Shown piece after piece: positions 1-64,000 of a DNA stretch of 64,000 bases; the stretch's first letter is position 1, and each line of letters opens with the position of its first letter. The DNA is from Arcticibacter svalbardensis MN12-7. Lineage in GTDB: Bacteria; Bacteroidota; Bacteroidia; Sphingobacteriales; Sphingobacteriaceae. The notes under the pieces were generated by a model. That model was given only the letters and a program-made list of their open reading frames with translations. It was not told the origin of the DNA and made no database searches. A program made the translations under genes and the position numbers. The DNA is taken from assembly GCF_000403135.1 (NCBI RefSeq), contig NZ_AQPN01000143.1, positions 1-64,000 on the forward strand, in the 5' to 3' direction.

Positions 1-147
1 TATTTATTATTAAAATAATCCAGACAGACGGACTACCAAACTTTTTATCACACTAACCTTAGTCAATAATACTTACCATTCATGACCGTCAGTAATCACT
101 AAAATATTTTATATACTTCGTCTTCTTAGACTATTAAATTTTCACTT

Positions 148-1490
148 TTAGAACTTGATATTTTCAGTATTTTCTCCTGCTTTTATATTTCCAGCCAAAC
201 CATCCAATATCAGCTTGGCATTAATGCGTAAATTTTCAAAAGTAATCCTTTTTATAAGATGCAAATTATCCCAGACCATCAATACTGGATGTCACTTCAT
301 TATTGGTGGTTTAACTTACTTTCTTAAAAAAACATCCTCTATAGCTCTGCCTGGACCTGTATTATATTTCTGATTATAAAATGTTCTTATGCTAAATAGT
401 TTCCCGTCGGGAAAATCATCTATACGTATGTCTTCGAACTTAATATTCCTTACAAGGTTTAAATCGCCCACACTAAATGCAATAGCTCCCTGATAATTTG
501 GATCATCTTCATAGTGTTCCAGAATATCGATATTATTACTAATATTTTCAATGGTATCTCCTACAGCCGAAGTATTTCCCCGTAAACCTATATTGATAGG
601 ATGAGCAATATCTGCCCATAAATAGAATTAGTAATCTTATAATTTCGGACACTTCTTAAAAAATCCCATCTGTGTGCATACATTGCAATGCAATCGTCTG
701 AATTTCGCATAAAAACATCATCTATCGTCACATCCGAACAACTCATCAGATCAATACCGTCGCTCCAACCATTAGCACTAAAAGACTTTATGTCCCGGAT
801 AGTCATATTTTTAGACTCCCCACCATACACAATATAGTGTTTTGGGATTAACACAATTATCCCTTCAATACTCACGTTATTTGAATGACGGATTTCCACT
901 CCACGTTGAGGTTGGTCCAATATGCCCCTGCCCCTGATTTTTACATTACTTACGCGGTCGCAAACAAATCTTGCCTTTAAAATAGCCCCTCCTGCTATAT
1001 ACACTGTTTTTCCGCTGGGAATATCAAATTCATCACCTGACATATCGTTAGGCTGATGAATTTCAGGTCCAAAGTAAATAACATTAGGAGACTTTGGATC
1101 AGGCTTATTTGTCTCAATACTATTTCCGAATAGATGTAGGTTATGAAGTTTATTACCATCAAACTCAATAGAAAGCTTTACTGGACCATTTAAAGTGAAG
1201 TTTACCACCTGACCATGCTTTTAGTTTGAATTGCTTGCTGGAATGGGCGCACTGCAACCAAATTAAAATTCTCATTATTTTTCCTTACTGATTCTTCTAC
1301 AGTACCTGAATAATCAAAATAGACCATAGACGCATTAGATTTAGTGTCAAAATCTACGACAACATTATATTCAAACGAGTCCTGCTATTCTTTTCCTGGC
1401 TTCCTTACCTTAACTGAATAGTCATCATTGTGATGCGTATAGTTTACTGGTCCAGGTGCAGGATAGGTTACCAGTACCTTTACCATCCAT
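148..1490 (-). pseudogene. GH28-like (polygalacturonase family) glycosidase, decayed and 5'-truncated
   Basis: Read on the minus strand, successive frames give one continuous GH28-type beta-helix protein: a beta-sandwich lead-in (VTYPAPGPVNY... at about 1490-1440), a middle part with the motifs SDGIDLMS and NSDDCIAMY (longest open stretch 588-1208), and a tail with WADIAHPINIG and ENLRINAKLILDG. The frames are broken by an in-frame TAG at 1385-1387 where the context suggests Trp, and by frameshifts near 1210, 620, 316 and 265. The final in-frame stop is at 148-150. The 5' end is missing and abuts an IS3-family relic at about 1490. Family members hydrolyse pectin-type or related uronic polysaccharides in the periplasm. 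This copy cannot be functional. The family call rests on motif memory. Confidence 0.8.
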
Positions 1491-1991
1491 GGATATCTGT
1501 ATTTCATTATCTGTCAGTACCTTTTGAAACTCATGAGAGGTAAACTGGCTACCTTGATCCGTGTTCAGGATCTGTGGTTTTCCATATAAAGCAATGGTTT
1601 CACTCAAGACCGCTGTACACCAGGCAGCACCCATCGTATTGGATACACTCCAGTGCAGGACATAACGGCTTTTAACATCAATAACGGCCATAAGACCCAT
1701 CAGGCGCATCAACCTGCGTACACGCTTGACATTGATGGTAAAACCTTCGCTCAGGCACAAATAAGCACACAGTGTCACCACTCCGGTATGGGGATGTTTA
1801 AGAAAATAGGCATCAATAAATTGCATCAGCATCAGATTAAGGGTACTTTCTCCCTCTGGCATGTAATAGAAGCCTGATCGGTGGATCCCAAGTATTCCGC
1901 ATTGATCGGTTATACTGAGCGTTCCACTTTTGCTGACCATCATCCTGCGTTCTGGCAAACTACACTTCATAATAACTTTTTTTTTAGCCAA
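1490..1991 (-). pseudogene. IS3-family transposase orfB fragment
   Basis: The fragment has the N-terminal HTH_21-like region (GILGIHRSGFYY) and part of the DDE integrase core (AVIDVKSRYVLHW, ILNTDQGSQFTS). Compared with intact family members it lacks a stretch between RRLMRLMGLM and AVIDVKSRY (near 1687). That stretch should carry the first catalytic Asp (ATDITY-like motif). It is also truncated after QISMDGKG, before the last catalytic Glu. The open frame continues to 1425 only by reading into adjacent pseudogene DNA. It would be translated from the A9 overlap with orfA in an intact element. Confidence 0.8.
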
Positions 1992-2252
1992 TCGTTCTGC
2001 ATCTGAAGCTTGCCGATCTGCTCATATAACCGGGACTCATTGGCCTCATTCTCCTTATTGTCAGTTTGTTTCTCAGCAAACAAAGCAGAACTATTATCCA
2101 GAAAATGCTTTTTCTATGTGGCTATCTGCGTTGAATGAATATCATATAAAACAGCCAGCTCTGCTACTGTCTGTTGCTCTTTGATTGCCGCTAAAGCTAC
2201 TTTTGCCTTGAATTCTGCACTGAATTTCTTCCTGCTAACCTTTTTTTTTCAT
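1967..2252 (-). pseudogene. IS3-family transposase orfA remnant (HTH)
   Basis: Minus-strand translation gives KFSAEFKAKVALAAIKEQQ followed by TVAELAVLYDIHSTQIA, the HTH_Tnp_1 pattern of IS3 orfA, then a coiled tail ending WLKKKLL. The frame is broken near 2228 just after the initiating ATG (2250-2252). It is interrupted by TAG at 2114-2116, at the position of the Trp usual in this family. Confidence 0.75.
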
Positions 2253-2419
2253 ATGTCTTTAAATTTAAGGTTTTTATACCTTAATTTACTGACCTAATTT
2301 TGTGGAGTATTATATTACATAATGTCGGAAAAATTGTTTTCAAAAAGGGAAAAACATTTGAGCAAGATAAAGCCACCAATTCTATTGTTAAAAAATCAAA
2401 ATAATTTAATCACCTAATC

Positions 2420-3664
2420 ATGAACATTAAAAGAAACATATCCGCACATTTTAAAATCATTTGTTACTTATCCCTTTTGGTATTTTTAACAAATTGTAAG
2501 TCAAAAGAAACACAAGGTAAGGGTGGTTTTGCCAGCGATGTAGCATTTATGCAAGATTACGTTGATGTCATCCAACTTTCAGATCCCTCTGGAAATGGAA
2601 AAGTAGCTGTATCAGCCGCATTGCAGGGAAGAGTAATGACAAGCAGTTCTTCTGGCGATGAAGGACAAAGCTACGGTTGGATCAATAAAGAACTTTTTAA
2701 ATCTAAAGATACTTTAGACCATATCAATGTATTTGGTGGAGAGGAACGTTTTTGGATTGGTCCAGAAGGTGGTCAATATTCTCTTTTTTTTACAAAAGGA
2801 GTTGATTTTAATTTAGACAATTGGTACACACCCAAATTGTTAGATTTAGACCATTTTGACGTGAAAGAGGTCAATAAAACCAGTGCAACATTTACAAAAA
2901 ATGCCTCTTTAACAAACTATTCCGGTTTTAAGTTCGACATTGGAATCGAAAGAAAGATAGAGGTTTTGTCTAGCGATGCTACCTTTAAAGCATTAGGAAT
3001 CGAGCCGATTTCAGGGCTGAACTCCGTGGCTTACCAAAGCACCAATACCTTAACCAATACCGGTAATGCCGACTGGAAAAAAGAAACCGGATTACTTTCT
3101 ATCTGGCTTTTGGGAATGTTTAATCCCTCGCCAGAAACCACAATTATGATTCCTTATGTAAAAGGCGATAGCATAACATTAGGAAAAATTGTAAATGACT
3201 ATTTCGGAAAAGTTCCGGCCGAGCGATTGATTGTTAACGAGGGAATTATTTATTTTAAAGGAGATGGTAAATTCAGAAGCAAAATTGGTTTATCACCTAA
3301 AAGAGCTACAGATATTTTAGGTTCTTACGATGCCAAAAATCATGTACTTACTGTTGTAAACCATAGCCAAGAAGCAGGAGTTACAGATTATGTGAATTCT
3401 AAATGGGAGCTTCAGGACAAACCATTCTCTGGAGATGTAATTAACGCTTATAACGATGGACCTCCAGAGCCGGGCAAAAAACCATTGGGACCTTTTTATG
3501 AAATGGAAAGCTCCTCTCCTGCTCTCGCTTTAAAAGTTGGAGAAAGTGGCTTACATACTCAATTAACCTGTCATTTTGAAGGTGATCCGGCTAAATTAGA
3601 TCAGATTGCGCGAAAACTGTTTGGAATCTCGCTTGAAGATCTCGATAAAATATTCAAAAAATAA
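2420..3664 (+). CDS. Outer-membrane or periplasmic lipoprotein, DUF6786-like
   Basis: This is a 414-residue protein with an N-terminal signal peptide and lipobox ending LTNC (Cys about 26), so it is exported and lipidated. The remainder is beta-rich with no transmembrane segment. Recognisable blocks include YGWINKELF, GGEERFWIGPEGGQYSLFF and GPFYEMESSSPALALKVGE. I associate these with a Bacteroidota/Planctomycetota family annotated DUF6786, often found with glycosidases; this naming is from memory and uncertain. It is the first gene of a co-directional trio with a GH97 enzyme and a sulfatase (155-bp gap to the next gene), which suggests a role in binding or processing a sulfated glycan. Function is unknown. 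Confidence 0.7.
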   Translation: MNIKRNISAHFKIICYLSLLVFLTNCKSKETQGKGGFASDVAFMQDYVDVIQLSDPSGNGKVAVSAALQGRVMTSSSSGDEGQSYGWINKELFKSKDTLDHINVFGGEERFWIGPEGGQYSLFFTKGVDFNLDNWYTPKLLDLDHFDVKEVNKTSATFTKNASLTNYSGFKFDIGIERKIEVLSSDATFKALGIEPISGLNSVAYQSTNTLTNTGNADWKKETGLLSIWLLGMFNPSPETTIMIPYVKGDSITLGKIVNDYFGKVPAERLIVNEGIIYFKGDGKFRSKIGLSPKRATDILGSYDAKNHVLTVVNHSQEAGVTDYVNSKWELQDKPFSGDVINAYNDGPPEPGKKPLGPFYEMESSSPALALKVGESGLHTQLTCHFEGDPAKLDQIARKLFGISLEDLDKIFKK

Positions 3665-3819
3665 ATCTGTAAAAGTGAAAATGCTTTGGCGAACAAACAA
3701 TTTAAGTGTGGTAAATCTCCATAAGGCTAAATCGTTTTTAGAAAATCGCATAAATGGCAAAATAAAGTGGGTGCAGAAATGCCAAAACCTAAGAATAAAA
3801 ATTAAATTTTATAACGAAT

Positions 3820-5736
3820 ATGATAATGAAAAGGGGTTTATTAATGATTTTTTTATTTGGAACATTAACTTCCTTTAAAAATCAATCCGATAATTTCAAC
3901 ATAAATTCTCCCGATGGGAAAGTAAACCTTAAAATTTCCTCGATAAATAAAAAGCTAAATTACCAAGTGAAATGGGCTGGACAAGAGATGCTTGGTTTAT
4001 CAAAATTAGCAATTTTTCCTGGAGGAGATTTAACCATTATAGATTCAAAAATCACAGAATACAATAAAACATGGAAACCAGTTTGGGAACAGTTTAGTAG
4101 TATAAATAATCATTATCAGCAATTAGAACTAGGTATTGTATCCAATAAAGTAAAAGGAAAACTGTATGCTAGGGTGTATGATGAAGGAGTAGCTTTCCGC
4201 TTTGTGCTTCAAAAAGGTAATAAACCTAAAACGGCAAATTTTTATTGCACATATAACTTACCAAAAGGGAGCAATTATTTTGCACCAAATGGAGAAAACG
4301 AACCTATTGGTCCGCTCCAACTTTCAGGGTTAGATGATTTTCAGAAAGCTGGAAATAAAGGCGGAAGTAGAAAAGCTATCCCAGTTCCATTGGTTGTTGA
4401 AACGCCTAATCATTCTTTTGCAGCACTTTTAGAATCTGACCTTTTTGTAGCTAAGGGGTTTAAAAACATGAATATTGATTTGGATCAAAATAAAATTGTT
4501 TCTAATAATGAAGCAAGTTTAACAGATGATGAGCTTATTTCTCCTTGGCGTGTGATCGTATTAGGTAAAACAGCAGGAGACCTTGTGGTAAATACGCTGA
4601 CGCAAAACCTAGCTACTCCCTGCCAAATTGAAAATACCGATTGGATAAAACCAGGTAAAACTTTATGGGATTGGCGAGTGCATGGATATATAGCTCCAGA
4701 CGGATTTAAATATGGTGTCAATACTGAAAGCTATATGCGTTTTATTGATTTTGCGGCTGCAAAAGATATCGATTATTTTTTGATTGATGATGAATGGTAC
4801 ACCAAGGTTACAAAAGGTCATTTTGAGATGTCAGATAAACTTGATTTACAAAAAGTAATCAGTTATGCCAAACAGAAAAAGGTAAAACTCATGTTATATT
4901 ATGATATTAAACATGGCGAATTTGGTGATGATGAGCTGTTTCCGTATTATCAGTTATTAGGAATGAAAGGTATAAAATATGGTTTTATGGGCCCTAATGT
5001 TCCTTTTACTGAAGAAGCTATAAGTAAAAGTGCTGTCAATAAATTATTGATAGATTTTCATGATTCTCCTGTACCAATGACAGGTGTTCATCGTACTTAT
5101 CCAAATGCAATTTCGCGTGAATACTGTCACGGTCAACAAGATTCTAGAAAGGCTTTCACCCCCGAAGCATTTATTAAAATGGCTTTGATTAACGCTATAA
5201 CAGGTCCATTGGATATGAATAATGGAAATTTTGATTTACTAGGGATAAATGCTGGTAAAAGAGAAAAAGGACCAAAGGAGCTAAACTCCTATTTTTCTAC
5301 AGTAAGCTCAGAGGCTGCAAGAACATTGATAATTTTCAGTGGCCTGGTTTGTATTCCTGATGCTCCCGAAGCTTATGCCGCTAAAGCAGATTTATTTGAA
5401 TTTGTTCAAAAATTACCCGTAGGGAAATGGGACGAAAGTCGCATCCTTAATTCTAAAATGGGCGACTATATTACTACGGCTCGCCGACATGGGAAAGAAT
5501 GGTTTATTGGTAGTGTTTATAACCAAAAGGGAGGCACATTAAATATCAATCTTGATTTTCTGGATGCCAACCAAAAATATGATGTAACCTATTACGAAGA
5601 CACAAAAGAGACTAATTGCAAAACCAATCCAGAGTCTTATCAGGTTAGACAAGGAACTGTAAAAAAGGGTGATGTGATTAAAGCGGTTCTCGCTCCTGGT
5701 GGCGGACATTGTATGTGGATTAGGGCTGCTAAATAG
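3820..5736 (+). CDS. Glycoside hydrolase family 97 (SusB-like alpha-glycosidase)
   Basis: The 638-residue exported enzyme has the GH97 layout: N-terminal beta-sandwich (about 20-270; SPDGKVNLKIS, YDEGVAFRF), a central (beta/alpha)8 barrel beginning TLWDWRVHGY (about 280) with FLIDDEWY and KLMLYYDIKHGEF, and a C-terminal beta-sandwich ending GGGHCMWIRA. In the barrel, DFHDSPVPMTG (Asp near 412) lies where retaining GH97 members carry the nucleophile, and REYCHGQQD follows. GH97 enzymes hydrolyse alpha-glucosides or alpha-galactosides in the periplasm. ATG codons at 3820 and 3829 are both possible; the second (MKRGLL) gives a tighter signal peptide. It lies between the DUF6786-like lipoprotein and the sulfatase. 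Confidence 0.88.
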   Translation: MIMKRGLLMIFLFGTLTSFKNQSDNFNINSPDGKVNLKISSINKKLNYQVKWAGQEMLGLSKLAIFPGGDLTIIDSKITEYNKTWKPVWEQFSSINNHYQQLELGIVSNKVKGKLYARVYDEGVAFRFVLQKGNKPKTANFYCTYNLPKGSNYFAPNGENEPIGPLQLSGLDDFQKAGNKGGSRKAIPVPLVVETPNHSFAALLESDLFVAKGFKNMNIDLDQNKIVSNNEASLTDDELISPWRVIVLGKTAGDLVVNTLTQNLATPCQIENTDWIKPGKTLWDWRVHGYIAPDGFKYGVNTESYMRFIDFAAAKDIDYFLIDDEWYTKVTKGHFEMSDKLDLQKVISYAKQKKVKLMLYYDIKHGEFGDDELFPYYQLLGMKGIKYGFMGPNVPFTEEAISKSAVNKLLIDFHDSPVPMTGVHRTYPNAISREYCHGQQDSRKAFTPEAFIKMALINAITGPLDMNNGNFDLLGINAGKREKGPKELNSYFSTVSSEAARTLIIFSGLVCIPDAPEAYAAKADLFEFVQKLPVGKWDESRILNSKMGDYITTARRHGKEWFIGSVYNQKGGTLNINLDFLDANQKYDVTYYEDTKETNCKTNPESYQVRQGTVKKGDVIKAVLAPGGGHCMWIRAAK

Positions 5737-5857
5737 AGGAATATTAAACCACATTTGCACACTTTGAAAAGAACTTCTAATAAATTAATAGAACGAGCAC
5801 CATAAAAATAATATAATTCACTTATAAAATTTATACAACCCATAAAACATAAATAAA

Positions 5858-7438
5858 ATGAAGAGAATTTATATATCACTAATCCTATCCTTTTTTTGTG
5901 GATTTTCGGGCATTTGTCAAAAGCAAAAGAATACACAGCGTCCAAATATCCTTTTTATTCTGGCAGATGATCTTGGTTATACCGATTTGAGTTGCATGGG
6001 GAGCAAATACTACGAAACACCAAATATCGACCAGATTGCAAGTAAAGGATTGGTTTTTACGAATGGATATGCTGCTTCTCAGGTTTGTAGTCCTTCACGG
6101 GCAAGTATCATGACCGGTAAATTTACTGCTAGGCATGATATTACGAATATTATTGGAGTACCTTCCGGCGAAGCATGGCGAACAAGGAATCGCTTCTCAA
6201 AAATGCTTCCTCCTGAATTTACCAGTAATCTTCCTGCTAAATACATCACATTGCCTGAAGCAATGAAAGCGGAAGGATATACAACTTTTTTTGCCGGAAA
6301 ATGGCACTTGGGAGGCAAAGGCTTCTTGCCCGAAGATAATGGGTTTGATATTAATATCGGTGGTTGGGATGCAGGTAGCCCAAAAGGGGGCTATTTTTCT
6401 CCATTTGCAAATCCAAAACTACCCGATGGACCCAAAGGTGAAGATTTACAAATGAGGATGGCCAATGAAACCGTGAAATTTATGAAAGAGAATAAGGACA
6501 AACCATTTTTTGCTTATCTTTCCTTTTATGCCGTTCATGAGCCCATCCAATCAACAGAAGCACTATGGGAAAAGTACTGTGATAAAGCCGAAAAAATGGG
6601 TATTTCTGAACAAGGGTTTGCTATTGGACAAAGGTTGCCTTACCGTTTGCATCAGGATAATCCTGTGTATGCCGGACTAATAGAATCAATGGACGATGCT
6701 GTTGGTATAATTTTAAAAAAATTAAAAGAATTAGGTCTGGATAAAAACACCATTGTAATCTTTACTAGTGATAATGGCGGTGTGACCTCAGGTGATAATT
6801 ATTCTACCAATAATGCACCGTTGAGGGGAGGAAAAGGTAATCAATGGGAAGGCGGGGTTCGTGAGCCCTATTTTATTCAAGTACCTTGGATGAATCTAGC
6901 TGGTAAAAAGAGTGATGTTCCGGTTTCGGGAACCGATTTTTACCCAACCATTCTCGATTTAGCCGGATTGCCATTGAGACCCGAACAGCATAACGATGGG
7001 GTTAGTTTATTGCCTTTGTTAAAAGGCGGAAAAATTGCCGACCGTTCACTCATCTGGCATTATCCACATTATGGAAACCAAGGAGGCGATCCAACTTCAA
7101 TGATCAGGAGAGGTAATTGGAAATTGATTTATTATCACGAGGATGGCCACCAAGAATTATATAATCTTAAAACAGACCTGTCAGAGACGACCGATGTTTC
7201 TGCAAAAAATCTGGAAAAAGTTAAGCAGTTACATACCGAACTGTTTGATTACCTGAAAAAAGTGGGCGCCAAGTTCCCACAGAAAGATCCAGAGTATAGC
7301 GAAGAGGCAGAGAAAAAATATCAACTAAGCGTTGAGCATAAAATTTGGCCACAATTGGAAAAACAGCGAAAGGATATGTTGTCCCCCATTTTTGATCCTA
7401 AAAACAACTGGTGGGGTAGTAAACCTACAAATGATTAA
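5858..7438 (+). CDS. S1-family (arylsulfatase-type) sulfatase
   Basis: The 526-residue exported enzyme has a signal peptide of about 20 residues ending near GICQ. The metal-binding start is ILADDLG (Asp37, Asp38), and the formylglycine motif is CSPSRAS with Cys77. Further sulfatase blocks are GKWHLGG and FTSDNGG. The Cys-type motif means activation by a formylglycine-generating enzyme is expected. Family members remove sulfate esters from carbohydrates in the periplasm. The position after GH97 suggests a sulfated polysaccharide substrate, but the sequence does not show which. No SusCD pair is adjacent, so the cluster may be a remnant of a larger polysaccharide locus. Confidence 0.92.
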   Translation: MKRIYISLILSFFCGFSGICQKQKNTQRPNILFILADDLGYTDLSCMGSKYYETPNIDQIASKGLVFTNGYAASQVCSPSRASIMTGKFTARHDITNIIGVPSGEAWRTRNRFSKMLPPEFTSNLPAKYITLPEAMKAEGYTTFFAGKWHLGGKGFLPEDNGFDINIGGWDAGSPKGGYFSPFANPKLPDGPKGEDLQMRMANETVKFMKENKDKPFFAYLSFYAVHEPIQSTEALWEKYCDKAEKMGISEQGFAIGQRLPYRLHQDNPVYAGLIESMDDAVGIILKKLKELGLDKNTIVIFTSDNGGVTSGDNYSTNNAPLRGGKGNQWEGGVREPYFIQVPWMNLAGKKSDVPVSGTDFYPTILDLAGLPLRPEQHNDGVSLLPLLKGGKIADRSLIWHYPHYGNQGGDPTSMIRRGNWKLIYYHEDGHQELYNLKTDLSETTDVSAKNLEKVKQLHTELFDYLKKVGAKFPQKDPEYSEEAEKKYQLSVEHKIWPQLEKQRKDMLSPIFDPKNNWWGSKPTND

Positions 7439-7800
7439 ATTTAGATAGGATGATTAAAAAAAAAGATTCTGGAGGTTTTTGATTTCAATTTCCCTGTACT
7501 ATAAAAAAAGCTTTTTTTAATATCTAACAATTTCACCCGGTGGGAAGATCGAATTAAATTTAATCCCATATGCAAAAACTGAAAAAGAACCAGAATAAAT
7601 TTACTAACAAACATGAAAAAGCTCAAAATTAAAGTTCTTCTAATGTCAAATTAATTACAAAGTAAACGGAATGTTAATGCCATCCATTAATTTAATTAGA
7701 AGAACCTGTAACCCTCCCAAATACCGAACTGGTCTGATAACGAGAAACCAAATTTACACAATACCGCTATTCATTACTGCGTTAAAATAAATTTATTGGT
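7439..7800. other. Gene-poor AT-rich spacer with an inverted repeat
   Basis: No credible gene is visible. The stretch contains a short A/T palindrome near 7501-7520 and an imperfect 20-bp inverted repeat described separately. It separates the sulfatase from the SIR2-like fragment. Confidence 0.5.
7634..7705. repeat. Imperfect inverted repeat / large hairpin
   Basis: GTTCTTCTAAT followed by AAATTAAT (7634-7655) is complementary to ATTAATTTAATTAGAAGAAC (7686-7705), with a small internal mismatch and a 30-base loop. It could be a structured terminator for the upstream trio or a remnant end of a mobile element. There is no T-run immediately after the second arm. Confidence 0.5.
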
Positions 7801-8061
7801 TTAATGTAAAAATTTCTTAACATTTTCTGATAGAGAGTGTAATACATCCTTATCAGGCTTATAAAAAAAATTGGCGAGTTGCATCATCGTTGGGATACCG
7901 TTTTCTCCCAATGAGCATCCTGACCCGAGTAAGAAAGAAAGATTACGTGTTTCCAGTAGTTTCGAAAAGTCTTTCTTAACTACTTTTACATATTCATCAA
8001 AGGTATTAGACTCAACTTCGGAAAGTAGGTTTTGCTTTCCTTTAAAAAAAAAGTGCTTCAT
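7801..8061 (-). pseudogene. Truncated SIR2-like domain protein (N-terminal fragment)
   Basis: The 86 residues contain LSFLLGSGCSL followed by GIPTM, the nucleotide-binding start of SIR2-like domains seen in prokaryotic defence NADases. The protein stops at residue 86, whereas SIR2-family effectors are normally several hundred residues, and no continuation is visible downstream to 7439. I read it as a 5' relic of a defence gene. A genuinely short protein is less likely because most of the NAD pocket would be absent. Confidence 0.6.
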
Positions 8062-8519
8062 TTAAGCGATAATTATCTTATAAGTATAGTTAGTAATGTA
8101 ACAATCAATCTATGTTTATATTGGTTCCAAGCTGGTGATTTGCCTTACATCTTAAGTATGCAATGCTCTTAGTTCCGCGTCCTTTTTTGATGGACAATCT
8201 TTGAATGTAAGGTTATAAGTCGCAAATCAACAAACTTTTAGCTTAAGTATCTACTCCTGATCTATCTGATCTAGACAAAACTTAGCATGATTTGTCTTGT
8301 TTCAACCGTCAAGTTTATTTAAATACTTCCTCGACTAATCTGCCCCTAATACCGCCTTGGTGGCCCTGTATTGATATCTCACATCTTAACAGAATATTGT
8401 CAGAGCTGCTGATGTAAAAGTTTTTATTTAGTTTCAAAGATTGCATAAACTCAAATATATACCATTCTTTTTAGTGGGAGTACTATATTTATCAAAGGTT
8501 TATCAGTTAGGATAAAAGT
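8062..8519. other. Intergenic stretch with no recognisable gene
   Basis: There is no convincing coding frame on either strand. An 8-bp inverted pair CCTTACAT / ATGTAAGG occurs around 8142-8210. One minus-strand stretch at about 8340-8390 reads RYQYRATKAVLGAD before a stop and could be a residual gene tail, but I cannot identify it. Confidence 0.4.
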
Positions 8520-8550
8520 AAAAGCCCTTTTCTTTTCAGAAAAGGGCTTT
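8520..8550 (-). terminator. Rho-independent terminator after tRNA-His
   Basis: AAAGCCCTTTTC and GAAAAGGGCTTT form a perfect stem with a short loop immediately 3' of the tRNA on the minus strand, and a T-containing tail follows. Confidence 0.8.
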
Positions 8551-8559
8551 ATAAACCGG

Positions 8560-8634
8560 GGTGGGATATGGGTCTCGAACCCATGACCTCCTGAACCACA
8601 ATCAGGCGCTCTAACCAACTGAGCTAAAACCACC
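8560..8634 (-). tRNA. tRNA-His (GTG)
   Basis: The minus strand folds as a tRNA: D arm from AGCTCAGTTGGTTAGAGC, anticodon arm CCTGA-TTGTGGT-TCAGG with anticodon GTG (His), and T arm ATGGG-TTCGAGA-CCCAT. An extra 5' G (position -1, at 8634) opposite C73 is the tRNA-His hallmark. The acceptor stem is imperfect. The 5' strand GTGGTTT faces ATCCCAC, so positions 5:68 (U-C) and 6:67 (U-U) do not pair. The CCA end is not encoded; CCG follows. The terminator lies directly downstream. Confidence 0.85.
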
Positions 8635-8767
8635 GTGTTTAGTCCTGCAAAAATAGCGCATTTATTACATAATCCAAATTTAACTTTAAATTATTATTAA
8701 CTCCCTTATCCTGAACCCAATTCATCTTCCACACCACCTTAATTTTCCTAAATCCCCTTTACTTTCC

Positions 8768-8775
8768 TATTTTTG
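8768..8775 (+). promoter_or_regulatory. Bacteroidota -7 box (TATTTTTG) for rnhA
   Basis: TATTTTTG matches the TAnnTTTG -7 consensus of the primary sigma factor in Bacteroidota. It lies 21 bases before the rnhA ATG, implying a leader of roughly 15 bases. Confidence 0.6.
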
Positions 8776-8796
8776 CCACCTCAAATTCAATACAAA

Positions 8797-9255
8797 ATGA
8801 TCGAAATCTTTACTGATGGTGCTTCAAGTGGTAACCCTGGTCCCGGTGGATATGGGGTGGTATTAAAATCAGGATCACATTACAAAGAGCTGTCAGCAGG
8901 ATACAGGAAAACTACAAACAACCGCATGGAACTCTTAGCCGTTATTACAGGATTGGAATCTATTACTAAACCCGACCAGGAAGTCGTCATCTATTCCGAT
9001 TCCAAATATGTTATTGATGCAGTAGAAAAGAAGTGGGTGTTTGGATGGGCAACTAAAGGCTTTGCGGGTAAAAAGAATAAAGACCTTTGGATGCGATTCC
9101 TAAAGATCTACAAAACACATAAAGTATTTTTCCAATGGGTGAAAGGTCATGCCGGACATATTGAAAACGAACGCTGCGACCGTTTAGCGGTCGCAGCAGC
9201 TCAACAACGAGACAAGTTACTTGTAGATGAAGTCTTTGAGTCTGAATCTAAGTAA
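8797..9255 (+). CDS. rnhA: Ribonuclease HI
   Basis: This 152-residue enzyme degrades the RNA strand of RNA-DNA hybrids. The two-metal catalytic set is complete: Asp7 (TDGASSGNPGPGG), Glu45 (NNRMELL), Asp68 (YSDSKYV) and Asp128 (ERCDRLA). The His-containing loop KGHAGH is also present. Length fits the single-domain bacterial type. The ATG at 8797 is preferred over an in-frame TTG at 8773, because the TTG lies inside the -7 promoter box. The gene converges with fbp with only about 23 bases between them. Confidence 0.96.
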   Translation: MIEIFTDGASSGNPGPGGYGVVLKSGSHYKELSAGYRKTTNNRMELLAVITGLESITKPDQEVVIYSDSKYVIDAVEKKWVFGWATKGFAGKKNKDLWMRFLKIYKTHKVFFQWVKGHAGHIENERCDRLAVAAAQQRDKLLVDEVFESESK

Positions 9256-9278
9256 ATTTGAAATAATCTCTAGTAAGA

Positions 9279-10310
9279 TTACATCATTTCTTTAGGGGCA
9301 AGTTCAGGAGAATACAGACTCATTAGCTCTTCAACTTTCAAAACCATGTTTTCAGAGCCCATAAAAATAGGCGAACGCTGATGCAATGATTCCACCTCAG
9401 TATCCAATATTCGTTGGAAACCGTTGGAAGCCTTACCACCCGCCTGCTCAATAATAAACGCCATAGGATTACCTTCATAAACCAGGCGCAACTTTCCATT
9501 TGGGGCACTTGCTGTGCTTGGGTAAATAAAGATACCACCCTTCAGCAAATTACGATGCACGTCAGCAATCATAGAACCAATGTACCGCGAAGAATAAGGT
9601 CTCTTCGTTTCGTTATCTTCAGCTTGGCAATATTTCAAATACTTCTTTACGCCCTGTGGAAAATGGACATAGTTACCTTCATTTAGCGAATAAACAAACC
9701 CATCTTTAGGAATTTTCATATCCGGATGGGATAAACAAAACTCACCAATCGATGGATCCAGAGTAAAGCCATTCACACCCTTCCCTGTCGTGTAAACCAA
9801 CATCGTAGATGAACCATATACCACATAACCCGCAGCCACTTGTTCAGTGCCATTTTGAAGCGCATCCTTGATATCTGCAGGCCCATCGATAGATACCCTT
9901 CTATAGATGGAAAATATAGTCCCTACTGACACGTTTACATCAATATTAGAAGAACCATCAAGCGGATCGATAGCAACAATATATTTTGCATTCTTGGATA
10001 CTTCCGAACTGATATAAACCGGTTCATCATTTTCTTCCGACACGACAATGCAACACTCTCCGCCAATCGTTAAGGCGGAAATGAATTGATCATTCGCGAA
10101 TACATCCAGTTTCTTCTGCGACTCTCCGTGCGTATTATAAGTACCCACTTCTCCGAGGATGTCGACGAGGCCCGCTTTGTTTACTTCGCGGTTTACAATT
10201 TTTGATGCAATACCGATGTCCCGTAATAAGCGGGATAGCTCACCCTTTGCATAGGGAAAGTCTTTTTGTTTTTCAATGATGAACTGACCTAGTGTTTTTA
10301 CAATTGACAT
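9279..10310 (-). CDS. fbp: Fructose-1,6-bisphosphatase, class 1
   Basis: The 343-residue cytoplasmic gluconeogenic enzyme converts fructose 1,6-bisphosphate to fructose 6-phosphate. The metal-binding signature [10 protein letters not shown] is at residues 115-124, and the sugar-phosphate region has [20 protein letters not shown]. Length and motif order match class 1 FBPases throughout. The gene lies 19 bases downstream of the YfcE-like phosphoesterase on the same strand, so the two may be cotranscribed. Confidence 0.96.
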
Positions 10311-10329
10311 ACTTAGTGTATTTTTTACA

Positions 10330-10824
10330 TTATCTATTCCCTAATTCTATGATCTCTAAGGTATGAATTTTTTCCTCAGAAATGGTGAACCTAAGCAAAG
10401 AACGCACTTTATGCCATCCTTGTTTGCCTGCTGCACCGGGATTTAAGTGTAAAGTACCAATCTTTTTGTCAAAAATCACTTTCAGTATATGCGAATGTCC
10501 ACTAATGAACAATTTGGGGGGCTTATTGTATAATTCTGCCCTTATTCTGGCATCATATTTACCCGGATATCCGCCAATGTGTGTCATCCATACCTTTACC
10601 TCTTCACATTTAAAATGGAGATCCTCCGGATAGGTTAACCGAATATCCTGTCCATCTATATTTCCATAAACTCCCCGCAAAGGTTTAAAAGCCGCCAGTT
10701 GATCTGCTAATTCGATATTGCCGAAATCTCCGGCATGCCATATTTCGTCACATTGATCAAAATGCTTAAATACTGAATCGTCCAGATAGCCATGTGTATC
10801 TGATAAAAGGCCTATACGTTTCAT
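10330..10824 (-). CDS. YfcE/MJ0936-family metallophosphoesterase
   Basis: The 164-residue cytoplasmic calcineurin-like phosphoesterase has the metal-ligand motifs in order: LLSDTHG (about 6-12), HAGDFGN, VYGNIDG and SGHSHI. The small YfcE-type family includes phosphodiesterases active on model substrates; the physiological substrate is not known. It is followed by fbp and preceded by the tRNA methyltransferase gene, all on the minus strand and closely spaced, suggesting one transcription unit from purL or the VOC gene onward. Confidence 0.9.
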
Positions 10825-10842
10825 AACCTGGTGTTGTAAAAG

Positions 10843-11574
10843 CTAAAATATAATAAGAAAATCACGAAGCAACGTTTTATATACTTCTGAATAACAATTA
10901 GGCGCATCATAAATCACCAGCGCCTCCTCAACAATCAAACCCACCACCCCTAAAACGTTAATAAAGCCAAAACAAACAACCTGTCGATGTGGCAAATCTT
11001 CTTTAAATGACCGCACAGCAATTCGCTTAAGCAAAGAAAGCCCAGTCAACGAAGCCAATTTACAAGTTTCCAGGTAGGCTTCCTCTGGCAAAATAAGCCA
11101 TAACTCCCCTCTTTCCCGATTCAAATGAGCCACAGCAAAATCAATCAGCTCACTAAAAAACCCTTCTGCCGCATGCCGCGCAACTTGTTTTTGCACATCA
11201 GGATTTTTCAACGATTTCAGGAAAAATGGAGGATTACTTATAATAAGATCATAAGAAACAAGCGGATAGGAAATAGAGTAATCCTGAAAGGATCCCCTGA
11301 TCAACTGAACCCTTGAAGAAAAAGGGGAATCTGAAAAATTACGAGATGCCCGCTCTGCTGCTGATGGATCAATCTCCACCGCATCTACCTCTAAAAGGTG
11401 ATTGCGCTGTGCAAGCATCAGCGCAATCACTCCTGTACCCGTACCAATATCCAAAACCCGTCCAGATAACGAACTTCCAGCCAGTGCGCCCAGCAACACA
11501 CCATCGGTATTAATTTTCATTCCGCAACCAGTCTGATCTACGCTAAACTGCTTAAAACGGAATACATTCTTCAT
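10843..11574 (-). CDS. trmN6: tRNA1(Val) (adenine(37)-N6)-methyltransferase
   Basis: This Rossmann-fold SAM-dependent methyltransferase (about 243 residues) has the SAM-binding motif VLDIGTGTGVIALMLA and the catalytic NPPF tetrapeptide (LIISNPPFF) of N6-adenine methylases. It begins FRFKQFSVDQ...CGMKINTDGVLLGA, typical of the YfiC/TrmN6 family that methylates A37 of tRNA-Val. The ATG at 11574 (MKNVFRFKQF) is chosen over an upstream in-frame start, which would run into the VOC gene. The VOC stop lies one base away, so translation is probably coupled. Confidence 0.88.
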   Translation of the reverse strand: MKNVFRFKQFSVDQTGCGMKINTDGVLLGALAGSSLSGRVLDIGTGTGVIALMLAQRNHLLEVDAVEIDPSAAERASRNFSDSPFSSRVQLIRGSFQDYSISYPLVSYDLIISNPPFFLKSLKNPDVQKQVARHAAEGFFSELIDFAVAHLNRERGELWLILPEEAYLETCKLASLTGLSLLKRIAVRSFKEDLPHRQVVCFGFINVLGVVGLIVEEALVIYDAPNCYSEVYKTLLRDFLIIF

Positions 11575-11575
11575 T

Positions 11576-11965
11576 CTATTTTTGATAAAGCTCAAGAGGC
11601 AACTGGTCCGGATCAGCAAAAAAGGTAAACAATTTACCCGTCAGCTCATCTTTTCTAATAGGCTCCACAAAGATTCCAAAAGCTTGCAAAGAAGCCACAT
11701 CAGCATAAATATCGGTACTCAGAAAGGCAATATGCCTCAATCCACATGCTTCAGGCCGGGATACTCTTTCTGGCGACTCCGGAAACGAAAAAAGCTCGAG
11801 CTGAAAGTGTTCATTTACTTTCAGATCGAGCTTATACGATTTTCTTTCGCTCCTATAGATTTCCGCTATAATCGCAAAACCCAGTACCTCAGTGTAGAAA
11901 CGCTTTGATACTGAATAGTCAGCACAAATAATTGCCACATGATGTACTGCGTTTATACTTAACAT
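11576..11965 (-). CDS. VOC-family (glyoxalase-like) metalloprotein, YaeR/GloA2 type
   Basis: The 129-residue single-domain vicinal-oxygen-chelate protein has INAVHHVAIICADY at the start, FYTEVLGF, LRHIAFLSTDI and the closing FFADPDQLPLELYQK. This matches the small YaeR/SMU.1112c-like group of glyoxalase-fold metalloproteins. His8/His9, Glu and late Glu ligands appear to be present. The substrate is unknown. It sits immediately after purL (stop and start adjacent at 11966/11965) and is coupled to trmN6. Confidence 0.85.
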   Translation of the reverse strand: MLSINAVHHVAIICADYSVSKRFYTEVLGFAIIAEIYRSERKSYKLDLKVNEHFQLELFSFPESPERVSRPEACGLRHIAFLSTDIYADVASLQAFGIFVEPIRKDELTGKLFTFFADPDQLPLELYQK

Positions 11966-14191
11966 TTATGCCTGTCCTAATATATGATGCAACACATTAT
12001 CAAACACCTCTTTTGATTCCTGAACAGTAGCAAACAATTCTCCGTCAACCAAAAGGTCACCTTCCGATACCGTTCCTAAAAGACTGAATTCTACTTCCGA
12101 GGTTGCCATCAATTCCACAAACTCTTCTTCTTTATCCGCTTTAACCGAAACCAATACACGACCCTGTGCTTCACCGAATAAGAAAGCATCTTTCCGTACC
12201 TCATCATCCGATTCAATGTCAAATCCTAAACCTCGTGGCATAGCAGATTCCAACAAAGTAATATATAAACCACCATCAGCCACGTCATGAGCAGACTCAA
12301 TCACTTTCGAAAGGATCAGTTGTTTAACTACCTGATGCATGTCATACTCTTCATCCAGATCAAAGTAAGGAGCCGGAGAGGCCGATACTTTATGAAATGA
12401 TGCCAGGTATTCAGATGAAGAAATATCATTCTTGTTCTCGCCTATTAAAAAAATCAGGTCACCTGCTTTTTTAAAATCAAGGGACATCCTGTTTTCTACA
12501 TTATCCAATACCCCCAGCATACCAATTGCAGGAGTAGGAAAAACGGGACCGTCATCGGTAGACTGGTTATAAAAACTTACATTACCACCTGTAACCGGAG
12601 TTTCAAATTTAACACAGGCCTCAGACATTCCTTTAATAGCACTCACAAATTGCCAGTATACTTCCGGCACATAAGGATTACCAAAGTTCAGACAGTTCGT
12701 AATAGCAACCGGCTCACCACCCGCACAGGTAATATTCCTTGCCGCTTCAGCAACTGCAATCGCACAACCCTTTTGAGGATCAGCATATACATATCTCGAA
12801 TTACAGTCAATCGTTAAAGCCAATGCCTTATTAGTCCCTTTAATGCTGGTCAATGCCGCATCACTAGGAAAATTAGTGGTAATAGTAGCCGCACCAACCA
12901 TTGAATCATACTGCTCGGTTACCCAGCGTTTTGATGCAATATTAGGATGAGAAATCAGGTGCATTGCTGCAACCTTCAAATCTTCCGGCTCTGTTATATC
13001 TTCAATATTGAATTTTTTATTCTCAGCAAAATAGGCCGGCTCTTTGTATTCCCGTTCGTAAACCGGAGCACCACCACCTAAAACAAGGTCATCAGCAGGA
13101 ACATCAGCCACGAGTTCATCATGTACATAATATTCTAAACGACCATTGGCAGTAACCTCTCCTATTTGGATACAGTTCAAATCCCACTTGTCAAACACCA
13201 CTTGTACCTCTGCCTCTCTACCCTTCTCAACCACAATAAGCATGCGCTCCTGTGACTCAGACAATAGAATTTCAAAAGGCTCCATGTTTGGCTGACGCAT
13301 TGGAACTTTATCCAGGTCAATCCGCATTCCATGTTCGCCTTTAGCCGACATTTCTGCGTTTGAGCAGATAATACCAGCAGCACCCATATCCTGCATACCT
13401 ATTACAGCACCTGTTTTAATCACCTCAAGAGATGCTTCTAATAAAAGCTTTTCCTGAAATGGATCACCAACCTGAACCGATGGAAGGTCATTTACCGAAT
13501 CTTCCGTGATATTCTTAGATGCAAAAGCAGCTCCATGAATTCCATCTTTCCCTGTAGCAGATCCTACTATGAAGACTGGGTTACCCACACCAAATGAAGT
13601 GGCAGAAATCATATCGCCAACCTCTAAAATGCCAGCTGACATCGCATTTACCAGCGGATTCACATTATAACAGTCGTCAAAGAATACTTCACCACCAACG
13701 GTAGGTATTCCAAATGCATTGCCATAATCGCCAATACCTTTTACTATTCCCTTAATTAACCATTTAGTACGCTCCTGATTGATATCGCCAAAACGCAATG
13801 AATTTAATTGCGCAACAGGACGGGCGCCCATAGTAAAAATGTCACGATTTATACCCCCTACTCCGGTTGCAGCACCTTGATAAGGCTCTAACGCGGAAGG
13901 GTGATTATGAGATTCAATTTTAAATACACAAGCAATACCATCACCAAGGTCTACCATACCGGCATTTTCCTCGCCTGCCTTAGCCAGCATTCGGGGTCCA
14001 TCTTTTGGTAAAGTCTTCAACCAGGTTATTGAATTCTTATAGGAACAATGTTCGCTCCACATCACTGAAAAGATAGATAGTTCAGTGAAATTAGGCGTGC
14101 GGCCTAAGATTTCTTTAATTCGTTCAAATTCTTCTGGTCTTAAACCAAGGTCATTTGCTGTTTCTAATGTTGTAAGCTGATTATATTCCAA
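11966..14191 (-). CDS. purL: Phosphoribosylformylglycinamidine synthase subunit PurL
   Basis: This 741-residue cytoplasmic enzyme is the fourth step of purine synthesis (FGAR to FGAM), the small bacterial form that works with PurQ and PurS. Visible motifs include WSEHCSYKNS, FKIESHNHPSALEPYQGAATGVGG, and CLNFGNPYVPEVYWQF in the second half. I place the start at a TTG at 14191 (reading (M)EYNQLTTLE). The upstream in-frame TTG at 14218 overlaps the TATTTTTG promoter box at 14216-14223 and cannot be in the mRNA. Other start choices would lack the expected N-terminus. Confidence 0.94.
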   Translation of the reverse strand: MEYNQLTTLETANDLGLRPEEFERIKEILGRTPNFTELSIFSVMWSEHCSYKNSITWLKTLPKDGPRMLAKAGEENAGMVDLGDGIACVFKIESHNHPSALEPYQGAATGVGGINRDIFTMGARPVAQLNSLRFGDINQERTKWLIKGIVKGIGDYGNAFGIPTVGGEVFFDDCYNVNPLVNAMSAGILEVGDMISATSFGVGNPVFIVGSATGKDGIHGAAFASKNITEDSVNDLPSVQVGDPFQEKLLLEASLEVIKTGAVIGMQDMGAAGIICSNAEMSAKGEHGMRIDLDKVPMRQPNMEPFEILLSESQERMLIVVEKGREAEVQVVFDKWDLNCIQIGEVTANGRLEYYVHDELVADVPADDLVLGGGAPVYEREYKEPAYFAENKKFNIEDITEPEDLKVAAMHLISHPNIASKRWVTEQYDSMVGAATITTNFPSDAALTSIKGTNKALALTIDCNSRYVYADPQKGCAIAVAEAARNITCAGGEPVAITNCLNFGNPYVPEVYWQFVSAIKGMSEACVKFETPVTGGNVSFYNQSTDDGPVFPTPAIGMLGVLDNVENRMSLDFKKAGDLIFLIGENKNDISSSEYLASFHKVSASPAPYFDLDEEYDMHQVVKQLILSKVIESAHDVADGGLYITLLESAMPRGLGFDIESDDEVRKDAFLFGEAQGRVLVSVKADKEEEFVELMATSEVEFSLLGTVSEGDLLVDGELFATVQESKEVFDNVLHHILGQA

Positions 14192-14215
14192 AGCAATAAC
14201 GTTTGATGGGAAGCG

Positions 14216-14223
14216 CAAAAATA
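14216..14223 (-). promoter_or_regulatory. Bacteroidota -7 box (TATTTTTG) for purL
   Basis: The minus strand reads TATTTTTG, matching TAnnTTTG. Transcription should start a few bases downstream, leaving a leader of only about 18 bases before the TTG start. This rules out a long upstream riboswitch from this promoter. Confidence 0.6.
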
Positions 14224-14491
14224 GGAAAACAAGCTGATTATAGAAAGCTGATTTTCAAATACCGGAAATCAGCTTGAAAACTCTAAAAAAGATCGAATAA
14301 TCAAATCATTCAAATGATCCTTCCCTTTTTAACAAATCTTACAGAAATACAGCTTAACCTCCATCTTTTAACCCTTATTTAGTAACATTCATCATTATTT
14401 TCAAACATTATTAGCTTTTTAACTGGATTTTAACAATTTTTGACCAAATCACGAATATTTAAATTAAATATTTTTAAAATAACAAACAATC

Positions 14492-16690
14492 ATGTCAAGT
14501 CTTAGATTCCAGGCATTAAATGCCGTTCTAACCAGGACTGTTCCTGAAGTCAATTCTCCTTCGTCTAAAATCTCTGATTATTTCGCCTCAAGCGTTTTCG
14601 ACAAAAGAAAAATGAAAGAGTATCTTTCTAAAGATGCCTATCAAAGTATAGATAATTCAATTATAAATGGCGAAAGAATAGATCGTGACATTGCTGAACA
14701 AGTAGCCTCTGCAATGAAAGCATGGGCAATGAGTCTGGGTGTAACGCATTATACGCATTGGTTTCAACCTTTAACCGGTACAACCGCAGAAAAACATGAT
14801 TCTTTCTTCGAACCTTCCGGTGACGGGTATGGTATGGAGAAATTCTCAGGCGAAACATTGGCTCAACAAGAACCTGATGCTTCCAGCTTCCCGAATGGTG
14901 GTATTAGAACCACCTTTGAAGCCCGCGGATATACCGCATGGGACCCTTCTTCCCCAGCTTTTGTAATGGGTAAAACGCTGTGCATTCCTACTGTATTCAT
15001 TTCTTACACCGGCGAATCACTGGATTACAAAGCTCCTTTACTAAAGGCATTGGGTGCACTGGATAAAGCAGCCGTTTCTGTTGCACAGTATTTTGATAAA
15101 GGAATTGAGAAAGTAACTCCTTCTCTGGGTATCGAACAGGAATATTTCCTTGTTGACCTGGCCTTATTTAATGCTCGTCCGGATATGTACCTCACTGGAA
15201 GAGCATTGTTCGGACATATGTCTGCAAAAAACCAACAGTTAGAGGATCATTATTTTGGATCTATCCCTGAACGTGTACTTGCCTTCATGCAGGACTTCGA
15301 AACAGAATCTCTAAAACTGGGAATTCCTTTGAAAACCCGTCATAATGAAGTTGCACCTTCTCAATTTGAATGTGCTCCACTTTATGAAGAAATTAATTTG
15401 GCCATTGACCACAACCAACTGTTGATGGATCTGATGGACCGGGTTGCCCGTCGCCACAACTTTAAAGTGTTGTTGCACGAAAAACCATTTGCAGGTGTAA
15501 ACGGATCAGGTAAACATAATAACTGGTCACTAATTACCAATACTGGCAAAAATCTGCTTGCTCCCGGTAAAACACCTAAAAACAACCTGATGTTCCTTAC
15601 TTTCTTTGTCAATACCATCAGAGCAGTATACGAACATGCCGATTTGCTTCGTGCATCTATTGCTTCGGTTGGTAACGACCACCGTCTTGGTGCAAATGAG
15701 GCTCCTCCAGCAATCATCTCTATCTTCCTTGGAAGTCAGTTAAGTGATGTCTTAGACGAAATTGAAACCTCCCGTGTAACCAGCAAAATGAAGCAGGAAC
15801 CTGCTTTATGGACACACATTCCTAAAGTACCTCAAATACTTTTAGATAATACCGACCGTAACCGTACTTCACCTTTTGCCTTTACCGGTAACAAGTTTGA
15901 ACTCCGTGCAGTTGGTTCTTCTGCCAACTCGGCTAATCCGATGACTGTGTTGAACACGATAGTTGCTGATCAGCTGAATAAATTCCGTGTAGAAGTAGAC
16001 AAGCTTTTAAAGAAAGGCGAGAAAAAGGATGTTGCCCTGATGACTGTGATCAAACGATATATCAAGGAATCCAAATCAATCCGCTTTGAAGGTAATGGAT
16101 ACGGCGATGAGTGGACTGCTGAAGCAGAAAAAAGAGGTCTTTCTAATATCAAAACTACTCCTAAGGCTTTAGACGTTCTGCTTACCGATAAAACAAAACG
16201 CCTTTTTGAAGATTTAGGCATCTATACCGAACGCGAAGCAGTAGCCCGTCACGAAATTCTTTTAGAAAGTTACTATAAGAAACTGCAGATTGAAGCCAGA
16301 GTAATGGGCGATATGGTCAATAATGTGATCATCCCTGCATCTATTGGTTATCAAACTACACTGATCGATAACGTCAAAGGATTAAAGGACCTCGGTCTGG
16401 ATGAAGAAAACTATGCCGCTCAAATGGAAATCATTAAAAAGATCTCCTATCATGTCAATTTCATTAAAACGAATACGACTAATATGATTAATGAGCGCAA
16501 GACAGCCAACAAGGTTGAAGATTCTCGTGATAAAGCAATTGCTTACGATGAGCATGTGAAGTCTTTCTTTGATCCAATCCGTTACCATGTAAACAAACTG
16601 GAACAGATCGTTGCCGATTCAGCCTGGCCTATCCCTAAGCTGAGCGAGCTCTTATTTCTAAATAAGTTCTTCATTTTTGAGGATTTCTGA
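14492..16690 (+). CDS. glnN: Type III glutamine synthetase
   Basis: This 732-residue cytoplasmic enzyme condenses ammonia with glutamate using ATP. The length is typical of the GSIII class and much longer than GlnA. Characteristic blocks are THYTHWFQPLTGTTAEKHDSF written in part as HYTHWFQPLTG, GIEQEYFLVD, RHNEVAPSQFE, HEKPFAGVNGSGKHNNWS in part (NGSGKHNNWS), and NDHRLGANEAPPAI. GSIII is common in Bacteroidota. A 270-base AT-rich upstream region probably holds its promoter, but no clear TAnnTTTG box was found. A strong terminator follows at 16701. Confidence 0.96.
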   Translation: MSSLRFQALNAVLTRTVPEVNSPSSKISDYFASSVFDKRKMKEYLSKDAYQSIDNSIINGERIDRDIAEQVASAMKAWAMSLGVTHYTHWFQPLTGTTAEKHDSFFEPSGDGYGMEKFSGETLAQQEPDASSFPNGGIRTTFEARGYTAWDPSSPAFVMGKTLCIPTVFISYTGESLDYKAPLLKALGALDKAAVSVAQYFDKGIEKVTPSLGIEQEYFLVDLALFNARPDMYLTGRALFGHMSAKNQQLEDHYFGSIPERVLAFMQDFETESLKLGIPLKTRHNEVAPSQFECAPLYEEINLAIDHNQLLMDLMDRVARRHNFKVLLHEKPFAGVNGSGKHNNWSLITNTGKNLLAPGKTPKNNLMFLTFFVNTIRAVYEHADLLRASIASVGNDHRLGANEAPPAIISIFLGSQLSDVLDEIETSRVTSKMKQEPALWTHIPKVPQILLDNTDRNRTSPFAFTGNKFELRAVGSSANSANPMTVLNTIVADQLNKFRVEVDKLLKKGEKKDVALMTVIKRYIKESKSIRFEGNGYGDEWTAEAEKRGLSNIKTTPKALDVLLTDKTKRLFEDLGIYTEREAVARHEILLESYYKKLQIEARVMGDMVNNVIIPASIGYQTTLIDNVKGLKDLGLDEENYAAQMEIIKKISYHVNFIKTNTTNMINERKTANKVEDSRDKAIAYDEHVKSFFDPIRYHVNKLEQIVADSAWPIPKLSELLFLNKFFIFEDF

Positions 16691-16700
16691 ATATTATATA

Positions 16701-16730
16701 AAAAAGCCGGCAATGCCGGCTTTTTTATTT
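16701..16730 (+). terminator. Rho-independent terminator after glnN
   Basis: AAAAAAGCCGGC and GCCGGCTTTTTT form a perfect short-loop hairpin followed by TATTTT, directly after the glnN stop. Confidence 0.9.
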
Positions 16731-16743
16731 TAGCACATAGGCT

Positions 16744-16751
16744 TATCTTTG
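16744..16751 (+). promoter_or_regulatory. Bacteroidota -7 box (TATCTTTG) for purM
   Basis: TATCTTTG fits TAnnTTTG and ends only six bases before the ATG at 16758. The transcript would therefore start at or almost at the initiation codon, making it leaderless or nearly so. Confidence 0.6.
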
Positions 16752-16757
16752 CTGCCG

Positions 16758-17936
16758 ATGTCAGATCTTAAATACAACCAAAGAGGCGTGTCTGCTGGAA
16801 AAGAAGACGTGCATAATGCCATAAAAAACATTGATAAGGGACTCTATCCACAAGCTTTTTGCAAAGTAATTCCGGATATCCTGGGTGCTGATGATGAATG
16901 GTGTAATATTATGCACGCTGATGGAGCAGGTACCAAATCTTCTCTGGCCTATGTATACTGGAAAGAAACAGGTGATCTATCTATCTGGAAAGGCATTGCA
17001 CAGGATGCCATCATCATGAATCTCGATGACCTCTTATGTGTAGGTGCAACCGACCACATCTTACTTTCTTCTACTATCGGACGAAATAAAAACCTCGTTA
17101 CAGGTGAAGTTGTAGCCGCCCTGATCAATGGTACGGAAGAGATCCTCTCCGAGCTTCGCGAAATGGGGATCGGTATTCACTCCACAGGTGGCGAAACTGC
17201 CGATGTGGGCGATGTAGTGCGTACCCTGATTGTTGATTCAACTGTAACCTGCCGCATGAAAAGAGCGGACATCATATCCAACCATACCATTCAACCTGGT
17301 GATGTGATCGTGGGACTTGCATCTTACGGACAGGCCAGCTATGAAACCGAATACAACGGAGGAATGGGCTCCAACGGACTCACTTCTGCCCGTCACGATG
17401 TATTCAGTAAATCCGTAGCCATCGCTTATCCCGAAAGTTACGACCCTTCTGTTCCTTATGACCTCGTTTTCTCCGGCAGCAAAAAGCTGACTGATGAAAT
17501 AGATCTTGGCCATGGACAAAGCATTACCGCAGGCAAACTCGTTTTATCCCCTACGCGGACGTATGCGCCTATTCTGAAACAAGTTTTAGAACAATACCGT
17601 TCACAAATCCATGGCTTGGTACATTGCAGTGGTGGTGCGCAAACCAAAGTGCTGCACTTCATCAATAATCTGCATGTCATCAAGGATAACCTTTTCCCAC
17701 TTCCCCCACTCTTCAAACTGATTAAAGAAGAGTCAGGCACCAGCTGGGAAGAAATGTATAAAGTATTCAATATGGGGCACCGTATGGAAGTATACGTTTC
17801 CGAAGAAATAGCAGCTGAAATCATTGCCATTTCTGAAAGCTTTAACGTAGCTGCACAAATTATTGGCCGTGTAGAGGCATCAGATAAAAAGCAAGTAACC
17901 ATTCAATCTGAGTTTGGTGAGTTCGTCTATCACTAA
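16758..17936 (+). CDS. purM: Phosphoribosylformylglycinamidine cyclo-ligase (AIR synthase), PurM family
   Basis: The 392-residue cytoplasmic enzyme converts FGAM to AIR in purine synthesis. PurM-type features are MHADGAGTKSSLAYVYW, the metal and substrate loop NLDDLLCVGA, GGETADVGDVVR and GHRMEVYVSEE near the end. Sequence style matches the divergent Bacteroidota form, somewhat longer than E. coli PurM. ATG at 16758 (MSDLKYNQRG) is preferred to TTG at 16749, which overlaps the promoter box. The next gene starts within its last codons. Confidence 0.9.
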   Translation: MSDLKYNQRGVSAGKEDVHNAIKNIDKGLYPQAFCKVIPDILGADDEWCNIMHADGAGTKSSLAYVYWKETGDLSIWKGIAQDAIIMNLDDLLCVGATDHILLSSTIGRNKNLVTGEVVAALINGTEEILSELREMGIGIHSTGGETADVGDVVRTLIVDSTVTCRMKRADIISNHTIQPGDVIVGLASYGQASYETEYNGGMGSNGLTSARHDVFSKSVAIAYPESYDPSVPYDLVFSGSKKLTDEIDLGHGQSITAGKLVLSPTRTYAPILKQVLEQYRSQIHGLVHCSGGAQTKVLHFINNLHVIKDNLFPLPPLFKLIKEESGTSWEEMYKVFNMGHRMEVYVSEEIAAEIIAISESFNVAAQIIGRVEASDKKQVTIQSEFGEFVYH

Positions 17937-18420
17937 TAAAAAAGCGGAGTTTCAGGCGGTCCTTCAACCTGTTGATGGGCGGATGATCCATCATGTCATA
18001 CTTGTTCCTTTAGATGTTTGTACCCTCTTCAGGGAAAACAAAGGGGCAATCAGGATAATGTGCTCCATAAAAGGACTAGAGGAGTTCCCTTGTGCCCTCA
18101 ATCCCCGGGAAGACCGCTATGTAATCATGGCCAGCAAACAGCTTATTAAAAAACATAAACTCCTTCCGGGCGTTCCATTTATAGTACATATTCGCACGGA
18201 CTTAAATGACGGACTGGAGATTCCCGATGAATTATTGGAGGTAATGAACCAGGATGATCATTTCAGATCACTGTTTGAAGCTTTATTACCGGGTCAAAAA
18301 CGTGGATATCTATACTATATCCGCTCTGCAAAAAGTGTCGACACCCGTATCAAACGTTGCCTGGATATGGCCTATAAAATGAAAGCGGGTCTGTTATATT
18401 ATCAAAAACCAAAAGAATAA
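17917..18420 (+). CDS. DUF1905 plus YdeI/OmpD-associated domain protein
   Basis: This cytoplasmic protein of about 167 residues has a DUF1905-like beta-barrel (AEFQAVLQPV, GAIRIMCSIKGLEEFPCAL) followed by a C-terminal helical YdeI/OmpD-associated segment (KRGYLYYIRSAKSVDTRIKR). Proteins with this pair are annotated bacteriocin-protection-like, but their activity is not established. A GTG at 17917 is the likely start; TTG at 17914 is the alternative. It overlaps the 3' end of purM by about 20 bases, implying coupled translation. Its stop is directly followed by the accessory region. Confidence 0.8.
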   Translation: MSSSITNKKAEFQAVLQPVDGRMIHHVILVPLDVCTLFRENKGAIRIMCSIKGLEEFPCALNPREDRYVIMASKQLIKKHKLLPGVPFIVHIRTDLNDGLEIPDELLEVMNQDDHFRSLFEALLPGQKRGYLYYIRSAKSVDTRIKRCLDMAYKMKAGLLYYQKPKE

Positions 18421-18425
18421 CACAT

Positions 18426-18445
18426 GTGTAACGGTTAAAACGAAT
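18426..18445 (+). repeat. Left arm of a perfect 20-bp inverted repeat
   Basis: GTGTAACGGTTAAAACGAAT here is the exact reverse complement of 21071-21090. The match weakens but continues inward (CATaAAA versus CATgAAA). The pair brackets 2.67 kb containing the serine recombinase gene. No flanking target duplication is evident. Confidence 0.8.
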
Positions 18446-18469
18446 TCATAAAAACTTCATTCTTACATC

Positions 18470-18484
18470 ATATTATAAAACGGC
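18470..18484 (+). repeat. Partial copy of the intergenic repeat (left part only)
   Basis: ATATTATAAAACGGC matches the left core (TATTATAAAACGG) of the copies at 26071 and 27395, after which similarity ends. It lies downstream of the recombinase gene. Confidence 0.45.
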
Positions 18485-18553
18485 ACGTTCAAGGTTTGAC
18501 CATCTCTAAATAAAATCTCTGTTGGGTAAACGAATCACCGCTCAGCAAGTTAT

Positions 18554-19138
18554 TTAAACGTCAGCTACCTTATCTTCTTTTACATATTTAATATATCGAT
18601 AACAGGTGGCTATAGGCATCTGTAGCCTTTTAGCTATTTCAGAAATTGCATATTTTCCTGTATCATGTAGATCAAGTGCGGTCAATGCCAATTGCAGGTT
18701 TTCAGGAGATAAGCCTTTTGGTCTCCCTCCCTTTTTTCCTCTTGCTCTGGCAGCATCAAGCCCCGCTTTAGTACGCTCACGTATAATCTCTCTTTCAAAT
18801 TCTGCTAATGATGCAAAAATATTAAAAGAAAATTTACCAGTAGCTGTAGTGGTATCAATGTGGTCATGCAAGCTGATAAAATTCAGCTCCTTTTCATTGA
18901 AAAGTGCAACCAGGTCAACCAGGTCCCTTAAAGAACGCCCAAGCCGATCCAATTTCCAAACAACAACCTGATCGCCTTTTTTAAGATTCTTAAGAAGATT
19001 TTTAAGTTCCGGTCTGTCTGTATTCTTCCCCGAAATCTTTTCCTGGTAGATTGTTGTGCATCCATATTCTGTAAGCGCTCTAGATTGAAGATCTAGATTT
19101 TGATCTGATGTACTTACCCTTGCGTAGCCTATTTTCAT
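18554..19138 (-). CDS. Serine recombinase (resolvase/invertase family)
   Basis: The 194-residue DNA recombinase has the N-terminal resolvase catalytic domain: Ser9 in YARVSTSDQ, VVWKLDRLGRSLRDL, and EFEREIIRERTKAGL. A C-terminal helix-turn-helix follows (about 150-185; AISEIAKRLQMPIATCYRYI). Size and layout match Tn3-type resolvases and DNA invertases. The ATG start at 19138 is clear. It is the only recognisable intact recombinase in the accessory region and lies just inside the left arm of the 20-bp inverted repeat. Its site of action cannot be determined from the sequence. Confidence 0.93.
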   Translation of the reverse strand: MKIGYARVSTSDQNLDLQSRALTEYGCTTIYQEKISGKNTDRPELKNLLKNLKKGDQVVVWKLDRLGRSLRDLVDLVALFNEKELNFISLHDHIDTTTATGKFSFNIFASLAEFEREIIRERTKAGLDAARARGKKGGRPKGLSPENLQLALTALDLHDTGKYAISEIAKRLQMPIATCYRYIKYVKEDKVADV

Positions 19139-19482
19139 GTAATAAAATTATTATCAAAAACTCATATCAAAAATACTAAAAAACGCTTTGATTAATGGAA
19201 TGAGTTTATGATAATCGGCTAAAAAGAAAAAGATCGATCAGGCTTAATAGGGAGAGATTTGGTATGTTCAGTTGCGGTACCTCAGGGACAATAATCGATT
19301 TTCAAAAAACGAGGGAATATTGATAAAAAATCTTTATTTCTAGGATAGTTCTTAGTTTGCAACTAGAAAATCAATTGATGTTTTGGGTTGATAAAATCCT
19401 ATAGATATCCTTTCAAACTTTCTTCAACACCGCCCTTCCTGCATCTGTCTCGCTTTTGCCACCAAGCTGACTCATGATAAAG
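19139..19482. other. Spacer with degenerate copies of the intergenic repeat
   Basis: No gene is seen. The segment has TACTAAAAAACG near 19172 and CAAAAAACGAGGGAATATTGATA at 19303, both resembling parts of the repeat found at gene boundaries further right. Confidence 0.4.
19301..19330 (+). repeat. Degenerate copy of the intergenic repeat
   Basis: AAAAAACGAGGGAATATTGA resembles AAAAAACGGTGGAATAATGA of the better copies. It is upstream of the recombinase gene start. Confidence 0.4.
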
Positions 19483-19920
19483 TCAGTGTTCCATAATTTC
19501 TTTAAACACGTGTTCATTCAGGTAAAAAATTTTATAAAAAATAGGGAGTGTTAAAGCAAATGAAAAAACAATGGGCATGACTATATTATTCGTGTAGATG
19601 CCAAAGGCACAAAATAACATTACAAGAACAGCAAAGTAAGAAACCGATGTAAAATAAATTAATTCTACACTTGTTTCATGATCGATTGAGTTAAATACAA
19701 ACTTACCTTCGCCTATTCTAGTATGGAAGTCTGACTTGGCTTTTCTTCGGTCACTAAATTCATCTTCAACAAAGATTATGTATCCTAAGCCTCTTTCTGT
19801 AATCCGATAGGAGTTTTTTATTAAATAAGAGTTAATTTTCTCTTCCAAAACGTCAGCTCGAATTGTGAGTGATTTTTTAATTTTATATTTAAATTTCATA
19901 TTATTAGTTACATTAGCCAT
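19483..19920 (-). CDS. Small membrane protein with two C-terminal TM helices
   Basis: This is a 145-residue protein of unknown function. A basic, soluble N-terminal part (KFKYKIKKSLTIRADVLEEK, RRKAKSDFHTRIGEGKFVF) precedes two adjacent hydrophobic helices (about 91-110 and 114-133), ending in a short charged tail. No signal peptide is present, so both termini are probably cytoplasmic. The ATG at 19920 gives MANVTNN...; an internal Met8 is an alternative. It lies between the recombinase gene and another unknown gene on the same strand. No family was recognised. Confidence 0.65.
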   Translation of the reverse strand: MANVTNNMKFKYKIKKSLTIRADVLEEKINSYLIKNSYRITERGLGYIIFVEDEFSDRRKAKSDFHTRIGEGKFVFNSIDHETSVELIYFTSVSYFAVLVMLFCAFGIYTNNIVMPIVFSFALTLPIFYKIFYLNEHVFKEIMEH

Positions 19921-20094
19921 GGAAAGCCTAAAAATGTTTTGCTATCATACGCCATTTTAAAGAAGGGCATAAAGATTACTTTTCTGCTGTCTCATAAGCA
20001 AATGCTTTGATGTTGTCAAACCTTTAAAGATGATTATAATAAGAAAAAAGATAATTGAATAGACGACAACAATATTTTAATTATGATAAGCAAT

Positions 20095-20769
20095 TTATAA
20101 ATTTTTTATTTCATCAATGTCGTTTGGGAGATACCATCTATTCAAAAAAGAACGCTCAATACTCTGCATTCCTCTGTAGCCATATTTACCCGAAATCAGC
20201 ACTTCGAGATTCAAATAACGTTCCTCCCCGTCTATAATTCTGTATAATGAGATACTTGCAACAGGGTTCAGCAACTGTTTGCTAAATAATACACCCCACT
20301 TTGCTTTTAGTTCAGGGTGGCTGGCCATCAGCGCATTTCCTACCAAAGCAATAAAATTCAACTTGTACTTCGTTGTTAGCTTACGCTTTTGTAAAATTTT
20401 GTATACTTCGTCTAAATCTTGACTGATCCAATCGCCCTTTCTAGTTGGCAAAATAGCTTCTAGTTCCTTTACCAGATCAATACTGCTTTGGGGAAAATTA
20501 TCAATTTTTAGTTTATTTTTGAAATAGAATGAATTGACACTCTCTTCGGTTGGAAAAAAAGACTCTGCGATCCATTTGTCTACTTCACTTCTATCTGAAG
20601 TGATTAAAGCTTTAGCAAACGGATTTATCGGTAGTATGACGTACTGCAGGTCCTTTGTTTTATATACAGAACTGAGATTGTAAGGTATATTTTCAATCAG
20701 CTCACTGCTATCAAGTAATCTCAAGTCATTTGCTTTTGACCATTCCAAAACTCTAAAATTGGTCTGCAT
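20095..20769 (-). CDS. Hypothetical protein, 224 residues
   Basis: No family was recognised. It is a soluble-looking protein with mixed charged and hydrophobic composition, no signal peptide and no membrane segment. The middle part (TRKGDWISQDLDEVYKILQK) and the end (RSFLNRWYLPNDIDEIKNL) are likely helical. The full-length open frame with a clear ATG and codon use like its neighbours supports a real gene. It lies within the 20-bp inverted-repeat segment, apparently as single-gene cargo. Confidence 0.6.
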   Translation of the reverse strand: MQTNFRVLEWSKANDLRLLDSSELIENIPYNLSSVYKTKDLQYVILPINPFAKALITSDRSEVDKWIAESFFPTEESVNSFYFKNKLKIDNFPQSSIDLVKELEAILPTRKGDWISQDLDEVYKILQKRKLTTKYKLNFIALVGNALMASHPELKAKWGVLFSKQLLNPVASISLYRIIDGEERYLNLEVLISGKYGYRGMQSIERSFLNRWYLPNDIDEIKNL

Positions 20770-20877
20770 AGTTAAACTTATTAATTTACACTGAAATACA
20801 GAATAAGCTAAAAGGTTTTGATTTTCGGTTAAAGTATGAAAATTTACTTGTCATTCGATACCGTTGGTAATATGATT

Positions 20878-20982
20878 TCAAAAATCTAAATAGGGCATTC
20901 CAAATTTAGTCCATAGCTTTTTGCAAAGACTTCCAAAGTCTTGCCGATTTGTAGGTCGTCTTAATGATTTTGATGCTTCCAT
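20878..20982 (-). pseudogene. N-terminal fragment of an unknown conserved protein
   Basis: A 34-codon minus-strand frame reads MEASKSLRRPTNRQDFGSLC then KKLW before diverging and stopping. I recall RQDFESLCKKLW as the opening of a conserved accessory-region protein (possibly nuclease-like) of several hundred residues. The frame dies after KKLW, so this looks like a 5' relic. The identification is weak. Confidence 0.35.
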
Positions 20983-21070
20983 AAGTTTGCCGCTAGCTTA
21001 TAAATAGTCTGACAATTCGAGTGGCAAAAAATTATCAAAAACGAAAAGATATCAGAAATAGATTTCATGG

Positions 21071-21090
21071 ATTCGTTTTAACCGTTACAC
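21071..21090 (+). repeat. Right arm of the perfect 20-bp inverted repeat
   Basis: ATTCGTTTTAACCGTTACAC is the reverse complement of 18426-18445. It marks the right boundary of the recombinase segment. Confidence 0.8.
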
Positions 21091-21330
21091 TTTTGTAAAT
21101 TGACTTATTCTCAGGTTTGAAGAAACGATAAGTTTCTAATGAAGTACACTGGAAATTAACAAAAGCCTAATGTAAGTTTGGGGGTTGATTATACTAGCGA
21201 CGCTTTTTGTATATTTTAGAGATTGGTGCACTGCTTATGTTTGAAGTAGCCAATACAGAGTAAGAAAACAGTACTCCGGTATTTCACACAGTTTCTGGCA
21301 AGGTTATCTCTCAAATACTCATCTCATCAT

Positions 21331-21394
21331 CTATTAAAAAACGGTGGGATAGAGAGACACTTGCTGGCTTATTACTAGATAAGGAGATAATAAT
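21331..21394 (+). repeat. Intergenic repeat copy 1
   Basis: The left core is CTATTAAAAAACGGTGGGAT, then GAGACACTTGCTGGCT, then a right part TTACTAGATAAGGAGATAAT. The layout matches the copies at 24278 and 25151. Confidence 0.7.
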
Positions 21395-21499
21395 AATAAT
21401 AATAGCAGATCAGCTATGCATATTTTAAGTTCCTTTATAATAAATTTGAGTACAAGCAAATTATAAAAGTATATTCGGTGAAACCTTTAGTCTCAACGA

Positions 21500-21891
21500 A
21501 TGATGAAAATTAATCAGATTGATGACAATCAAACTCGGCGTGTGATCCTATTTTTTTATAGTGTCGGATTTTTGATTGGAACCTCTACCCATTTATATAA
21601 TATAATAGTTAGTGGCTTTTTATCAATATCCCCTGTGTGCCTTGGTACATAAATCTTTACTGGGACAGCCTAACCCTTTTTGATCTCTTTGCTTCGATAT
21701 TAATTTGGTTTAAATTGAAGCAAGGTCTTCTTCTCGCAATTGCAATTATGGCCACTGATATAATAATAAATACTTACTCTTATTTATCCGGTTGGTTGGG
21801 TGACATTGTATCGGCCATGGTTCCTGTAGGACTCCTAATGCAATCAGTTTTTGGAACCTTTGTTTTTGTTACCGCCACTTTGTTTTATTAA
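21500..21891 (+). pseudogene. Frameshifted four-TM membrane protein
   Basis: From ATG 21500 one frame encodes a helix (ILFFYSVGFLIGTSTHLYNI) and reaches a stop after SISPVCLGT. A second frame, overlapping at about 21635, continues naturally with PWYINLYWDSLTLFDLFASI, a further helix pair and IIINTYSYLSGW. The two parts together look like one membrane protein of about 130 residues with four helices, split by a single frameshift. The downstream frame alone (21637-21891, 84 residues) is what remains open. Function is unknown. It fills the interval between repeat copies 1 and 2. Confidence 0.6.
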
Positions 21892-21920
21892 AACGTTCCT
21901 TTAGTAAATAAATTTTCGAA

Positions 21921-21980
21921 TTATCGTGGAATAGAGATAGCACCACTAGTCATTTATCAAATAAAGAGGGAATAATGAGA
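21921..21980 (+). repeat. Intergenic repeat copy 2
   Basis: ATTATCGTGGAATAGAGATA, then GCACCACTAGTCATTTATCA, then AATAAAGAGGGAATAATGAG. It is closest to the copy at 27031. Confidence 0.7.
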
Positions 21981-22015
21981 AAGCCTGATTTAACAAAGTC
22001 CACAACAACGTAAAT

Positions 22016-22092
22016 TCAACTAGGTATCAGCCATTCTAAATGGGCTGGAACTTACGAAGCAGAGTTTGCAATGCTTTTCAAATCCGATTAGT
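22016..22092 (+). pseudogene. Possible C-terminal gene tail
   Basis: A short frame reads IQLGISHSKWAGTYEAEFA then MLFKSD and a stop. The composition looks protein-like and it has no start or upstream continuation. It also contains a small hairpin (CAGCCATT/AATGGGCTG). I cannot identify the parent gene. Confidence 0.25.
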
Positions 22093-22122
22093 CTTCATTA
22101 GGTGTTTTTAGTAGATTTGGAT

Positions 22123-23127
22123 ATGCCCAATTATATTGATGAAATCAAAATTATACTTGCAACAGCAAGAGAGAAAACCTACTTAGCTATTAATTCTACA
22201 ATGGTTGAGGCTTATTGGTTGATTGGAAAGCGCATTGTTGAGCAGGAACAGCACGGAGAAGATCGAGCGAAATACGGTGAGGGTATCTTAAAGGAACTTT
22301 CGCAATCCCTAACGGTTGAATTTGGCAAAGGATTTTCCTATCCTAATTTACGCAACTTTCGGCAGTTTTATCTTACTTATCGAGATTTCCAAGACTGCTA
22401 CACACTGTGTAGCAAATTGACATGGAGTCACAATAGGCTTATAATGAGAGTTGAAAGTGAAGAAGCAAGAAAGTTTTATTTAAACGAAGCAGCTGAACAA
22501 GGATGGAGCGTACGTACGCTTGAACGTAACGTTAACACTTTCTATTTCAACCGGATTTTGTCAACGAAAAACAGATCAAATAATGAAGCCAGTGGTAATC
22601 AATTAGAAAAACAACAACCGGAAGACTTTATTAAGGACCCGTATGTATTTGAATTTTTAAATATTCCACAACCTGTAAGTGCAAATGAATCAGATATTGA
22701 ATCAGCGCTGATAGAAAACCTTCAGCAATTTTTACTTGAACTAGGGAAAGGATTTTCTTTCGTGGGAAGACAGTTCCGACTAAGCACAGAGACGGACCAT
22801 TTTTATATAGATCTTGTCTTTTACAATTACCTTTTGAAATGCTTTGTATTAATTGATCTAAAGGCAACAAAGCTAACACATCAACATGTTGGTCAAATGG
22901 ATATGTACAGAAGAATGTTTGACGATTTGAAAAAACCAGAAGATGATAATCCAACAATTGGGATAATATTATGCACAGAAAAGAGCGAAACGGTTGTCAA
23001 ATACTCTATTATCAACGATAATCCCAGGCTTTTCGCAACGAAGTATTTGCCTTATTTACCTTCGGAAGAGGAGTTAATTGCAGAAATTGAACGAGAAAAA
23101 ATAAAATTCAATCTCCTAAACAGTTAG
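22123..23127 (+). CDS. DUF1016 / YhcG-type PDDEXK nuclease-domain protein
   Basis: The cytoplasmic protein of about 334 residues has an N-terminal DUF1016 helical region (EAYWLIGKRIVEQEQHGEDR, YGEGILKELSQSL, FSYPNLRNFRQFYLTY) and a C-terminal PDDEXK-fold domain (HFYIDLVFYN, CFVLIDLKATKLTHQHVGQM). The D...DLK pattern suggests metal-nuclease residues are retained. Family members occur widely in accessory islands; a role in DNA processing or defence is presumed, not proven. ATG 22123 is preferred over GTG 22102. It is the only gene between repeat copies 2 and 3, apart from a fragment behind it. Confidence 0.88.
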   Translation: MPNYIDEIKIILATAREKTYLAINSTMVEAYWLIGKRIVEQEQHGEDRAKYGEGILKELSQSLTVEFGKGFSYPNLRNFRQFYLTYRDFQDCYTLCSKLTWSHNRLIMRVESEEARKFYLNEAAEQGWSVRTLERNVNTFYFNRILSTKNRSNNEASGNQLEKQQPEDFIKDPYVFEFLNIPQPVSANESDIESALIENLQQFLLELGKGFSFVGRQFRLSTETDHFYIDLVFYNYLLKCFVLIDLKATKLTHQHVGQMDMYRRMFDDLKKPEDDNPTIGIILCTEKSETVVKYSIINDNPRLFATKYLPYLPSEEELIAEIEREKIKFNLLNS

Positions 23128-23139
23128 AATCTACTATGA

Positions 23140-23233
23140 CTACGGCTACAGCAGCTACTCCACGAAGACCATCCAGAAGTTCAAAATGTTGTTTAGTATT
23201 TAAGAGATCTTTATTGTTGTTCTGTACATTCAT
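23140..23233 (-). pseudogene. N-terminal fragment of an acyltransferase-3 family protein
   Basis: From ATG 23233 the minus strand reads KQHFELLDGLRGVAAVAVVI, the characteristic opening of OafA-like membrane acyltransferases. The frame then runs into the end of the DUF1016 gene and stops. Only about 30 of an expected 350 residues remain, so this is a 5' relic left at a recombination junction. Confidence 0.6.
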
Positions 23234-23280
23234 GTTATCAAATGGGTGTTCAGGCTTCTGCAAAGGTAATTTATATACTT

Positions 23281-23352
23281 TGAAAACGGTGGAATGATGA
23301 TAGTACCAGCATACCAGAAGTTATCTATCAAAAAGCGAGGAAATTGTGAGAA
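23281..23352 (+). repeat. Intergenic repeat copy 3
   Basis: GAAAACGGTGGAATGATGAT, then AGTACCAGCATACCAGAAGT, then ATCTATCAAAAAGCGAGGAA. It is somewhat longer than the other copies because of a 6-8 base insertion in the middle. Confidence 0.7.
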
Positions 23353-23454
23353 TAGTAAAGTCGATATAAGATGGTATTTAGACCCATATATAATGATCAT
23401 AAGATTATGTTATCATGTTATTCAATTTGATTACTATACCAGATTATTTTTCCA

Positions 23455-23545
23455 TGATTTCATTCTCAGAAATAATTTCGAAGACTTAAGACCCAGAATT
23501 TTGTTCAGTTTTAATTTTTATTTAGACCCATTGATCTTATAAGTT
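23455..23545 (-). pseudogene. Degraded partial duplicate of the neighbouring lipocalin-like gene
   Basis: GAAATAATTTCGAAGACTTA onward parallels GAAATAATTTCGAAGGTGTA at about 23677, and both continue through a colinear stretch ending near TTATAAGTTCC / TTATACGTGCC. About 80 bases of the gene's 3' part are duplicated here with many substitutions. The surrounding plus-strand 82-codon frame is a shadow of this decayed copy. Confidence 0.7.
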
Positions 23546-23623
23546 CCTCGATATCTTCAATCTCATTTTATTTATGTGTAAATGGGTTTGGGTTATTATC
23601 TTGGTGTGATATGGATTAGCTAA

Positions 23624-23983
23624 TTATTCTTTCAGCTTTAATAATGTTCCATAATCTTTGCTTTTGATCTGACTCTCCGAAATAATTTCGAAGGTGTAAG
23701 AACCAGAATCCTGATCTGTCTTGACTTTTATCTTAGATCCACTGATTTTATACGTGCCTCTGTAGCTGACGTCCCCGCCGAGAGTAATATCAGCTGTCCC
23801 ATCAGGCTTAAGCATTAAATGCATTGCGCCCCCAGCAAGATCGGTTTGCGGTTTTTCTGTAACCTCGAAATAATCCTTCGTTTCGTTCACATCCAATTTA
23901 TCTTTTTTGCATCCGATGATAGTAATTGAAAACATGATTACTACTATTGGTAACCAGCTAGCTTTTAATGATTTTTTTTTCAT
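23624..23983 (-). CDS. Lipocalin-like small lipoprotein
   Basis: The 119-residue exported lipoprotein has a basic N-terminus, a hydrophobic helix and the lipobox IIGC (Cys near 25), followed by KKDKLDVNE. The rest is a short beta-rich domain (GAMHLMLKPDGTADITLGGD, YRGTYKISGSKIKVKT, YTFEIISESQIK) like the lipocalin-like domains of Bacteroidota lipoproteins. It probably sits in the periplasm-facing leaflet. The ligand is unknown. It is the only intact gene between repeat copies 3 and 4 and has a decayed partial duplicate downstream of its stop. Confidence 0.75.
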   Translation of the reverse strand: MKKKSLKASWLPIVVIMFSITIIGCKKDKLDVNETKDYFEVTEKPQTDLAGGAMHLMLKPDGTADITLGGDVSYRGTYKISGSKIKVKTDQDSGSYTFEIISESQIKSKDYGTLLKLKE

Positions 23984-24597
23984 ATTTGGAAGTTTATCGT
24001 TTCTTAGCGCAAAGTTTGCCCTTGATGTATCTGTATTGGATTAAACGATCAAACTACAGATAACGCTACACCCAATATAAAACATTAGGGATTTTGAATG
24101 GCAAAACATATGGTGATTATGAGGCCTTTCAATAACTGGCTCTAATTATTGCAACCCGTCTCGCTAATTGAATTAGCTACGAATATCTTCACTTTTCCAA
24201 TAATTGCTGGACAGACAAACACTTTGGTGTTTTTAGAAATATCATCAGATCGCTAAACAAACTAAATATAATATTCCCAAAAAGGGTGGAATAATAAGAC
24301 ACTGGCTATGTGTTTTACCGAATAAGGAGGGATTTCTGGAATGAGCTAAATGATTTGATGGGTAGGTAACATTCAATGAACTTATTGAGGGCTGGCACTT
24401 ACTTTCAAATGATCCTGACAATTAAAAGTGCAGCAGTCACCGGTTGAAATTACCCTAATGGAATGGGAAATTTGCAACTGCCAGTTATGGAATGGTAATT
24501 TACACTCTTCGTGCATGCTCGTAGGCTGTAGCACTCTTCAATCACTATAAGTATCTCTAGTATATTTTTCTGATACCATTTTCAAAACCAGTAAATT
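23984..24597. other. Spacer with intergenic repeat copy 4
   Basis: This is 614 bases without a convincing gene on either strand. Apart from the repeat at 24278-24344 I see no tRNA, terminator or inverted repeat. The segment just before 24598 should hold the promoter of the lipoprotein gene. Confidence 0.45.
24278..24344 (+). repeat. Intergenic repeat copy 4
   Basis: CAAAAAGGGTGGAATAATAA, then GACACTGGCTATGTG, then TTACCGAATAAGGAGGGATT. It is nearly identical to copy 5 over the first 32 bases. Confidence 0.75.
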
Positions 24598-25074
24598 ATG
24601 AAAATCTTTCCTATTTCGCTTATAGCCGCTGTTTCAGTCATATGCATTAGTTCTTGTTCAAACAATAAAGAAAAAGAATCTACAGTTTGTATGCATATTT
24701 ACAATCCACCTGTCCTCAACTTTCAAGTCATCAGTCAGACAAATAATGACGATTTCTTTTTTTCTTCTCCTCCTTTATATTCCGCATCATCAGATATTAA
24801 GGTATATTTTAGAAATGACCTCAATAAATTAGATTCGATTACGCCGCCAGTAATAATAAATGACTCGAAGAAACACTTTTCCTTTTCTACGTCTTCTTCA
24901 AAAGCCAGTGATACTTGTTATGTTAAAATAAAAAATCTAAAGGTGGACACATTGATTTATGCCGTAACAATACCAGATGAATTTTGTCCGCAACCTTATA
25001 TCAGTAAAATAATGATTAATAAAGCCCCTTCAGTGAATACTACATCAACTACTGTCATACAAATAAAAAAATAG
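24598..25074 (+). CDS. Hypothetical lipoprotein, 158 residues
   Basis: It has a signal peptide with lipobox ISSC (Cys about 20) followed by SNNKEKES. The mature part is Ser/Thr-rich and beta-strand-like, with several Cys residues (TVCMHIYNPP, SDTCYVKIKN, PDEFCPQPYISK) that could form disulfides in the periplasm. No family was recognised. It is the single gene between repeat copies 4 and 5, transcribed rightward, whereas the genes on either side are leftward. Confidence 0.7.
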   Translation: MKIFPISLIAAVSVICISSCSNNKEKESTVCMHIYNPPVLNFQVISQTNNDDFFFSSPPLYSASSDIKVYFRNDLNKLDSITPPVIINDSKKHFSFSTSSSKASDTCYVKIKNLKVDTLIYAVTIPDEFCPQPYISKIMINKAPSVNTTSTTVIQIKK

Positions 25075-25150
25075 TAAGAAACAAAAGCTAATGCGCCACT
25101 GGATTATAGCTTTTCATCTTCATTAAAGAGAGGCCGATAATTATTTTACT

Positions 25151-25212
25151 ATTAAAAAACGGTGGAATAATAAGACACTGGCTCTCGTATTACCAAAAAT
25201 GAGAGATTAATG
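25151..25212 (+). repeat. Intergenic repeat copy 5
   Basis: ATTAAAAAACGGTGGAATAA, then TAAGACACTGGCTCTCG, then ATTACCAAAAATGAGAGATT. A small CTCTC/GAGAG pair is present in the right half. Confidence 0.75.
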
Positions 25213-25262
25213 GGAATTCCAGCTGGTGTGACAAACGCTTGTTAGATTGCCGTTGTTCTTTT

Positions 25263-25952
25263 CTATTTGTTTTTAGCAATTCTAAATCCAAGGTCGTCAA
25301 TCTTAAATTTTAATGGGTGACTTCTTCTGCGTGTCGTTGCCATTAAGCTTCTTTCGACGTCACAAAAACCGCCCCCACGAAAAATACGGTAAGAACCATA
25401 AACTTCTGTGTCGTATAGGTCTGAACACCATTCCCAAACGTTCCCAAACATATCATAAAGTCCCCAATTATTTGGCATCTTTTGTCCAACGCTATGTGTT
25501 CTGTTTCCCGAGTTATCTTTATACCAGGCAATCAATTCTAACTCACCGTATCTAATCCCTGTGGTCCCTGCTCTGCATGCATATTCCCATTCCGCCTCTG
25601 TTGGCAAACGAATTCCATTCGCTGATTTGTCAAAGATTATTTCTTCGTTATCAGTTTGAACAACATAACAAGGTGTTAACCTGTTCCGCTCCGAAAGTTT
25701 ATTGCAAAAAGTCACAGCTTCTTTAAAAGTCACAGTTTCAACCGGCAGACGATTACCCTTGAAAGTACTTGGATTTTCATTGGTTATTTCAAAATATAAA
25801 TCCTGTGTTACTGGAAATTTTAAAAGTAAAAAAGGCTCAATTTCGACAGCCCACTTCTCTTTAATTCTGTCATCTCGTAATTGAACGGTTCCTTTAGGTA
25901 TTTCAACCATTTGGTCAAGAACAATAGCATTCTGTATGTTATTAAAATTCAT
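25263..25952 (-). CDS. SUMF1 / formylglycine-generating-enzyme-like domain protein
   Basis: The 229-residue protein without a signal peptide has the SUMF1 fold signatures in order: FPVTQDLYFEIT (about 47-58), PVETVTFKEAVTFCNKLSE, GIRLPTEAEWEYACRAGTTG, NNWGLYDMFGNVWEWCSDLY, RGGGFCD and the closing GFRIAKNK. True formylglycine-generating enzymes need a Cys pair near the C-terminus; this short protein shows GGGFCD but no clear second Cys nearby. A general SUMF1-domain role (for example in a modification or signalling system) is therefore as likely as sulfatase activation. It is the sole gene between repeat copies 5 and 6. Confidence 0.85.
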   Translation of the reverse strand: MNFNNIQNAIVLDQMVEIPKGTVQLRDDRIKEKWAVEIEPFLLLKFPVTQDLYFEITNENPSTFKGNRLPVETVTFKEAVTFCNKLSERNRLTPCYVVQTDNEEIIFDKSANGIRLPTEAEWEYACRAGTTGIRYGELELIAWYKDNSGNRTHSVGQKMPNNWGLYDMFGNVWEWCSDLYDTEVYGSYRIFRGGGFCDVERSLMATTRRRSHPLKFKIDDLGFRIAKNK

Positions 25953-26070
25953 TTAAGCTTAGATCTTTTCAGTGAAAAAAATTGCCCTGCAAAACTAACC
26001 AAACATTTACTAAATGGCACAAAATGATTCGAGATTGAAATAAAGTACGCATTACATTATTACCGACTAA

Positions 26071-26112
26071 TTATTATAAAACGGTGGAATAAAGTGACTT
26101 TGGGAATAGTAA
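26071..26112 (+). repeat. Intergenic repeat copy 6 (left half)
   Basis: TTATTATAAAACGGTGGAAT then AAAGTGACTTTGGGAATAG. The right half is not recognisable. Confidence 0.6.
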
Positions 26113-26151
26113 AAAAGATTTAAATTTTCGGCTAGTATCAAAAATATAAGT

Positions 26152-26916
26152 TTAGACTTGGCTACTCCAATTCTGTTTCATGTAATCAAGTTCAGCCTGA
26201 AGCTTATCAAGTATGATTGATGGGTTATTAGATATATAAGTTTTACCTTCTAAAAAATCCTCGATAAAACCCGGAGTAACATTACTGGCGTCAACAACTT
26301 TGTTAGGTTGGAACCCCTTAGAAAAATCATCCTTTTCGTCTAAAAAGGCTCTACGAAGTTTAGCAGAGTTTTCGCTAAGCTTACCAGCAATTCGGTTTGG
26401 AAAAAGCAGACTGACTTGTATACCTTGTTTACTAAGCTCATTGTGGAGGACTTTGAAGTAGCCCATAAGAGCATGTTTAGAAACGATGTATGGCATCAGA
26501 TTAGATGCATCATGAATTAATCCTAATCCAGCTGAAGAGCTGGTTAATAAAATTTTCGGACAGTCACTTTCATTTAAAAAGGTATTAAGGTGTTGCACCA
26601 ATAGGTAAGGGGCAATTACATTTATTTTTAGCATCCATGCAAGATTTTGGCTGGGATATAACAACGAATGACCTTCATCTATGGTTCCAATCGTAATTAT
26701 TAGATAATCTAACTGAATGGATTCTTTTCGAAGGAACTCTGTTAAACTAGTTATTGAAGTTTCACAACTTGCATCAACATATCTTTTCGTTGATGTTTGC
26801 TCAGATTCATTGAAAGCTATATCAGCATCTATAACATGTATCTCTTTCTTTCGAAGTGCATTTGAGATACCTAGACCAATGCCACTTGCTGCTCCAATAA
26901 TTAATGCTATTTTCAT
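26152..26916 (-). CDS. Short-chain dehydrogenase/reductase
   Basis: The 254-residue cytoplasmic Rossmann-fold enzyme has the cofactor loop GAASGIG (8-14), a catalytic Ser in LTSSSAG (126-128) and the Tyr143-x-x-x-Lys147 pair in YIVSK. An acidic residue after the second beta strand (VIDAD) suggests NAD(H) preference. The substrate is unknown. The C-terminal part (KLQAELDYMKQNWSSQV) is longer than the minimal SDR. It is the sole gene between repeat copies 6 and 7. Confidence 0.88.
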   Translation of the reverse strand: MKIALIIGAASGIGLGISNALRKKEIHVIDADIAFNESEQTSTKRYVDASCETSITSLTEFLRKESIQLDYLIITIGTIDEGHSLLYPSQNLAWMLKINVIAPYLLVQHLNTFLNESDCPKILLTSSSAGLGLIHDASNLMPYIVSKHALMGYFKVLHNELSKQGIQVSLLFPNRIAGKLSENSAKLRRAFLDEKDDFSKGFQPNKVVDASNVTPGFIEDFLEGKTYISNNPSIILDKLQAELDYMKQNWSSQV

Positions 26917-27030
26917 ACAATTAAAAGTATTCTAATAATAAATTTAATAAAAAATAGCTATTGTGCTCATACTGAAAAATTAACATTCCTGGGGAGGCTG
27001 AAATAATGAAAGTGCTGATAATACTCAGAT

Positions 27031-27096
27031 TACTAAAAAACTGCGGAATAGGATAGTACCACCAGTCATCTATCAATAGGAGGGAATAATGATACT
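27031..27096 (+). repeat. Intergenic repeat copy 7
   Basis: TACTAAAAAACTGCGGAATA, then GGATAGTACCACCAGTCATC, then TATCAATAGGAGGGAATAAT. Its right half is nearly identical to copy 2. Confidence 0.7.
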
Positions 27097-27196
27097 ATAC
27101 CTGTGGTTAAAGAAACACTAACCTTCAAGCTTTATGAATGTGTTTCCGGCTTATGGTAACTCCAAGAATAGTCATACCATCGATGCATGGTCTCTG

Positions 27197-27355
27197 TCAC
27201 AACATTAAATAGAAGACGATGCCCCATACTCCAATAAAGATAAGACCAGTATATAGCTCCCAAATATGTTGTTTTAGGTCTTTAGTAATGATTAATCTAT
27301 AAAGGATGTAAAACACCCACACTTTGAATAGCCCAGGAACCATTAAAATTTTCAT
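27197..27355 (-). CDS. Small membrane protein, 52 residues
   Basis: An ATG-initiated frame on the minus strand encodes two hydrophobic helices (GLFKVWVFYILYRLII and WELYTGLIFIGVWGIVFYLM) separated by a charged loop TKDLKQH. It fills the interval between repeat copies 7 and 8, as one gene does in every other interval. That positional regularity is the main reason to believe it is real. No family was recognised. Confidence 0.5.
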   Translation of the reverse strand: MKILMVPGLFKVWVFYILYRLIITKDLKQHIWELYTGLIFIGVWGIVFYLML

Positions 27356-27394
27356 AGAACTAATATACAATTAATCATCTATCATACCTAAATC

Positions 27395-27411
27395 GTATTA
27401 TAAAACGGTCT
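27395..27411 (+). repeat. Intergenic repeat copy 8 (left core only)
   Basis: GTATTATAAAACGGTCT has the TATTATAAAACGGT core of copy 6, after which similarity stops. It is the last recognisable copy to the right. Confidence 0.5.
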
Positions 27412-27559
27412 CTTTTCGATAATACATTGGAAAACGGAAAAATACCAGTGAGTAATTCTTGCAATTTATAATTAAAGTTTACATACTTATAATACATTAG
27501 TTCCAACTTTAGGTATTTACCCACATAATTTTTTTAATTGGTTCTTGTATATTTGTTTT

Positions 27560-27763
27560 ATGGAAAGCTTACTTATACATCCGGAAAGTGCAGAACAGTT
27601 GAGAACAGTAAAAGCTGTACTCAAAGCACTTAAGGTTCAATTTGAACCACAGGCAACCAAGTTGCCTTTCCATGTATTGAAAGGCATTGATAAAAGTCTT
27701 CAACAATTTGCAGCAGGGAATTCAATTTCTATGGAAGAATTTTCTGAAAAACATCGCAAATAA
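27560..27763 (+). CDS. DUF2683-like small protein, possible antitoxin
   Basis: The 67-residue protein starts MESLLIHPESAEQLRTVKAV and continues LKALKVQFEP, a pattern I associate with DUF2683-type proteins encoded upstream of ParE/RelE toxins in Bacteroidota. ATG 27560 is preferred to the in-frame Met at 27545 because the family begins at this Met. The expected toxin gene follows but is broken. Confidence 0.6.
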   Translation: MESLLIHPESAEQLRTVKAVLKALKVQFEPQATKLPFHVLKGIDKSLQQFAAGNSISMEEFSEKHRK

Positions 27764-27766
27764 TTA

Positions 27767-27836
27767 ATGGCTTAACCAATCAGGTTTTCTCCAGAATCAG
27801 AGGAGACATTTGAATTAGTAATTCAACTCCGATTTC
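27767..27836 (+). pseudogene. ParE/RelE-like toxin remnant
   Basis: Directly after the putative antitoxin, an ATG frame reads MA, then TAA, then PIRFSPESEETFELVIQL. This resembles the start of a ParE-type toxin with a nonsense codon at position 3, and it diverges into unrelated sequence after about 20 codons. The call is by position and motif only. Confidence 0.4.
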
Positions 27837-28075
27837 CAATAACGCCTTTGAATTCCAATAACCACTATTCCATTTCCTGCCCTATACCCATATATGGCAG
27901 CACCACCACCTTCCTTCTCAACTTTTAAAGATTTAATAGATTTTGGTTTGATTAAGCTATCAATCAATCTGCAATTTAAAGTATAGTGTTGGTTGATTAT
28001 CATAACCACACACCAGGGGTCGGGCGGAATCTTCGTAGCAAAACTTGGTGGAAGACTTTGTTGGTAATTAATTTG
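27815..28075 (-). pseudogene. Fragment resembling a TonB-receptor plug segment
   Basis: The minus-strand open stretch has KPKSIKSLKVEKEGGGAAIY then GYRAGNGIVVI. This is similar in pattern to the plug-domain segment of TonB-dependent receptors or short related proteins (IxSxxVLKDxxAxxxYGxxxxNGVxxI). The frame is open upstream to about 28075 without a good start and ends inside neighbouring sequence. It is probably a relic of uncertain origin. Confidence 0.35.
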
Positions 28076-28144
28076 TCATCATATCAGGGCAGGCTTATTA
28101 CCAATAAAATTCATTAAATTTGAATTACTTGTATATCCAAGATC

Positions 28145-28375
28145 ATGACAACTTTAATAGTTAATATAGACAATCAAACTTCTGTAAAAGCGGTAAAAGC
28201 TTTCCTGGAAAGCATGGGGTTAAGCTATTCTGTTGACACAAATGTATCAACACATGCCTGGTGGGAAGATGAATCCTTGGTACAAGAACTTGAAAGACGC
28301 TCTTAGGATTTAAATAGTGGAAAAGATAAAGGTGTCTCGTTTGAGGAAATCAAGCAAAATTTGAATCGCCGTTAG
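28145..28375 (+). pseudogene. Antitoxin-like small gene with internal TAG
   Basis: ATG 28145 opens a frame encoding a small protein with VKAVKAFLESMGLSYSVDT then a TAG at 28304-28306. In the same frame, translation-like sequence continues for 22 codons (DLNSGKDKGVSFEEIKQNLNRR) to TAG at 28373-28375. The tail FEEIKQNLNRR is typical of Bacteroidota antitoxin-like proteins, so the first TAG looks like a premature stop. No toxin gene follows. Confidence 0.5.
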
Positions 28376-28496
28376 GCGCTGATAAGTTGGCAGCTAATAG
28401 AATTAGCTCATCTACATTCTACATGTTTTCAATGCATATCAGAATCCAATAAAGAAACTGACTCTATAAAATTACCAACTCCCAAAAAAATAACAC

Positions 28497-28871
28497 ATGC
28501 AGGAATCAATCTCATTCCCTTTATCTCCCGATACCAGCGGAGCTATGGACAACGGAATAAATCTTAAAGAAAGCTTTTATAATGAAATACTTTTACATAA
28601 AGAAGTTGTAGCCGACTTAGTACGCGGATACTATTTTACTGCCCGTAAAAGTGTATCTGCACTCGAAATTGACGCCGATTCCGTAATGGTAGATCAGGAA
28701 GGAAGGGGCTCTTTTATGGCACACTTTATCCTGGGTATGTTTAATGCCTGTGCTGATCTGGATTATAACGACAAGTCTGGCATGCTCATTGAATTTGCGG
28801 CCGACCCGGATAATGCTACCATGACACTAAAAGGTGAGTATTTCCCTGAACGGGAACCAGATGATTTGTAA
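28497..28871 (+). CDS. Conserved hypothetical protein, 124 residues
   Basis: This is a soluble protein with no signal peptide or TM segment. It has a long helix (ESFYNEILLHKEVVADLVRG) followed by an alternating region (ISFPL..., GRGSFMAHFILGMFNACADL) and an acidic end EREPDDL. No family was recognised, though codon use resembles the core genes rather than the preceding island. The ATG at 28497 is in frame with downstream Met17 (MDNGINLKES), an alternative start. Confidence 0.65.
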   Translation: MQESISFPLSPDTSGAMDNGINLKESFYNEILLHKEVVADLVRGYYFTARKSVSALEIDADSVMVDQEGRGSFMAHFILGMFNACADLDYNDKSGMLIEFAADPDNATMTLKGEYFPEREPDDL

Positions 28872-28894
28872 AAGAGTAAGCGCTACAACAGCAA

Positions 28895-29010
28895 GGATGC
28901 TTCACCCTTGCTTGTTCGTTCGTTGTAGCTTGCAGCTTCGACAAACCCTTTGTTTTAGCGAAGCACCAAGCTACAACGAAGCTGCAAGGTAGGGCTAAGC
29001 AACGAAAGCC
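28895..29010. repeat. Nested inverted-repeat element
   Basis: TTCGTTGTAGCTTG (about 28919-28932) pairs with CAAGCTACAACGAA (about 28967-28980). The overlapping CTTGCAGCTTCG pairs with CGAAGCTGCAAG a few bases further on. Two alternative hairpins sharing sequence are therefore possible. It looks like a repetitive palindromic (REP-like) unit between convergent genes. Confidence 0.65.
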
Positions 29011-29074
29011 ATCCCATCCTGGTATACAGCTGACTCCTAGCCGAGATTAACAAAGTAGAACTCTTTTATTCAAT

Positions 29075-29113
29075 AAAAAAGCGGCTGCCCCTTTTCAGGA
29101 CAGCCGCTTTTTT
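29075..29113. terminator. Bidirectional terminator between convergent genes
   Basis: AAAAAAGCGGCTG and CAGCCGCTTTTTT form a strong stem with A-run and T-run on both sides, located between the stops of the 28497 gene (+) and the S46 peptidase gene (-). Confidence 0.9.
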
Positions 29114-29134
29114 GTCTATAAAACCTTATTACTT

Positions 29135-31333
29135 CTAAATTGCTCGTTTTGCTTTCACTGGTACCGCATCTTTACGGATATCTAACTCAGCAATGATGTT
29201 TTTAGCACCGCCTAAAATATCAATACACCATAATACATAACGGGTATCCACACTGATGGTCCGTTTGTATACTTTATCAAAAGCAATATCTCCGGACATG
29301 GCTTCCCAGTTACCGTCGAATGCAAGGCCGATCAATTCGCCCTTTGCATTGATTACCGGTGAACCTGAGTTACCCCCTGTGATATCATTATTACTAATGA
29401 AATTGACAACCAAGTCACCATTTTCACCATATTGACCATAGTTCTTTGCGTTGTAAGCATCGATCAGGTTTTGTGGCAAGTCGAACTCCGCATCTCCGGG
29501 AACATATTTGTCCATAACCCCTTCAATGGTAGTGACGATATCATAAGTAATACCATCCTTAGGTTTGTAGTTCTGTACATTTCCATAACTAATCCGCATA
29601 GTCGAATTGGCATCCGGGTACATTGCTTTACCGGCATTTTTCTCTAACAATGCCTTCAGGTAAATCTTATCCAACGCTGCTTTTTGATCCTCGAAGTTAG
29701 AAACCGCGTTGCCGAAGTTTTGTTTAATGTAATCTGCAGGTACCAGGTTGATCGCGTATGCGTACCCTGGATCATCTTCTATACCCTTTAAAGAAGGATT
29801 ACTCCAGAATGCTCTCATTTTTGCGGGACGGATAAAGTTTGATTTCTCCCATAATTCGTCTGCAACCTTTTTGAATGTAGCTTCGGGTGTTCCCTGCCAG
29901 TTATCCTGCGCCAGGTTTGTATAAAATTTAGGATGTTGATTTTTAGGAATATCATTATAGAAAGCAGAAAGGATCTGAACAAAGATCTTTTTATCCGCTG
30001 ATTCATTATAAGTAGATTCATAGACATCAATATCTGCCATCATCTTATCCTGCAGTTCTTTCAATCCTTCGGCATCACTCTTTTTCGCTTCTATCAAAGC
30101 CAACGAAGCCTTAGCAGGGAAAGCTCTCTTTACCCAGCCTGAAGCTAAAAGTCCTTCATTGATATAGGTTTTTTGAACAGCAAATGGAGCATATGCCGCA
30201 TATACTTCCTGATAGCGTTGCATCAAATTAGCATATTCGGGCTTAGCTGCTGCCCATGTAGTAAATGCAGCTTCTTCTTTTACCTTCTGTTCGTAGATCT
30301 TCAGACGTTTTAATTGCTCGGTTTGTCCAATATAATATTTCCAGTAATTCGCAATACTGGCATGAAGAGAGGATAATTTCAGACGGGTTGCCACGTCATT
30401 TACCATCACTTCATCCCATGCCTTCAGGCGGATCTCGCGCAATTTCACGATTGTTGGAGAAGTTCTATCAGTTGCCAGTTTAACTCCATTGGAGGTTAAG
30501 AAACGGTCAGTGCGACCAGGGAAACCATATACCATGGAGAAATCTCCATTTTTAAGTCCTTTGATGGACACAGGAAGAAACTTCTTTGGTGTATAGGGTT
30601 TATTGCTGGCTGCAAAATCGGCAGGTTTATTATTGGCATCTGCATACACCCGAAATACGGAGAAATCGCCGGTATGTCTTGGCCATTGCCAGTTGTCCGT
30701 ATCGCCACCAAATTTACCTATAGATTGAGGTGGATTACCTACTAAACGGATGTCGGTAAACTTCTCAAAGATGTATAAGAAATACTGATTGCCTTTGTAA
30801 AAGTCGCGCACATAACTGGTGTACTTGGTACCTTTTACAGCGTCTGCTGCGATCTGAACACCGGTTGCTTCGATCAAAGCAACCTTTTTATCTTCGGAAA
30901 TGCCTTTGGTAGCTGCATTAATTTCTGCGGTTACATCTTGCATGCGGACCAGGAAATTCACAAATAATCCTGGAATAGGTTTTTCTTCTGCATATTGTTT
31001 AGCCCAAAAGCCATTATCCAGAATATTATCCTGTGGTGTAGAGTTTGATGCAATGGCATCGTATCCACAGTGATGGTTCGTAAAAATTAATCCATTTTTA
31101 GAAACGATTTCCCCGGTGCAAAAACCACCAAATGAAACAATCGCATCTTTTAAACTTGCTTTATTAATACTGTAAAGATCATCAGGGGTCAACTTGAAAC
31201 CCTGTTTTTTCATTTGTTCGTAGTTTTTACCGATTAACATCGGTACCCACATCCCTTCGTCGGCCTTTGCTACTTCGGTATAGAGCATAAAAACCAACAT
31301 ACAGGATGTAATTAAAATATGTATCCTTCTCAT
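29135..31333 (-). CDS. S46-family dipeptidyl-peptidase (DPP7/DPP11 type)
   Basis: The 732-residue periplasmic serine exopeptidase has a signal peptide (about 1-24, ending VAKA) and a chymotrypsin-like catalytic core with His in TNHHCGYD (87/88) and Ser656 in TGGNSGSPV. It removes N-terminal dipeptides from oligopeptides. The residue after FD in GLAFDGNW is Gly. As I recall, DPP7-type enzymes (hydrophobic P1) have Gly here and DPP11 (Asp/Glu P1) has Arg, so a DPP7-like specificity is inferred. It follows a terminator and appears monocistronic. Confidence 0.92.
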   Translation of the reverse strand: MRRIHILITSCMLVFMLYTEVAKADEGMWVPMLIGKNYEQMKKQGFKLTPDDLYSINKASLKDAIVSFGGFCTGEIVSKNGLIFTNHHCGYDAIASNSTPQDNILDNGFWAKQYAEEKPIPGLFVNFLVRMQDVTAEINAATKGISEDKKVALIEATGVQIAADAVKGTKYTSYVRDFYKGNQYFLYIFEKFTDIRLVGNPPQSIGKFGGDTDNWQWPRHTGDFSVFRVYADANNKPADFAASNKPYTPKKFLPVSIKGLKNGDFSMVYGFPGRTDRFLTSNGVKLATDRTSPTIVKLREIRLKAWDEVMVNDVATRLKLSSLHASIANYWKYYIGQTEQLKRLKIYEQKVKEEAAFTTWAAAKPEYANLMQRYQEVYAAYAPFAVQKTYINEGLLASGWVKRAFPAKASLALIEAKKSDAEGLKELQDKMMADIDVYESTYNESADKKIFVQILSAFYNDIPKNQHPKFYTNLAQDNWQGTPEATFKKVADELWEKSNFIRPAKMRAFWSNPSLKGIEDDPGYAYAINLVPADYIKQNFGNAVSNFEDQKAALDKIYLKALLEKNAGKAMYPDANSTMRISYGNVQNYKPKDGITYDIVTTIEGVMDKYVPGDAEFDLPQNLIDAYNAKNYGQYGENGDLVVNFISNNDITGGNSGSPVINAKGELIGLAFDGNWEAMSGDIAFDKVYKRTISVDTRYVLWCIDILGGAKNIIAELDIRKDAVPVKAKRAI

Positions 31334-31407
31334 TTAAAATTATTTTGTTGCGAAATTAATCATTGTGCGCCTAATGTTGCGTTTTTATACTGAAAAATGC
31401 AAAACCC

Positions 31408-31809
31408 CTATTGGAAAGGGAAGCGGGTTAAATGAACCTGGCTGTTTGCATCTTTCTCATACATGCCCACGCAGTTATTGAGGTATTGGGCATCGGGTTT
31501 TTGTGTTTCCAGGGAGATTTCGGATGGCGCAGTTGTTCCTTCCAAAAAAAAGAAGACTTTAGTTACTCCATATTTGGTATGTGGCATGTAGTTACCATAG
31601 GTTTCCATTTCGTTCCATAGTGTATCCTGCAAACTCACGGAATAAAGGCGTAAAATAGGTCCGGTATTGTTTTCATTTCTGGTGAAACCAAGCTCTTTAA
31701 ATTTCCCCTTAAGATCCTGAGGACCGGGTTGCCAAAAGGCATCTTTCATCATGTAGATCAATCCGGCAACTACTAAAAAGAAAATAATATAATTACGTTT
31801 TTTGTTCAT
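31408..31809 (-). CDS. Membrane-anchored hypothetical protein
   Basis: This 133-residue protein starts MNKKRNYIIFFLVVAGLIYM, a single N-terminal TM anchor, followed by a soluble periplasmic domain (GPQDLKGKFKELGFTRNENN, TKYGVTKVFFFLEG, YLNNCVGMYEKDAN). No family was recognised. Its ATG directly follows the cytochrome c stop codon, so the two are almost certainly cotranscribed and may act together in electron transfer or its assembly. Confidence 0.75.
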   Translation of the reverse strand: MNKKRNYIIFFLVVAGLIYMMKDAFWQPGPQDLKGKFKELGFTRNENNTGPILRLYSVSLQDTLWNEMETYGNYMPHTKYGVTKVFFFLEGTTAPSEISLETQKPDAQYLNNCVGMYEKDANSQVHLTRFPFQ

Positions 31810-32208
31810 TTATTTGGTATTGTGCAGAAAAGGCTTGTTGGGGTCGGGAGGAAAAGATAGCATATATTTGACTATTTCTTCTGCATCAGACGGGTTCAGT
31901 TTGAGATGAGGAGTCATCTCACGACTGCCCCAAACCCCTTCATTGGGTTTCACTCCAACGATGACCACATGAGCCAGGTGGGCTATATTAGCCGGACTCG
32001 CTTCATATTCTGCAGCGATATTTGAAAAGGAGGGGCCTATTATAGCATCTTTCTCTGCGTGGCATCCTCCACAATCATTTTGCGCAAATAAAGCCTTTCC
32101 CTTAGCAAACCTTAAGGTATCCGTTCCTTTTTCTGCTGTTTTTGTAGTAGAGGAGTTGCAGGAGGCAAATATAGCAGAAGCGATTAGTAGATTATACAGT
32201 TTAGTCAT
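31810..32208 (-). CDS. Class I cytochrome c lipoprotein
   Basis: The 132-residue lipoprotein has lipobox FASC (Cys17), then a single haem c site CGGCH (46-50) and a likely axial Met in SREMTPH. The cytochrome c fold ends with AEEIVKYMLSF. It is tethered to a membrane facing the periplasm and probably carries electrons to an oxidase. ATG 32208 (MTKLYNLLIA) is preferred over the 10-residue longer start. It heads a two-gene unit and is divergent from the DeoR-type regulator. Confidence 0.88.
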   Translation of the reverse strand: MTKLYNLLIASAIFASCNSSTTKTAEKGTDTLRFAKGKALFAQNDCGGCHAEKDAIIGPSFSNIAAEYEASPANIAHLAHVVIVGVKPNEGVWGSREMTPHLKLNPSDAEEIVKYMLSFPPDPNKPFLHNTK

Positions 32209-32321
32209 GTTTTTATGGTATGATGATTTTATAAACAATACTATTTCATTATAGTTGACAAAAATTTAGTTAATGACACTTAAATTGTTACATATGCACC
32301 TGCAAAATTTAGTCTTTTGTA

Positions 32322-32329
32322 TATATTTG
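32322..32329 (+). promoter_or_regulatory. Bacteroidota -7 box (TATATTTG) for the DeoR-type gene
   Basis: TATATTTG matches TAnnTTTG, 23 bases before the ATG at 32353. Confidence 0.55.
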
Positions 32330-32352
32330 AAGATAATTTACCGCACCCTATT

Positions 32353-33096
32353 ATGTTAAAAGAAGAAAGACAAGCTTATATTATAAAACAAATCAATGTG
32401 CATAATAAGGTATTGTCCTCCGATCTGAGTGTTCAGTTAGCCGTATCAGAAGATACCGTACGAAGAGATTTAAATGAACTGGCTGAGAGTGGCAAAATTC
32501 TGAAAGTGTATGGTGGCGCCTTATCCAAGTCGTTCCACTACCCTTTTCAGCAAAATGATGTATATGCAAAGGACTCTAAGAAGATTATTGTCCACAAAAC
32601 CATGAATCTGATCAAGAGCGGAATGGTCTTGCTTGCCGGTGGTGGCACAACTATGATTGAATGGGCCCGTTCGGTACCCGATAATATCGAATGTACGGTT
32701 TTTACAGTAAGTCCGCTAGTAGGCCTGGAACTTACTGAAAGAGCTGGTGTAGAAGTAATTCTGATTGGCGGACAGCTTTCTAAAAATTCGCACATCAACA
32801 CGGGAGCATTGACTATAAACCTGTTAGCCGATATCAAGGTTGATTTATGTATCATGGGTACCAATGGGCTCTCTTATGAGGGTGGCGTTACCGAATCAGA
32901 CTGGGAAGTGGTGCAGGTAAAAAAAGCGATGATCAAGTCTTCGCAGAAAACAGCTGTTATTAGTATTGGTGAAAAGCTGGGATCGGTTCAGAAGATGAAA
33001 ATATGCGGACTCAATGCCATTAGCTATCTGATTACAGATCTTGACCGCTCCGACCCGATTCTTGCGCCTTATAAAAATGAAGTTCAGGTGATCTAA
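32353..33096 (+). CDS. DeoR/GlpR-family transcriptional regulator
   Basis: The 247-residue cytoplasmic regulator has an N-terminal HTH (about 5-55; DLSVQLAVSEDTVRRDLNEL) followed by the DeoR C-terminal sugar-phosphate sensor domain (GGGTTMIEWARS, LIGGQLSKNSH, GTNGLSYEGGVTE). Members usually repress sugar catabolic genes and respond to phosphorylated sugars. ATG 32353 is chosen by the family N-terminus and the promoter box position. It is the only plus-strand gene at the edge of the large minus-strand murein locus, so GlcNAc-6P or MurNAc-6P are plausible effectors. This is inference from position only. Confidence 0.9.
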   Translation: MLKEERQAYIIKQINVHNKVLSSDLSVQLAVSEDTVRRDLNELAESGKILKVYGGALSKSFHYPFQQNDVYAKDSKKIIVHKTMNLIKSGMVLLAGGGTTMIEWARSVPDNIECTVFTVSPLVGLELTERAGVEVILIGGQLSKNSHINTGALTINLLADIKVDLCIMGTNGLSYEGGVTESDWEVVQVKKAMIKSSQKTAVISIGEKLGSVQKMKICGLNAISYLITDLDRSDPILAPYKNEVQVI

Positions 33097-33122
33097 CAGA
33101 TCATTTAACTTCATTTAACAGA

Positions 33123-35948
33123 TCAGGTACATTCATTTAATAAATAGATGATGGACTTGTAGTTTTTACCTACTGCATCAGAGAGGGCCATTTCACAGGT
33201 TTTAGATGTGGAGTAATAGCCATCATATTTTTTCAAATTGACCTCCTTTGCTTCGGGCAACGTAGCAGAGTAGGTTAGTTCAGGGAATAAAAAACCTCTG
33301 TCGCCAGCCATTCCGCAACAACCTGCATGCAAAGGAATATCTACTGTTTCCGCCATCTGTCTTGCGATACTGAGAAACTTAGTCTCCAATCCCATTTTCT
33401 GTAAAGAACAGACCGGATGTAAAACGACGGCTTTCTTTTTGTTTGTTATGGTCAGGCGGGGCAGCAAATAATCGCTGATATAATCAATACTATCGATAAT
33501 TTTCATGGCATCAAACCTGGATTGGTTTTCTTCAGTAAGAGCGGGACGGCAATCCTGAAGCGTATGTGTACAGGAGGATATATCCAGCACAACCGGATAT
33601 TTTCCATGATCGGTCCAGTTCCACAATTTGGCTATGGTTTCATTTACGGTATAGGTGTACGCCTCTTTAAAACCTTTAGAGGAGAAAAGTTGTCCGCAAC
33701 AAGTACCCGCAATATCATCAGGGATCCAGAAACCAATCTCTGCTTTTTCAGATACACGCATAAATACCTCCATCACATTTAACTCCTGGTCGGCAGAGCC
33801 TCCCATATTTCGGGAGATACAGGTAGGGAAATAGATGGCTGCAGTATCTGCTGATTTCAGCTTTTCTTCCGGATCTATTTTCAGTGTTGAAGCATGAAGC
33901 TGGTTGCTCCAGAGTGGCATCACAGGAAAGACCTTTTTCAGGGCAGCAGTGGTCTTGATTAAAGTATCGGGACCCAATACCCTATTCATCACATTACCGG
34001 CTTGTAGCGCAAATTTTACCGCCCCTGCTACAGGACGAAAGTTTTTAGCCACTAACATGGCGACGCCGTTAGAGAAATCGTTATGACTTTCCTTTCTCAG
34101 GCGTTTAACCAACAGACCTGTATTGATATCAACCGGACAAGCAGTAGCACAAAGACCATCTACCGCACAGGTATCCAAACCGTCATATTGATACTCTTTT
34201 AGGAGCTCTTTGTAAGGTAGCACCTCACCATCACGCTTTAGTTTAACCAGTTCGCGTCTTACTACAATTCTCCTTCGCGGGGTAAGTGTAAGATTCCGAC
34301 TTGGGCATTTATACTCGCAGTACCCGCACTCGATACATTTATCCACCTCCTCCTCTACCCTTGGAAGCTCTTTCAGATTTCGGATATGTGCATTTTTATC
34401 CTCATTAATGATCACGCCAGGATTAAGCAGATTTTGAGGGTCAATAACCTGTTTTAAGGCTTTCATCACCCCATAGATCTCTTCGCCCCATTCTGTACTA
34501 ACAAAAGGCGCCATATTTCTTCCTGTACCATGTTCAGCCTTGAGCGTGCCGTCGTATTTTTTAACGACAAGATCAACAACATCCCGGATAAAGAGATCAT
34601 AACGTTCAATTTCAGCCGGAGAAGAGAAAGCTTGGGTGACTACAAAATGGATATTGCCATCTTTAGCATGGCCGAATATAATGGCCTTTTCATAGCCGTG
34701 TACTTTGAATAGTTTTTGCAGATCGAGGATGGCATCGCCGAGTTGAGCGACAGGAAAGGCGATATCTTCAAGGATTACCGTGGTTCCACTGGCACGCACT
34801 GCGCCGACAGCAGGAAACATACCCTTTCTAATCTTCCATAAAAAGGCCTGTTCAACCGGATTTGTGGTAAAAACAGGGGTATTGAGCATGGAAAGATCCG
34901 GACTCAAGGTAAGGAATTTATCACTTTTTAGCTTAAGCTCCTCATCGTTATTGCCTTGATATTCGACCAGTAAGGCTGCTGCAGTATCCGGAAGTGTCTT
35001 TAAAAGGTCGGGCACTCCATGAATATCCTCCACAGAACGTAGTGAAGCACGATCCATAAGTTCCAATGCTTCAGCGCCTGAAAAAGTCAATGGAACGATA
35101 GCCTGACAGGCAGAATAGATATCAGGAAAATAAAGGAGTGCGGTAGATTTAGCAGGAAAATCGGGAACAGTTTGCATCACAGCCTCTGCGATAAAGCCCA
35201 ATGTACCCTCTGCTCCTATGAGTAAATGCGCTAAAATATCGAGCGGTTCTTCATGATCGATGAATGCATTTACGGAATAACCTACTGTGTTTTTAGTTTT
35301 GTACTTATGCCGAATCCGGTCATATACATCCGGTTGGTTTCTGATCTGATCGCGAAGCAGGATGAGCTGGTCATAAATAGTTTTGCTTTCTTCCCGGAAA
35401 CGCACATAGTCATCTTTCTTTTCGGTGGAGTAGCTTAATCCGTCTGGCAAAATAAAGCGGATGTACCGCGTGGTATGATAGGAATTCCGACTTACGCCAC
35501 AACACATTCCACTGGCATTATTGGACAGGATCCCACCCATCATAGCGGAATTGATACTGGCTGGATCGGGACCTATCTTTTTACCGAATTTCTTCAGATT
35601 GGCATTGACATAAGCACCGGTTACTCCGGGTTGCACACGTACGGATTCGCCACCCTCTTCCACCTTTACCAGGTTCCAGTACTGGCTTAGGTCAACCAGA
35701 ATACCATCGGTGACAGATTGTCCCGAGAGACTTGTTCCGGCAGCCCTGAACGTTAATGGAATCTGATGCTGATGAGAGAAGAGGAACAAACTTTTGACCT
35801 CTTCTTCTGAAATGGGTTGAACCACAGCAAGTGGTTGCAGGTGATAAAATCCAGCATCTGAAGCATAGGAAACTTTATCGATGAGTCTTGATTTAATTCT
35901 TGCTTTTGGCAAAATCGCTTCGAGCATCTGTCCGGTTTCCATAATCAT
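33123..35948 (-). CDS. FAD-linked oxidase/Fe-S fusion, D-lactate dehydrogenase-like
   Basis: The protein has about 941 residues. The N-terminal FAD-binding PCMH domain carries FRAAGTSLSGQSVTDGILVD and GGILSNNASGMCCG. It is followed by FAD-oxidase_C (AEHGTGRNMAPFVSTEWG), a 4Fe-4S pair (CIECGYCEYKCPS and CAVDGLCATACPV) and two CCG domains (AGTCCGQLFSS, HAGCCGMAGDRGF). This GlpC/GlcD-like fusion architecture is found in quinone-linked D-lactate dehydrogenases and related D-2-hydroxyacid oxidases. Its place directly downstream of murQ and the symporter fits oxidation of the D-lactate that MurQ releases. The ATG at 35948 is preferred over a preceding TTG. It converges with the DeoR gene. Confidence 0.85.
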   Translation of the reverse strand: MIMETGQMLEAILPKARIKSRLIDKVSYASDAGFYHLQPLAVVQPISEEEVKSLFLFSHQHQIPLTFRAAGTSLSGQSVTDGILVDLSQYWNLVKVEEGGESVRVQPGVTGAYVNANLKKFGKKIGPDPASINSAMMGGILSNNASGMCCGVSRNSYHTTRYIRFILPDGLSYSTEKKDDYVRFREESKTIYDQLILLRDQIRNQPDVYDRIRHKYKTKNTVGYSVNAFIDHEEPLDILAHLLIGAEGTLGFIAEAVMQTVPDFPAKSTALLYFPDIYSACQAIVPLTFSGAEALELMDRASLRSVEDIHGVPDLLKTLPDTAAALLVEYQGNNDEELKLKSDKFLTLSPDLSMLNTPVFTTNPVEQAFLWKIRKGMFPAVGAVRASGTTVILEDIAFPVAQLGDAILDLQKLFKVHGYEKAIIFGHAKDGNIHFVVTQAFSSPAEIERYDLFIRDVVDLVVKKYDGTLKAEHGTGRNMAPFVSTEWGEEIYGVMKALKQVIDPQNLLNPGVIINEDKNAHIRNLKELPRVEEEVDKCIECGYCEYKCPSRNLTLTPRRRIVVRRELVKLKRDGEVLPYKELLKEYQYDGLDTCAVDGLCATACPVDINTGLLVKRLRKESHNDFSNGVAMLVAKNFRPVAGAVKFALQAGNVMNRVLGPDTLIKTTAALKKVFPVMPLWSNQLHASTLKIDPEEKLKSADTAAIYFPTCISRNMGGSADQELNVMEVFMRVSEKAEIGFWIPDDIAGTCCGQLFSSKGFKEAYTYTVNETIAKLWNWTDHGKYPVVLDISSCTHTLQDCRPALTEENQSRFDAMKIIDSIDYISDYLLPRLTITNKKKAVVLHPVCSLQKMGLETKFLSIARQMAETVDIPLHAGCCGMAGDRGFLFPELTYSATLPEAKEVNLKKYDGYYSTSKTCEMALSDAVGKNYKSIIYLLNECT

Positions 35949-35987
35949 CAATTTTTATTTAATTAACGGTTTCAGTCTGATTCATAT

Positions 35988-37478
35988 TTACTTATTTAAC
36001 GATTTCTGCTGATTCGTGGTATGTGGTCTGCTTGAAAGAAAAAGAAGGAAATAAGTAATCAATCCATTGATCACGATCAGTTCAAATCCAATGGTATATC
36101 CCGTAAGCAAGAAGGAATATTTATCTATCACGAAGGAGATAATGGGTGACAAAATACAAAAGAAAGGAACCAGTTTATCCTTCACATCGCGTTTAGAGAT
36201 CATTCCAAAACTGAACAGACCAAGTAGCGGTCCGTAGGTATACCCTGCCGCTTTAAAAATAGAGTTCACAACAGAGTCGTCATTAATAATTTTAAATAAT
36301 AATACAACGAGCAGCATGATGACTGAAAACACCACATGGACCAGATGACGAGTGCGGATTAAGCGTGGATCATTCTGGTTGGCTGATTTATTAAAACTTA
36401 GAAAGTCTACACAAAATGAAGTGGTTAGAGCGGTTAATGCAGAGTCCGTGGTGGCAAATGTAGCTGCCGTAAGGCCTAACATAAACACGATTGCCGGCAG
36501 AGTGCCTAAATAGTTCAGGGCAATTTCGGGAAACAGGTGATCGGGAGTAGCCAAAGCGGAAACATTGATTCCTTTCGCCTCTGCGTAGATATAAAGTAAA
36601 GCACCTACACTTAGGAAAAAGATGTTCATGACCACGAAGACCGCAGTAAAGGTTAACATATTCTTTTGTGCCTCGCCTATATTCTTACAGCTCAGATTCT
36701 TTTGCATCAGATCCTGATCCAAACCTGTCATCGCAATGGTCACAAATACACCACCTAAAAATTGCTTGATAAAGTGATTCTTACTGCCAAAGAAATCTTC
36801 CCAAAAGAAGATCTTGGAATAAGAACTATTTTTTACGGTTTCAAAGGTTTGTGTGATATTCAGATCGAGACTTTTGGAAATAAAGTAGATCGACAATATC
36901 ACAGAGGAAAGCAGAAATACCGTTTGCAGGGTATCTGTAATAATGATCGTCTTTAGTCCGCCTTTAAAGGTATATGACCAGATTAACACTAAACAAATGG
37001 CTATAGTAACCCAAAATGGCACATTCCAGGCATCAAAAATAAACTTCTGCAATACAATAGCGACCAGGTATAAGCGAAACGCAGAGCCAATAGTGCGGGA
37101 GACCAGAAAGATCATCGCGCCTGTTTTATAGCTCCAATGTCCCAGTCTGTTTTCCAGATACGTATAGATAGAAACCAGGTTAATCCGGTAATATAAGGGC
37201 AACAGCACCGTAGCGATCAGAATAAAACCAACCGCATTGCCGAGTACAAACTGAAAGTACCCGAAACTACTATTGATAACTGCACCGGGAACGGAAATAA
37301 AAGTAACGCCAGATAAGGCGGTACCGATCATTCCAAAGGCAACAAAATACCATTTTGAGTTCCTGTTGGCAATAAAAAAGCTTGAATTATCAGATGATCC
37401 CCTGGATGTAAAATAAGAAACAGCGATTAGAACAGCAAAATAACCTATAAGAAAAGATAAAAGGACTATTGGAGACAT
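35988..37478 (-). CDS. Sodium:solute symporter (SSS family), candidate MurNAc transporter
   Basis: The 496-residue inner-membrane protein has about 13 hydrophobic helices and SSS features (GTALSGVTFISVPGAV near residues 52-67, SLGATFAT-like LTAATFATTDSALTALTT). It imports small solutes with Na+. It lies 8 bases downstream of murQ, an arrangement like the MurT-MurK-MurQ module described in Tannerella forsythia, where MurT is a MurNAc transporter. MurNAc or another murein-derived sugar is the most likely substrate, but this is inferred from context. Confidence 0.85.
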   Translation of the reverse strand: MSPIVLLSFLIGYFAVLIAVSYFTSRGSSDNSSFFIANRNSKWYFVAFGMIGTALSGVTFISVPGAVINSSFGYFQFVLGNAVGFILIATVLLPLYYRINLVSIYTYLENRLGHWSYKTGAMIFLVSRTIGSAFRLYLVAIVLQKFIFDAWNVPFWVTIAICLVLIWSYTFKGGLKTIIITDTLQTVFLLSSVILSIYFISKSLDLNITQTFETVKNSSYSKIFFWEDFFGSKNHFIKQFLGGVFVTIAMTGLDQDLMQKNLSCKNIGEAQKNMLTFTAVFVVMNIFFLSVGALLYIYAEAKGINVSALATPDHLFPEIALNYLGTLPAIVFMLGLTAATFATTDSALTALTTSFCVDFLSFNKSANQNDPRLIRTRHLVHVVFSVIMLLVVLLFKIINDDSVVNSIFKAAGYTYGPLLGLFSFGMISKRDVKDKLVPFFCILSPIISFVIDKYSFLLTGYTIGFELIVINGLITYFLLFLSSRPHTTNQQKSLNK

Positions 37479-37486
37479 AATTTGTT

Positions 37487-38293
37487 TTATTTGAAAGAGG
37501 CTTCAATTGCTTTGCGTACACTTCCATACTTGAGTAGTAATTCTGCGGCAGTAGGTTGTTCTGTACCTGTTTCTTTCATAATGATCTTGATGCCTCGTTC
37601 AACCAACTTTTTGTTAGTGAGTTGCATGTCCACCATTTTATTTCCATGCACCCTACCCAGTTGAATCATTACACTGGTACTTAACATATTCAGAACAAGT
37701 TTCTGTGCGGTACCGGATTTCATACGGGTAGAACCGGTAAGAAACTCAGGACCAACAACAACTTCTATTGGAAATTTAGCTTCCGCAGCAACCGGACTCC
37801 CTGAATTACATACAATACAGCCGGTTATTATATTATGCTCATTGGCTTTCCTGAGTCCGCCAATAACATAAGGAGTTGTACCCGATGCAGCTAAACCTAT
37901 CAGAACATCATCCTCATTGATATGAAATTCTTTCAGATCAAGCCATGCCTGATCGAAATCATCTTCTGCAAATTCGACAGCTCTACGTATTGCGGTATCA
38001 CCACCAGCAATAATTCCGACGACCCAATCGAAGGGTACGCCAAAGGTTGGCGGACATTCGGAGGCATCCAATACGCCTAAACGACCGCTTGTACCAGCAC
38101 CGATATAAAACATTCTACCTCCAGACTTCATTTTCTCGGATGCAGCCTCAGCAAGGCGTTCGATTTGAGGGATTACTTTTTCAACAGCACGAGGGACAGT
38201 TTGGTCCTCGTTATTTATATTTTCGAGGATTTCTCTGACTGACATTGCTTCCAGATTATTATAATCCGAATCCTTCTCTGTTATTCTTTCCAT
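37487..38293 (-). CDS. murQ: N-acetylmuramic acid 6-phosphate etherase
   Basis: The 268-residue cytoplasmic SIS-domain lyase converts MurNAc-6-phosphate to GlcNAc-6-phosphate and D-lactate. It shows the family opening MERITEKDSDYNNLEAMSV, the sugar-phosphate loop YIGAGTSGRLGVLDASECPP and FLTGSTRMKSGTAQKLVLNM. ATG 38293 gives the canonical N-terminus. It is the diagnostic gene of MurNAc catabolism. It needs phosphorylated substrate, so a MurNAc kinase must exist elsewhere because none is visible here. The symporter gene follows after 8 bases. Confidence 0.95.
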   Translation of the reverse strand: MERITEKDSDYNNLEAMSVREILENINNEDQTVPRAVEKVIPQIERLAEAASEKMKSGGRMFYIGAGTSGRLGVLDASECPPTFGVPFDWVVGIIAGGDTAIRRAVEFAEDDFDQAWLDLKEFHINEDDVLIGLAASGTTPYVIGGLRKANEHNIITGCIVCNSGSPVAAEAKFPIEVVVGPEFLTGSTRMKSGTAQKLVLNMLSTSVMIQLGRVHGNKMVDMQLTNKKLVERGIKIIMKETGTEQPTAAELLLKYGSVRKAIEASFK

Positions 38294-38391
38294 TCTATAC
38301 ACGTATTAACTGTAGCGCTTATTTTATTAATCAATTATAAAGATTTTTCATCTGTTTAAATGTAAGATGAATCAATCAAAATTTTTTATCC

Positions 38392-40084
38392 TTATTGTCC
38401 GGCACCAAAGTGGTACTGTTCAGATACTGTAACCGGTAAAGTTCCTTTAGGAACTAAATCACCTTGTATAAAACGTAAAGCCGTTTCTTGCATCAGGTCA
38501 TCATCCTCATAACAAATAACCAGATTTTTTGTATCCGGAAAGTTACTAATCAAATAAGGATTACCAAATACAAAACTATATACATTTTCTTGTTTACTCA
38601 GGGCATTAAAAAGGTTAATTCCTTCCATACTTACACCAAAGTTTGCAGATGGATATTTCTTATACTGATGAATGCCTAAAATGACAACATCGTACTGGGT
38701 ACCAAGGATGTTCATCAAACTATCAGCAGAACCAGGCCCTGCAGTATAGTTCAGAAAGTAGCTATCTGCATTAAAATTGTCTTTAAGTAAGGTAGCAAAA
38801 TGGTTGTTCTTACTCAAGCCAATACCCACATAAGCAATCCTTTTACCTTGCAGGGAATCAAGCAAGAGCGGATTATCGTTTCGCAGTCGGGTTAATGCAT
38901 GGGCATATACCTCTTTTTTTTAATGCAGTGGTATGCGCATTCAGATCAGCAGCCAAAGAAATGGTATCTATTTTATGTACCTGACTTAATCCCAGGTTAT
39001 ACTTAGCCAGTAAAACACGGTTCACCTTTTGATCGATATCATCCCAGCTTTGTCTTTTCCGTCGGATTGACTTTCTTACTTTTTCAATATTTTCTTCGAC
39101 ATCCCCGGGAAGGCATAACATATCATTTCCGGCAATTAAGGAAAGCACACTAGCTTCTCCTTTAGGGAAATATTTGGCTACCCCTTTCATCTCCAGTGCA
39201 TCGGTAAACGTGAGACCTTTGAAACCAAGATCATGGCGCAGCAGTTTGTTGACATTATTGGGTGATAAGGATGTTGCCCGGTTTGCTGTACTATCTATTG
39301 CCGGAATATACAAATGCGCCACCATGACACTACCAACACCCTCCCTGATCAATGCTTTAAAAGGAAAAAGTTCAAGTTCATCGAGCTGCGCAAACGACTT
39401 CATAATAACAGGCAAGTCGAGGTGAGAGTCAACGGATACATCGCCATGGCCTGGGAAATGTTTAGCACAGGCCATAATGCCATTGTCCTGCATCCCGCGC
39501 ATGATGCTGCCTCCAAAGGAAGCAACCTTATATTTATCTTCGCCAAAGGACCTGAAGTTGATAACCGGATTGGCCGGATTATTATTGATATCAACCACGG
39601 GGGCGTAATCGACCTGAATGCCGATCCGTTTGCATTGTGCAGCAATAGTTTGACCGGTTTTATAAGCAATTGCCGGATCTTGAACCGCTCCTATTGTTAA
39701 CTGATCGGGAAAGGAAATCACATCTGAAAATCGCATACCGAGTCCTGTTTCTCCATCAACACAAACCATCAGGGGTGTCTTTGCTTTTTGTTGAAGGGTA
39801 TTGATCAGTAGGGCCTGTTGCAACGAAGTACCCTGAAAGAGACATACCGAGCCGATGTTATACTTACGAATATAACGGAGCACGTCTTTCTCAAAAAACT
39901 CAACTCCTTTTGTGCTTCGGGTAGAAGTACGAATGACCATTAACTGTGCGATCTTCTGTCGTCTGGATAGTTTTTTCAATGTGCTATCCGCCCAATGTTG
40001 CGATTGAGGAGTTACTTCCAGAAAACGCTGTGCATATAATCCTGTAGAGGATAATAGGAAAGCGATGATAATTAGTTTTTTCAT
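38392..40084 (-). pseudogene. nagZ: GH3 beta-N-acetylhexosaminidase (NagZ-like), frameshifted into two frames
   Basis: The N-terminal frame (38873-40084) has a signal peptide ending LYAQ and a GH3 barrel with the NagZ-specific KHFPGHGDVSVDSH loop (His213, Asp215 region). The nucleophile Asp295 is in FTDALEMKG. It hydrolyses GlcNAc-MurNAc linkages. At an A8 run (plus-strand T8 at 38914-38921) it shifts to RGICPCINPTAKR and stops. Reading with one base fewer gives KKEVYAHALTRLRNDNPLL and runs into the second frame (38392-38865), a GH3 C-terminal domain (LLDSLQGKRIAYVGIGLSKN). One indel restores a protein of about 563 residues. It may be a real frameshift, slippage expression or a sequence error. 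The start overlaps the upstream stop by ATGA. Confidence 0.82.
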
Positions 40085-41937
40085 TTGTATTTCAGACTTA
40101 CAATTTTGCCATCCATGGTACTCATCAGTACTGCATTTTTTCCAAAAGGCAACATTGGATTAACTAAAGCATTCGAACTTTTGTATTGCCATACGACTTC
40201 CCCTGTCTTACTGTTTATGGCAGAAGCCAGTCCCGCATGACTAGGCACATAGATTAAGCCTTTACGTTCAACAATTGCAGAAGGACTTAGTTCGTATGGC
40301 AATTTCAGGGCAGACTTAAAGCTGATTTTCAAAGAGTCGGCTTTGGTAGAAACGCCAAAAAGCTGACCATCCATGGTTTTCACATATACTCGTTTACCGT
40401 TTGAAGAGATGCCCATCGATTCGCGGACTCTGCCTTCTTTCATTTTCTGTCGCCATATAACCATTCCGGTTTGGGCATCAAGAGATGTCATATACTGATC
40501 AGGAGCAACAATAAATATTCTTCCATTTGAGGCTACAGGATAACAGGCCGCGGGTGAATACATTCGACTCGCTGCACCATTATTCCATTTCCATTGCAAG
40601 ATCCCTGTTTTTATATTCAGGGCATAAAAGTCATTCGCCCAACAGCCAAAATAAATCTTACCCTTGTAGATGAGCGGTTTGGTCACTACAAAACCTCTTA
40701 CTTCTTTGAAATCCCATAAAAGAGCACCTGTAATTAAGTTTAAAGCTCTGAAATGCCCATCAGAACTTCCAATATAAACCACATCCTTGTGGATCATTGG
40801 AGAGCCAAGAACAGCTTTTTGTGCTTCATACTTCCATATTAATTTCCCATTCAGAAGAGAAATGCAGTAGATGAAATTATCTGAAGAACCAGCAACTACA
40901 TGATCACCGGATATAGCTGGTGTAGAATACACCTTGCCACCTGTAGCAAAAGACCATTTAAGTTTTCCATCTTTTACATCAAGGGCATAAAGCTGTCCGT
41001 TTGTATTAGCGGCAACAACTAACCCTTTTCCAAGAGCCATACCACTTCCTATATCACTTTGGTCCTGATACTGCCATTGCTTTTTTACTTGCGGGTATTT
41101 GTCGTTGACTGCAAAAGAAGGTCGTGGATAGGCCTGAGTTGAGGATGCAAAATGATGATTCAGCATAGGTACCTCAAGCCACTGGCGTTGTGTGTTGATA
41201 AGAGGTTTCCGTTCTTCAAAAGTAGCTTTACCCTCTTTAATGGTTACTATATTATACCCTCCAATACTGTCTTTTGCACGAAGATTAGATCGCCCCATAA
41301 CCTGTGGAATTCCCTCAAAATTATAGAGATGGTTATTGTGACCATGTCCACATAGGAGTAACTGCACATTTCTCTTTTTAACCTTATCCAGGGCATCATA
41401 CCAGTTATTAAGCGATGAGTCCTGCGGATAATGGTTGATATAGATCAGTGGCATGGATGGATCTTTCATGTTGTTAAGAACAGAATCAAGCCATACTAGA
41501 TTTTCACGGGGTACTTGTCCCGGACTCATACGCATATTGGGACCTGAACTAGTCGCTGCAAATTGATACCCCCCTTTTATAAAGGCAAAAGTTTCTGATC
41601 CAAACACCTTACGGAATGAATTAGCACCACTTTCAGACCAGTTAGAATCATGGTTACCACCAACGACGTACCAAGGTTTATTGAGACTATCTAATATTTG
41701 ACGGGCAAGTTTTAATTCTGTATCAGCACCAAATTCAGTAATATCACCAGTAACCATGACAAACTCCAGAGCAGCATTTTCATTAATATCCTGAACTGTA
41801 CGGCGAAGATCTTCAGCTGCGGTACTATTTCCTATGTGGGTATCCGAAACAAAAGCAAACTGAACTGATTGTGCTAGAAGTACATTTTGTAAACCTATAA
41901 AAAGGAGGAAAAGAAATGCGATTTTAAAGATCTTCAT
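40081..41937 (-). CDS. Calcineurin-like phosphoesterase fused to a PQQ-type beta-propeller
   Basis: The 618-residue exported protein has a signal peptide ending LLAQ. A metallophosphoesterase domain (about 25-255) carries SDTHIG, VTGDITEFG, VGGNHDSNWSE and LCGHGHNNH. It is followed by PQQ-like repeats (LKWSFATGGKVYSTP, GKLIWKYEAQ, GALLWDFKEV, GILQWKWNNG) forming a propeller to the C-terminus. The substrate is unknown. Its position at the head of the nagZ-murQ operon, after the SusD terminator, suggests a phosphoester linked to cell-wall glycans. ATG 41937 (MKIFKIAF) is chosen for the signal peptide. Its TGA overlaps the nagZ ATG. Confidence 0.85.
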   Translation of the reverse strand: MKIFKIAFLFLLFIGLQNVLLAQSVQFAFVSDTHIGNSTAAEDLRRTVQDINENAALEFVMVTGDITEFGADTELKLARQILDSLNKPWYVVGGNHDSNWSESGANSFRKVFGSETFAFIKGGYQFAATSSGPNMRMSPGQVPRENLVWLDSVLNNMKDPSMPLIYINHYPQDSSLNNWYDALDKVKKRNVQLLLCGHGHNNHLYNFEGIPQVMGRSNLRAKDSIGGYNIVTIKEGKATFEERKPLINTQRQWLEVPMLNHHFASSTQAYPRPSFAVNDKYPQVKKQWQYQDQSDIGSGMALGKGLVVAANTNGQLYALDVKDGKLKWSFATGGKVYSTPAISGDHVVAGSSDNFIYCISLLNGKLIWKYEAQKAVLGSPMIHKDVVYIGSSDGHFRALNLITGALLWDFKEVRGFVVTKPLIYKGKIYFGCWANDFYALNIKTGILQWKWNNGAASRMYSPAACYPVASNGRIFIVAPDQYMTSLDAQTGMVIWRQKMKEGRVRESMGISSNGKRVYVKTMDGQLFGVSTKADSLKISFKSALKLPYELSPSAIVERKGLIYVPSHAGLASAINSKTGEVVWQYKSSNALVNPMLPFGKNAVLMSTMDGKIVSLKYK

Positions 41938-42014
41938 TGCAGGTATTTTTTTTAGAGTCAAATAGCAGTGTTACAAAAAAAGCATCTTTTTTTTACTATC
42001 TAACTAATATAAAA

Positions 42015-42041
42015 ACCGCTCTGTTATAATAACAGAGCGGT
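42015..42041 (-). terminator. Terminator after SusD-like gene 1
   Basis: ACCGCTCTGTTAT/ATAACAGAGCGGT is a perfect stem; on the minus strand it is followed by TTTTTATATT. It lies between the SusD stop and the phosphoesterase start, separating two transcription units. Confidence 0.85.
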
Positions 42042-42059
42042 AAAGTCTTTAATTTTCAA

Positions 42060-43778
42060 CTACCAGCCTGGATTTTGTGTTAATTCAACTCCCTGATCTT
42101 TATATAATTTAATCTGATCTTGTGGAATTGGAGTTAAATATACTCTTGCATTATCAAACATGCGTTGAGATTCTGTTTTTGGTGCAGGAATGATGTAGCC
42201 TTCCGAAGCAGAATTTTCAATAGTAAGTGTTGATGTAGGATAATCAGCTTTCTTAATCCAAGCTCCTCTATTAATATCGGCATTAACCTTTGTATCTAGA
42301 TATGTATATTTTTTCCATCGCCTAAGATCATCATTTCTAAAGCCCTCCATCATCAACTCTACTCTGCGCTCTCTTCTGATCTCCCATAAAATAGAGGACA
42401 CTGATGAGTCTCTGCTCGGATCGTCATAAACAACACCATTAGCAGTAGCTTGTGTTCCAATTACTCCCAAGTCTGGTATGTTTACACCAGCTCTTTTCCT
42501 GATCTTATTTATTGTCTTATTTAGATCTTCCTGGGTTAGAGTTCCTAATTCTGCTGACGCTTCTGCATAATTCAACAACACCTCTGCATAGCGGATTACC
42601 GGAGCATCGGTAGTATTCAGGCTGGAGTTACCTTCAGTTAAATCCTTTATATCCTCATTAAGGAATTTTTGTGTTGCATAACCCGAACTTGAATAATTTG
42701 CAATTACCCCATTCAATCTAATCTGCGGAGCAATTGTAATTTTCAAACGTGGATCGCGGTGTGCCATCACATTCTTAATAGTTTTATCTCCTTGGTACAA
42801 TGTAGAAATTCCAATGGGAAGACCAACGCTATCCAAATAAGACTCAATAGCATTCTTTGATACACCAGTTTGAGGCTCTTTATTATTATAACTGTTTAAA
42901 CTATGCGTGATAATACCAGTAAGATAACTTCTGTACATGATAACCTCTGTATTACCGGTCAAGTCTAATGAAGTAAACAGTTTTCTGTAATCAGATGAAA
43001 TTGCAAAAAGACCAGTGCTCATTACTTCATTAGCTGCCCATTTAGAGGCTTCCAGATATTCATTAGCTTTAACAATATTGTTTTTTTGATACTTTTGCCA
43101 TGTACCTTCAAAAAGAAATACACGCGACATAAAAGCTAAAACAACATACTTATTTACAACTAATCCCTGTGGCCCTGTTGTTAAATCAGCCGCTCTAACG
43201 TTTGCAACTGCATATTTAAAATCGGCAAGAACACTGTCCATGACTAACTCGCGGGAATCACGTGGTTTATATAAAGCTGCATTATCTGTTTCAGATAAGA
43301 CTTGATTATAATATGGAAAGTCGCCATACTTTCTGACTTTTTTGGCATACTCCATTGCTCTGAAAAATCTGCCAACTCCGGTCCAGTTATTCTTTGCTTC
43401 GTCTGACATAGGCACCTGCTTGATTCGGTCTATAAATAAATTAGCCTTCCGGATAAAGGAGAAATTCCAATCAGCCACCAAATTTGCAGTTGCAGGAACA
43501 TTGCGAGTTAAGACTGTTGGAGTAGTTGGCGCAAAGTCATCATTTAGGCTTTCACCAGAAAAATAGCCACCCCATGTAAGATCAAAACCTGCCGCATATC
43601 CGGGGAAGTTCTGCGTATAAAAGCCAAAGGCAAAGGTCCTAACATTACCTTCGCTTGTCCAATAAGTATCATCTGTAAGTTTATCCAACGGATCCCTGGT
43701 AAGGAATTCATCTGTTTGTTTACAGCTAAAAGCCAGAGTACTAACAAAAGCTAATAGTATATATATCTTGGTTTTCAT
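42060..43778 (-). CDS. SusD/RagB-family outer-membrane glycan-binding lipoprotein 1
   Basis: The 572-residue lipoprotein has signal peptide and lipobox AFSC (Cys19), followed by KQTDEFLTRDPLDKLTDDTYW, typical of SusD/RagB N-termini, here quoted as FLTRDPLDKLTDDTYW. TPR-like helices and the C-terminal RagB region (LWEIRRERRVELMMEGFRND, DDLRRWKKY, YIIPAPKTES, LTPIPQDQIKLY, LTQNPGW) are complete. It caps the TonB-dependent partner encoded immediately upstream (12-base gap) and captures ligand at the cell surface. Context points to murein fragments as the ligand. Confidence 0.95.
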   Translation of the reverse strand: MKTKIYILLAFVSTLAFSCKQTDEFLTRDPLDKLTDDTYWTSEGNVRTFAFGFYTQNFPGYAAGFDLTWGGYFSGESLNDDFAPTTPTVLTRNVPATANLVADWNFSFIRKANLFIDRIKQVPMSDEAKNNWTGVGRFFRAMEYAKKVRKYGDFPYYNQVLSETDNAALYKPRDSRELVMDSVLADFKYAVANVRAADLTTGPQGLVVNKYVVLAFMSRVFLFEGTWQKYQKNNIVKANEYLEASKWAANEVMSTGLFAISSDYRKLFTSLDLTGNTEVIMYRSYLTGIITHSLNSYNNKEPQTGVSKNAIESYLDSVGLPIGISTLYQGDKTIKNVMAHRDPRLKITIAPQIRLNGVIANYSSSGYATQKFLNEDIKDLTEGNSSLNTTDAPVIRYAEVLLNYAEASAELGTLTQEDLNKTINKIRKRAGVNIPDLGVIGTQATANGVVYDDPSRDSSVSSILWEIRRERRVELMMEGFRNDDLRRWKKYTYLDTKVNADINRGAWIKKADYPTSTLTIENSASEGYIIPAPKTESQRMFDNARVYLTPIPQDQIKLYKDQGVELTQNPGW

Positions 43779-43789
43779 TCCGTCTAAAA

Positions 43790-46700
43790 TTAAAATGTTA
43801 CTTGAAGTCCAAAAGAGAACGTTTTTCTATATGGGTAGACCCTGCCAAATCCGGCTCTGTCTAAATCAAGCTGAGTTTGACTGAAATCAATTTCAGGATC
43901 TATTGGTACATTCAGATGATCAAATGTTAATAAGTTTTCACCGCTGAAATATAATCTTAAGCGATCAAGCTTAATTCGCTGAGTAACTGTTTTGGGAAGC
44001 GTATACCCGAATGTAATATTTTTCATTCGCAAGTATGCCATGTTTAACAGGTATTTTGTCTGCGGTTGAAAATTCCATCTGTCCACTGTTGCGCCATAAT
44101 CAGCTGGTCTTGGATAAAATGCGTCTGTATTATCAGGTGTCCAGTAATCCATCTGATGCTCATACCATCCTTCAGCGGCCCTAAATCCAGGAAAAACTAT
44201 ATTACCACTAGCCCAAAGCTCTCTCTTTCCAACTCCCTGGAAATACATGTCAAAATCGAAACCTTTGAAGTCAGCTCCAAGACGGAAGCCATACTGATAC
44301 CGGGGAGTAGAATTACCAATGACCGTTTTGTCACCATGATCATCTACAGTATTAGAACCCTGATAGATTACACCATCACCGTTATTATCAATATACTTCA
44401 CATCGCCAGGACCGAAATAAAAAGAGCCTGTTTCAAGTTGTGCCTGAGAAGCAACACCATCTTTGTAGATGTATTTACCACTTGCATTTACACCTGAGAA
44501 ATCATCTGCTGTAAATAACCGGTCTGTAGTATAGCCCCAGATCTCGCCAAGTGTCATTCCTTCATAATAGGTTTTATTCAAAGCAGCAATTGGATCTGGT
44601 AGAGATCGTGTAGCGCCAGAAAACTTGGTAATCTTTTCAGTAGCGTCTGCTAGATTAGCAGACAAATTAATGTTCAACCCATTTGAGAAATGATGATTAT
44701 AATCCAATGCAAGTTCCCATCCTTTAGCTTGTAGCTCACCAAAATTAATAACTGGCGCCAGATCTCCAAATGATGAAGGCACGGTTACACCGGGAGATAA
44801 CATATCACTTGTTGTTCTCTTATACCAGTCAAATGTGACACCTAACTGCCCGTTAAGGAATTTAGCATCTACACCGATATCGGTTGTGCTTACGGTCTCC
44901 CATGTAAGTGATGGAGAATAAGGAACAGGAGTGCCAATTGTAGGCTGGTTTGAACCATTTATCACCCATCCAGACCCTGCAGCAGGTACTGTCATTGTGG
45001 GAAGAAACCGGTATTCACCGACTGATTGATTCCCAATTGATCCATAAGATCCTCTAATTTTTAAGAATGAAAGCACTGATTTACTCCAATCCATATAGTC
45101 TTCTTCAGTTAGGATATACCCAGCTGAAAACGAAGGGAAGAAACCCCACAAATCGGATACAGGAAATCTTGAAGATCCATCAAAACGGCCATTTGCTTCT
45201 AACAAATATTTATTTTTGTACGCATAGTTAAGCCTACCAAAAAGGCCTAATGTGGACCAATGTGTATTAGACCCTGTAACGAACTGATCGCCTGTCGCAA
45301 GAGGAAGTTCACCATAACCAGCATCTAACAGATTTCGTCTTTCTGAAGACTGAGATGTGGCACGGTACAATTCCGCATCCCCTCCTACAATAGCCTTAAA
45401 GGAATGGTCATTTATATCTTTGCTATAGGTAGCAAAAAGTTTTCCTGTATTGATTTCGTTCCAATAAGAATAATACCTTGCTTTATTATAAGAAGCGCTT
45501 TGATAGTTTTTATAATCTAAAGCAGTACCGTTGAAAGACCAAAAATCATACGCATAGGTTGGGCCACCTGTTTGATGCAAATGCTCATTCGTATTTGTGT
45601 ATGTATAATCTCCATCAATGGTTAAACCTTTCAATGGTTTCAAGGTACCCCCTACTGAAATTCTGGATAGTGATCGTGTTGTTGCATCCAGTTTGGCTTG
45701 TTCAACTTCAGCAATAGCTCCGCGAAATGGTTTTCCATCATAAGTTCCATACGGATAATTAGATGGCCATCTGTAGAGGTAATACAATGGACCGTATTGA
45801 GAACCGCTATAAATGAAAGGGGTTTCTGTCTTCGTATTTGAGTATATTACTTTACCCCGCACATCAAGCCAGTCTTTTACAGACGAATTCACACCTAACG
45901 TTAAGTTATAACGATCATTTTTATCAGGATTAACCTTTAGAATTCCGTCCTGACCAAGGAAACCTACACCAAGATTATAACTGGTCTTTTCACTTCCACC
46001 GCTCACATTTATATCATGTTTTTGCTGTGGTGTCCAGTCCTTCATATACATTTTACCAGCATCCCATGTACGATAGAAGTATAATTTACCCCCAATGATA
46101 TCGAAGTCGCGACCTAATACCATTTCATTTCCTAAATCCTGTCCCGAGTATAATGATTCCCATTCCTTCATTTTTTCAATAGAAGCGGCATCTACAGAGT
46201 ATCCGATTACACTATAAGATGTAGCATTTGGATTTGAACGCTGAATAGCTGCTAAAGACGCTATTGAATTATCCGATGCTTTAGCCATGACCGGAAGTTT
46301 AGTTGGTGAAGACCATGCTAAGTTGTTTGAATATGTTATTTTATTAGCAGCACCTTTTTTACCTGATTTAGTAGTAATCAAGATTACCCCCCAAGCACCT
46401 CTAGTTCCGTAAATAGATGCCGATGCAGCATCCTTTAATACCGAAATGGATTCAATATCATCCGGATTTACCATTTGAAGGCTTGGAATTTCAACATTAT
46501 CCACTAATATTAGTGGTTGTGCTCCTGTTGTTCCTGTATTTAAAGAACCTGTAACTCCTCGAAGTCGTATTTTTGGGTCAGATCCTAAATCACCGGTAGC
46601 AGTGGTTATTGTTAATCCGGGTACTGCACCCTGAAGTCCGCGACCAACATCAGTAATTGGACGGGCTTCTAAAAGTTCGGTGTTTACTGTTGACACCGCC

Positions 46701-47056
46701 CCTGTGAGGTTTGCCCTTTTTTGTGTACCATACCCGACAACTACTACTTCATTAAGGGAATTAGCACTTGAAGCGAGTTTGATATTAATTTGATTCGCTT
46801 CCTTTACAATTTGTTCTTGAGTGGCAGAACCAATAAATGTAAAAACAAGAACTTGACCAAGATTGACACGTATGGTGTAATTACCATCAACACCAGTACT
46901 TGTGCCTAAAGTTGTCCCTTTTATTTTTACAGAAACGCCCGGCAATGGACTTCCGTCATCGGCAGATGTAACTTTTCCAGTCACAGTTTTCTGCTGTGCC
47001 ATAATTTGTACAGTTACCATGATGAGGGCCATAAATGTAAGTAGCCATTTTTTCAT
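43790..47056 (-). CDS. SusC/RagA-family TonB-dependent transporter 1
   Basis: The 1088-residue outer-membrane receptor has a signal peptide and a carboxypeptidase-regulatory-like domain (TGKVTSADDGSPLPGVSVKI). The SusC signature LNEVVVVGYGTQKR follows, then the TonB plug (VNPDDIESISVLKDAASASI, YGTRGAWGVILITTK) and a full beta-barrel ending FSFGLQVTF. No STN domain is seen, so it is not an anti-sigma-coupled FecA type. It transports ligand with its SusD partner encoded just downstream. The 270-base upstream spacer holds an AT-rich promoter region with the motif ATTAAGTTGCAAT. Confidence 0.96.
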   Translation of the reverse strand: MKKWLLTFMALIMVTVQIMAQQKTVTGKVTSADDGSPLPGVSVKIKGTTLGTSTGVDGNYTIRVNLGQVLVFTFIGSATQEQIVKEANQINIKLASSANSLNEVVVVGYGTQKRANLTGAVSTVNTELLEARPITDVGRGLQGAVPGLTITTATGDLGSDPKIRLRGVTGSLNTGTTGAQPLILVDNVEIPSLQMVNPDDIESISVLKDAASASIYGTRGAWGVILITTKSGKKGAANKITYSNNLAWSSPTKLPVMAKASDNSIASLAAIQRSNPNATSYSVIGYSVDAASIEKMKEWESLYSGQDLGNEMVLGRDFDIIGGKLYFYRTWDAGKMYMKDWTPQQKHDINVSGGSEKTSYNLGVGFLGQDGILKVNPDKNDRYNLTLGVNSSVKDWLDVRGKVIYSNTKTETPFIYSGSQYGPLYYLYRWPSNYPYGTYDGKPFRGAIAEVEQAKLDATTRSLSRISVGGTLKPLKGLTIDGDYTYTNTNEHLHQTGGPTYAYDFWSFNGTALDYKNYQSASYNKARYYSYWNEINTGKLFATYSKDINDHSFKAIVGGDAELYRATSQSSERRNLLDAGYGELPLATGDQFVTGSNTHWSTLGLFGRLNYAYKNKYLLEANGRFDGSSRFPVSDLWGFFPSFSAGYILTEEDYMDWSKSVLSFLKIRGSYGSIGNQSVGEYRFLPTMTVPAAGSGWVINGSNQPTIGTPVPYSPSLTWETVSTTDIGVDAKFLNGQLGVTFDWYKRTTSDMLSPGVTVPSSFGDLAPVINFGELQAKGWELALDYNHHFSNGLNINLSANLADATEKITKFSGATRSLPDPIAALNKTYYEGMTLGEIWGYTTDRLFTADDFSGVNASGKYIYKDGVASQAQLETGSFYFGPGDVKYIDNNGDGVIYQGSNTVDDHGDKTVIGNSTPRYQYGFRLGADFKGFDFDMYFQGVGKRELWASGNIVFPGFRAAEGWYEHQMDYWTPDNTDAFYPRPADYGATVDRWNFQPQTKYLLNMAYLRMKNITFGYTLPKTVTQRIKLDRLRLYFSGENLLTFDHLNVPIDPEIDFSQTQLDLDRAGFGRVYPYRKTFSFGLQVTF

Positions 47057-47201
47057 ACCTGTTTTTTTAAATTAATTGTTTTTGAATACTGAATAAAATA
47101 ATTTTGCATTTTCCTGTTATATTAAATTTAATAATGCACAAACAAGCATTATTGAATACTATTCTGCGTTCTTTATTTTCATAGGCGAATATATGACTTT
47201 T

Positions 47202-47214
47202 ATTAAGTTGCAAT
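47202..47214. promoter_or_regulatory. Candidate shared operator upstream of SusC 1
   Basis: ATTAAGTTGCAAT occurs here, about 146 bases upstream of the susC start. It is repeated exactly at 53244-53256 upstream of the NlpC/P60 gene, with a 2-mismatch copy at 49416. The shared location suggests coregulation. Confidence 0.35.
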
Positions 47215-47326
47215 TACATGTTTTTGATAATCTAGATAAATTATTGCAAGAAAACGCATTAAAAATACATAAAACCTCAATATCTAATAATAAAACAAAG
47301 AAAAAACCTCAGAATTTACCTTTATT

Positions 47327-48514
47327 TTACTTATAAAGTAGATACTTTTCCCTCATTTTCTTAAAAACACTCAATTCAGGCTCCCAACTTTTCCTTATTT
47401 CCTCCTCAGACAATCCTGCAACAATCTGCTTCTTTAGATCATAAGTACCTGCCAGCTTATCAAAGTTGCCCATTTGTTTACTTTGAGTAAAATCAAAGAA
47501 TTTATCTTTATAAGGGTAACTTTTATACATTTCAATAAGCCAACCCAGGTTTACTTTCTTACTCGCACGAAGTTTCTTCACATCGTATTTGCGGAGATCC
47601 AATCCATAACAGGTTACATCTTTGAATAAGGGAGTTTCACTCATCCCCTTTATGGCTAAGGGTGTAAAGGAAAAGGAATACTTGCCTTTTAAGTCAGGGT
47701 TCCCTAAAACAGCGAACGGGAACATAGTACCTCTGCCCTGACTGATAATTGTACCTTCAAACAAACAAAGTGAAGGATATAATAAAATGGATTGATTCGT
47801 ATTCAAATTTGGAGATGGGTTTACAGGCAATACATAAGGGGTATCATGCCTGTAATTGGTCATAGGGATAATCTTGATCTTGCATTTAATGCCATTCGCC
47901 AACCAACCTTCACCATTCAGCATTTGAGCATATTCGGCTACAGTCATACCATGTGCAATGGGTACTGGATGGTACCCAATCCCTGATTTAAGCTTCATAT
48001 CCAATACAGGACCATCAACAAAGTAACCATTGGGATTTGGCCTGTCAAGAATCAACAATTCCTTGCCATTCTCTGCACAAGCTTCCATTACCCGGTGCAT
48101 GGTTGCTAAATAGGTGTAATATCTTGCCCCTACATCCTGAATATCAAAGATCATCAGGTCGATATTGGCAAGCATTTCTTTGGTAGGTTTATCATTTTTA
48201 CCATATAAAGATATTACAGGAATACCGGTCGCAGGATCTACGCTGTTCCCTACATGAACACCGGCACCAACATCGCCTCGGAAACCATGTTCAGGACCGA
48301 ATACTTTAACAATATTTACCCCTCGTTTATGGAGACTATCTACACTGGATTTACCATCAATAATGGATGTTGGATTAACGACCATACCAATCCGTTTTCC
48401 CTTGAGATAAGGGATATATTTTTCAGTTTGATCAGCTCCTGTACAGATTTGAGCTGTAGCAACACTTACAAATAGTACTGCGGAGAGGAGCAGTGTGATT
48501 TCTTTTTTAAACAT
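47327..48514 (-). CDS. namZ: DUF1343 / NamZ-type exo-beta-N-acetylmuramidase
   Basis: The 395-residue exported enzyme has a signal peptide ending VATAQ. DUF1343 blocks are FGPEHGFRGD (Glu75, His76), IFDIQDVGARYYTY and RPNPNGYFVDGPVLD. The C-terminal domain has LSEEEIRKSWEPELSVFKKM. NamZ (GH171) of Bacillus subtilis and Tannerella forsythia releases MurNAc from the non-reducing end of murein glycans, complementing NagZ. It is encoded next to the phosphodiester glycosidase gene with one base between them, and precedes the SusCD genes on the same strand. Confidence 0.88.
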   Translation of the reverse strand: MFKKEITLLLSAVLFVSVATAQICTGADQTEKYIPYLKGKRIGMVVNPTSIIDGKSSVDSLHKRGVNIVKVFGPEHGFRGDVGAGVHVGNSVDPATGIPVISLYGKNDKPTKEMLANIDLMIFDIQDVGARYYTYLATMHRVMEACAENGKELLILDRPNPNGYFVDGPVLDMKLKSGIGYHPVPIAHGMTVAEYAQMLNGEGWLANGIKCKIKIIPMTNYRHDTPYVLPVNPSPNLNTNQSILLYPSLCLFEGTIISQGRGTMFPFAVLGNPDLKGKYSFSFTPLAIKGMSETPLFKDVTCYGLDLRKYDVKKLRASKKVNLGWLIEMYKSYPYKDKFFDFTQSKQMGNFDKLAGTYDLKKQIVAGLSEEEIRKSWEPELSVFKKMREKYLLYK

Positions 48515-48515
48515 A

Positions 48516-49388
48516 TTATTTTTTCTTTAGAAGGATTGCATTGGCCACCTTACGCTGACCTTCATGATCCCATTTTTTATTATCAGAGGGATAGCTAACT
48601 ACTCCATTAAAATTTTGACCGTCAACCCAAAGAGCAGAGGATCCTCCACCATCAAGATTGATTCCATCACTATATTTCAACCATTTTAATAAATTTTGCA
48701 CTTCAAATAAGGACATCCCGGCAGCTAATTCTCTTCTGCCATCGATAACAATGAAATAGACCTTTTTACCCTTTCCTTTTGCTATGACTGAGCGAGGGTG
48801 TCTGGTGGTATTGAAACTCGCAGAATCCAGCAACTCAGGTTGTTTGTTCAGCAGTAAAATGGGACCGCTTAACATCACATCCTCAGCTTCTATTTTATTT
48901 TCCCAATCGGGAGATCCATCCCATTTTAGTATATCCAATTTACCATGCTGTAGCACTACTGCACCTTTTTGATGTACGGCACGCTGATTGGTCTTATTCA
49001 ACCGATTCGTGCTGATTATCATTCCGTCAGATCTAATATAATCAACAGATCCTCCTTTTGCAACATCAAAAAAAGTACCGTTGATTGCCGCCAGTGCCTT
49101 ATTAGACTGACCAAAGTCACTGGTTGAACGCAGCAGTGACTCTTCATATGCCAAATCTAAAGCTAAACGGCGTTTTTGTTTAACTTCCAGAATACTAATA
49201 TATTGATTTGAGCCAAATAATGATTTAGCGAATGCTGCACGTTTTAGCACTACTCCTCTGGAGATTTTGGTAGAAAACCAGTCCGCTTGTACAACTGCAA
49301 GGGAATCGGTTTGAGAAAAGGCTACATGAAAACCTATTAACAAGAAGGTAGTAGTTAAACTAAATCTTATAATCCTCGAAATTAGCAT
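48516..49388 (-). CDS. Phosphodiester glycosidase (NAGPA-domain) protein
   Basis: The 290-residue exported protein has a signal peptide ending AFSQ and an NAGPA/phosphodiester-glycosidase domain: LAAINGTFFDVAKGGS (about 97-112), TTRHPRSVIAKG, FIVIDGRRELAAGMSL and INLDGGGSSALWVDG. Mammalian NAGPA uncovers GlcNAc-phosphodiesters; bacterial members have been linked to cell-wall and exopolysaccharide phosphodiesters. Pairing with namZ in one transcription unit suggests removal of a sugar-phosphate decoration, for example a teichoic-acid linkage on foreign murein. That substrate is inference. Confidence 0.85.
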   Translation of the reverse strand: MLISRIIRFSLTTTFLLIGFHVAFSQTDSLAVVQADWFSTKISRGVVLKRAAFAKSLFGSNQYISILEVKQKRRLALDLAYEESLLRSTSDFGQSNKALAAINGTFFDVAKGGSVDYIRSDGMIISTNRLNKTNQRAVHQKGAVVLQHGKLDILKWDGSPDWENKIEAEDVMLSGPILLLNKQPELLDSASFNTTRHPRSVIAKGKGKKVYFIVIDGRRELAAGMSLFEVQNLLKWLKYSDGINLDGGGSSALWVDGQNFNGVVSYPSDNKKWDHEGQRKVANAILLKKK

Positions 49389-49415
49389 AAATGAAGGAGC
49401 TTGTTAGGTTAATTA

Positions 49416-49428
49416 ATTAGTTTGCAAT
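49416..49428. promoter_or_regulatory. Near-match of the shared TTGCAAT motif
   Basis: ATTAGTTTGCAAT differs from ATTAAGTTGCAAT at two positions and lies 28 bases upstream of the NAGPA gene start. A further TGCAACAAATTGCA palindrome-like stretch follows at about 49457. Confidence 0.3.
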
Positions 49429-49506
49429 ATGAAATTACAAACTAATTTACGAATATGCAACAAATTGCAGACTTATTTATACTTGCAGCATAAAGACGCA
49501 ATAACA

Positions 49507-50754
49507 CTAAGGGTTAAACTTACGGAAATCAGGTTTAAATTTTCTTTCCCTTTTTAGTTCATGTTGATAAAGCATCTCCCCTACTTCTTTAAAAAATGGG
49601 TACCCTTTTTCATCATAGTCATACTTATCATCGTTCACTATACCGTCACTGTTGACATAGATCGTAGCGGATACCATGAATTCAACCTTATTTTTGGTGT
49701 CGACGATATAGGCATTATCAGTTAGAAAGCCGTGCGACCATCCTGCTTTACTAAATATGCGCATGTAATCAGGTTTTTGTTTTTTGTCTGCCCGATAGAT
49801 AAAGAATTTAGCATACGTATCGAAGAACTCTTTTTTATCGAACTTAGGATCCTCACTTTCACCAGGCATCATGGACATATACTTATATACAAAAGAATAA
49901 TCATCCCTGGTCAGGTTAAACCGTTTTTTCTTAGCTACCGATTCGGGGAACATAACCGCACGCAGCATCGTTTGCTGTTCTGATAAGGGAAAATTGTTCT
50001 TATGGGAGAAATCCATGGGACCATCTTTTAACACCTCATTGGCATCTACGTGTTTGTTACCGATCAGAATAGGGTCTGGAGAAGCATTCGCTTTTGTGTT
50101 ATAGGCAGCAGGTTGTTTATAAATCAACTGATCATTTTTATAAAACAATATTGGATTGGTATGCTTGTTTTCCTCTTCAGTCATTGGATATTGAAAGCGG
50201 TGTACAATCCGTGTATCTTTGTATCCTTTGGCCTGTAATTTTTCATTCAGATATTGCTGACCATCGAATTCATAGAGCCGGTTGTAGGCATCATTGTCAC
50301 TTACAATAAAAATCTTTTTAATGTACTGCGCAATGGAAGGCTTCATATCCACTGCAGAAGAATCTTTTGAAATCTTTAACTGGTGCGTAAAGGCACTATC
50401 GGTAATCATCGTAGCGTGAATATCCAAACCGGCAACATGCAGTTCATTCAGTTTTTCGAGAGCAAGCAGCACAGTAGGAAGTTTTACCGTGGATGCAGGG
50501 TAAAAATAACTATCCTTTTTAAAAAGACGATAAGATGTAAAATGAGGTTTATTGTTTTTATCCCGGTCGATTCGGGTATAGATCACCTGAACGCGGTACT
50601 GATCAGGATCGGTAAGTATGTCTTTTAACGCGGGACTAGCTTGATTGTCTAATTTAGTATAAAGCCATGATTCTTTGGTTTGAGATAACACTGCATTGTT
50701 TATACCTGATCCAACCATAATAATCACTAAAAGATAAAGAATTTTACGTCTCAT
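49507..50754 (-). CDS. Class A beta-lactamase-fold serine hydrolase
   Basis: This 415-residue exported protein has a signal peptide ending AVLSQ. Active-site motifs are S88-T-V-K91 (PASTVKLP), S152-D-N154 (VSDNDAYN) and a KAGWSHG triad-like element near residue 345, replacing the usual KTG. The family includes beta-lactamases, D-Ala carboxypeptidases and murein hydrolases. The murein context favours a peptidase or esterase acting on stem peptides rather than resistance. The upstream epimerase gene ends 3 bases before its ATG. Confidence 0.85.
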   Translation of the reverse strand: MRRKILYLLVIIMVGSGINNAVLSQTKESWLYTKLDNQASPALKDILTDPDQYRVQVIYTRIDRDKNNKPHFTSYRLFKKDSYFYPASTVKLPTVLLALEKLNELHVAGLDIHATMITDSAFTHQLKISKDSSAVDMKPSIAQYIKKIFIVSDNDAYNRLYEFDGQQYLNEKLQAKGYKDTRIVHRFQYPMTEEENKHTNPILFYKNDQLIYKQPAAYNTKANASPDPILIGNKHVDANEVLKDGPMDFSHKNNFPLSEQQTMLRAVMFPESVAKKKRFNLTRDDYSFVYKYMSMMPGESEDPKFDKKEFFDTYAKFFIYRADKKQKPDYMRIFSKAGWSHGFLTDNAYIVDTKNKVEFMVSATIYVNSDGIVNDDKYDYDEKGYPFFKEVGEMLYQHELKRERKFKPDFRKFNP

Positions 50755-50757
50755 GAA

Positions 50758-51888
50758 TTAAATCTTTTCAATACCAATACCTGGCTTTGAATTAAGCGTC
50801 ACTTTTCCATCCACTATAGTCACCCCTTTATATACATCATTACTAATCAGCAAAGCACCATCAAGATCTGCCCAGTCTGTCATGGGCGCAAGTTGTGATG
50901 CCGCAGAAATAGCACATGAGGTTTCGGTCATACATCCGATCATGACTTTCATTTTCAATGCCCGGGCCAGTGTTAACATTTTATGAGCCTCACGCATGCC
51001 TGTACACTTCATGAGTTTAATATTGATTCCATTGTATACATGATGCGCCTTGAGTACATCATCCAAACGCTGTACGGATTCATCACCAATGGTAGGAATA
51101 GGACTATGTTCAGTTAACCATGCGTTATCATCAATCTGCTCCTTAGGCATCCCCTGTTCAATAAACACCACTCCTTTATCATGAAGCCAATGGGCCATAT
51201 CCAATGCCATTTGTTTATCCTTCCAGCCTTGATTGATATCTACGCAAAGTGGCTTATCGGTAATTTCCCTGATGGTTTCAATCATTTGTTTATCGGTATC
51301 GCGACCTAACTTTACCTTTAGAATTTTATAGGGATCTGCTTCTTTCACTTTAATCCGCACCACCTCCGGCGTATCAATCCCGATGGTATAGGACGTATTT
51401 GGTGTGGTTGACGGATCATATCCCCAGATCTTGTACCAGGGTTGTTTCATGATTTTTCCAACCAGATCATGCAGTGCGATATCTACAGAAGCCTTAGCTG
51501 CTTTATTACCCTCTTCTATCTGGTCTACATAGTTCAGAATATTCTCCATTTCAAAAGGATCTTCAAACTTGGATAGATCTACTTTTGCAAGGAACTTCAG
51601 CACGGTTTCATGAGATTCACCCAGATATGGAGGCATAGATGCCTCACCATATCCAATCATACCATTGTACGCTAACTGAGTAAGCACTACCGGAGTAGTT
51701 GTCCTGGAACTGTTCGACAAGTTAAATGCATGCCTTAAATTTAAGGTATAAGGCTTATAAGTAAGTGTAAGTTCTCCTTTTCCCGCAAACTCAGCTGAAG
51801 CCTGTGCAAATAGATTATTTGTTCCCAATACCATAGATGCTCCTGTGATTAAGCCTGATGATTTAATAAAATTCCTTCTGCTACTCAT
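50758..51888 (-). CDS. Tat-exported L-Ala-D/L-Glu (dipeptide) epimerase
   Basis: This 376-residue enolase-superfamily enzyme carries a twin-arginine signal (SSRRNFIKSSGLI, Arg4-Arg5), so a folded enzyme is exported. Catalytic pattern: LKVKLG (general-base Lys), VDINQGW, IEQGMP and GDESV metal ligands, and IKLMKCTG with the second Lys. This is the muconate-lactonizing/dipeptide-epimerase subgroup. It would convert L-Ala-D-Glu from stem peptides to L-Ala-L-Glu in the periplasm. Its start overlaps the NlpC gene stop (ATGA), matching the ykfB-ykfC pairing of Bacillus. Confidence 0.88.
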   Translation of the reverse strand: MSSRRNFIKSSGLITGASMVLGTNNLFAQASAEFAGKGELTLTYKPYTLNLRHAFNLSNSSRTTTPVVLTQLAYNGMIGYGEASMPPYLGESHETVLKFLAKVDLSKFEDPFEMENILNYVDQIEEGNKAAKASVDIALHDLVGKIMKQPWYKIWGYDPSTTPNTSYTIGIDTPEVVRIKVKEADPYKILKVKLGRDTDKQMIETIREITDKPLCVDINQGWKDKQMALDMAHWLHDKGVVFIEQGMPKEQIDDNAWLTEHSPIPTIGDESVQRLDDVLKAHHVYNGINIKLMKCTGMREAHKMLTLARALKMKVMIGCMTETSCAISAASQLAPMTDWADLDGALLISNDVYKGVTIVDGKVTLNSKPGIGIEKI

Positions 51889-53114
51889 GGTCTTTTCGAT
51901 AATGTTTGATAAAAAGCATGTTGATCAATGCGACTGATTCCTGGTGTGCCTACTGAATTCAGGATTCTTCTGGCAGCCACTAACTTTCGACTTTGGAAGT
52001 CATCATATTCAGGGTCATCTTTCAACATACTGTTGATGCGGATTAATCCTGCAGCCTGAATAAACTTCCCTTTTCCAATATATATGGCGGTATGTGTAAT
52101 GCGTGGATTGACGCCCTTTGTCCCTCCCGGAGAAAAGAATAGCAGATCACCTGCTTGTAGATTAGCTATACATTTGGGAATACTAAGCGAGTCCTGATCG
52201 TAGATCTCTACCTTTTCCCCATATAATGCTTGTTGAGAAGCATCTCTGGCAAGTATAATTCCGTTTAGATAATAACACGTTTTGGTAAATCCACTGCAGT
52301 CCATCCCCTTTACAGAGGTTCCTCCCCATAAATATGGGATCCCTATGAATTGTTCAGCAGTACTTAGGATTTGTTTTGCTTCAGGAGCCGGACGGCTAAT
52401 CCATTTCTGATAGGGGGCTGTATCTTTCCTGACAAGATAGGCCACACGTTTATCCGGATAAGACACCTTTAAATATTTTCCTTTACTTTCAAGTACTTCT
52501 AAAATATCCCCTGCCACTAAATCAGAAACAGGTAATGATCCATCCGAAGCCTCCGTATACGCACGTCCATATTCGGGTAAATAAACCACTTTCTCAGCCT
52601 GCTTCCATTTGTTAAACGCAAATGCTGTCATCGTTTCTATTTCGGCACTACTCACCCAGGAGATGTACCGATCGGGCGTTCTTACCAGGTAATAACCACC
52701 GGATTGTTTTAAGATTTGAAGGGGAGTGCCTAATAAGGTTTGGGTAACCATTTCAGCTGAATGTGCTGGTTTATCCCGGTGATTTGCAACGGAAAGGGTC
52801 ACTAAAGCAAACTCTTTATCCTTTAGTTCCTTTGCTGGCAAATAATTTTCAATAAGCGTAACCGGAATTTTATCCTGAGCGATCAGCACTTTCAATCGAT
52901 CATAAGCAGCTTGATTGGTGGTTTCCACCTTTAAGGTGTCATTTGTAAATGCTGTTGAAAAGATATCTGTTCTTCCATCAGGCACGAATTGATTTTTAAC
53001 ATAAGCAACCAAAACATCGCATCTTTTCAAGAGGAGCGAATCAGAAGGTGCTGATTTTGCCGTGTGTAAAAAGGCATTTGAAAGAATAAAGAGTAGTAAA
53101 AACAGTTGTTTCAT
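51885..53114 (-). CDS. NlpC/P60 endopeptidase with SH3b domains (YkfC-like)
   Basis: The 409-residue exported peptidase has a signal peptide ending AKSA, an N-terminal region, and SH3b-like repeats (about 120-235; YYLVRTPDRYISWVSS, AGDILEVLESKGKYLKV). The NlpC/P60 domain has Cys273 (KGMDCSGF), His in ITHTAIYIG and RINSMLKDDPEYDD. Homologues such as YkfC cut the gamma-D-Glu-meso-diaminopimelate bond and release L-Ala-D-Glu, the substrate of the coupled epimerase. It heads the epimerase and serine-hydrolase unit. Confidence 0.93.
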   Translation of the reverse strand: MKQLFLLLFILSNAFLHTAKSAPSDSLLLKRCDVLVAYVKNQFVPDGRTDIFSTAFTNDTLKVETTNQAAYDRLKVLIAQDKIPVTLIENYLPAKELKDKEFALVTLSVANHRDKPAHSAEMVTQTLLGTPLQILKQSGGYYLVRTPDRYISWVSSAEIETMTAFAFNKWKQAEKVVYLPEYGRAYTEASDGSLPVSDLVAGDILEVLESKGKYLKVSYPDKRVAYLVRKDTAPYQKWISRPAPEAKQILSTAEQFIGIPYLWGGTSVKGMDCSGFTKTCYYLNGIILARDASQQALYGEKVEIYDQDSLSIPKCIANLQAGDLLFFSPGGTKGVNPRITHTAIYIGKGKFIQAAGLIRINSMLKDDPEYDDFQSRKLVAARRILNSVGTPGISRIDQHAFYQTLSKRP

Positions 53115-53243
53115 TTCTGATTAAATCAAACGGATGACACCTTAATTATTTCGTACAGATAGCATTATCATTAACGCTCCTCTAATATACAAACTATGAC
53201 TACATAAAGCAAGTTATTATGCGTTTTTAGTGATTTATGTTGC

Positions 53244-53256
53244 ATTAAGTTGCAAT
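53244..53256. promoter_or_regulatory. Candidate shared operator upstream of the NlpC/P60 gene
   Basis: ATTAAGTTGCAAT is identical to 47202-47214 and lies 130 bases upstream of this operon. It is preceded by GTTGC, so that GTTGCATTAA and GTTGCAATAA form a direct repeat with an 11-base period. Confidence 0.35.
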
Positions 53257-53353
53257 AATAAGATCATTTCTCAATTAAAAACAGCACAATGCTGCAAATT
53301 AAACTAATTACTTGCTCAAAACAGTACATTAACTCCCCAAACAGGCTAAGCTC

Positions 53354-55162
53354 TTATCTTTTTTCAGGCAATGCCTTATAAATAGCATCCATCAACCGTG
53401 AACTTGTATTCAGATCTGACAACTTGGATGAAGTAACGGGATTAACACGGTTTGTTAAAAGAATATAGATCAGTTTAACATCTTTATCAACCCATACCCG
53501 TATTCCTGTGTACCCGGTATGACCAAAGGTATTCGCGGACGCCAGTTCAGATGGATATTTAATTTTAAGGTCACTGCGATCAAAGCCAAGACCTCTCCTA
53601 CTTGTTCTGGATTGCTTAGAAGTAAATAGTGCCACCGTTTCTGGCTTAAAATATTGTATTCCGCCATACGTTCCACCATTGAGCAACATCTGATAAAATA
53701 TGGCCAGATCGGTGGAGGAACTGAATAATCCGGCATGTCCGGAGATGCCACCAACCATAGAAGCACCGGGGTCATGCACATATCCCAACAATAAGGTATC
53801 CCGGAATAAAGTATCTACCTCAGTTGGAATGATAGCATCTTTTGGAAATCGATAAAGGGGATTGTAACCGGCGCGCTGCATTCCTAAACCTTTATAGAAG
53901 TTTTTTTGCACATAATTTTCGAGGTGATCATTTGCCAGGGATTCTACAATTTCTTTCATAAAATACATGCTCAAATCACTGTATACATATTTACCTGTAT
54001 CCCTTAACGCTGAGTTGAGCATCTTTGGCCACATGACATCCTTAAAATAATCTTTACGAAAATAGTAATGTTCAGAAGCTGCTATAGGATAGGCTGCAGA
54101 AGAATCTCTCCTGAAATCATTTGGTTTTATATCATTAAAGAAGGGGATAAAAGGAGTGAAACCGGCTTCATGCAACATCACTTGCCTTACCGGAGTATTC
54201 TGTTTATTGGTTCCCCTTGTTTTCGGAATATACAGACTGACTAAACTATCTAATTTCAATTTTCCCTGTTCATATAGGCGCATCACGGAAGGTGTTGTAG
54301 CTGTAACTTTAGTCACCGATGCCAGATCATAAATATCAGTTTTTTTGGTAGGCAGTGCTCCTTCATCATAAGTATGAGTCCCAAAAGCCTCATTCATAAT
54401 CACCTTACCGTCTTTGACAATCATTAAAACTGCACTTGGAGTTGCTCGTTGTGTGATTGCTTCAGTCATAATTTCATTAATAGGCTTCTGGAGGTCTTCG
54501 ACATTAATTCCAAGTTCCTCGGGTACGGTATAACTTAAACGTGTGATACTAGTAGTATAACCAGCACCCTTTGTAAACTTTGCTGAAACATTTTTTGGGA
54601 GTCTGGCCACAGCGGGCATTCCTCCAAATATAACCTGCGCTACATAATTAGCTGAGGCATCTGATTGTTTGGCGGTCCAGATAATAGGTATATGGATTGC
54701 TTCCAGACTTGTCAAAGATTGCACATCACCAAAAACAGCCAGAATAACCTGTTTGTTTATTTGATTATCCTGTATGAAACGATGTACATTTTTATCCGCT
54801 AGCTGTTTAGGATTAAGTTGAATAATTAAAGTAGTGTAAAACTTCAGATCATAACTCAGATCAGCCATTGAACTTTCCAATGTTGTGCTATCGGTTCTAT
54901 TAAAAAGGGTTACTTTGCTGTAATTATTCAAGGTACTATCAAATGTTGTTGCTCCCTTAGAATCGAACACGACACAAGCAATTTTATTATCAGCTAAGTT
55001 TTGAATAGGAATTACAGCGGTTTGATTATTTAGGAGAACGGTAGCATTCTGTACTTTACTTTTCTCTTTTAGCCATTGTTCATTGCGGGTATGCTGACTT
55101 TGAGAATAGACCTCAGAGCAGAGTAGATTGCAAAACAAGAAGATAACTATACTATATTTCAT
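53354..55162 (-). CDS. Beta-lactamase-fold hydrolase with an N-terminal GH3-C-like domain
   Basis: The 602-residue exported protein has a signal peptide (MKYSIVIFLFCNLLCSEVYS). Residues about 25-210 resemble the C-terminal domain of GH3 enzymes (NATVLLNNQTAVIPIQNLAD, IPIIWTAKQSDASANYVAQV, FGGMPAVARLPKNVS) without the catalytic GH3 barrel. The rest is a class C-like serine hydrolase: LASVTKVTATTP (SxxK), VYSDLSMYF and GHTGYTG. In Bacteroidota this layout also occurs as the tail of long GH3-beta-lactamase fusions. Likely substrates are murein peptides or esters. ATG 55162 is chosen for the signal peptide. Confidence 0.85.
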   Translation of the reverse strand: MKYSIVIFLFCNLLCSEVYSQSQHTRNEQWLKEKSKVQNATVLLNNQTAVIPIQNLADNKIACVVFDSKGATTFDSTLNNYSKVTLFNRTDSTTLESSMADLSYDLKFYTTLIIQLNPKQLADKNVHRFIQDNQINKQVILAVFGDVQSLTSLEAIHIPIIWTAKQSDASANYVAQVIFGGMPAVARLPKNVSAKFTKGAGYTTSITRLSYTVPEELGINVEDLQKPINEIMTEAITQRATPSAVLMIVKDGKVIMNEAFGTHTYDEGALPTKKTDIYDLASVTKVTATTPSVMRLYEQGKLKLDSLVSLYIPKTRGTNKQNTPVRQVMLHEAGFTPFIPFFNDIKPNDFRRDSSAAYPIAASEHYYFRKDYFKDVMWPKMLNSALRDTGKYVYSDLSMYFMKEIVESLANDHLENYVQKNFYKGLGMQRAGYNPLYRFPKDAIIPTEVDTLFRDTLLLGYVHDPGASMVGGISGHAGLFSSSTDLAIFYQMLLNGGTYGGIQYFKPETVALFTSKQSRTSRRGLGFDRSDLKIKYPSELASANTFGHTGYTGIRVWVDKDVKLIYILLTNRVNPVTSSKLSDLNTSSRLMDAIYKALPEKR

Positions 55163-55258
55163 ATTATTAATTTTTAATGGAATGAAAAAGCAACAGAACT
55201 TACTGCATAAATAGAGTTTGAAATGAATGGAATGCTTTTTTATGTGCATTCCATTCAT

Positions 55259-56812
55259 TTATTTAATCTCCTGCATTTCATAATGTTGTATTAGGGCAGG
55301 ATTTTCTGGTGTAAGCGTTATTTTAAGCAAAATATTTCCCTTTTCAGCTTCCAAAACAAAAGCTCCTCTTAGATTATTCTCCGGAATAATAGATTTGATA
55401 CCCTTTATTTTCCCCATATTTTGAAATAAGGCAAGCGATTCCTGTTTTAATGCATCAGTATAATAATCAAGGAAGAAATTCTCAGCAAATAGACCAGATC
55501 GCTCTGCATCTTTCCATTCAGGTAGCAGCTTAAGAAGTTCACTTACGCGCTGTTGCAAAATAGAAGATGTCGCATGTTTTAGCGGTTCCAGTTTACCTAG
55601 CTGAATAAGGGCATCCAGGACATTATTATTAATTACGGTACAGGGAGCGTAAGTGTGGTTACTAAAAGTGATGATCGCTAAACCATAATCAGGCATGATC
55701 ATCCAGTTACTGCCAAAGCCGGGTAACCCTCCACTGTGACCAACCGTCGTTCTCCCATCTGCATCTTTCGACCACCTCAATCCATAACCATAAGCAGATG
55801 TCATAGGTGACACTCTGTTCCCTCTTTCATAAGTAAATTCAGCATTCAGATTGTTAAACACCCAAGGCTGCTGCATCTCTCTCACTGAACTTCTTTTAAG
55901 GGGTCCTGTTTCTTTTCTATCCGATGCAGGCCATGCAGAGAGATGAAATAATACATATTTGGAGAAGTCTTCCATGGAAGTAATCATTCCACCCATGGCA
56001 CCATATGCCCCGTCATGTAACAGAGGCTGTTCAACCCACTTCTCATTTATCCAGCGGTAACCATGAGCCAGCTGTTTTTCAGGAACTTTAGTATATTCCC
56101 AATAGGTCTGGTTCATACCCAATGGTTGTAAGATATTTTTATTGATGTATTCTTCGTAAGTCAAACCAGATACCTTTTTTATGATATTTCCCAATAGCGC
56201 AAAACCCATATTACTGTACTCGTATGAAATTCCAGGAACATTAGAGAAGCTGATCCCTTTTTTAATCATCGTCAGCAGCTCTTCATCAGAGATATCAAGC
56301 TGACGGTCGCCCCACGGATTATCTTCAGGAAATCCGGCAGAATGTGTCAGCAGATTACGGATCGTAATTACCGGCGCATCAGTAGTTAAATAATGCTGAT
56401 TTTTAAGCTCTGGAATATACAAATAGGCCGGATCATCCAACCTGATCTTGCCTGCATCCCTCAATTGTAATATAGCGGTACTTACAAAACTCTTAGTCAT
56501 GGATGCAATCCTGAATTCGGATTGACCACTAACCGCGTATTTTTTATCCAGGTTACTATATCCCCTATTGCCGGAATAAATTAATTTACCATTATAGATA
56601 ATACCATAAGCAACTCCAGGGAGATGATATTTGTCCTGATAAACCTGATATATACTGTCGATGGCTGGAATGGTACTCAAGATAGAAGCCGTTTGATCAT
56701 GCTGATCAGTGGGTGTATAATAATTTACTTTCCGATCTGCCCTTTCCTGTGCAGGAGATACCTGCGCACAGACCAGGAAAATGGCTAAGAAATAGGAATA
56801 TTTAAGGATCAT
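55259..56812 (-). CDS. Class C beta-lactamase-fold serine hydrolase
   Basis: The 517-residue exported protein has a signal peptide ending SPAQ. Active-site motifs are S104-M-T-K107, Y199-S-N201 and HSGG near 357. A C-terminal lipocalin-like extension (about 430-517) follows. Family members are beta-lactamases, esterases and D-amino-acid peptidases. Its place between the APC permease and the GH3-C/beta-lactamase gene favours a murein-peptide role such as D-Ala removal. Confidence 0.88.
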   Translation of the reverse strand: MILKYSYFLAIFLVCAQVSPAQERADRKVNYYTPTDQHDQTASILSTIPAIDSIYQVYQDKYHLPGVAYGIIYNGKLIYSGNRGYSNLDKKYAVSGQSEFRIASMTKSFVSTAILQLRDAGKIRLDDPAYLYIPELKNQHYLTTDAPVITIRNLLTHSAGFPEDNPWGDRQLDISDEELLTMIKKGISFSNVPGISYEYSNMGFALLGNIIKKVSGLTYEEYINKNILQPLGMNQTYWEYTKVPEKQLAHGYRWINEKWVEQPLLHDGAYGAMGGMITSMEDFSKYVLFHLSAWPASDRKETGPLKRSSVREMQQPWVFNNLNAEFTYERGNRVSPMTSAYGYGLRWSKDADGRTTVGHSGGLPGFGSNWMIMPDYGLAIITFSNHTYAPCTVINNNVLDALIQLGKLEPLKHATSSILQQRVSELLKLLPEWKDAERSGLFAENFFLDYYTDALKQESLALFQNMGKIKGIKSIIPENNLRGAFVLEAEKGNILLKITLTPENPALIQHYEMQEIK

Positions 56813-56836
56813 ACTTATTTAAATTTGAATCAATTA

Positions 56837-58213
56837 TTACGATTCGGGTTTTATCATTCGGGTATAATACATATATACGGGAATACCAGAAAAAATAAGG
56901 AACAGACCAATACTTGATTGCACCGGCTTTTGCACAATGGTAACCACGACCAGCATCAGACAAAAAGTAGCAAATATAATGGGCAAAACAGGATAACCAA
57001 TCACTTTATAGGGGCGATGCGCATCGGGTTCCTTTTTCCGGAGAAGAAGCACACCAAAGGCACTGGCACCATAAAAAATAAAGGATGCGAAAATTAACAG
57101 GTCCGTTAACTGATCAAAATTCCCTGACCACAAAAGGACCAAAGACCACATAGCCTGCCACATTATTGCTCTTGAAGGGGTTTGGAAAATAGAATGAACC
57201 TTACCTGCACTTTTCAAAAATAAACCATCACGTGCCATTGCGTAAAAAATACGGGCGGACATCAGTATCGTACTATTGGTACAACTAAAAGTGGTCAGCA
57301 AAATGAGGCAGGACAAAACTATAGCACCAATATTTCCACTAATTACACGAGCCACCTCAACAGCAGCAATCTGATTGATACCATGATTGATGGCCGCCAA
57401 CTGTTCTACAGGCAACACATAGAGGTAAACGGAATTGACCAGCAAATACAGAACGATCACAATTATCGTCCCCATAAAGAGCGCAATAGGAAGGTTCTTC
57501 TGTGGATTTTTCACTTCTTCTCCTAAATAGCCAATATTATTCCAGCCTTCATATCCCCAGAAAGCACTTAATGAGGCAGCAAAAAGAGCAGTCACCAATT
57601 GCCAACCACCAGGTACAGTTCCCTCATGGTGGAAATTCTCCACACTTCCTTTTCCAGAGAAAAGGGTCATGATCACAAAGCTCAGGATCACCAGTACGAT
57701 GCTAATAATAAAGTAGCGGCTTAGTTTGGCACTAAGCACTACTCCCCGATGGTTAATATAACTCAGCAGTACAATGAGACAAGTAGCAATTAACTTCACA
57801 CTGACGTTACTGCCGACTGTCCCTAATCCAGTAAACGAAATATCAGGAAGAGGAACCAGTGAATTAAAGGATTGAGAAAAGATATAAGCCAGAGCTGCAA
57901 TGGTGGCAGATTTCATGACGGTCAGGTTGCCCCAGCCAAATAGAAACGAGAAGAACCTGCTGTATATTTTTTTAAAGTAAACATATTCCCCACCGGCACC
58001 AGGCATCATTGCAGCGAGTTCGGCAGTGCATAGTGCACCGATCAAGCTGATCAATCCGGCTACCAGCCAGCACACTAAGATGAGCCAGGGTGATTGCAGG
58101 GCATCCGACATCGGTGCTATCTTTTTAAAAACACCAGATCCTATAATAGAACTCACTACCAGTAGAATTGCCGGCAGTCTGGTAATGGTACGTTTTAGTT
58201 CAGGTTCAATCAT
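56837..58213 (-). CDS. APC-family amino-acid permease
   Basis: The 458-residue inner-membrane protein has 12 predicted helices. It starts with IVSSIIGSGVFKK, the substrate-binding unwound helix 1 of APC transporters, and has AAMMPGAGGEYVYFKKIY and FWGYEGWNNIGYLGEEVKNP. It would import amino acids or short peptides. Directly upstream is the cytoplasmic epimerase gene (9 bases). Murein-derived Glu, Ala or dipeptide are plausible cargoes. Confidence 0.9.
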   Translation of the reverse strand: MIEPELKRTITRLPAILLVVSSIIGSGVFKKIAPMSDALQSPWLILVCWLVAGLISLIGALCTAELAAMMPGAGGEYVYFKKIYSRFFSFLFGWGNLTVMKSATIAALAYIFSQSFNSLVPLPDISFTGLGTVGSNVSVKLIATCLIVLLSYINHRGVVLSAKLSRYFIISIVLVILSFVIMTLFSGKGSVENFHHEGTVPGGWQLVTALFAASLSAFWGYEGWNNIGYLGEEVKNPQKNLPIALFMGTIIVIVLYLLVNSVYLYVLPVEQLAAINHGINQIAAVEVARVISGNIGAIVLSCLILLTTFSCTNSTILMSARIFYAMARDGLFLKSAGKVHSIFQTPSRAIMWQAMWSLVLLWSGNFDQLTDLLIFASFIFYGASAFGVLLLRKKEPDAHRPYKVIGYPVLPIIFATFCLMLVVVTIVQKPVQSSIGLFLIFSGIPVYMYYTRMIKPES

Positions 58214-58222
58214 AAAAAGGGT

Positions 58223-59287
58223 TTAAAGCAAAGTCAATCCTAAGCCGGGTTTATCATTAGGGAACATAAATCCATCCTGAAGTGTAAAGCCATCTATTAC
58301 AACATCTTCAGCGAGATCAAGACTACCATCAAGGTCAATATAACGGGTATTCGGACAAGAAAAAGCAGCATGGAGAGCAGCAGTAATGCTGATCATACTC
58401 TCGTCATTACATCCCCAGAATAAATCGATATCAGCTGGACGGGCTATGTTGGCAATTTCAAAAGCACCAACCAAACCTCCGCATTTCATTAATTTAATAT
58501 TATAGATTCCATAAGGGCGATGTTGCAATAAGGTTAAAGCAGAGTGGGCATTCTTTAATGATTCATCAGCCGCCAAGCGATTCCTAACCTCAGCAGGAAA
58601 GTCCAGGAGATCATTTTCCTTGCCGGGAAGGAAAGGTTGTTCAATCAGCTCTACCCCTTGTTCTACGGTAAGGTCGATGAATTTTTGTAATTGAGCAGGA
58701 TTATAACCTGTATTGGCATCTACACGAATGTGGAAATAATCACCGTACTTTTCCCTAAGCATGATAATTCGCTCTGCATCTTCCAGCACATTTAATCCGG
58801 TTTTAACCTTCAACGCCCTGAACCCGCTATCATAATATTCTTTAGCTTCCTCCAGAGTTTCTGCAACCCCTTTAATTCCAATGGTCACAGAGGTGACCAT
58901 TTTTTGATGATACCGGCCATAAAAATCCAGAATAGAAACACCCAGATACTTCCCAAAGGCATCATGTAAAGCGATATCCAGGGCAGCAAGTGTACCTGGA
59001 AAAGCAAAGAAATCACGCCTGTAACGTGCTATAAGGGATAGAAACAAGCGAATATCTTTACCTACTAGCTCTGCAACCAAATCTGATTGCAAGTTATCTA
59101 AGGTCTGTGAAGCGGTTTCGTTCACCACTTCCACATCCGTATTGGCAGATCCAATACCAACCATGCCATTCATCAGTTCAACCTCAAAGAATACGATCTC
59201 AGCATCCGATACGGTATTTCGGGCAATGGTATAAGGTCTTTTAACCGCAAGATTTTTACTATAAGCCTTTATGGATTTAATGTTCAT
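58223..59287 (-). CDS. Cytoplasmic enolase-superfamily epimerase (dipeptide or N-acyl-Glu type)
   Basis: The protein has about 354 residues and no signal peptide. It has RALKVKTGLN (Lys base), RVDANTGYNPAQL, LIEQPFLPG, AADESL and IKLMKCGG. ATG 59287 (MNIKSIKAYSKNL) is preferred over an upstream start that overlaps the DUF1611 gene. It is a paralogue of the Tat-exported epimerase at 50758. Adjacency to a DUF1611 protein matches the DgcA/DgcN pair, in which DgcN acetylates D-Glu and DgcA racemises N-acetyl-D-Glu. Alternatively it epimerises L-Ala-D-Glu. Confidence 0.85.
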   Translation of the reverse strand: MNIKSIKAYSKNLAVKRPYTIARNTVSDAEIVFFEVELMNGMVGIGSANTDVEVVNETASQTLDNLQSDLVAELVGKDIRLFLSLIARYRRDFFAFPGTLAALDIALHDAFGKYLGVSILDFYGRYHQKMVTSVTIGIKGVAETLEEAKEYYDSGFRALKVKTGLNVLEDAERIIMLREKYGDYFHIRVDANTGYNPAQLQKFIDLTVEQGVELIEQPFLPGKENDLLDFPAEVRNRLAADESLKNAHSALTLLQHRPYGIYNIKLMKCGGLVGAFEIANIARPADIDLFWGCNDESMISITAALHAAFSCPNTRYIDLDGSLDLAEDVVIDGFTLQDGFMFPNDKPGLGLTLL

Positions 59288-59301
59288 GTATACGTTAAGT
59301 T

Positions 59302-60357
59302 TTAGGCAACCTGGGCATCTAATTTCAAAGCCTGAAGAAGCGGAACAATCCTGTCGCATCCTTCAGTAAGTGGCAATAACACCGGAATATTGAATTGGGT
59401 CTCGTAACTTTGTTTATATTCTTCAGCTTCTTCTGCCGAACAGTTTTCTGTGTTTAAGGCTATGGCAAGCACTTTTGAGCCATAAAGGGATATAAGTGCT
59501 ATCTCTGTTTCCAGTGAAGGAATTTTACCCCATTCGGGAATATGATCGTAATAGGTTCTTTTAGGAGAATGAACCAGCACTACATGTTTGGCATTTCCTG
59601 AGATCAGCAATTCGGAACCGCAAGGACCACTGGGGTTTCTCAATGCGGACTGTCCTTCAATCAAAATAACATCAGGATTGGTTTCCTTATTACACGTTAG
59701 GATTGCATTTTCCAGTTCACCTGATACAAAATCATTCAATGTGGAGTCAAAGATAAAGCCATGTTTTCCGCCTTGAAGCCAACCTGTTTGTCCGGTATAG
59801 ATCATTTGTGTATTCATTCCTGCCTGAATACTGGCAGAAAGCAAAAGACGTGTTGTGGTGCGCTTACCCAGTGTACAATCCGTACCAATAACCGCCACTA
59901 CAGGAGTTTTCATCTGAAGTACCTCCCCTGTCCAGAAATGAAGATCTTTTCTTAGTTTAGGTTTCCTGATATCAATTAATCTGACCTGATGAGCAGCAGC
60001 CTGATCACGGATATCGGGACGTTCCGATAGGTAATCATGTAAGCCATTTACTATTGATATCTGATGTTCAATAGCGAATCGAACATCATCCAGCATACTT
60101 TCAGGGAAAACGCCACCTGATGTAGCCACACCAACAATACAATAAACAGGCTTTAAGTGTAGCGCTTCCTGAATAGTTCCAAAAACCGGAATGTCCCGAT
60201 GGGTACCATCCAGCACTACACCTGCATCCTTTCCGGCCTGCAGGTGATCAACTATGCCAATAATTTTAAATCTGTTGCTTTCTCTGATAAGACCATGTGC
60301 GGTTTTAGCATCCATGGTATTCAATAAGCCGGATGTTAATACAATGGCTGTTTCCAT
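59302..60357 (-). CDS. DUF1611 protein, D-glutamate N-acetyltransferase-like (DgcN)
   Basis: The 351-residue cytoplasmic protein has an N-terminal Rossmann-like part (VLTSGLLNTMDAKTAHGLIR, VGVATSGGVFPE) and a P-loop domain with VAVIGTDCTLGKRTTTRLLL (about 170-189), then IYTGQTGWLQGG and LIEGQSALRNPSGPCGSELL. This is the DUF1611 fold; DgcN members act as D-glutamate N-acetyltransferases. It lies 14 bases upstream of the epimerase gene. The linkage suggests a route from murein D-Glu to L-Glu. The enzymatic role here is inferred. Confidence 0.8.
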   Translation of the reverse strand: METAIVLTSGLLNTMDAKTAHGLIRESNRFKIIGIVDHLQAGKDAGVVLDGTHRDIPVFGTIQEALHLKPVYCIVGVATSGGVFPESMLDDVRFAIEHQISIVNGLHDYLSERPDIRDQAAAHQVRLIDIRKPKLRKDLHFWTGEVLQMKTPVVAVIGTDCTLGKRTTTRLLLSASIQAGMNTQMIYTGQTGWLQGGKHGFIFDSTLNDFVSGELENAILTCNKETNPDVILIEGQSALRNPSGPCGSELLISGNAKHVVLVHSPKRTYYDHIPEWGKIPSLETEIALISLYGSKVLAIALNTENCSAEEAEEYKQSYETQFNIPVLLPLTEGCDRIVPLLQALKLDAQVA

Positions 60358-60369
60358 ATAAAATTTTTG

Positions 60370-60918
60370 CTATTGAGTTCGATGTTTATTTTGAATATAG
60401 GTATGAATAAGGTGAGAAACTGAAGCCAATGTTTGAGAGCAGGCATATTCATCTGTGCCGCGGGATAATAGAACAAGCAGATAACGTCTTCCATCAGGAA
60501 GTACAATGATTCCTGAATCGTTATTTTTATGATGCTGTTTCATCAATACCTTGACCATCTCTGCAGAAGCTTCATTGCTGACGCTTTCACCATTACTTAG
60601 TTTTTCTGTAGCGACCATCAGGTCATAAGCTGTTGTATTTATGTTGTTCTTAGCGTTCAGAACAGGAAAGGAGTCAAACTCATTGATGAAGAATTTCTCA
60701 CCGGTATCCAGGTCTTTAAGTGCAACTGCAAAAATCCCTTCTGGTTGTTTGGTGAATTCCGATAAGATTCCACTCCTTAATTGTTTTGAATTCATCGACT
60801 TGCTTTTAAGAAAACTCATCACATCACGAACACTATATAAAGGTTCACCATCTGATTGCTGTGCAGTAGCAAATTGCACTAAAAGACATAAAAACAATGT
60901 GTAGGTTAATTTTTTCAT
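60370..60918 (-). CDS. Internally deleted class A beta-lactamase-like protein
   Basis: The 182-residue exported protein has a signal peptide ending FATAQ. It keeps the family's opening (IFAVALKDLDTGEKFFINE) and end (NTTAYDLMVATEKLSNGE, DSGIIVLPDGRRYLLVLLSR), but the segments that should hold the SxxK serine, the SDN loop and the KTG motif are absent. The two joins (after DSFPV and at HHKNNDSG) stay in frame. It cannot have beta-lactamase chemistry as it stands. It may be a decayed paralogue or a non-catalytic binding protein. It sits at the start of the DUF1611-epimerase-permease run, 12 bases before DUF1611. Confidence 0.75.
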   Translation of the reverse strand: MKKLTYTLFLCLLVQFATAQQSDGEPLYSVRDVMSFLKSKSMNSKQLRSGILSEFTKQPEGIFAVALKDLDTGEKFFINEFDSFPVLNAKNNINTTAYDLMVATEKLSNGESVSNEASAEMVKVLMKQHHKNNDSGIIVLPDGRRYLLVLLSRGTDEYACSQTLASVSHLIHTYIQNKHRTQ

Positions 60919-61042
60919 TGGTTTGAGATTTTTATACACGTTCTGCGATTAGAAACATTTAATTTGTCATCGAAAAGCAAGATAGTGAATAATAACATAC
61001 CAAATAGCACATTTTTTGTGCTTTAATTAAATAAAAATGTGA

Positions 61043-61080
61043 AGAGAAGGGTCTAAACCATGCATAAGACCCCTGCTCTT
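61043..61080 (-). terminator. Hairpin after SusD-like gene 2
   Basis: GGGTCT/AGACCC with outer AGAG/CTCT pairs forms a hairpin just past the SusD stop on the minus strand. No clear T-run follows. A second small hairpin (AGCACA/TGTGCT) lies at 61006-61022. Confidence 0.45.
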
Positions 61081-61097
61081 TACATGATAACAGTAAC

Positions 61098-62729
61098 TTA
61101 TGGTTTATCCCACCATATTGGTTCATTTATATAAGTAGAATTAGATGCATTTGGATTAGCTTTCAACACTTGTTCAATGTTATAATTAATCTCATAGCTT
61201 GGAATTGCAAACCTACGTGGCCAATCTGTAGCATTCGGATAAGCTTCTATATACACATGAGATGGGCGATTAAATCCTTTGTAAATCCCTGTAGACTCAT
61301 TGTAATTACCACTTGCATCTGCGCAATAATTCATCCTTCTTATATCAGAAAACACTTCAGGAGAATAAGATAAAGCAATATATTTCTGAATCATAATCTG
61401 ACTCAATGTCAGATTTCCAGGAATCTGAACCACGGATGAACTGCTTAAATAGGCTTCAATTTTAGCAGAAGCAATACCCATAATAGTCATATGTGAGCGG
61501 ATCCCTGCTTTATAAGCTGTTAGTGCGGCAGCCGGTTGGTTTTGTCTGAATTTAACCTCAGCCTCAATAAACCGCATCTCTGCATTTGTTAAAAGAAGTC
61601 CTTTACCTCCTTTTTGAGTATACCAGCTACCTGTAGATAAAATCCTTTGTCCTGCTGTTGGTAAAAGTGGATTTTTACGCATCTGAACGTAAATGGAATC
61701 CTTATTTGACGCCGTGTTTTTGGAATAGCTATAATCTATAGGCCCTGTTTTGGGTAATACAGATTGCATATCTACCAAAGCAGACCGAACCAATACTCCT
61801 GCACTATTTTGTGATCTCGGAATAAGGGTATCTAATCTTGGATCTTGCACATTAGTGGCACCTGTTGGAGCACCTGTATAATTGTTGGTCAGATAATCAT
61901 AATACAACTTAGTCACCCGAGCCGTAGTACTAAAATTGGTATATTGAAGAGCCTGTTTACTTGTAGAAGTAACTGTTGCTCCCTCATCAATATATTGATA
62001 AATGGAACTCTGAGCATCCATTTGAGGTGCATTAGCTAACGCATCTAAAACCGCTTGAGGATCATAAGAGGCCTTTTTAGTCAGATGGTTTAAATAACGT
62101 GCTTTCAAGCCATAGGCTAGACGGATCCATTTATCCGTACTTCCTCCATTCAGCATATCCCCTACTGATAAAGCAGGTGCGCCAGCCTCCTGAGTTTTCT
62201 TTAGATCAACAATTGCCTCATCTAATAATTCAAGAACTTTTCCCTGAACATAAGATCCATCTTCAAACTTAGGAGTGAGGATAGTAACATTATTAAATTC
62301 ATCATAAGGAAGCATTCCAAACAAATCGGATAGTGTTCCAAATCCCCAGGCCTTCATAATTTTGCCCACACCAATATAATGATAGGCACCTACACCTTCA
62401 GCAGCCGTAATCATTGGATCAATATTTACAGCGGTATTTACATACCAGGCTTGCCATGGCCAGCCTGAATTAGAGGCATTTGCATACCAGCGGGTAAAGT
62501 TCCAGTTATTATTTATAGCGTATGTAACGGCTAATTGCTGACTTAAAAAGGCCACACGAGTTCCGGCACTTTCGTAACCATCAGCAAATTGCGCAAGGAT
62601 TGGCGGAAGACGTTGCTCAGCTGTAGGTACAGTTGAGTTAGCACTATCCGGATTTTCGTTCACGTCCAGCCATTTCTTGCAAGAGGAGAAAACGACTGAT
62701 AAAACCAGTATATATAAAATCTTTTTCAT
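61098..62729 (-). CDS. SusD-like outer-membrane lipoprotein 2 (SusD-like_2 type)
   Basis: The 543-residue lipoprotein has signal peptide and lipobox FSSC (Cys17), followed by KKWLDVNENPDSA, the SusD-like_2 opening. Further blocks are FGTLSDLFGMLPYDEF, ARYLNHLTKKASYDPQ, LLTNAEMRFIEAEVKFRQN and IQKYIALSYSPEVFSDIRRM. It captures ligand for the SusC partner encoded 12 bases upstream. This subclass differs from SusD 1, so the two pairs probably bind different molecules. Confidence 0.93.
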   Translation of the reverse strand: MKKILYILVLSVVFSSCKKWLDVNENPDSANSTVPTAEQRLPPILAQFADGYESAGTRVAFLSQQLAVTYAINNNWNFTRWYANASNSGWPWQAWYVNTAVNIDPMITAAEGVGAYHYIGVGKIMKAWGFGTLSDLFGMLPYDEFNNVTILTPKFEDGSYVQGKVLELLDEAIVDLKKTQEAGAPALSVGDMLNGGSTDKWIRLAYGLKARYLNHLTKKASYDPQAVLDALANAPQMDAQSSIYQYIDEGATVTSTSKQALQYTNFSTTARVTKLYYDYLTNNYTGAPTGATNVQDPRLDTLIPRSQNSAGVLVRSALVDMQSVLPKTGPIDYSYSKNTASNKDSIYVQMRKNPLLPTAGQRILSTGSWYTQKGGKGLLLTNAEMRFIEAEVKFRQNQPAAALTAYKAGIRSHMTIMGIASAKIEAYLSSSSVVQIPGNLTLSQIMIQKYIALSYSPEVFSDIRRMNYCADASGNYNESTGIYKGFNRPSHVYIEAYPNATDWPRRFAIPSYEINYNIEQVLKANPNASNSTYINEPIWWDKP

Positions 62730-62740
62730 GAATAATAAAA

Positions 62741-64000
62741 TTAAAACTTAACATTTAAACCAATTGCAAATCCAGCAGTAGCAGGTACACCTGCATAATC
62801 AATACCGACAGAACCTGACCCAATTACACCTGCACCTGCAGCACTTGTCTCAGGATCCATACCTGAATAGTTAGTAAGCAGCATTAAATTAGTGCCTTGA
62901 GCTGTTACAGTAACGCCTTTTAGGAATTTGGCTCTGTTGATTACACGATCAGGAAGCGAGTAAGCCAAAGAAAGTGATCTTAAACGAAGCCAGTTCACTT
63001 CCTCAATAAAGAAAGGAGCATTATTGGAATAGATATCCCTGTAATACTTTTCATCGGCTACGACTTCTTTGGTAATGCTTTCATATAATTTTGTAGTTGG
63101 ATTTAAAGCCATACCTGTAAACGAAATTGTCTTGCCTCTATCTTCGGTATTTTTACTTAATCCATAAGCAGTTAGCAGATATTCAGTACCGTTGTAAATA
63201 TCACCTCCTTTACGAAAGTCAAACAAGAATGATAAGTTCCAATTTTTATAGCTGAAGCTGTTATTCAAACCACCTATTAATTTTGGCTCGCGATTACCTA
63301 CTGGTGTAGTTGCAAGAGTGGACGTTAAAGGATATCCGGTTGTCCAGTCTAAGAGTAAATTTCCGTCTACGTCTGTTTGCCATTTAGAACCGCTTAATCC
63401 CATAAAGTCCCCTTTATTGAATGATGCGGCTTTAGCATTTCCTACCTGCACATCGGTTACATATAAAATTGGCAAGGCACCGGGAAGTTCTTTAACAACC
63501 CCATCATTATGTGAAAGATTTAAATTTACATCCCAACGAAGTTTACTGTTCTTCATCGGACTTGCATTAATCGTAAATTCAACACCCTTATTTTCAATCT
63601 CTCCTATATTAACATAGCTTAAAATATAACCTGTTGCATTACTCACACGTGGCTGTAAAATCTGATCTTTACTCCTGTTCACATAGTAAGTTGCATCAAT
63701 TCCTATACGGTTATTCAAAAAACGCAAATCTGTACCAAACTCCATGGATGTAGTTGTTTCAGGTTTCAGGATATCATTCCCTCGGGTCCATGCATTACGA
63801 AAACCTCCGCCAATAGTTAATTCAGGGCCAAAAAGATACGTTTGTGTTTGGTATGAAGGAGCATCTTTTCCTACCTGAGCATAAGACGCTCTAAGCTTTC
63901 CAAAAGATAATAGACTGCTTTGAGGAAGTAACTCTGTAAAGATGAAACTACCACTAAATGACGGATAGAAAAATGATTGGTTCTGAAATGGTAAAGTGGA
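62741..64000 (-). CDS. SusC/RagA-family TonB-dependent transporter 2 (C-terminal part)
   Basis: A minus-strand frame open from the right edge to the stop at 62741 encodes the C-terminal barrel of a SusC protein: KLRASYAQVGKDAPSYQTQT, ILKPETTTSMEFGTDLRF, GVEFTINASPMKNSKLRWDV, FSYKNWNLSFLFDFRKGGDI, VNWLRLRSLSLAYSLP, and the terminal FAIGLNVKF. At least 420 residues are present and the N-terminus lies outside the window. It is paired with SusD-like gene 2. Confidence 0.93.
   Translation of the reverse strand, partial: STLPFQNQSFFYPSFSGSFIFTELLPQSSLLSFGKLRASYAQVGKDAPSYQTQTYLFGPELTIGGGFRNAWTRGNDILKPETTTSMEFGTDLRFLNNRIGIDATYYVNRSKDQILQPRVSNATGYILSYVNIGEIENKGVEFTINASPMKNSKLRWDVNLNLSHNDGVVKELPGALPILYVTDVQVGNAKAASFNKGDFMGLSGSKWQTDVDGNLLLDWTTGYPLTSTLATTPVGNREPKLIGGLNNSFSYKNWNLSFLFDFRKGGDIYNGTEYLLTAYGLSKNTEDRGKTISFTGMALNPTTKLYESITKEVVADEKYYRDIYSNNAPFFIEEVNWLRLRSLSLAYSLPDRVINRAKFLKGVTVTAQGTNLMLLTNYSGMDPETSAAGAGVIGSGSVGIDYAGVPATAGFAIGLNVKF

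Follow-up and report, generated by a model that had tools for sequence, protein, structure and literature searches.

The genome of Arcticibacter svalbardensis MN12-7 contains a glycoside hydrolase family 3 (GH3) gene of NagZ type that, as assembled, is read in two frames, which raises the question of whether the break belongs to the strain or to its draft assembly. The gene lies in the window, the whole stretch of 64,000 nucleotides that was analysed (contig NZ_AQPN01000143.1), where it spans positions 38392-40084 of the minus strand, and its frame changes at a run of eight A's (T8 on the plus strand) at 38914-38921. The first-pass annotation of this DNA, made from the letters alone, had proposed a recent mutation, a slippage-regulated switch between enzyme forms of one and two domains, or a sequencing or assembly error.

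Around the run the coding strand reads GCA TTA AAA AAA AGA GGT. The frame is intact from 40084 to the run and lost beyond it. ORF 1 (38873-40084, minus strand, 403 aa, ATG start) comprises a signal-peptide-like N terminus and the GH3 catalytic domain, in frame up to the run (38922-40084), and then an off-frame tail (38873-38913) whose 13 residues, RGICPCINPTAKR, precede the stop and have no counterpart in relatives. The shifted frame is open from the run to a natural stop at 38392, giving 175 codons of the second GH3 domain (38392-38913); the preceding codon in this frame is a TAA that reaches into the run, and the list of open reading frames gives the frame as 38392-38865, from a TTG. This downstream coding frame is not a product of chance, since it is 49-57% identical to domain 2 of congeneric orthologs. 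A reading with seven A's joins both frames exactly into a continuous 563 residues, which align end to end with orthologs and are 74% identical to the nearest of them, found in the congener G003. Both parts are free of further stops and shifts. The first-pass annotation had thus located the frameshift correctly to the base, and its observations that removal of one base joins the frames and that neither part bears other damage are borne out. The lesion is a one-base length change at a homopolymer with coding sequence on both sides, as in a sequencing artefact.

The part of the gene preceding the run has the features of a NagZ-type GH3 enzyme, namely the N-terminal catalytic domain together with the loop and nucleophile motifs. 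ORF 1 matches PF00933 (GH3 N-terminal domain) over residues 42-358 with E 5.6e-78, its top curated model is that of NagZ-type beta-N-acetylhexosaminidase, with a score below the model's cut-off, and its solved relatives include YbbD/NagZ, the best ones being N-acetylglucosaminidases. Both KHFPGHGDVSVDSH and FTDALEMKG are located before the run; we take the former to be the KHFPGHG...DSH-type loop with the Asp-His dyad, and the latter to be the motif of the Asp nucleophile. Elsewhere in the same genome a paralog with both domains intact (G000:C76:23701) occupies a 596-codon frame and is 46% identical.

Close orthologs, defined as matches at E 1e-140 or better, were collected from 399 genomes of the family and numbered 25 including the gene of the window. 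The frame runs on to 563-1034 codons in 24 of them and stops, at 428, only in the gene of the window. A single-domain relative ending at the same place, which the first-pass annotation had named as evidence against a broken gene, was found in none of the 24, all of which continue. A wider collection yielded 80 loci, some of them truncated at the end of a contig; every one aligns through the junction without a change of frame, and 79 show no break. The exception, in a Ferruginibacter MAG (L049:2361-5291), is a NagZ-like gene split in the same linker, where an in-frame stop is followed 12 bases later by an ATG restart, leaving a stand-alone catalytic domain and a protein of domain 2 plus beta-lactamase; judged from its sequence, this split may be a natural fission or a base error. 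The congener G002 has no ortholog of the gene at E 1e-140, just a more distant paralog (47%). Another congener, G001, is 100% identical to Pararcticibacter amylolyticus FJ4-8 over 4,158 bp.

It is extremely improbable that the gene of the window has likewise evolved into two genes, with the second translated by reinitiation from the TTG at 38865. This codon does lie 7 bases past the ORF 1 stop, and the distant MAG offers one example of a stop and ATG restart at the linker, but a start at 38865 would lose 16 post-run residues that are kept in relatives, the break is a frame change and not a stop, and no relative in the family has such an arrangement.

The comparison of run length among relatives suggested with the first-pass annotation could be made at this site, which in near relatives usually encodes KK(E/D)VY. 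Among the closest relatives, the longest A run at this site is 3, 5, 3 and 3 in the four congeners that have an ortholog, and three other loci (L005, L006 and L014) carry A8 in frame in an intact gene. These site sequences indicate that lysine codons set the length of the run, which is not conserved as a switch. Slippage can occur on eight or more consecutive A's, and with one A fewer the frame would be whole again, so that transcription or replication slippage, or phase variation, might yield both a one-domain and a two-domain enzyme. This is nevertheless very unlikely, because neither the run nor the two-frame arrangement is conserved, the latter being present in no relative, A8 is tolerated in frame in three intact genes, and restoring the frame takes the loss of one base (+1), whereas the usual A-AAA-AAG ribosomal site shifts by -1. 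It is just as doubtful that the eight A's are real and variable in length within the population, toggling between one- and two-domain forms that differ in location or partner binding. The regulated switch proposed at first pass is therefore not upheld.

The published draft of A. svalbardensis MN12-7T was produced with Roche 454 FLX Titanium only, at 23x, using GS De Novo Assembler 2.8, and comprises 4.69 Mb in 151 contigs, with 4,659,080 bp (99.36%) above Q40 (PMC3709154). The assembly used here (G000) has 4,687,695 bases in 149 contigs. In a comparative paper MN12-7 is credited with 4257 coding sequences and A. eurypsychrophilus MJ9-5, of equal genome size, with 4086, which is in line with the presence of split genes but is not proof of it.

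The level of frame breaks was estimated from sampled stretches totalling 1.29 Mb in G000 and 1.12 Mb in two congeners. ORFs were compared between genomes by tblastn, and breaks were counted in the sequence covered by homologous ORFs. In this homology test 13 genes of G000 were broken, at 14 places, over 266 kb, as against a single gene of G002, broken twice, over 215 kb and no gene of G003 over 98.5 kb; the two congeners together have 2 breaks in 313 kb. Eight or more of the 14 can be recognised by eye as clear breaks, several of them at A or T runs, and include L213:425 (T5), L226:2920 (A4) and one in the window near 21630, by C4; part of the count may be due to genuine pseudogenes or to differences in start site. 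The resulting frequency in G000, approximately one per 20 kb, is close to the rate reported for 454 assemblies at about 20x, where an error occurred every 17,681 bp and 76% of the errors were in homopolymers (PMC3091684). The break in the window divides a second gene (21503-21885, plus strand), with the frame changing near 21630-21640; its homolog in G002, 87-94% identical, reads through, and from the sequence the split is probably an error of the same kind as that in the GH3 gene.

A second test used codon usage to detect a switch of frame across homopolymers at least six bases long, the sample being 0.89 Mb of G000 and 0.72 Mb of G002 and G003. It gave 22 switches in G000, which by eye are mostly gene boundaries, with four clear breaks and one more that is likely, and 11 in the congeners, none resembling a break. 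The clear cases are the GH3 gene of the window, L175:11188 at A8, L204:14045 at A6 and L208:7098 at T6. Pfam searches of the unmended pieces confirmed the break at L204:14045, which separates positions 1-32 of the GH95 catalytic profile from positions 31-408, and they support that at L208:7098, where a PAS domain is cut and the histidine kinase domain is in the next frame. At L183:5837 a GH9 and a polysaccharide deacetylase are found in neighbouring frames, and a break is likely, not certain. Taken alone, the excess in codon usage (four or five against none) is weak, and the homology test is the clearer of the two.

If the frameshift were a real mutation, it would have to be recent, given that the C-terminal part bears no mark of decay. 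The domain 2 branch of the window's gene in maximum-likelihood trees (0.32-0.33) is not longer than that of its sister from G003 (0.37-0.39), so relaxed constraint on this part is absent; for domain 1 the branch is slightly longer than in G003 (0.132 and 0.106). A recent one-base expansion of the run in the strain, leaving a 403-residue single-domain product, is unlikely. Homopolymer runs are mutable, the intact two-domain paralog could make the loss tolerable, and the stop and restart in the Ferruginibacter MAG show an interruption of the same linker. This reading is opposed by the preserved C-terminal part, the excess of indel breaks throughout the assembly and the uniqueness of the break among the 25 family orthologs. 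Were the mutation real, the truncated product would retain both the catalytic loop and the nucleophile motif and could be similar to single-domain NagZ; it might be active, given that single-domain NagZ enzymes are known and that the catalytic motifs precede the run.

Among the origins proposed in the first-pass annotation, it is error that gains from the 454-only draft and the genome-wide excess of breaks. The extra A is very probably a homopolymer-length base-calling error, an overcall, the likeliest reading because the assembly is a 454 draft with many such errors and because all close relatives have the gene in one frame. Two observations count against a miscall: coding runs in the codon-usage sample are in frame in 106 of 109 cases for A7 and in 24 of 26 for A8, which means that an eight-A run alone is not usually miscalled, and nearly all of the assembly is above Q40. 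Extrapolation of the break frequency suggests that the assembly likely holds a couple of hundred one-base indels. Split genes, pseudogenes and frameshifts claimed from it, those in the window included, should be treated as errors until resequenced.

With the overcall corrected, the real gene would carry seven A's and encode a single GH3 N-acetylglucosaminidase, 563 residues long with both domains and exported by a predicted signal peptide. It would sit in a putative muropeptide-salvage cluster (nagZ-murQ-symporter), being followed on the same strand by a gene for a murQ-like N-acetylmuramic acid 6-phosphate etherase (37487-38302) and one for a sodium:solute symporter (35988-37478). Upstream, a gene for a metallophosphoesterase / PQQ beta-propeller protein (40081-41961, minus strand) shares 4 bases with the start of the GH3 gene. 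Downstream, the neighbours and their order are the same in the nearest relative, G003 (murQ, symporter, FAD/Fe-S protein), and upstream G003 has the same metallophosphoesterase/PQQ protein, SusD and SusC with one gene more. The additional gene (L155:3148-4674), secreted and glycosidase-like, lies between susD and the metallophosphoesterase gene and is missing there in the window. No RNA family was matched near the break, a tRNA being the only RNA match in the window.

The break resembles the 454 homopolymer frameshift artefact (PMC3091684) in being a one-base change in an otherwise intact gene, and the frequency of such breaks in the assembly matches. Single-, two- and three-domain NagZ-like forms are all known in the lineage, the last having a fused beta-lactamase domain (PMC6987092). 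The catalytic domain is like that of Bacillus subtilis NagZ/YbbD (PDB 3bmx, 4gyj; residues 57-355, E 7e-56), which also has a second domain, but the assembled gene of the window changes frame between its two domains. The layout of most orthologs found is that of the three-domain Rhodothermus marinus RmNag3 (PMC6987092), with about 1000 residues and PF00933 plus PF00144. An example of the C-terminal beta-lactamase-family domain (PF00144) is L003:3944-6913, with which L083:946-2715 may be compared. Unlike RmNag3, the gene of the window, its ortholog in G003 and those of a few further lineages have no beta-lactamase domain, their sequence ending with domain 2.
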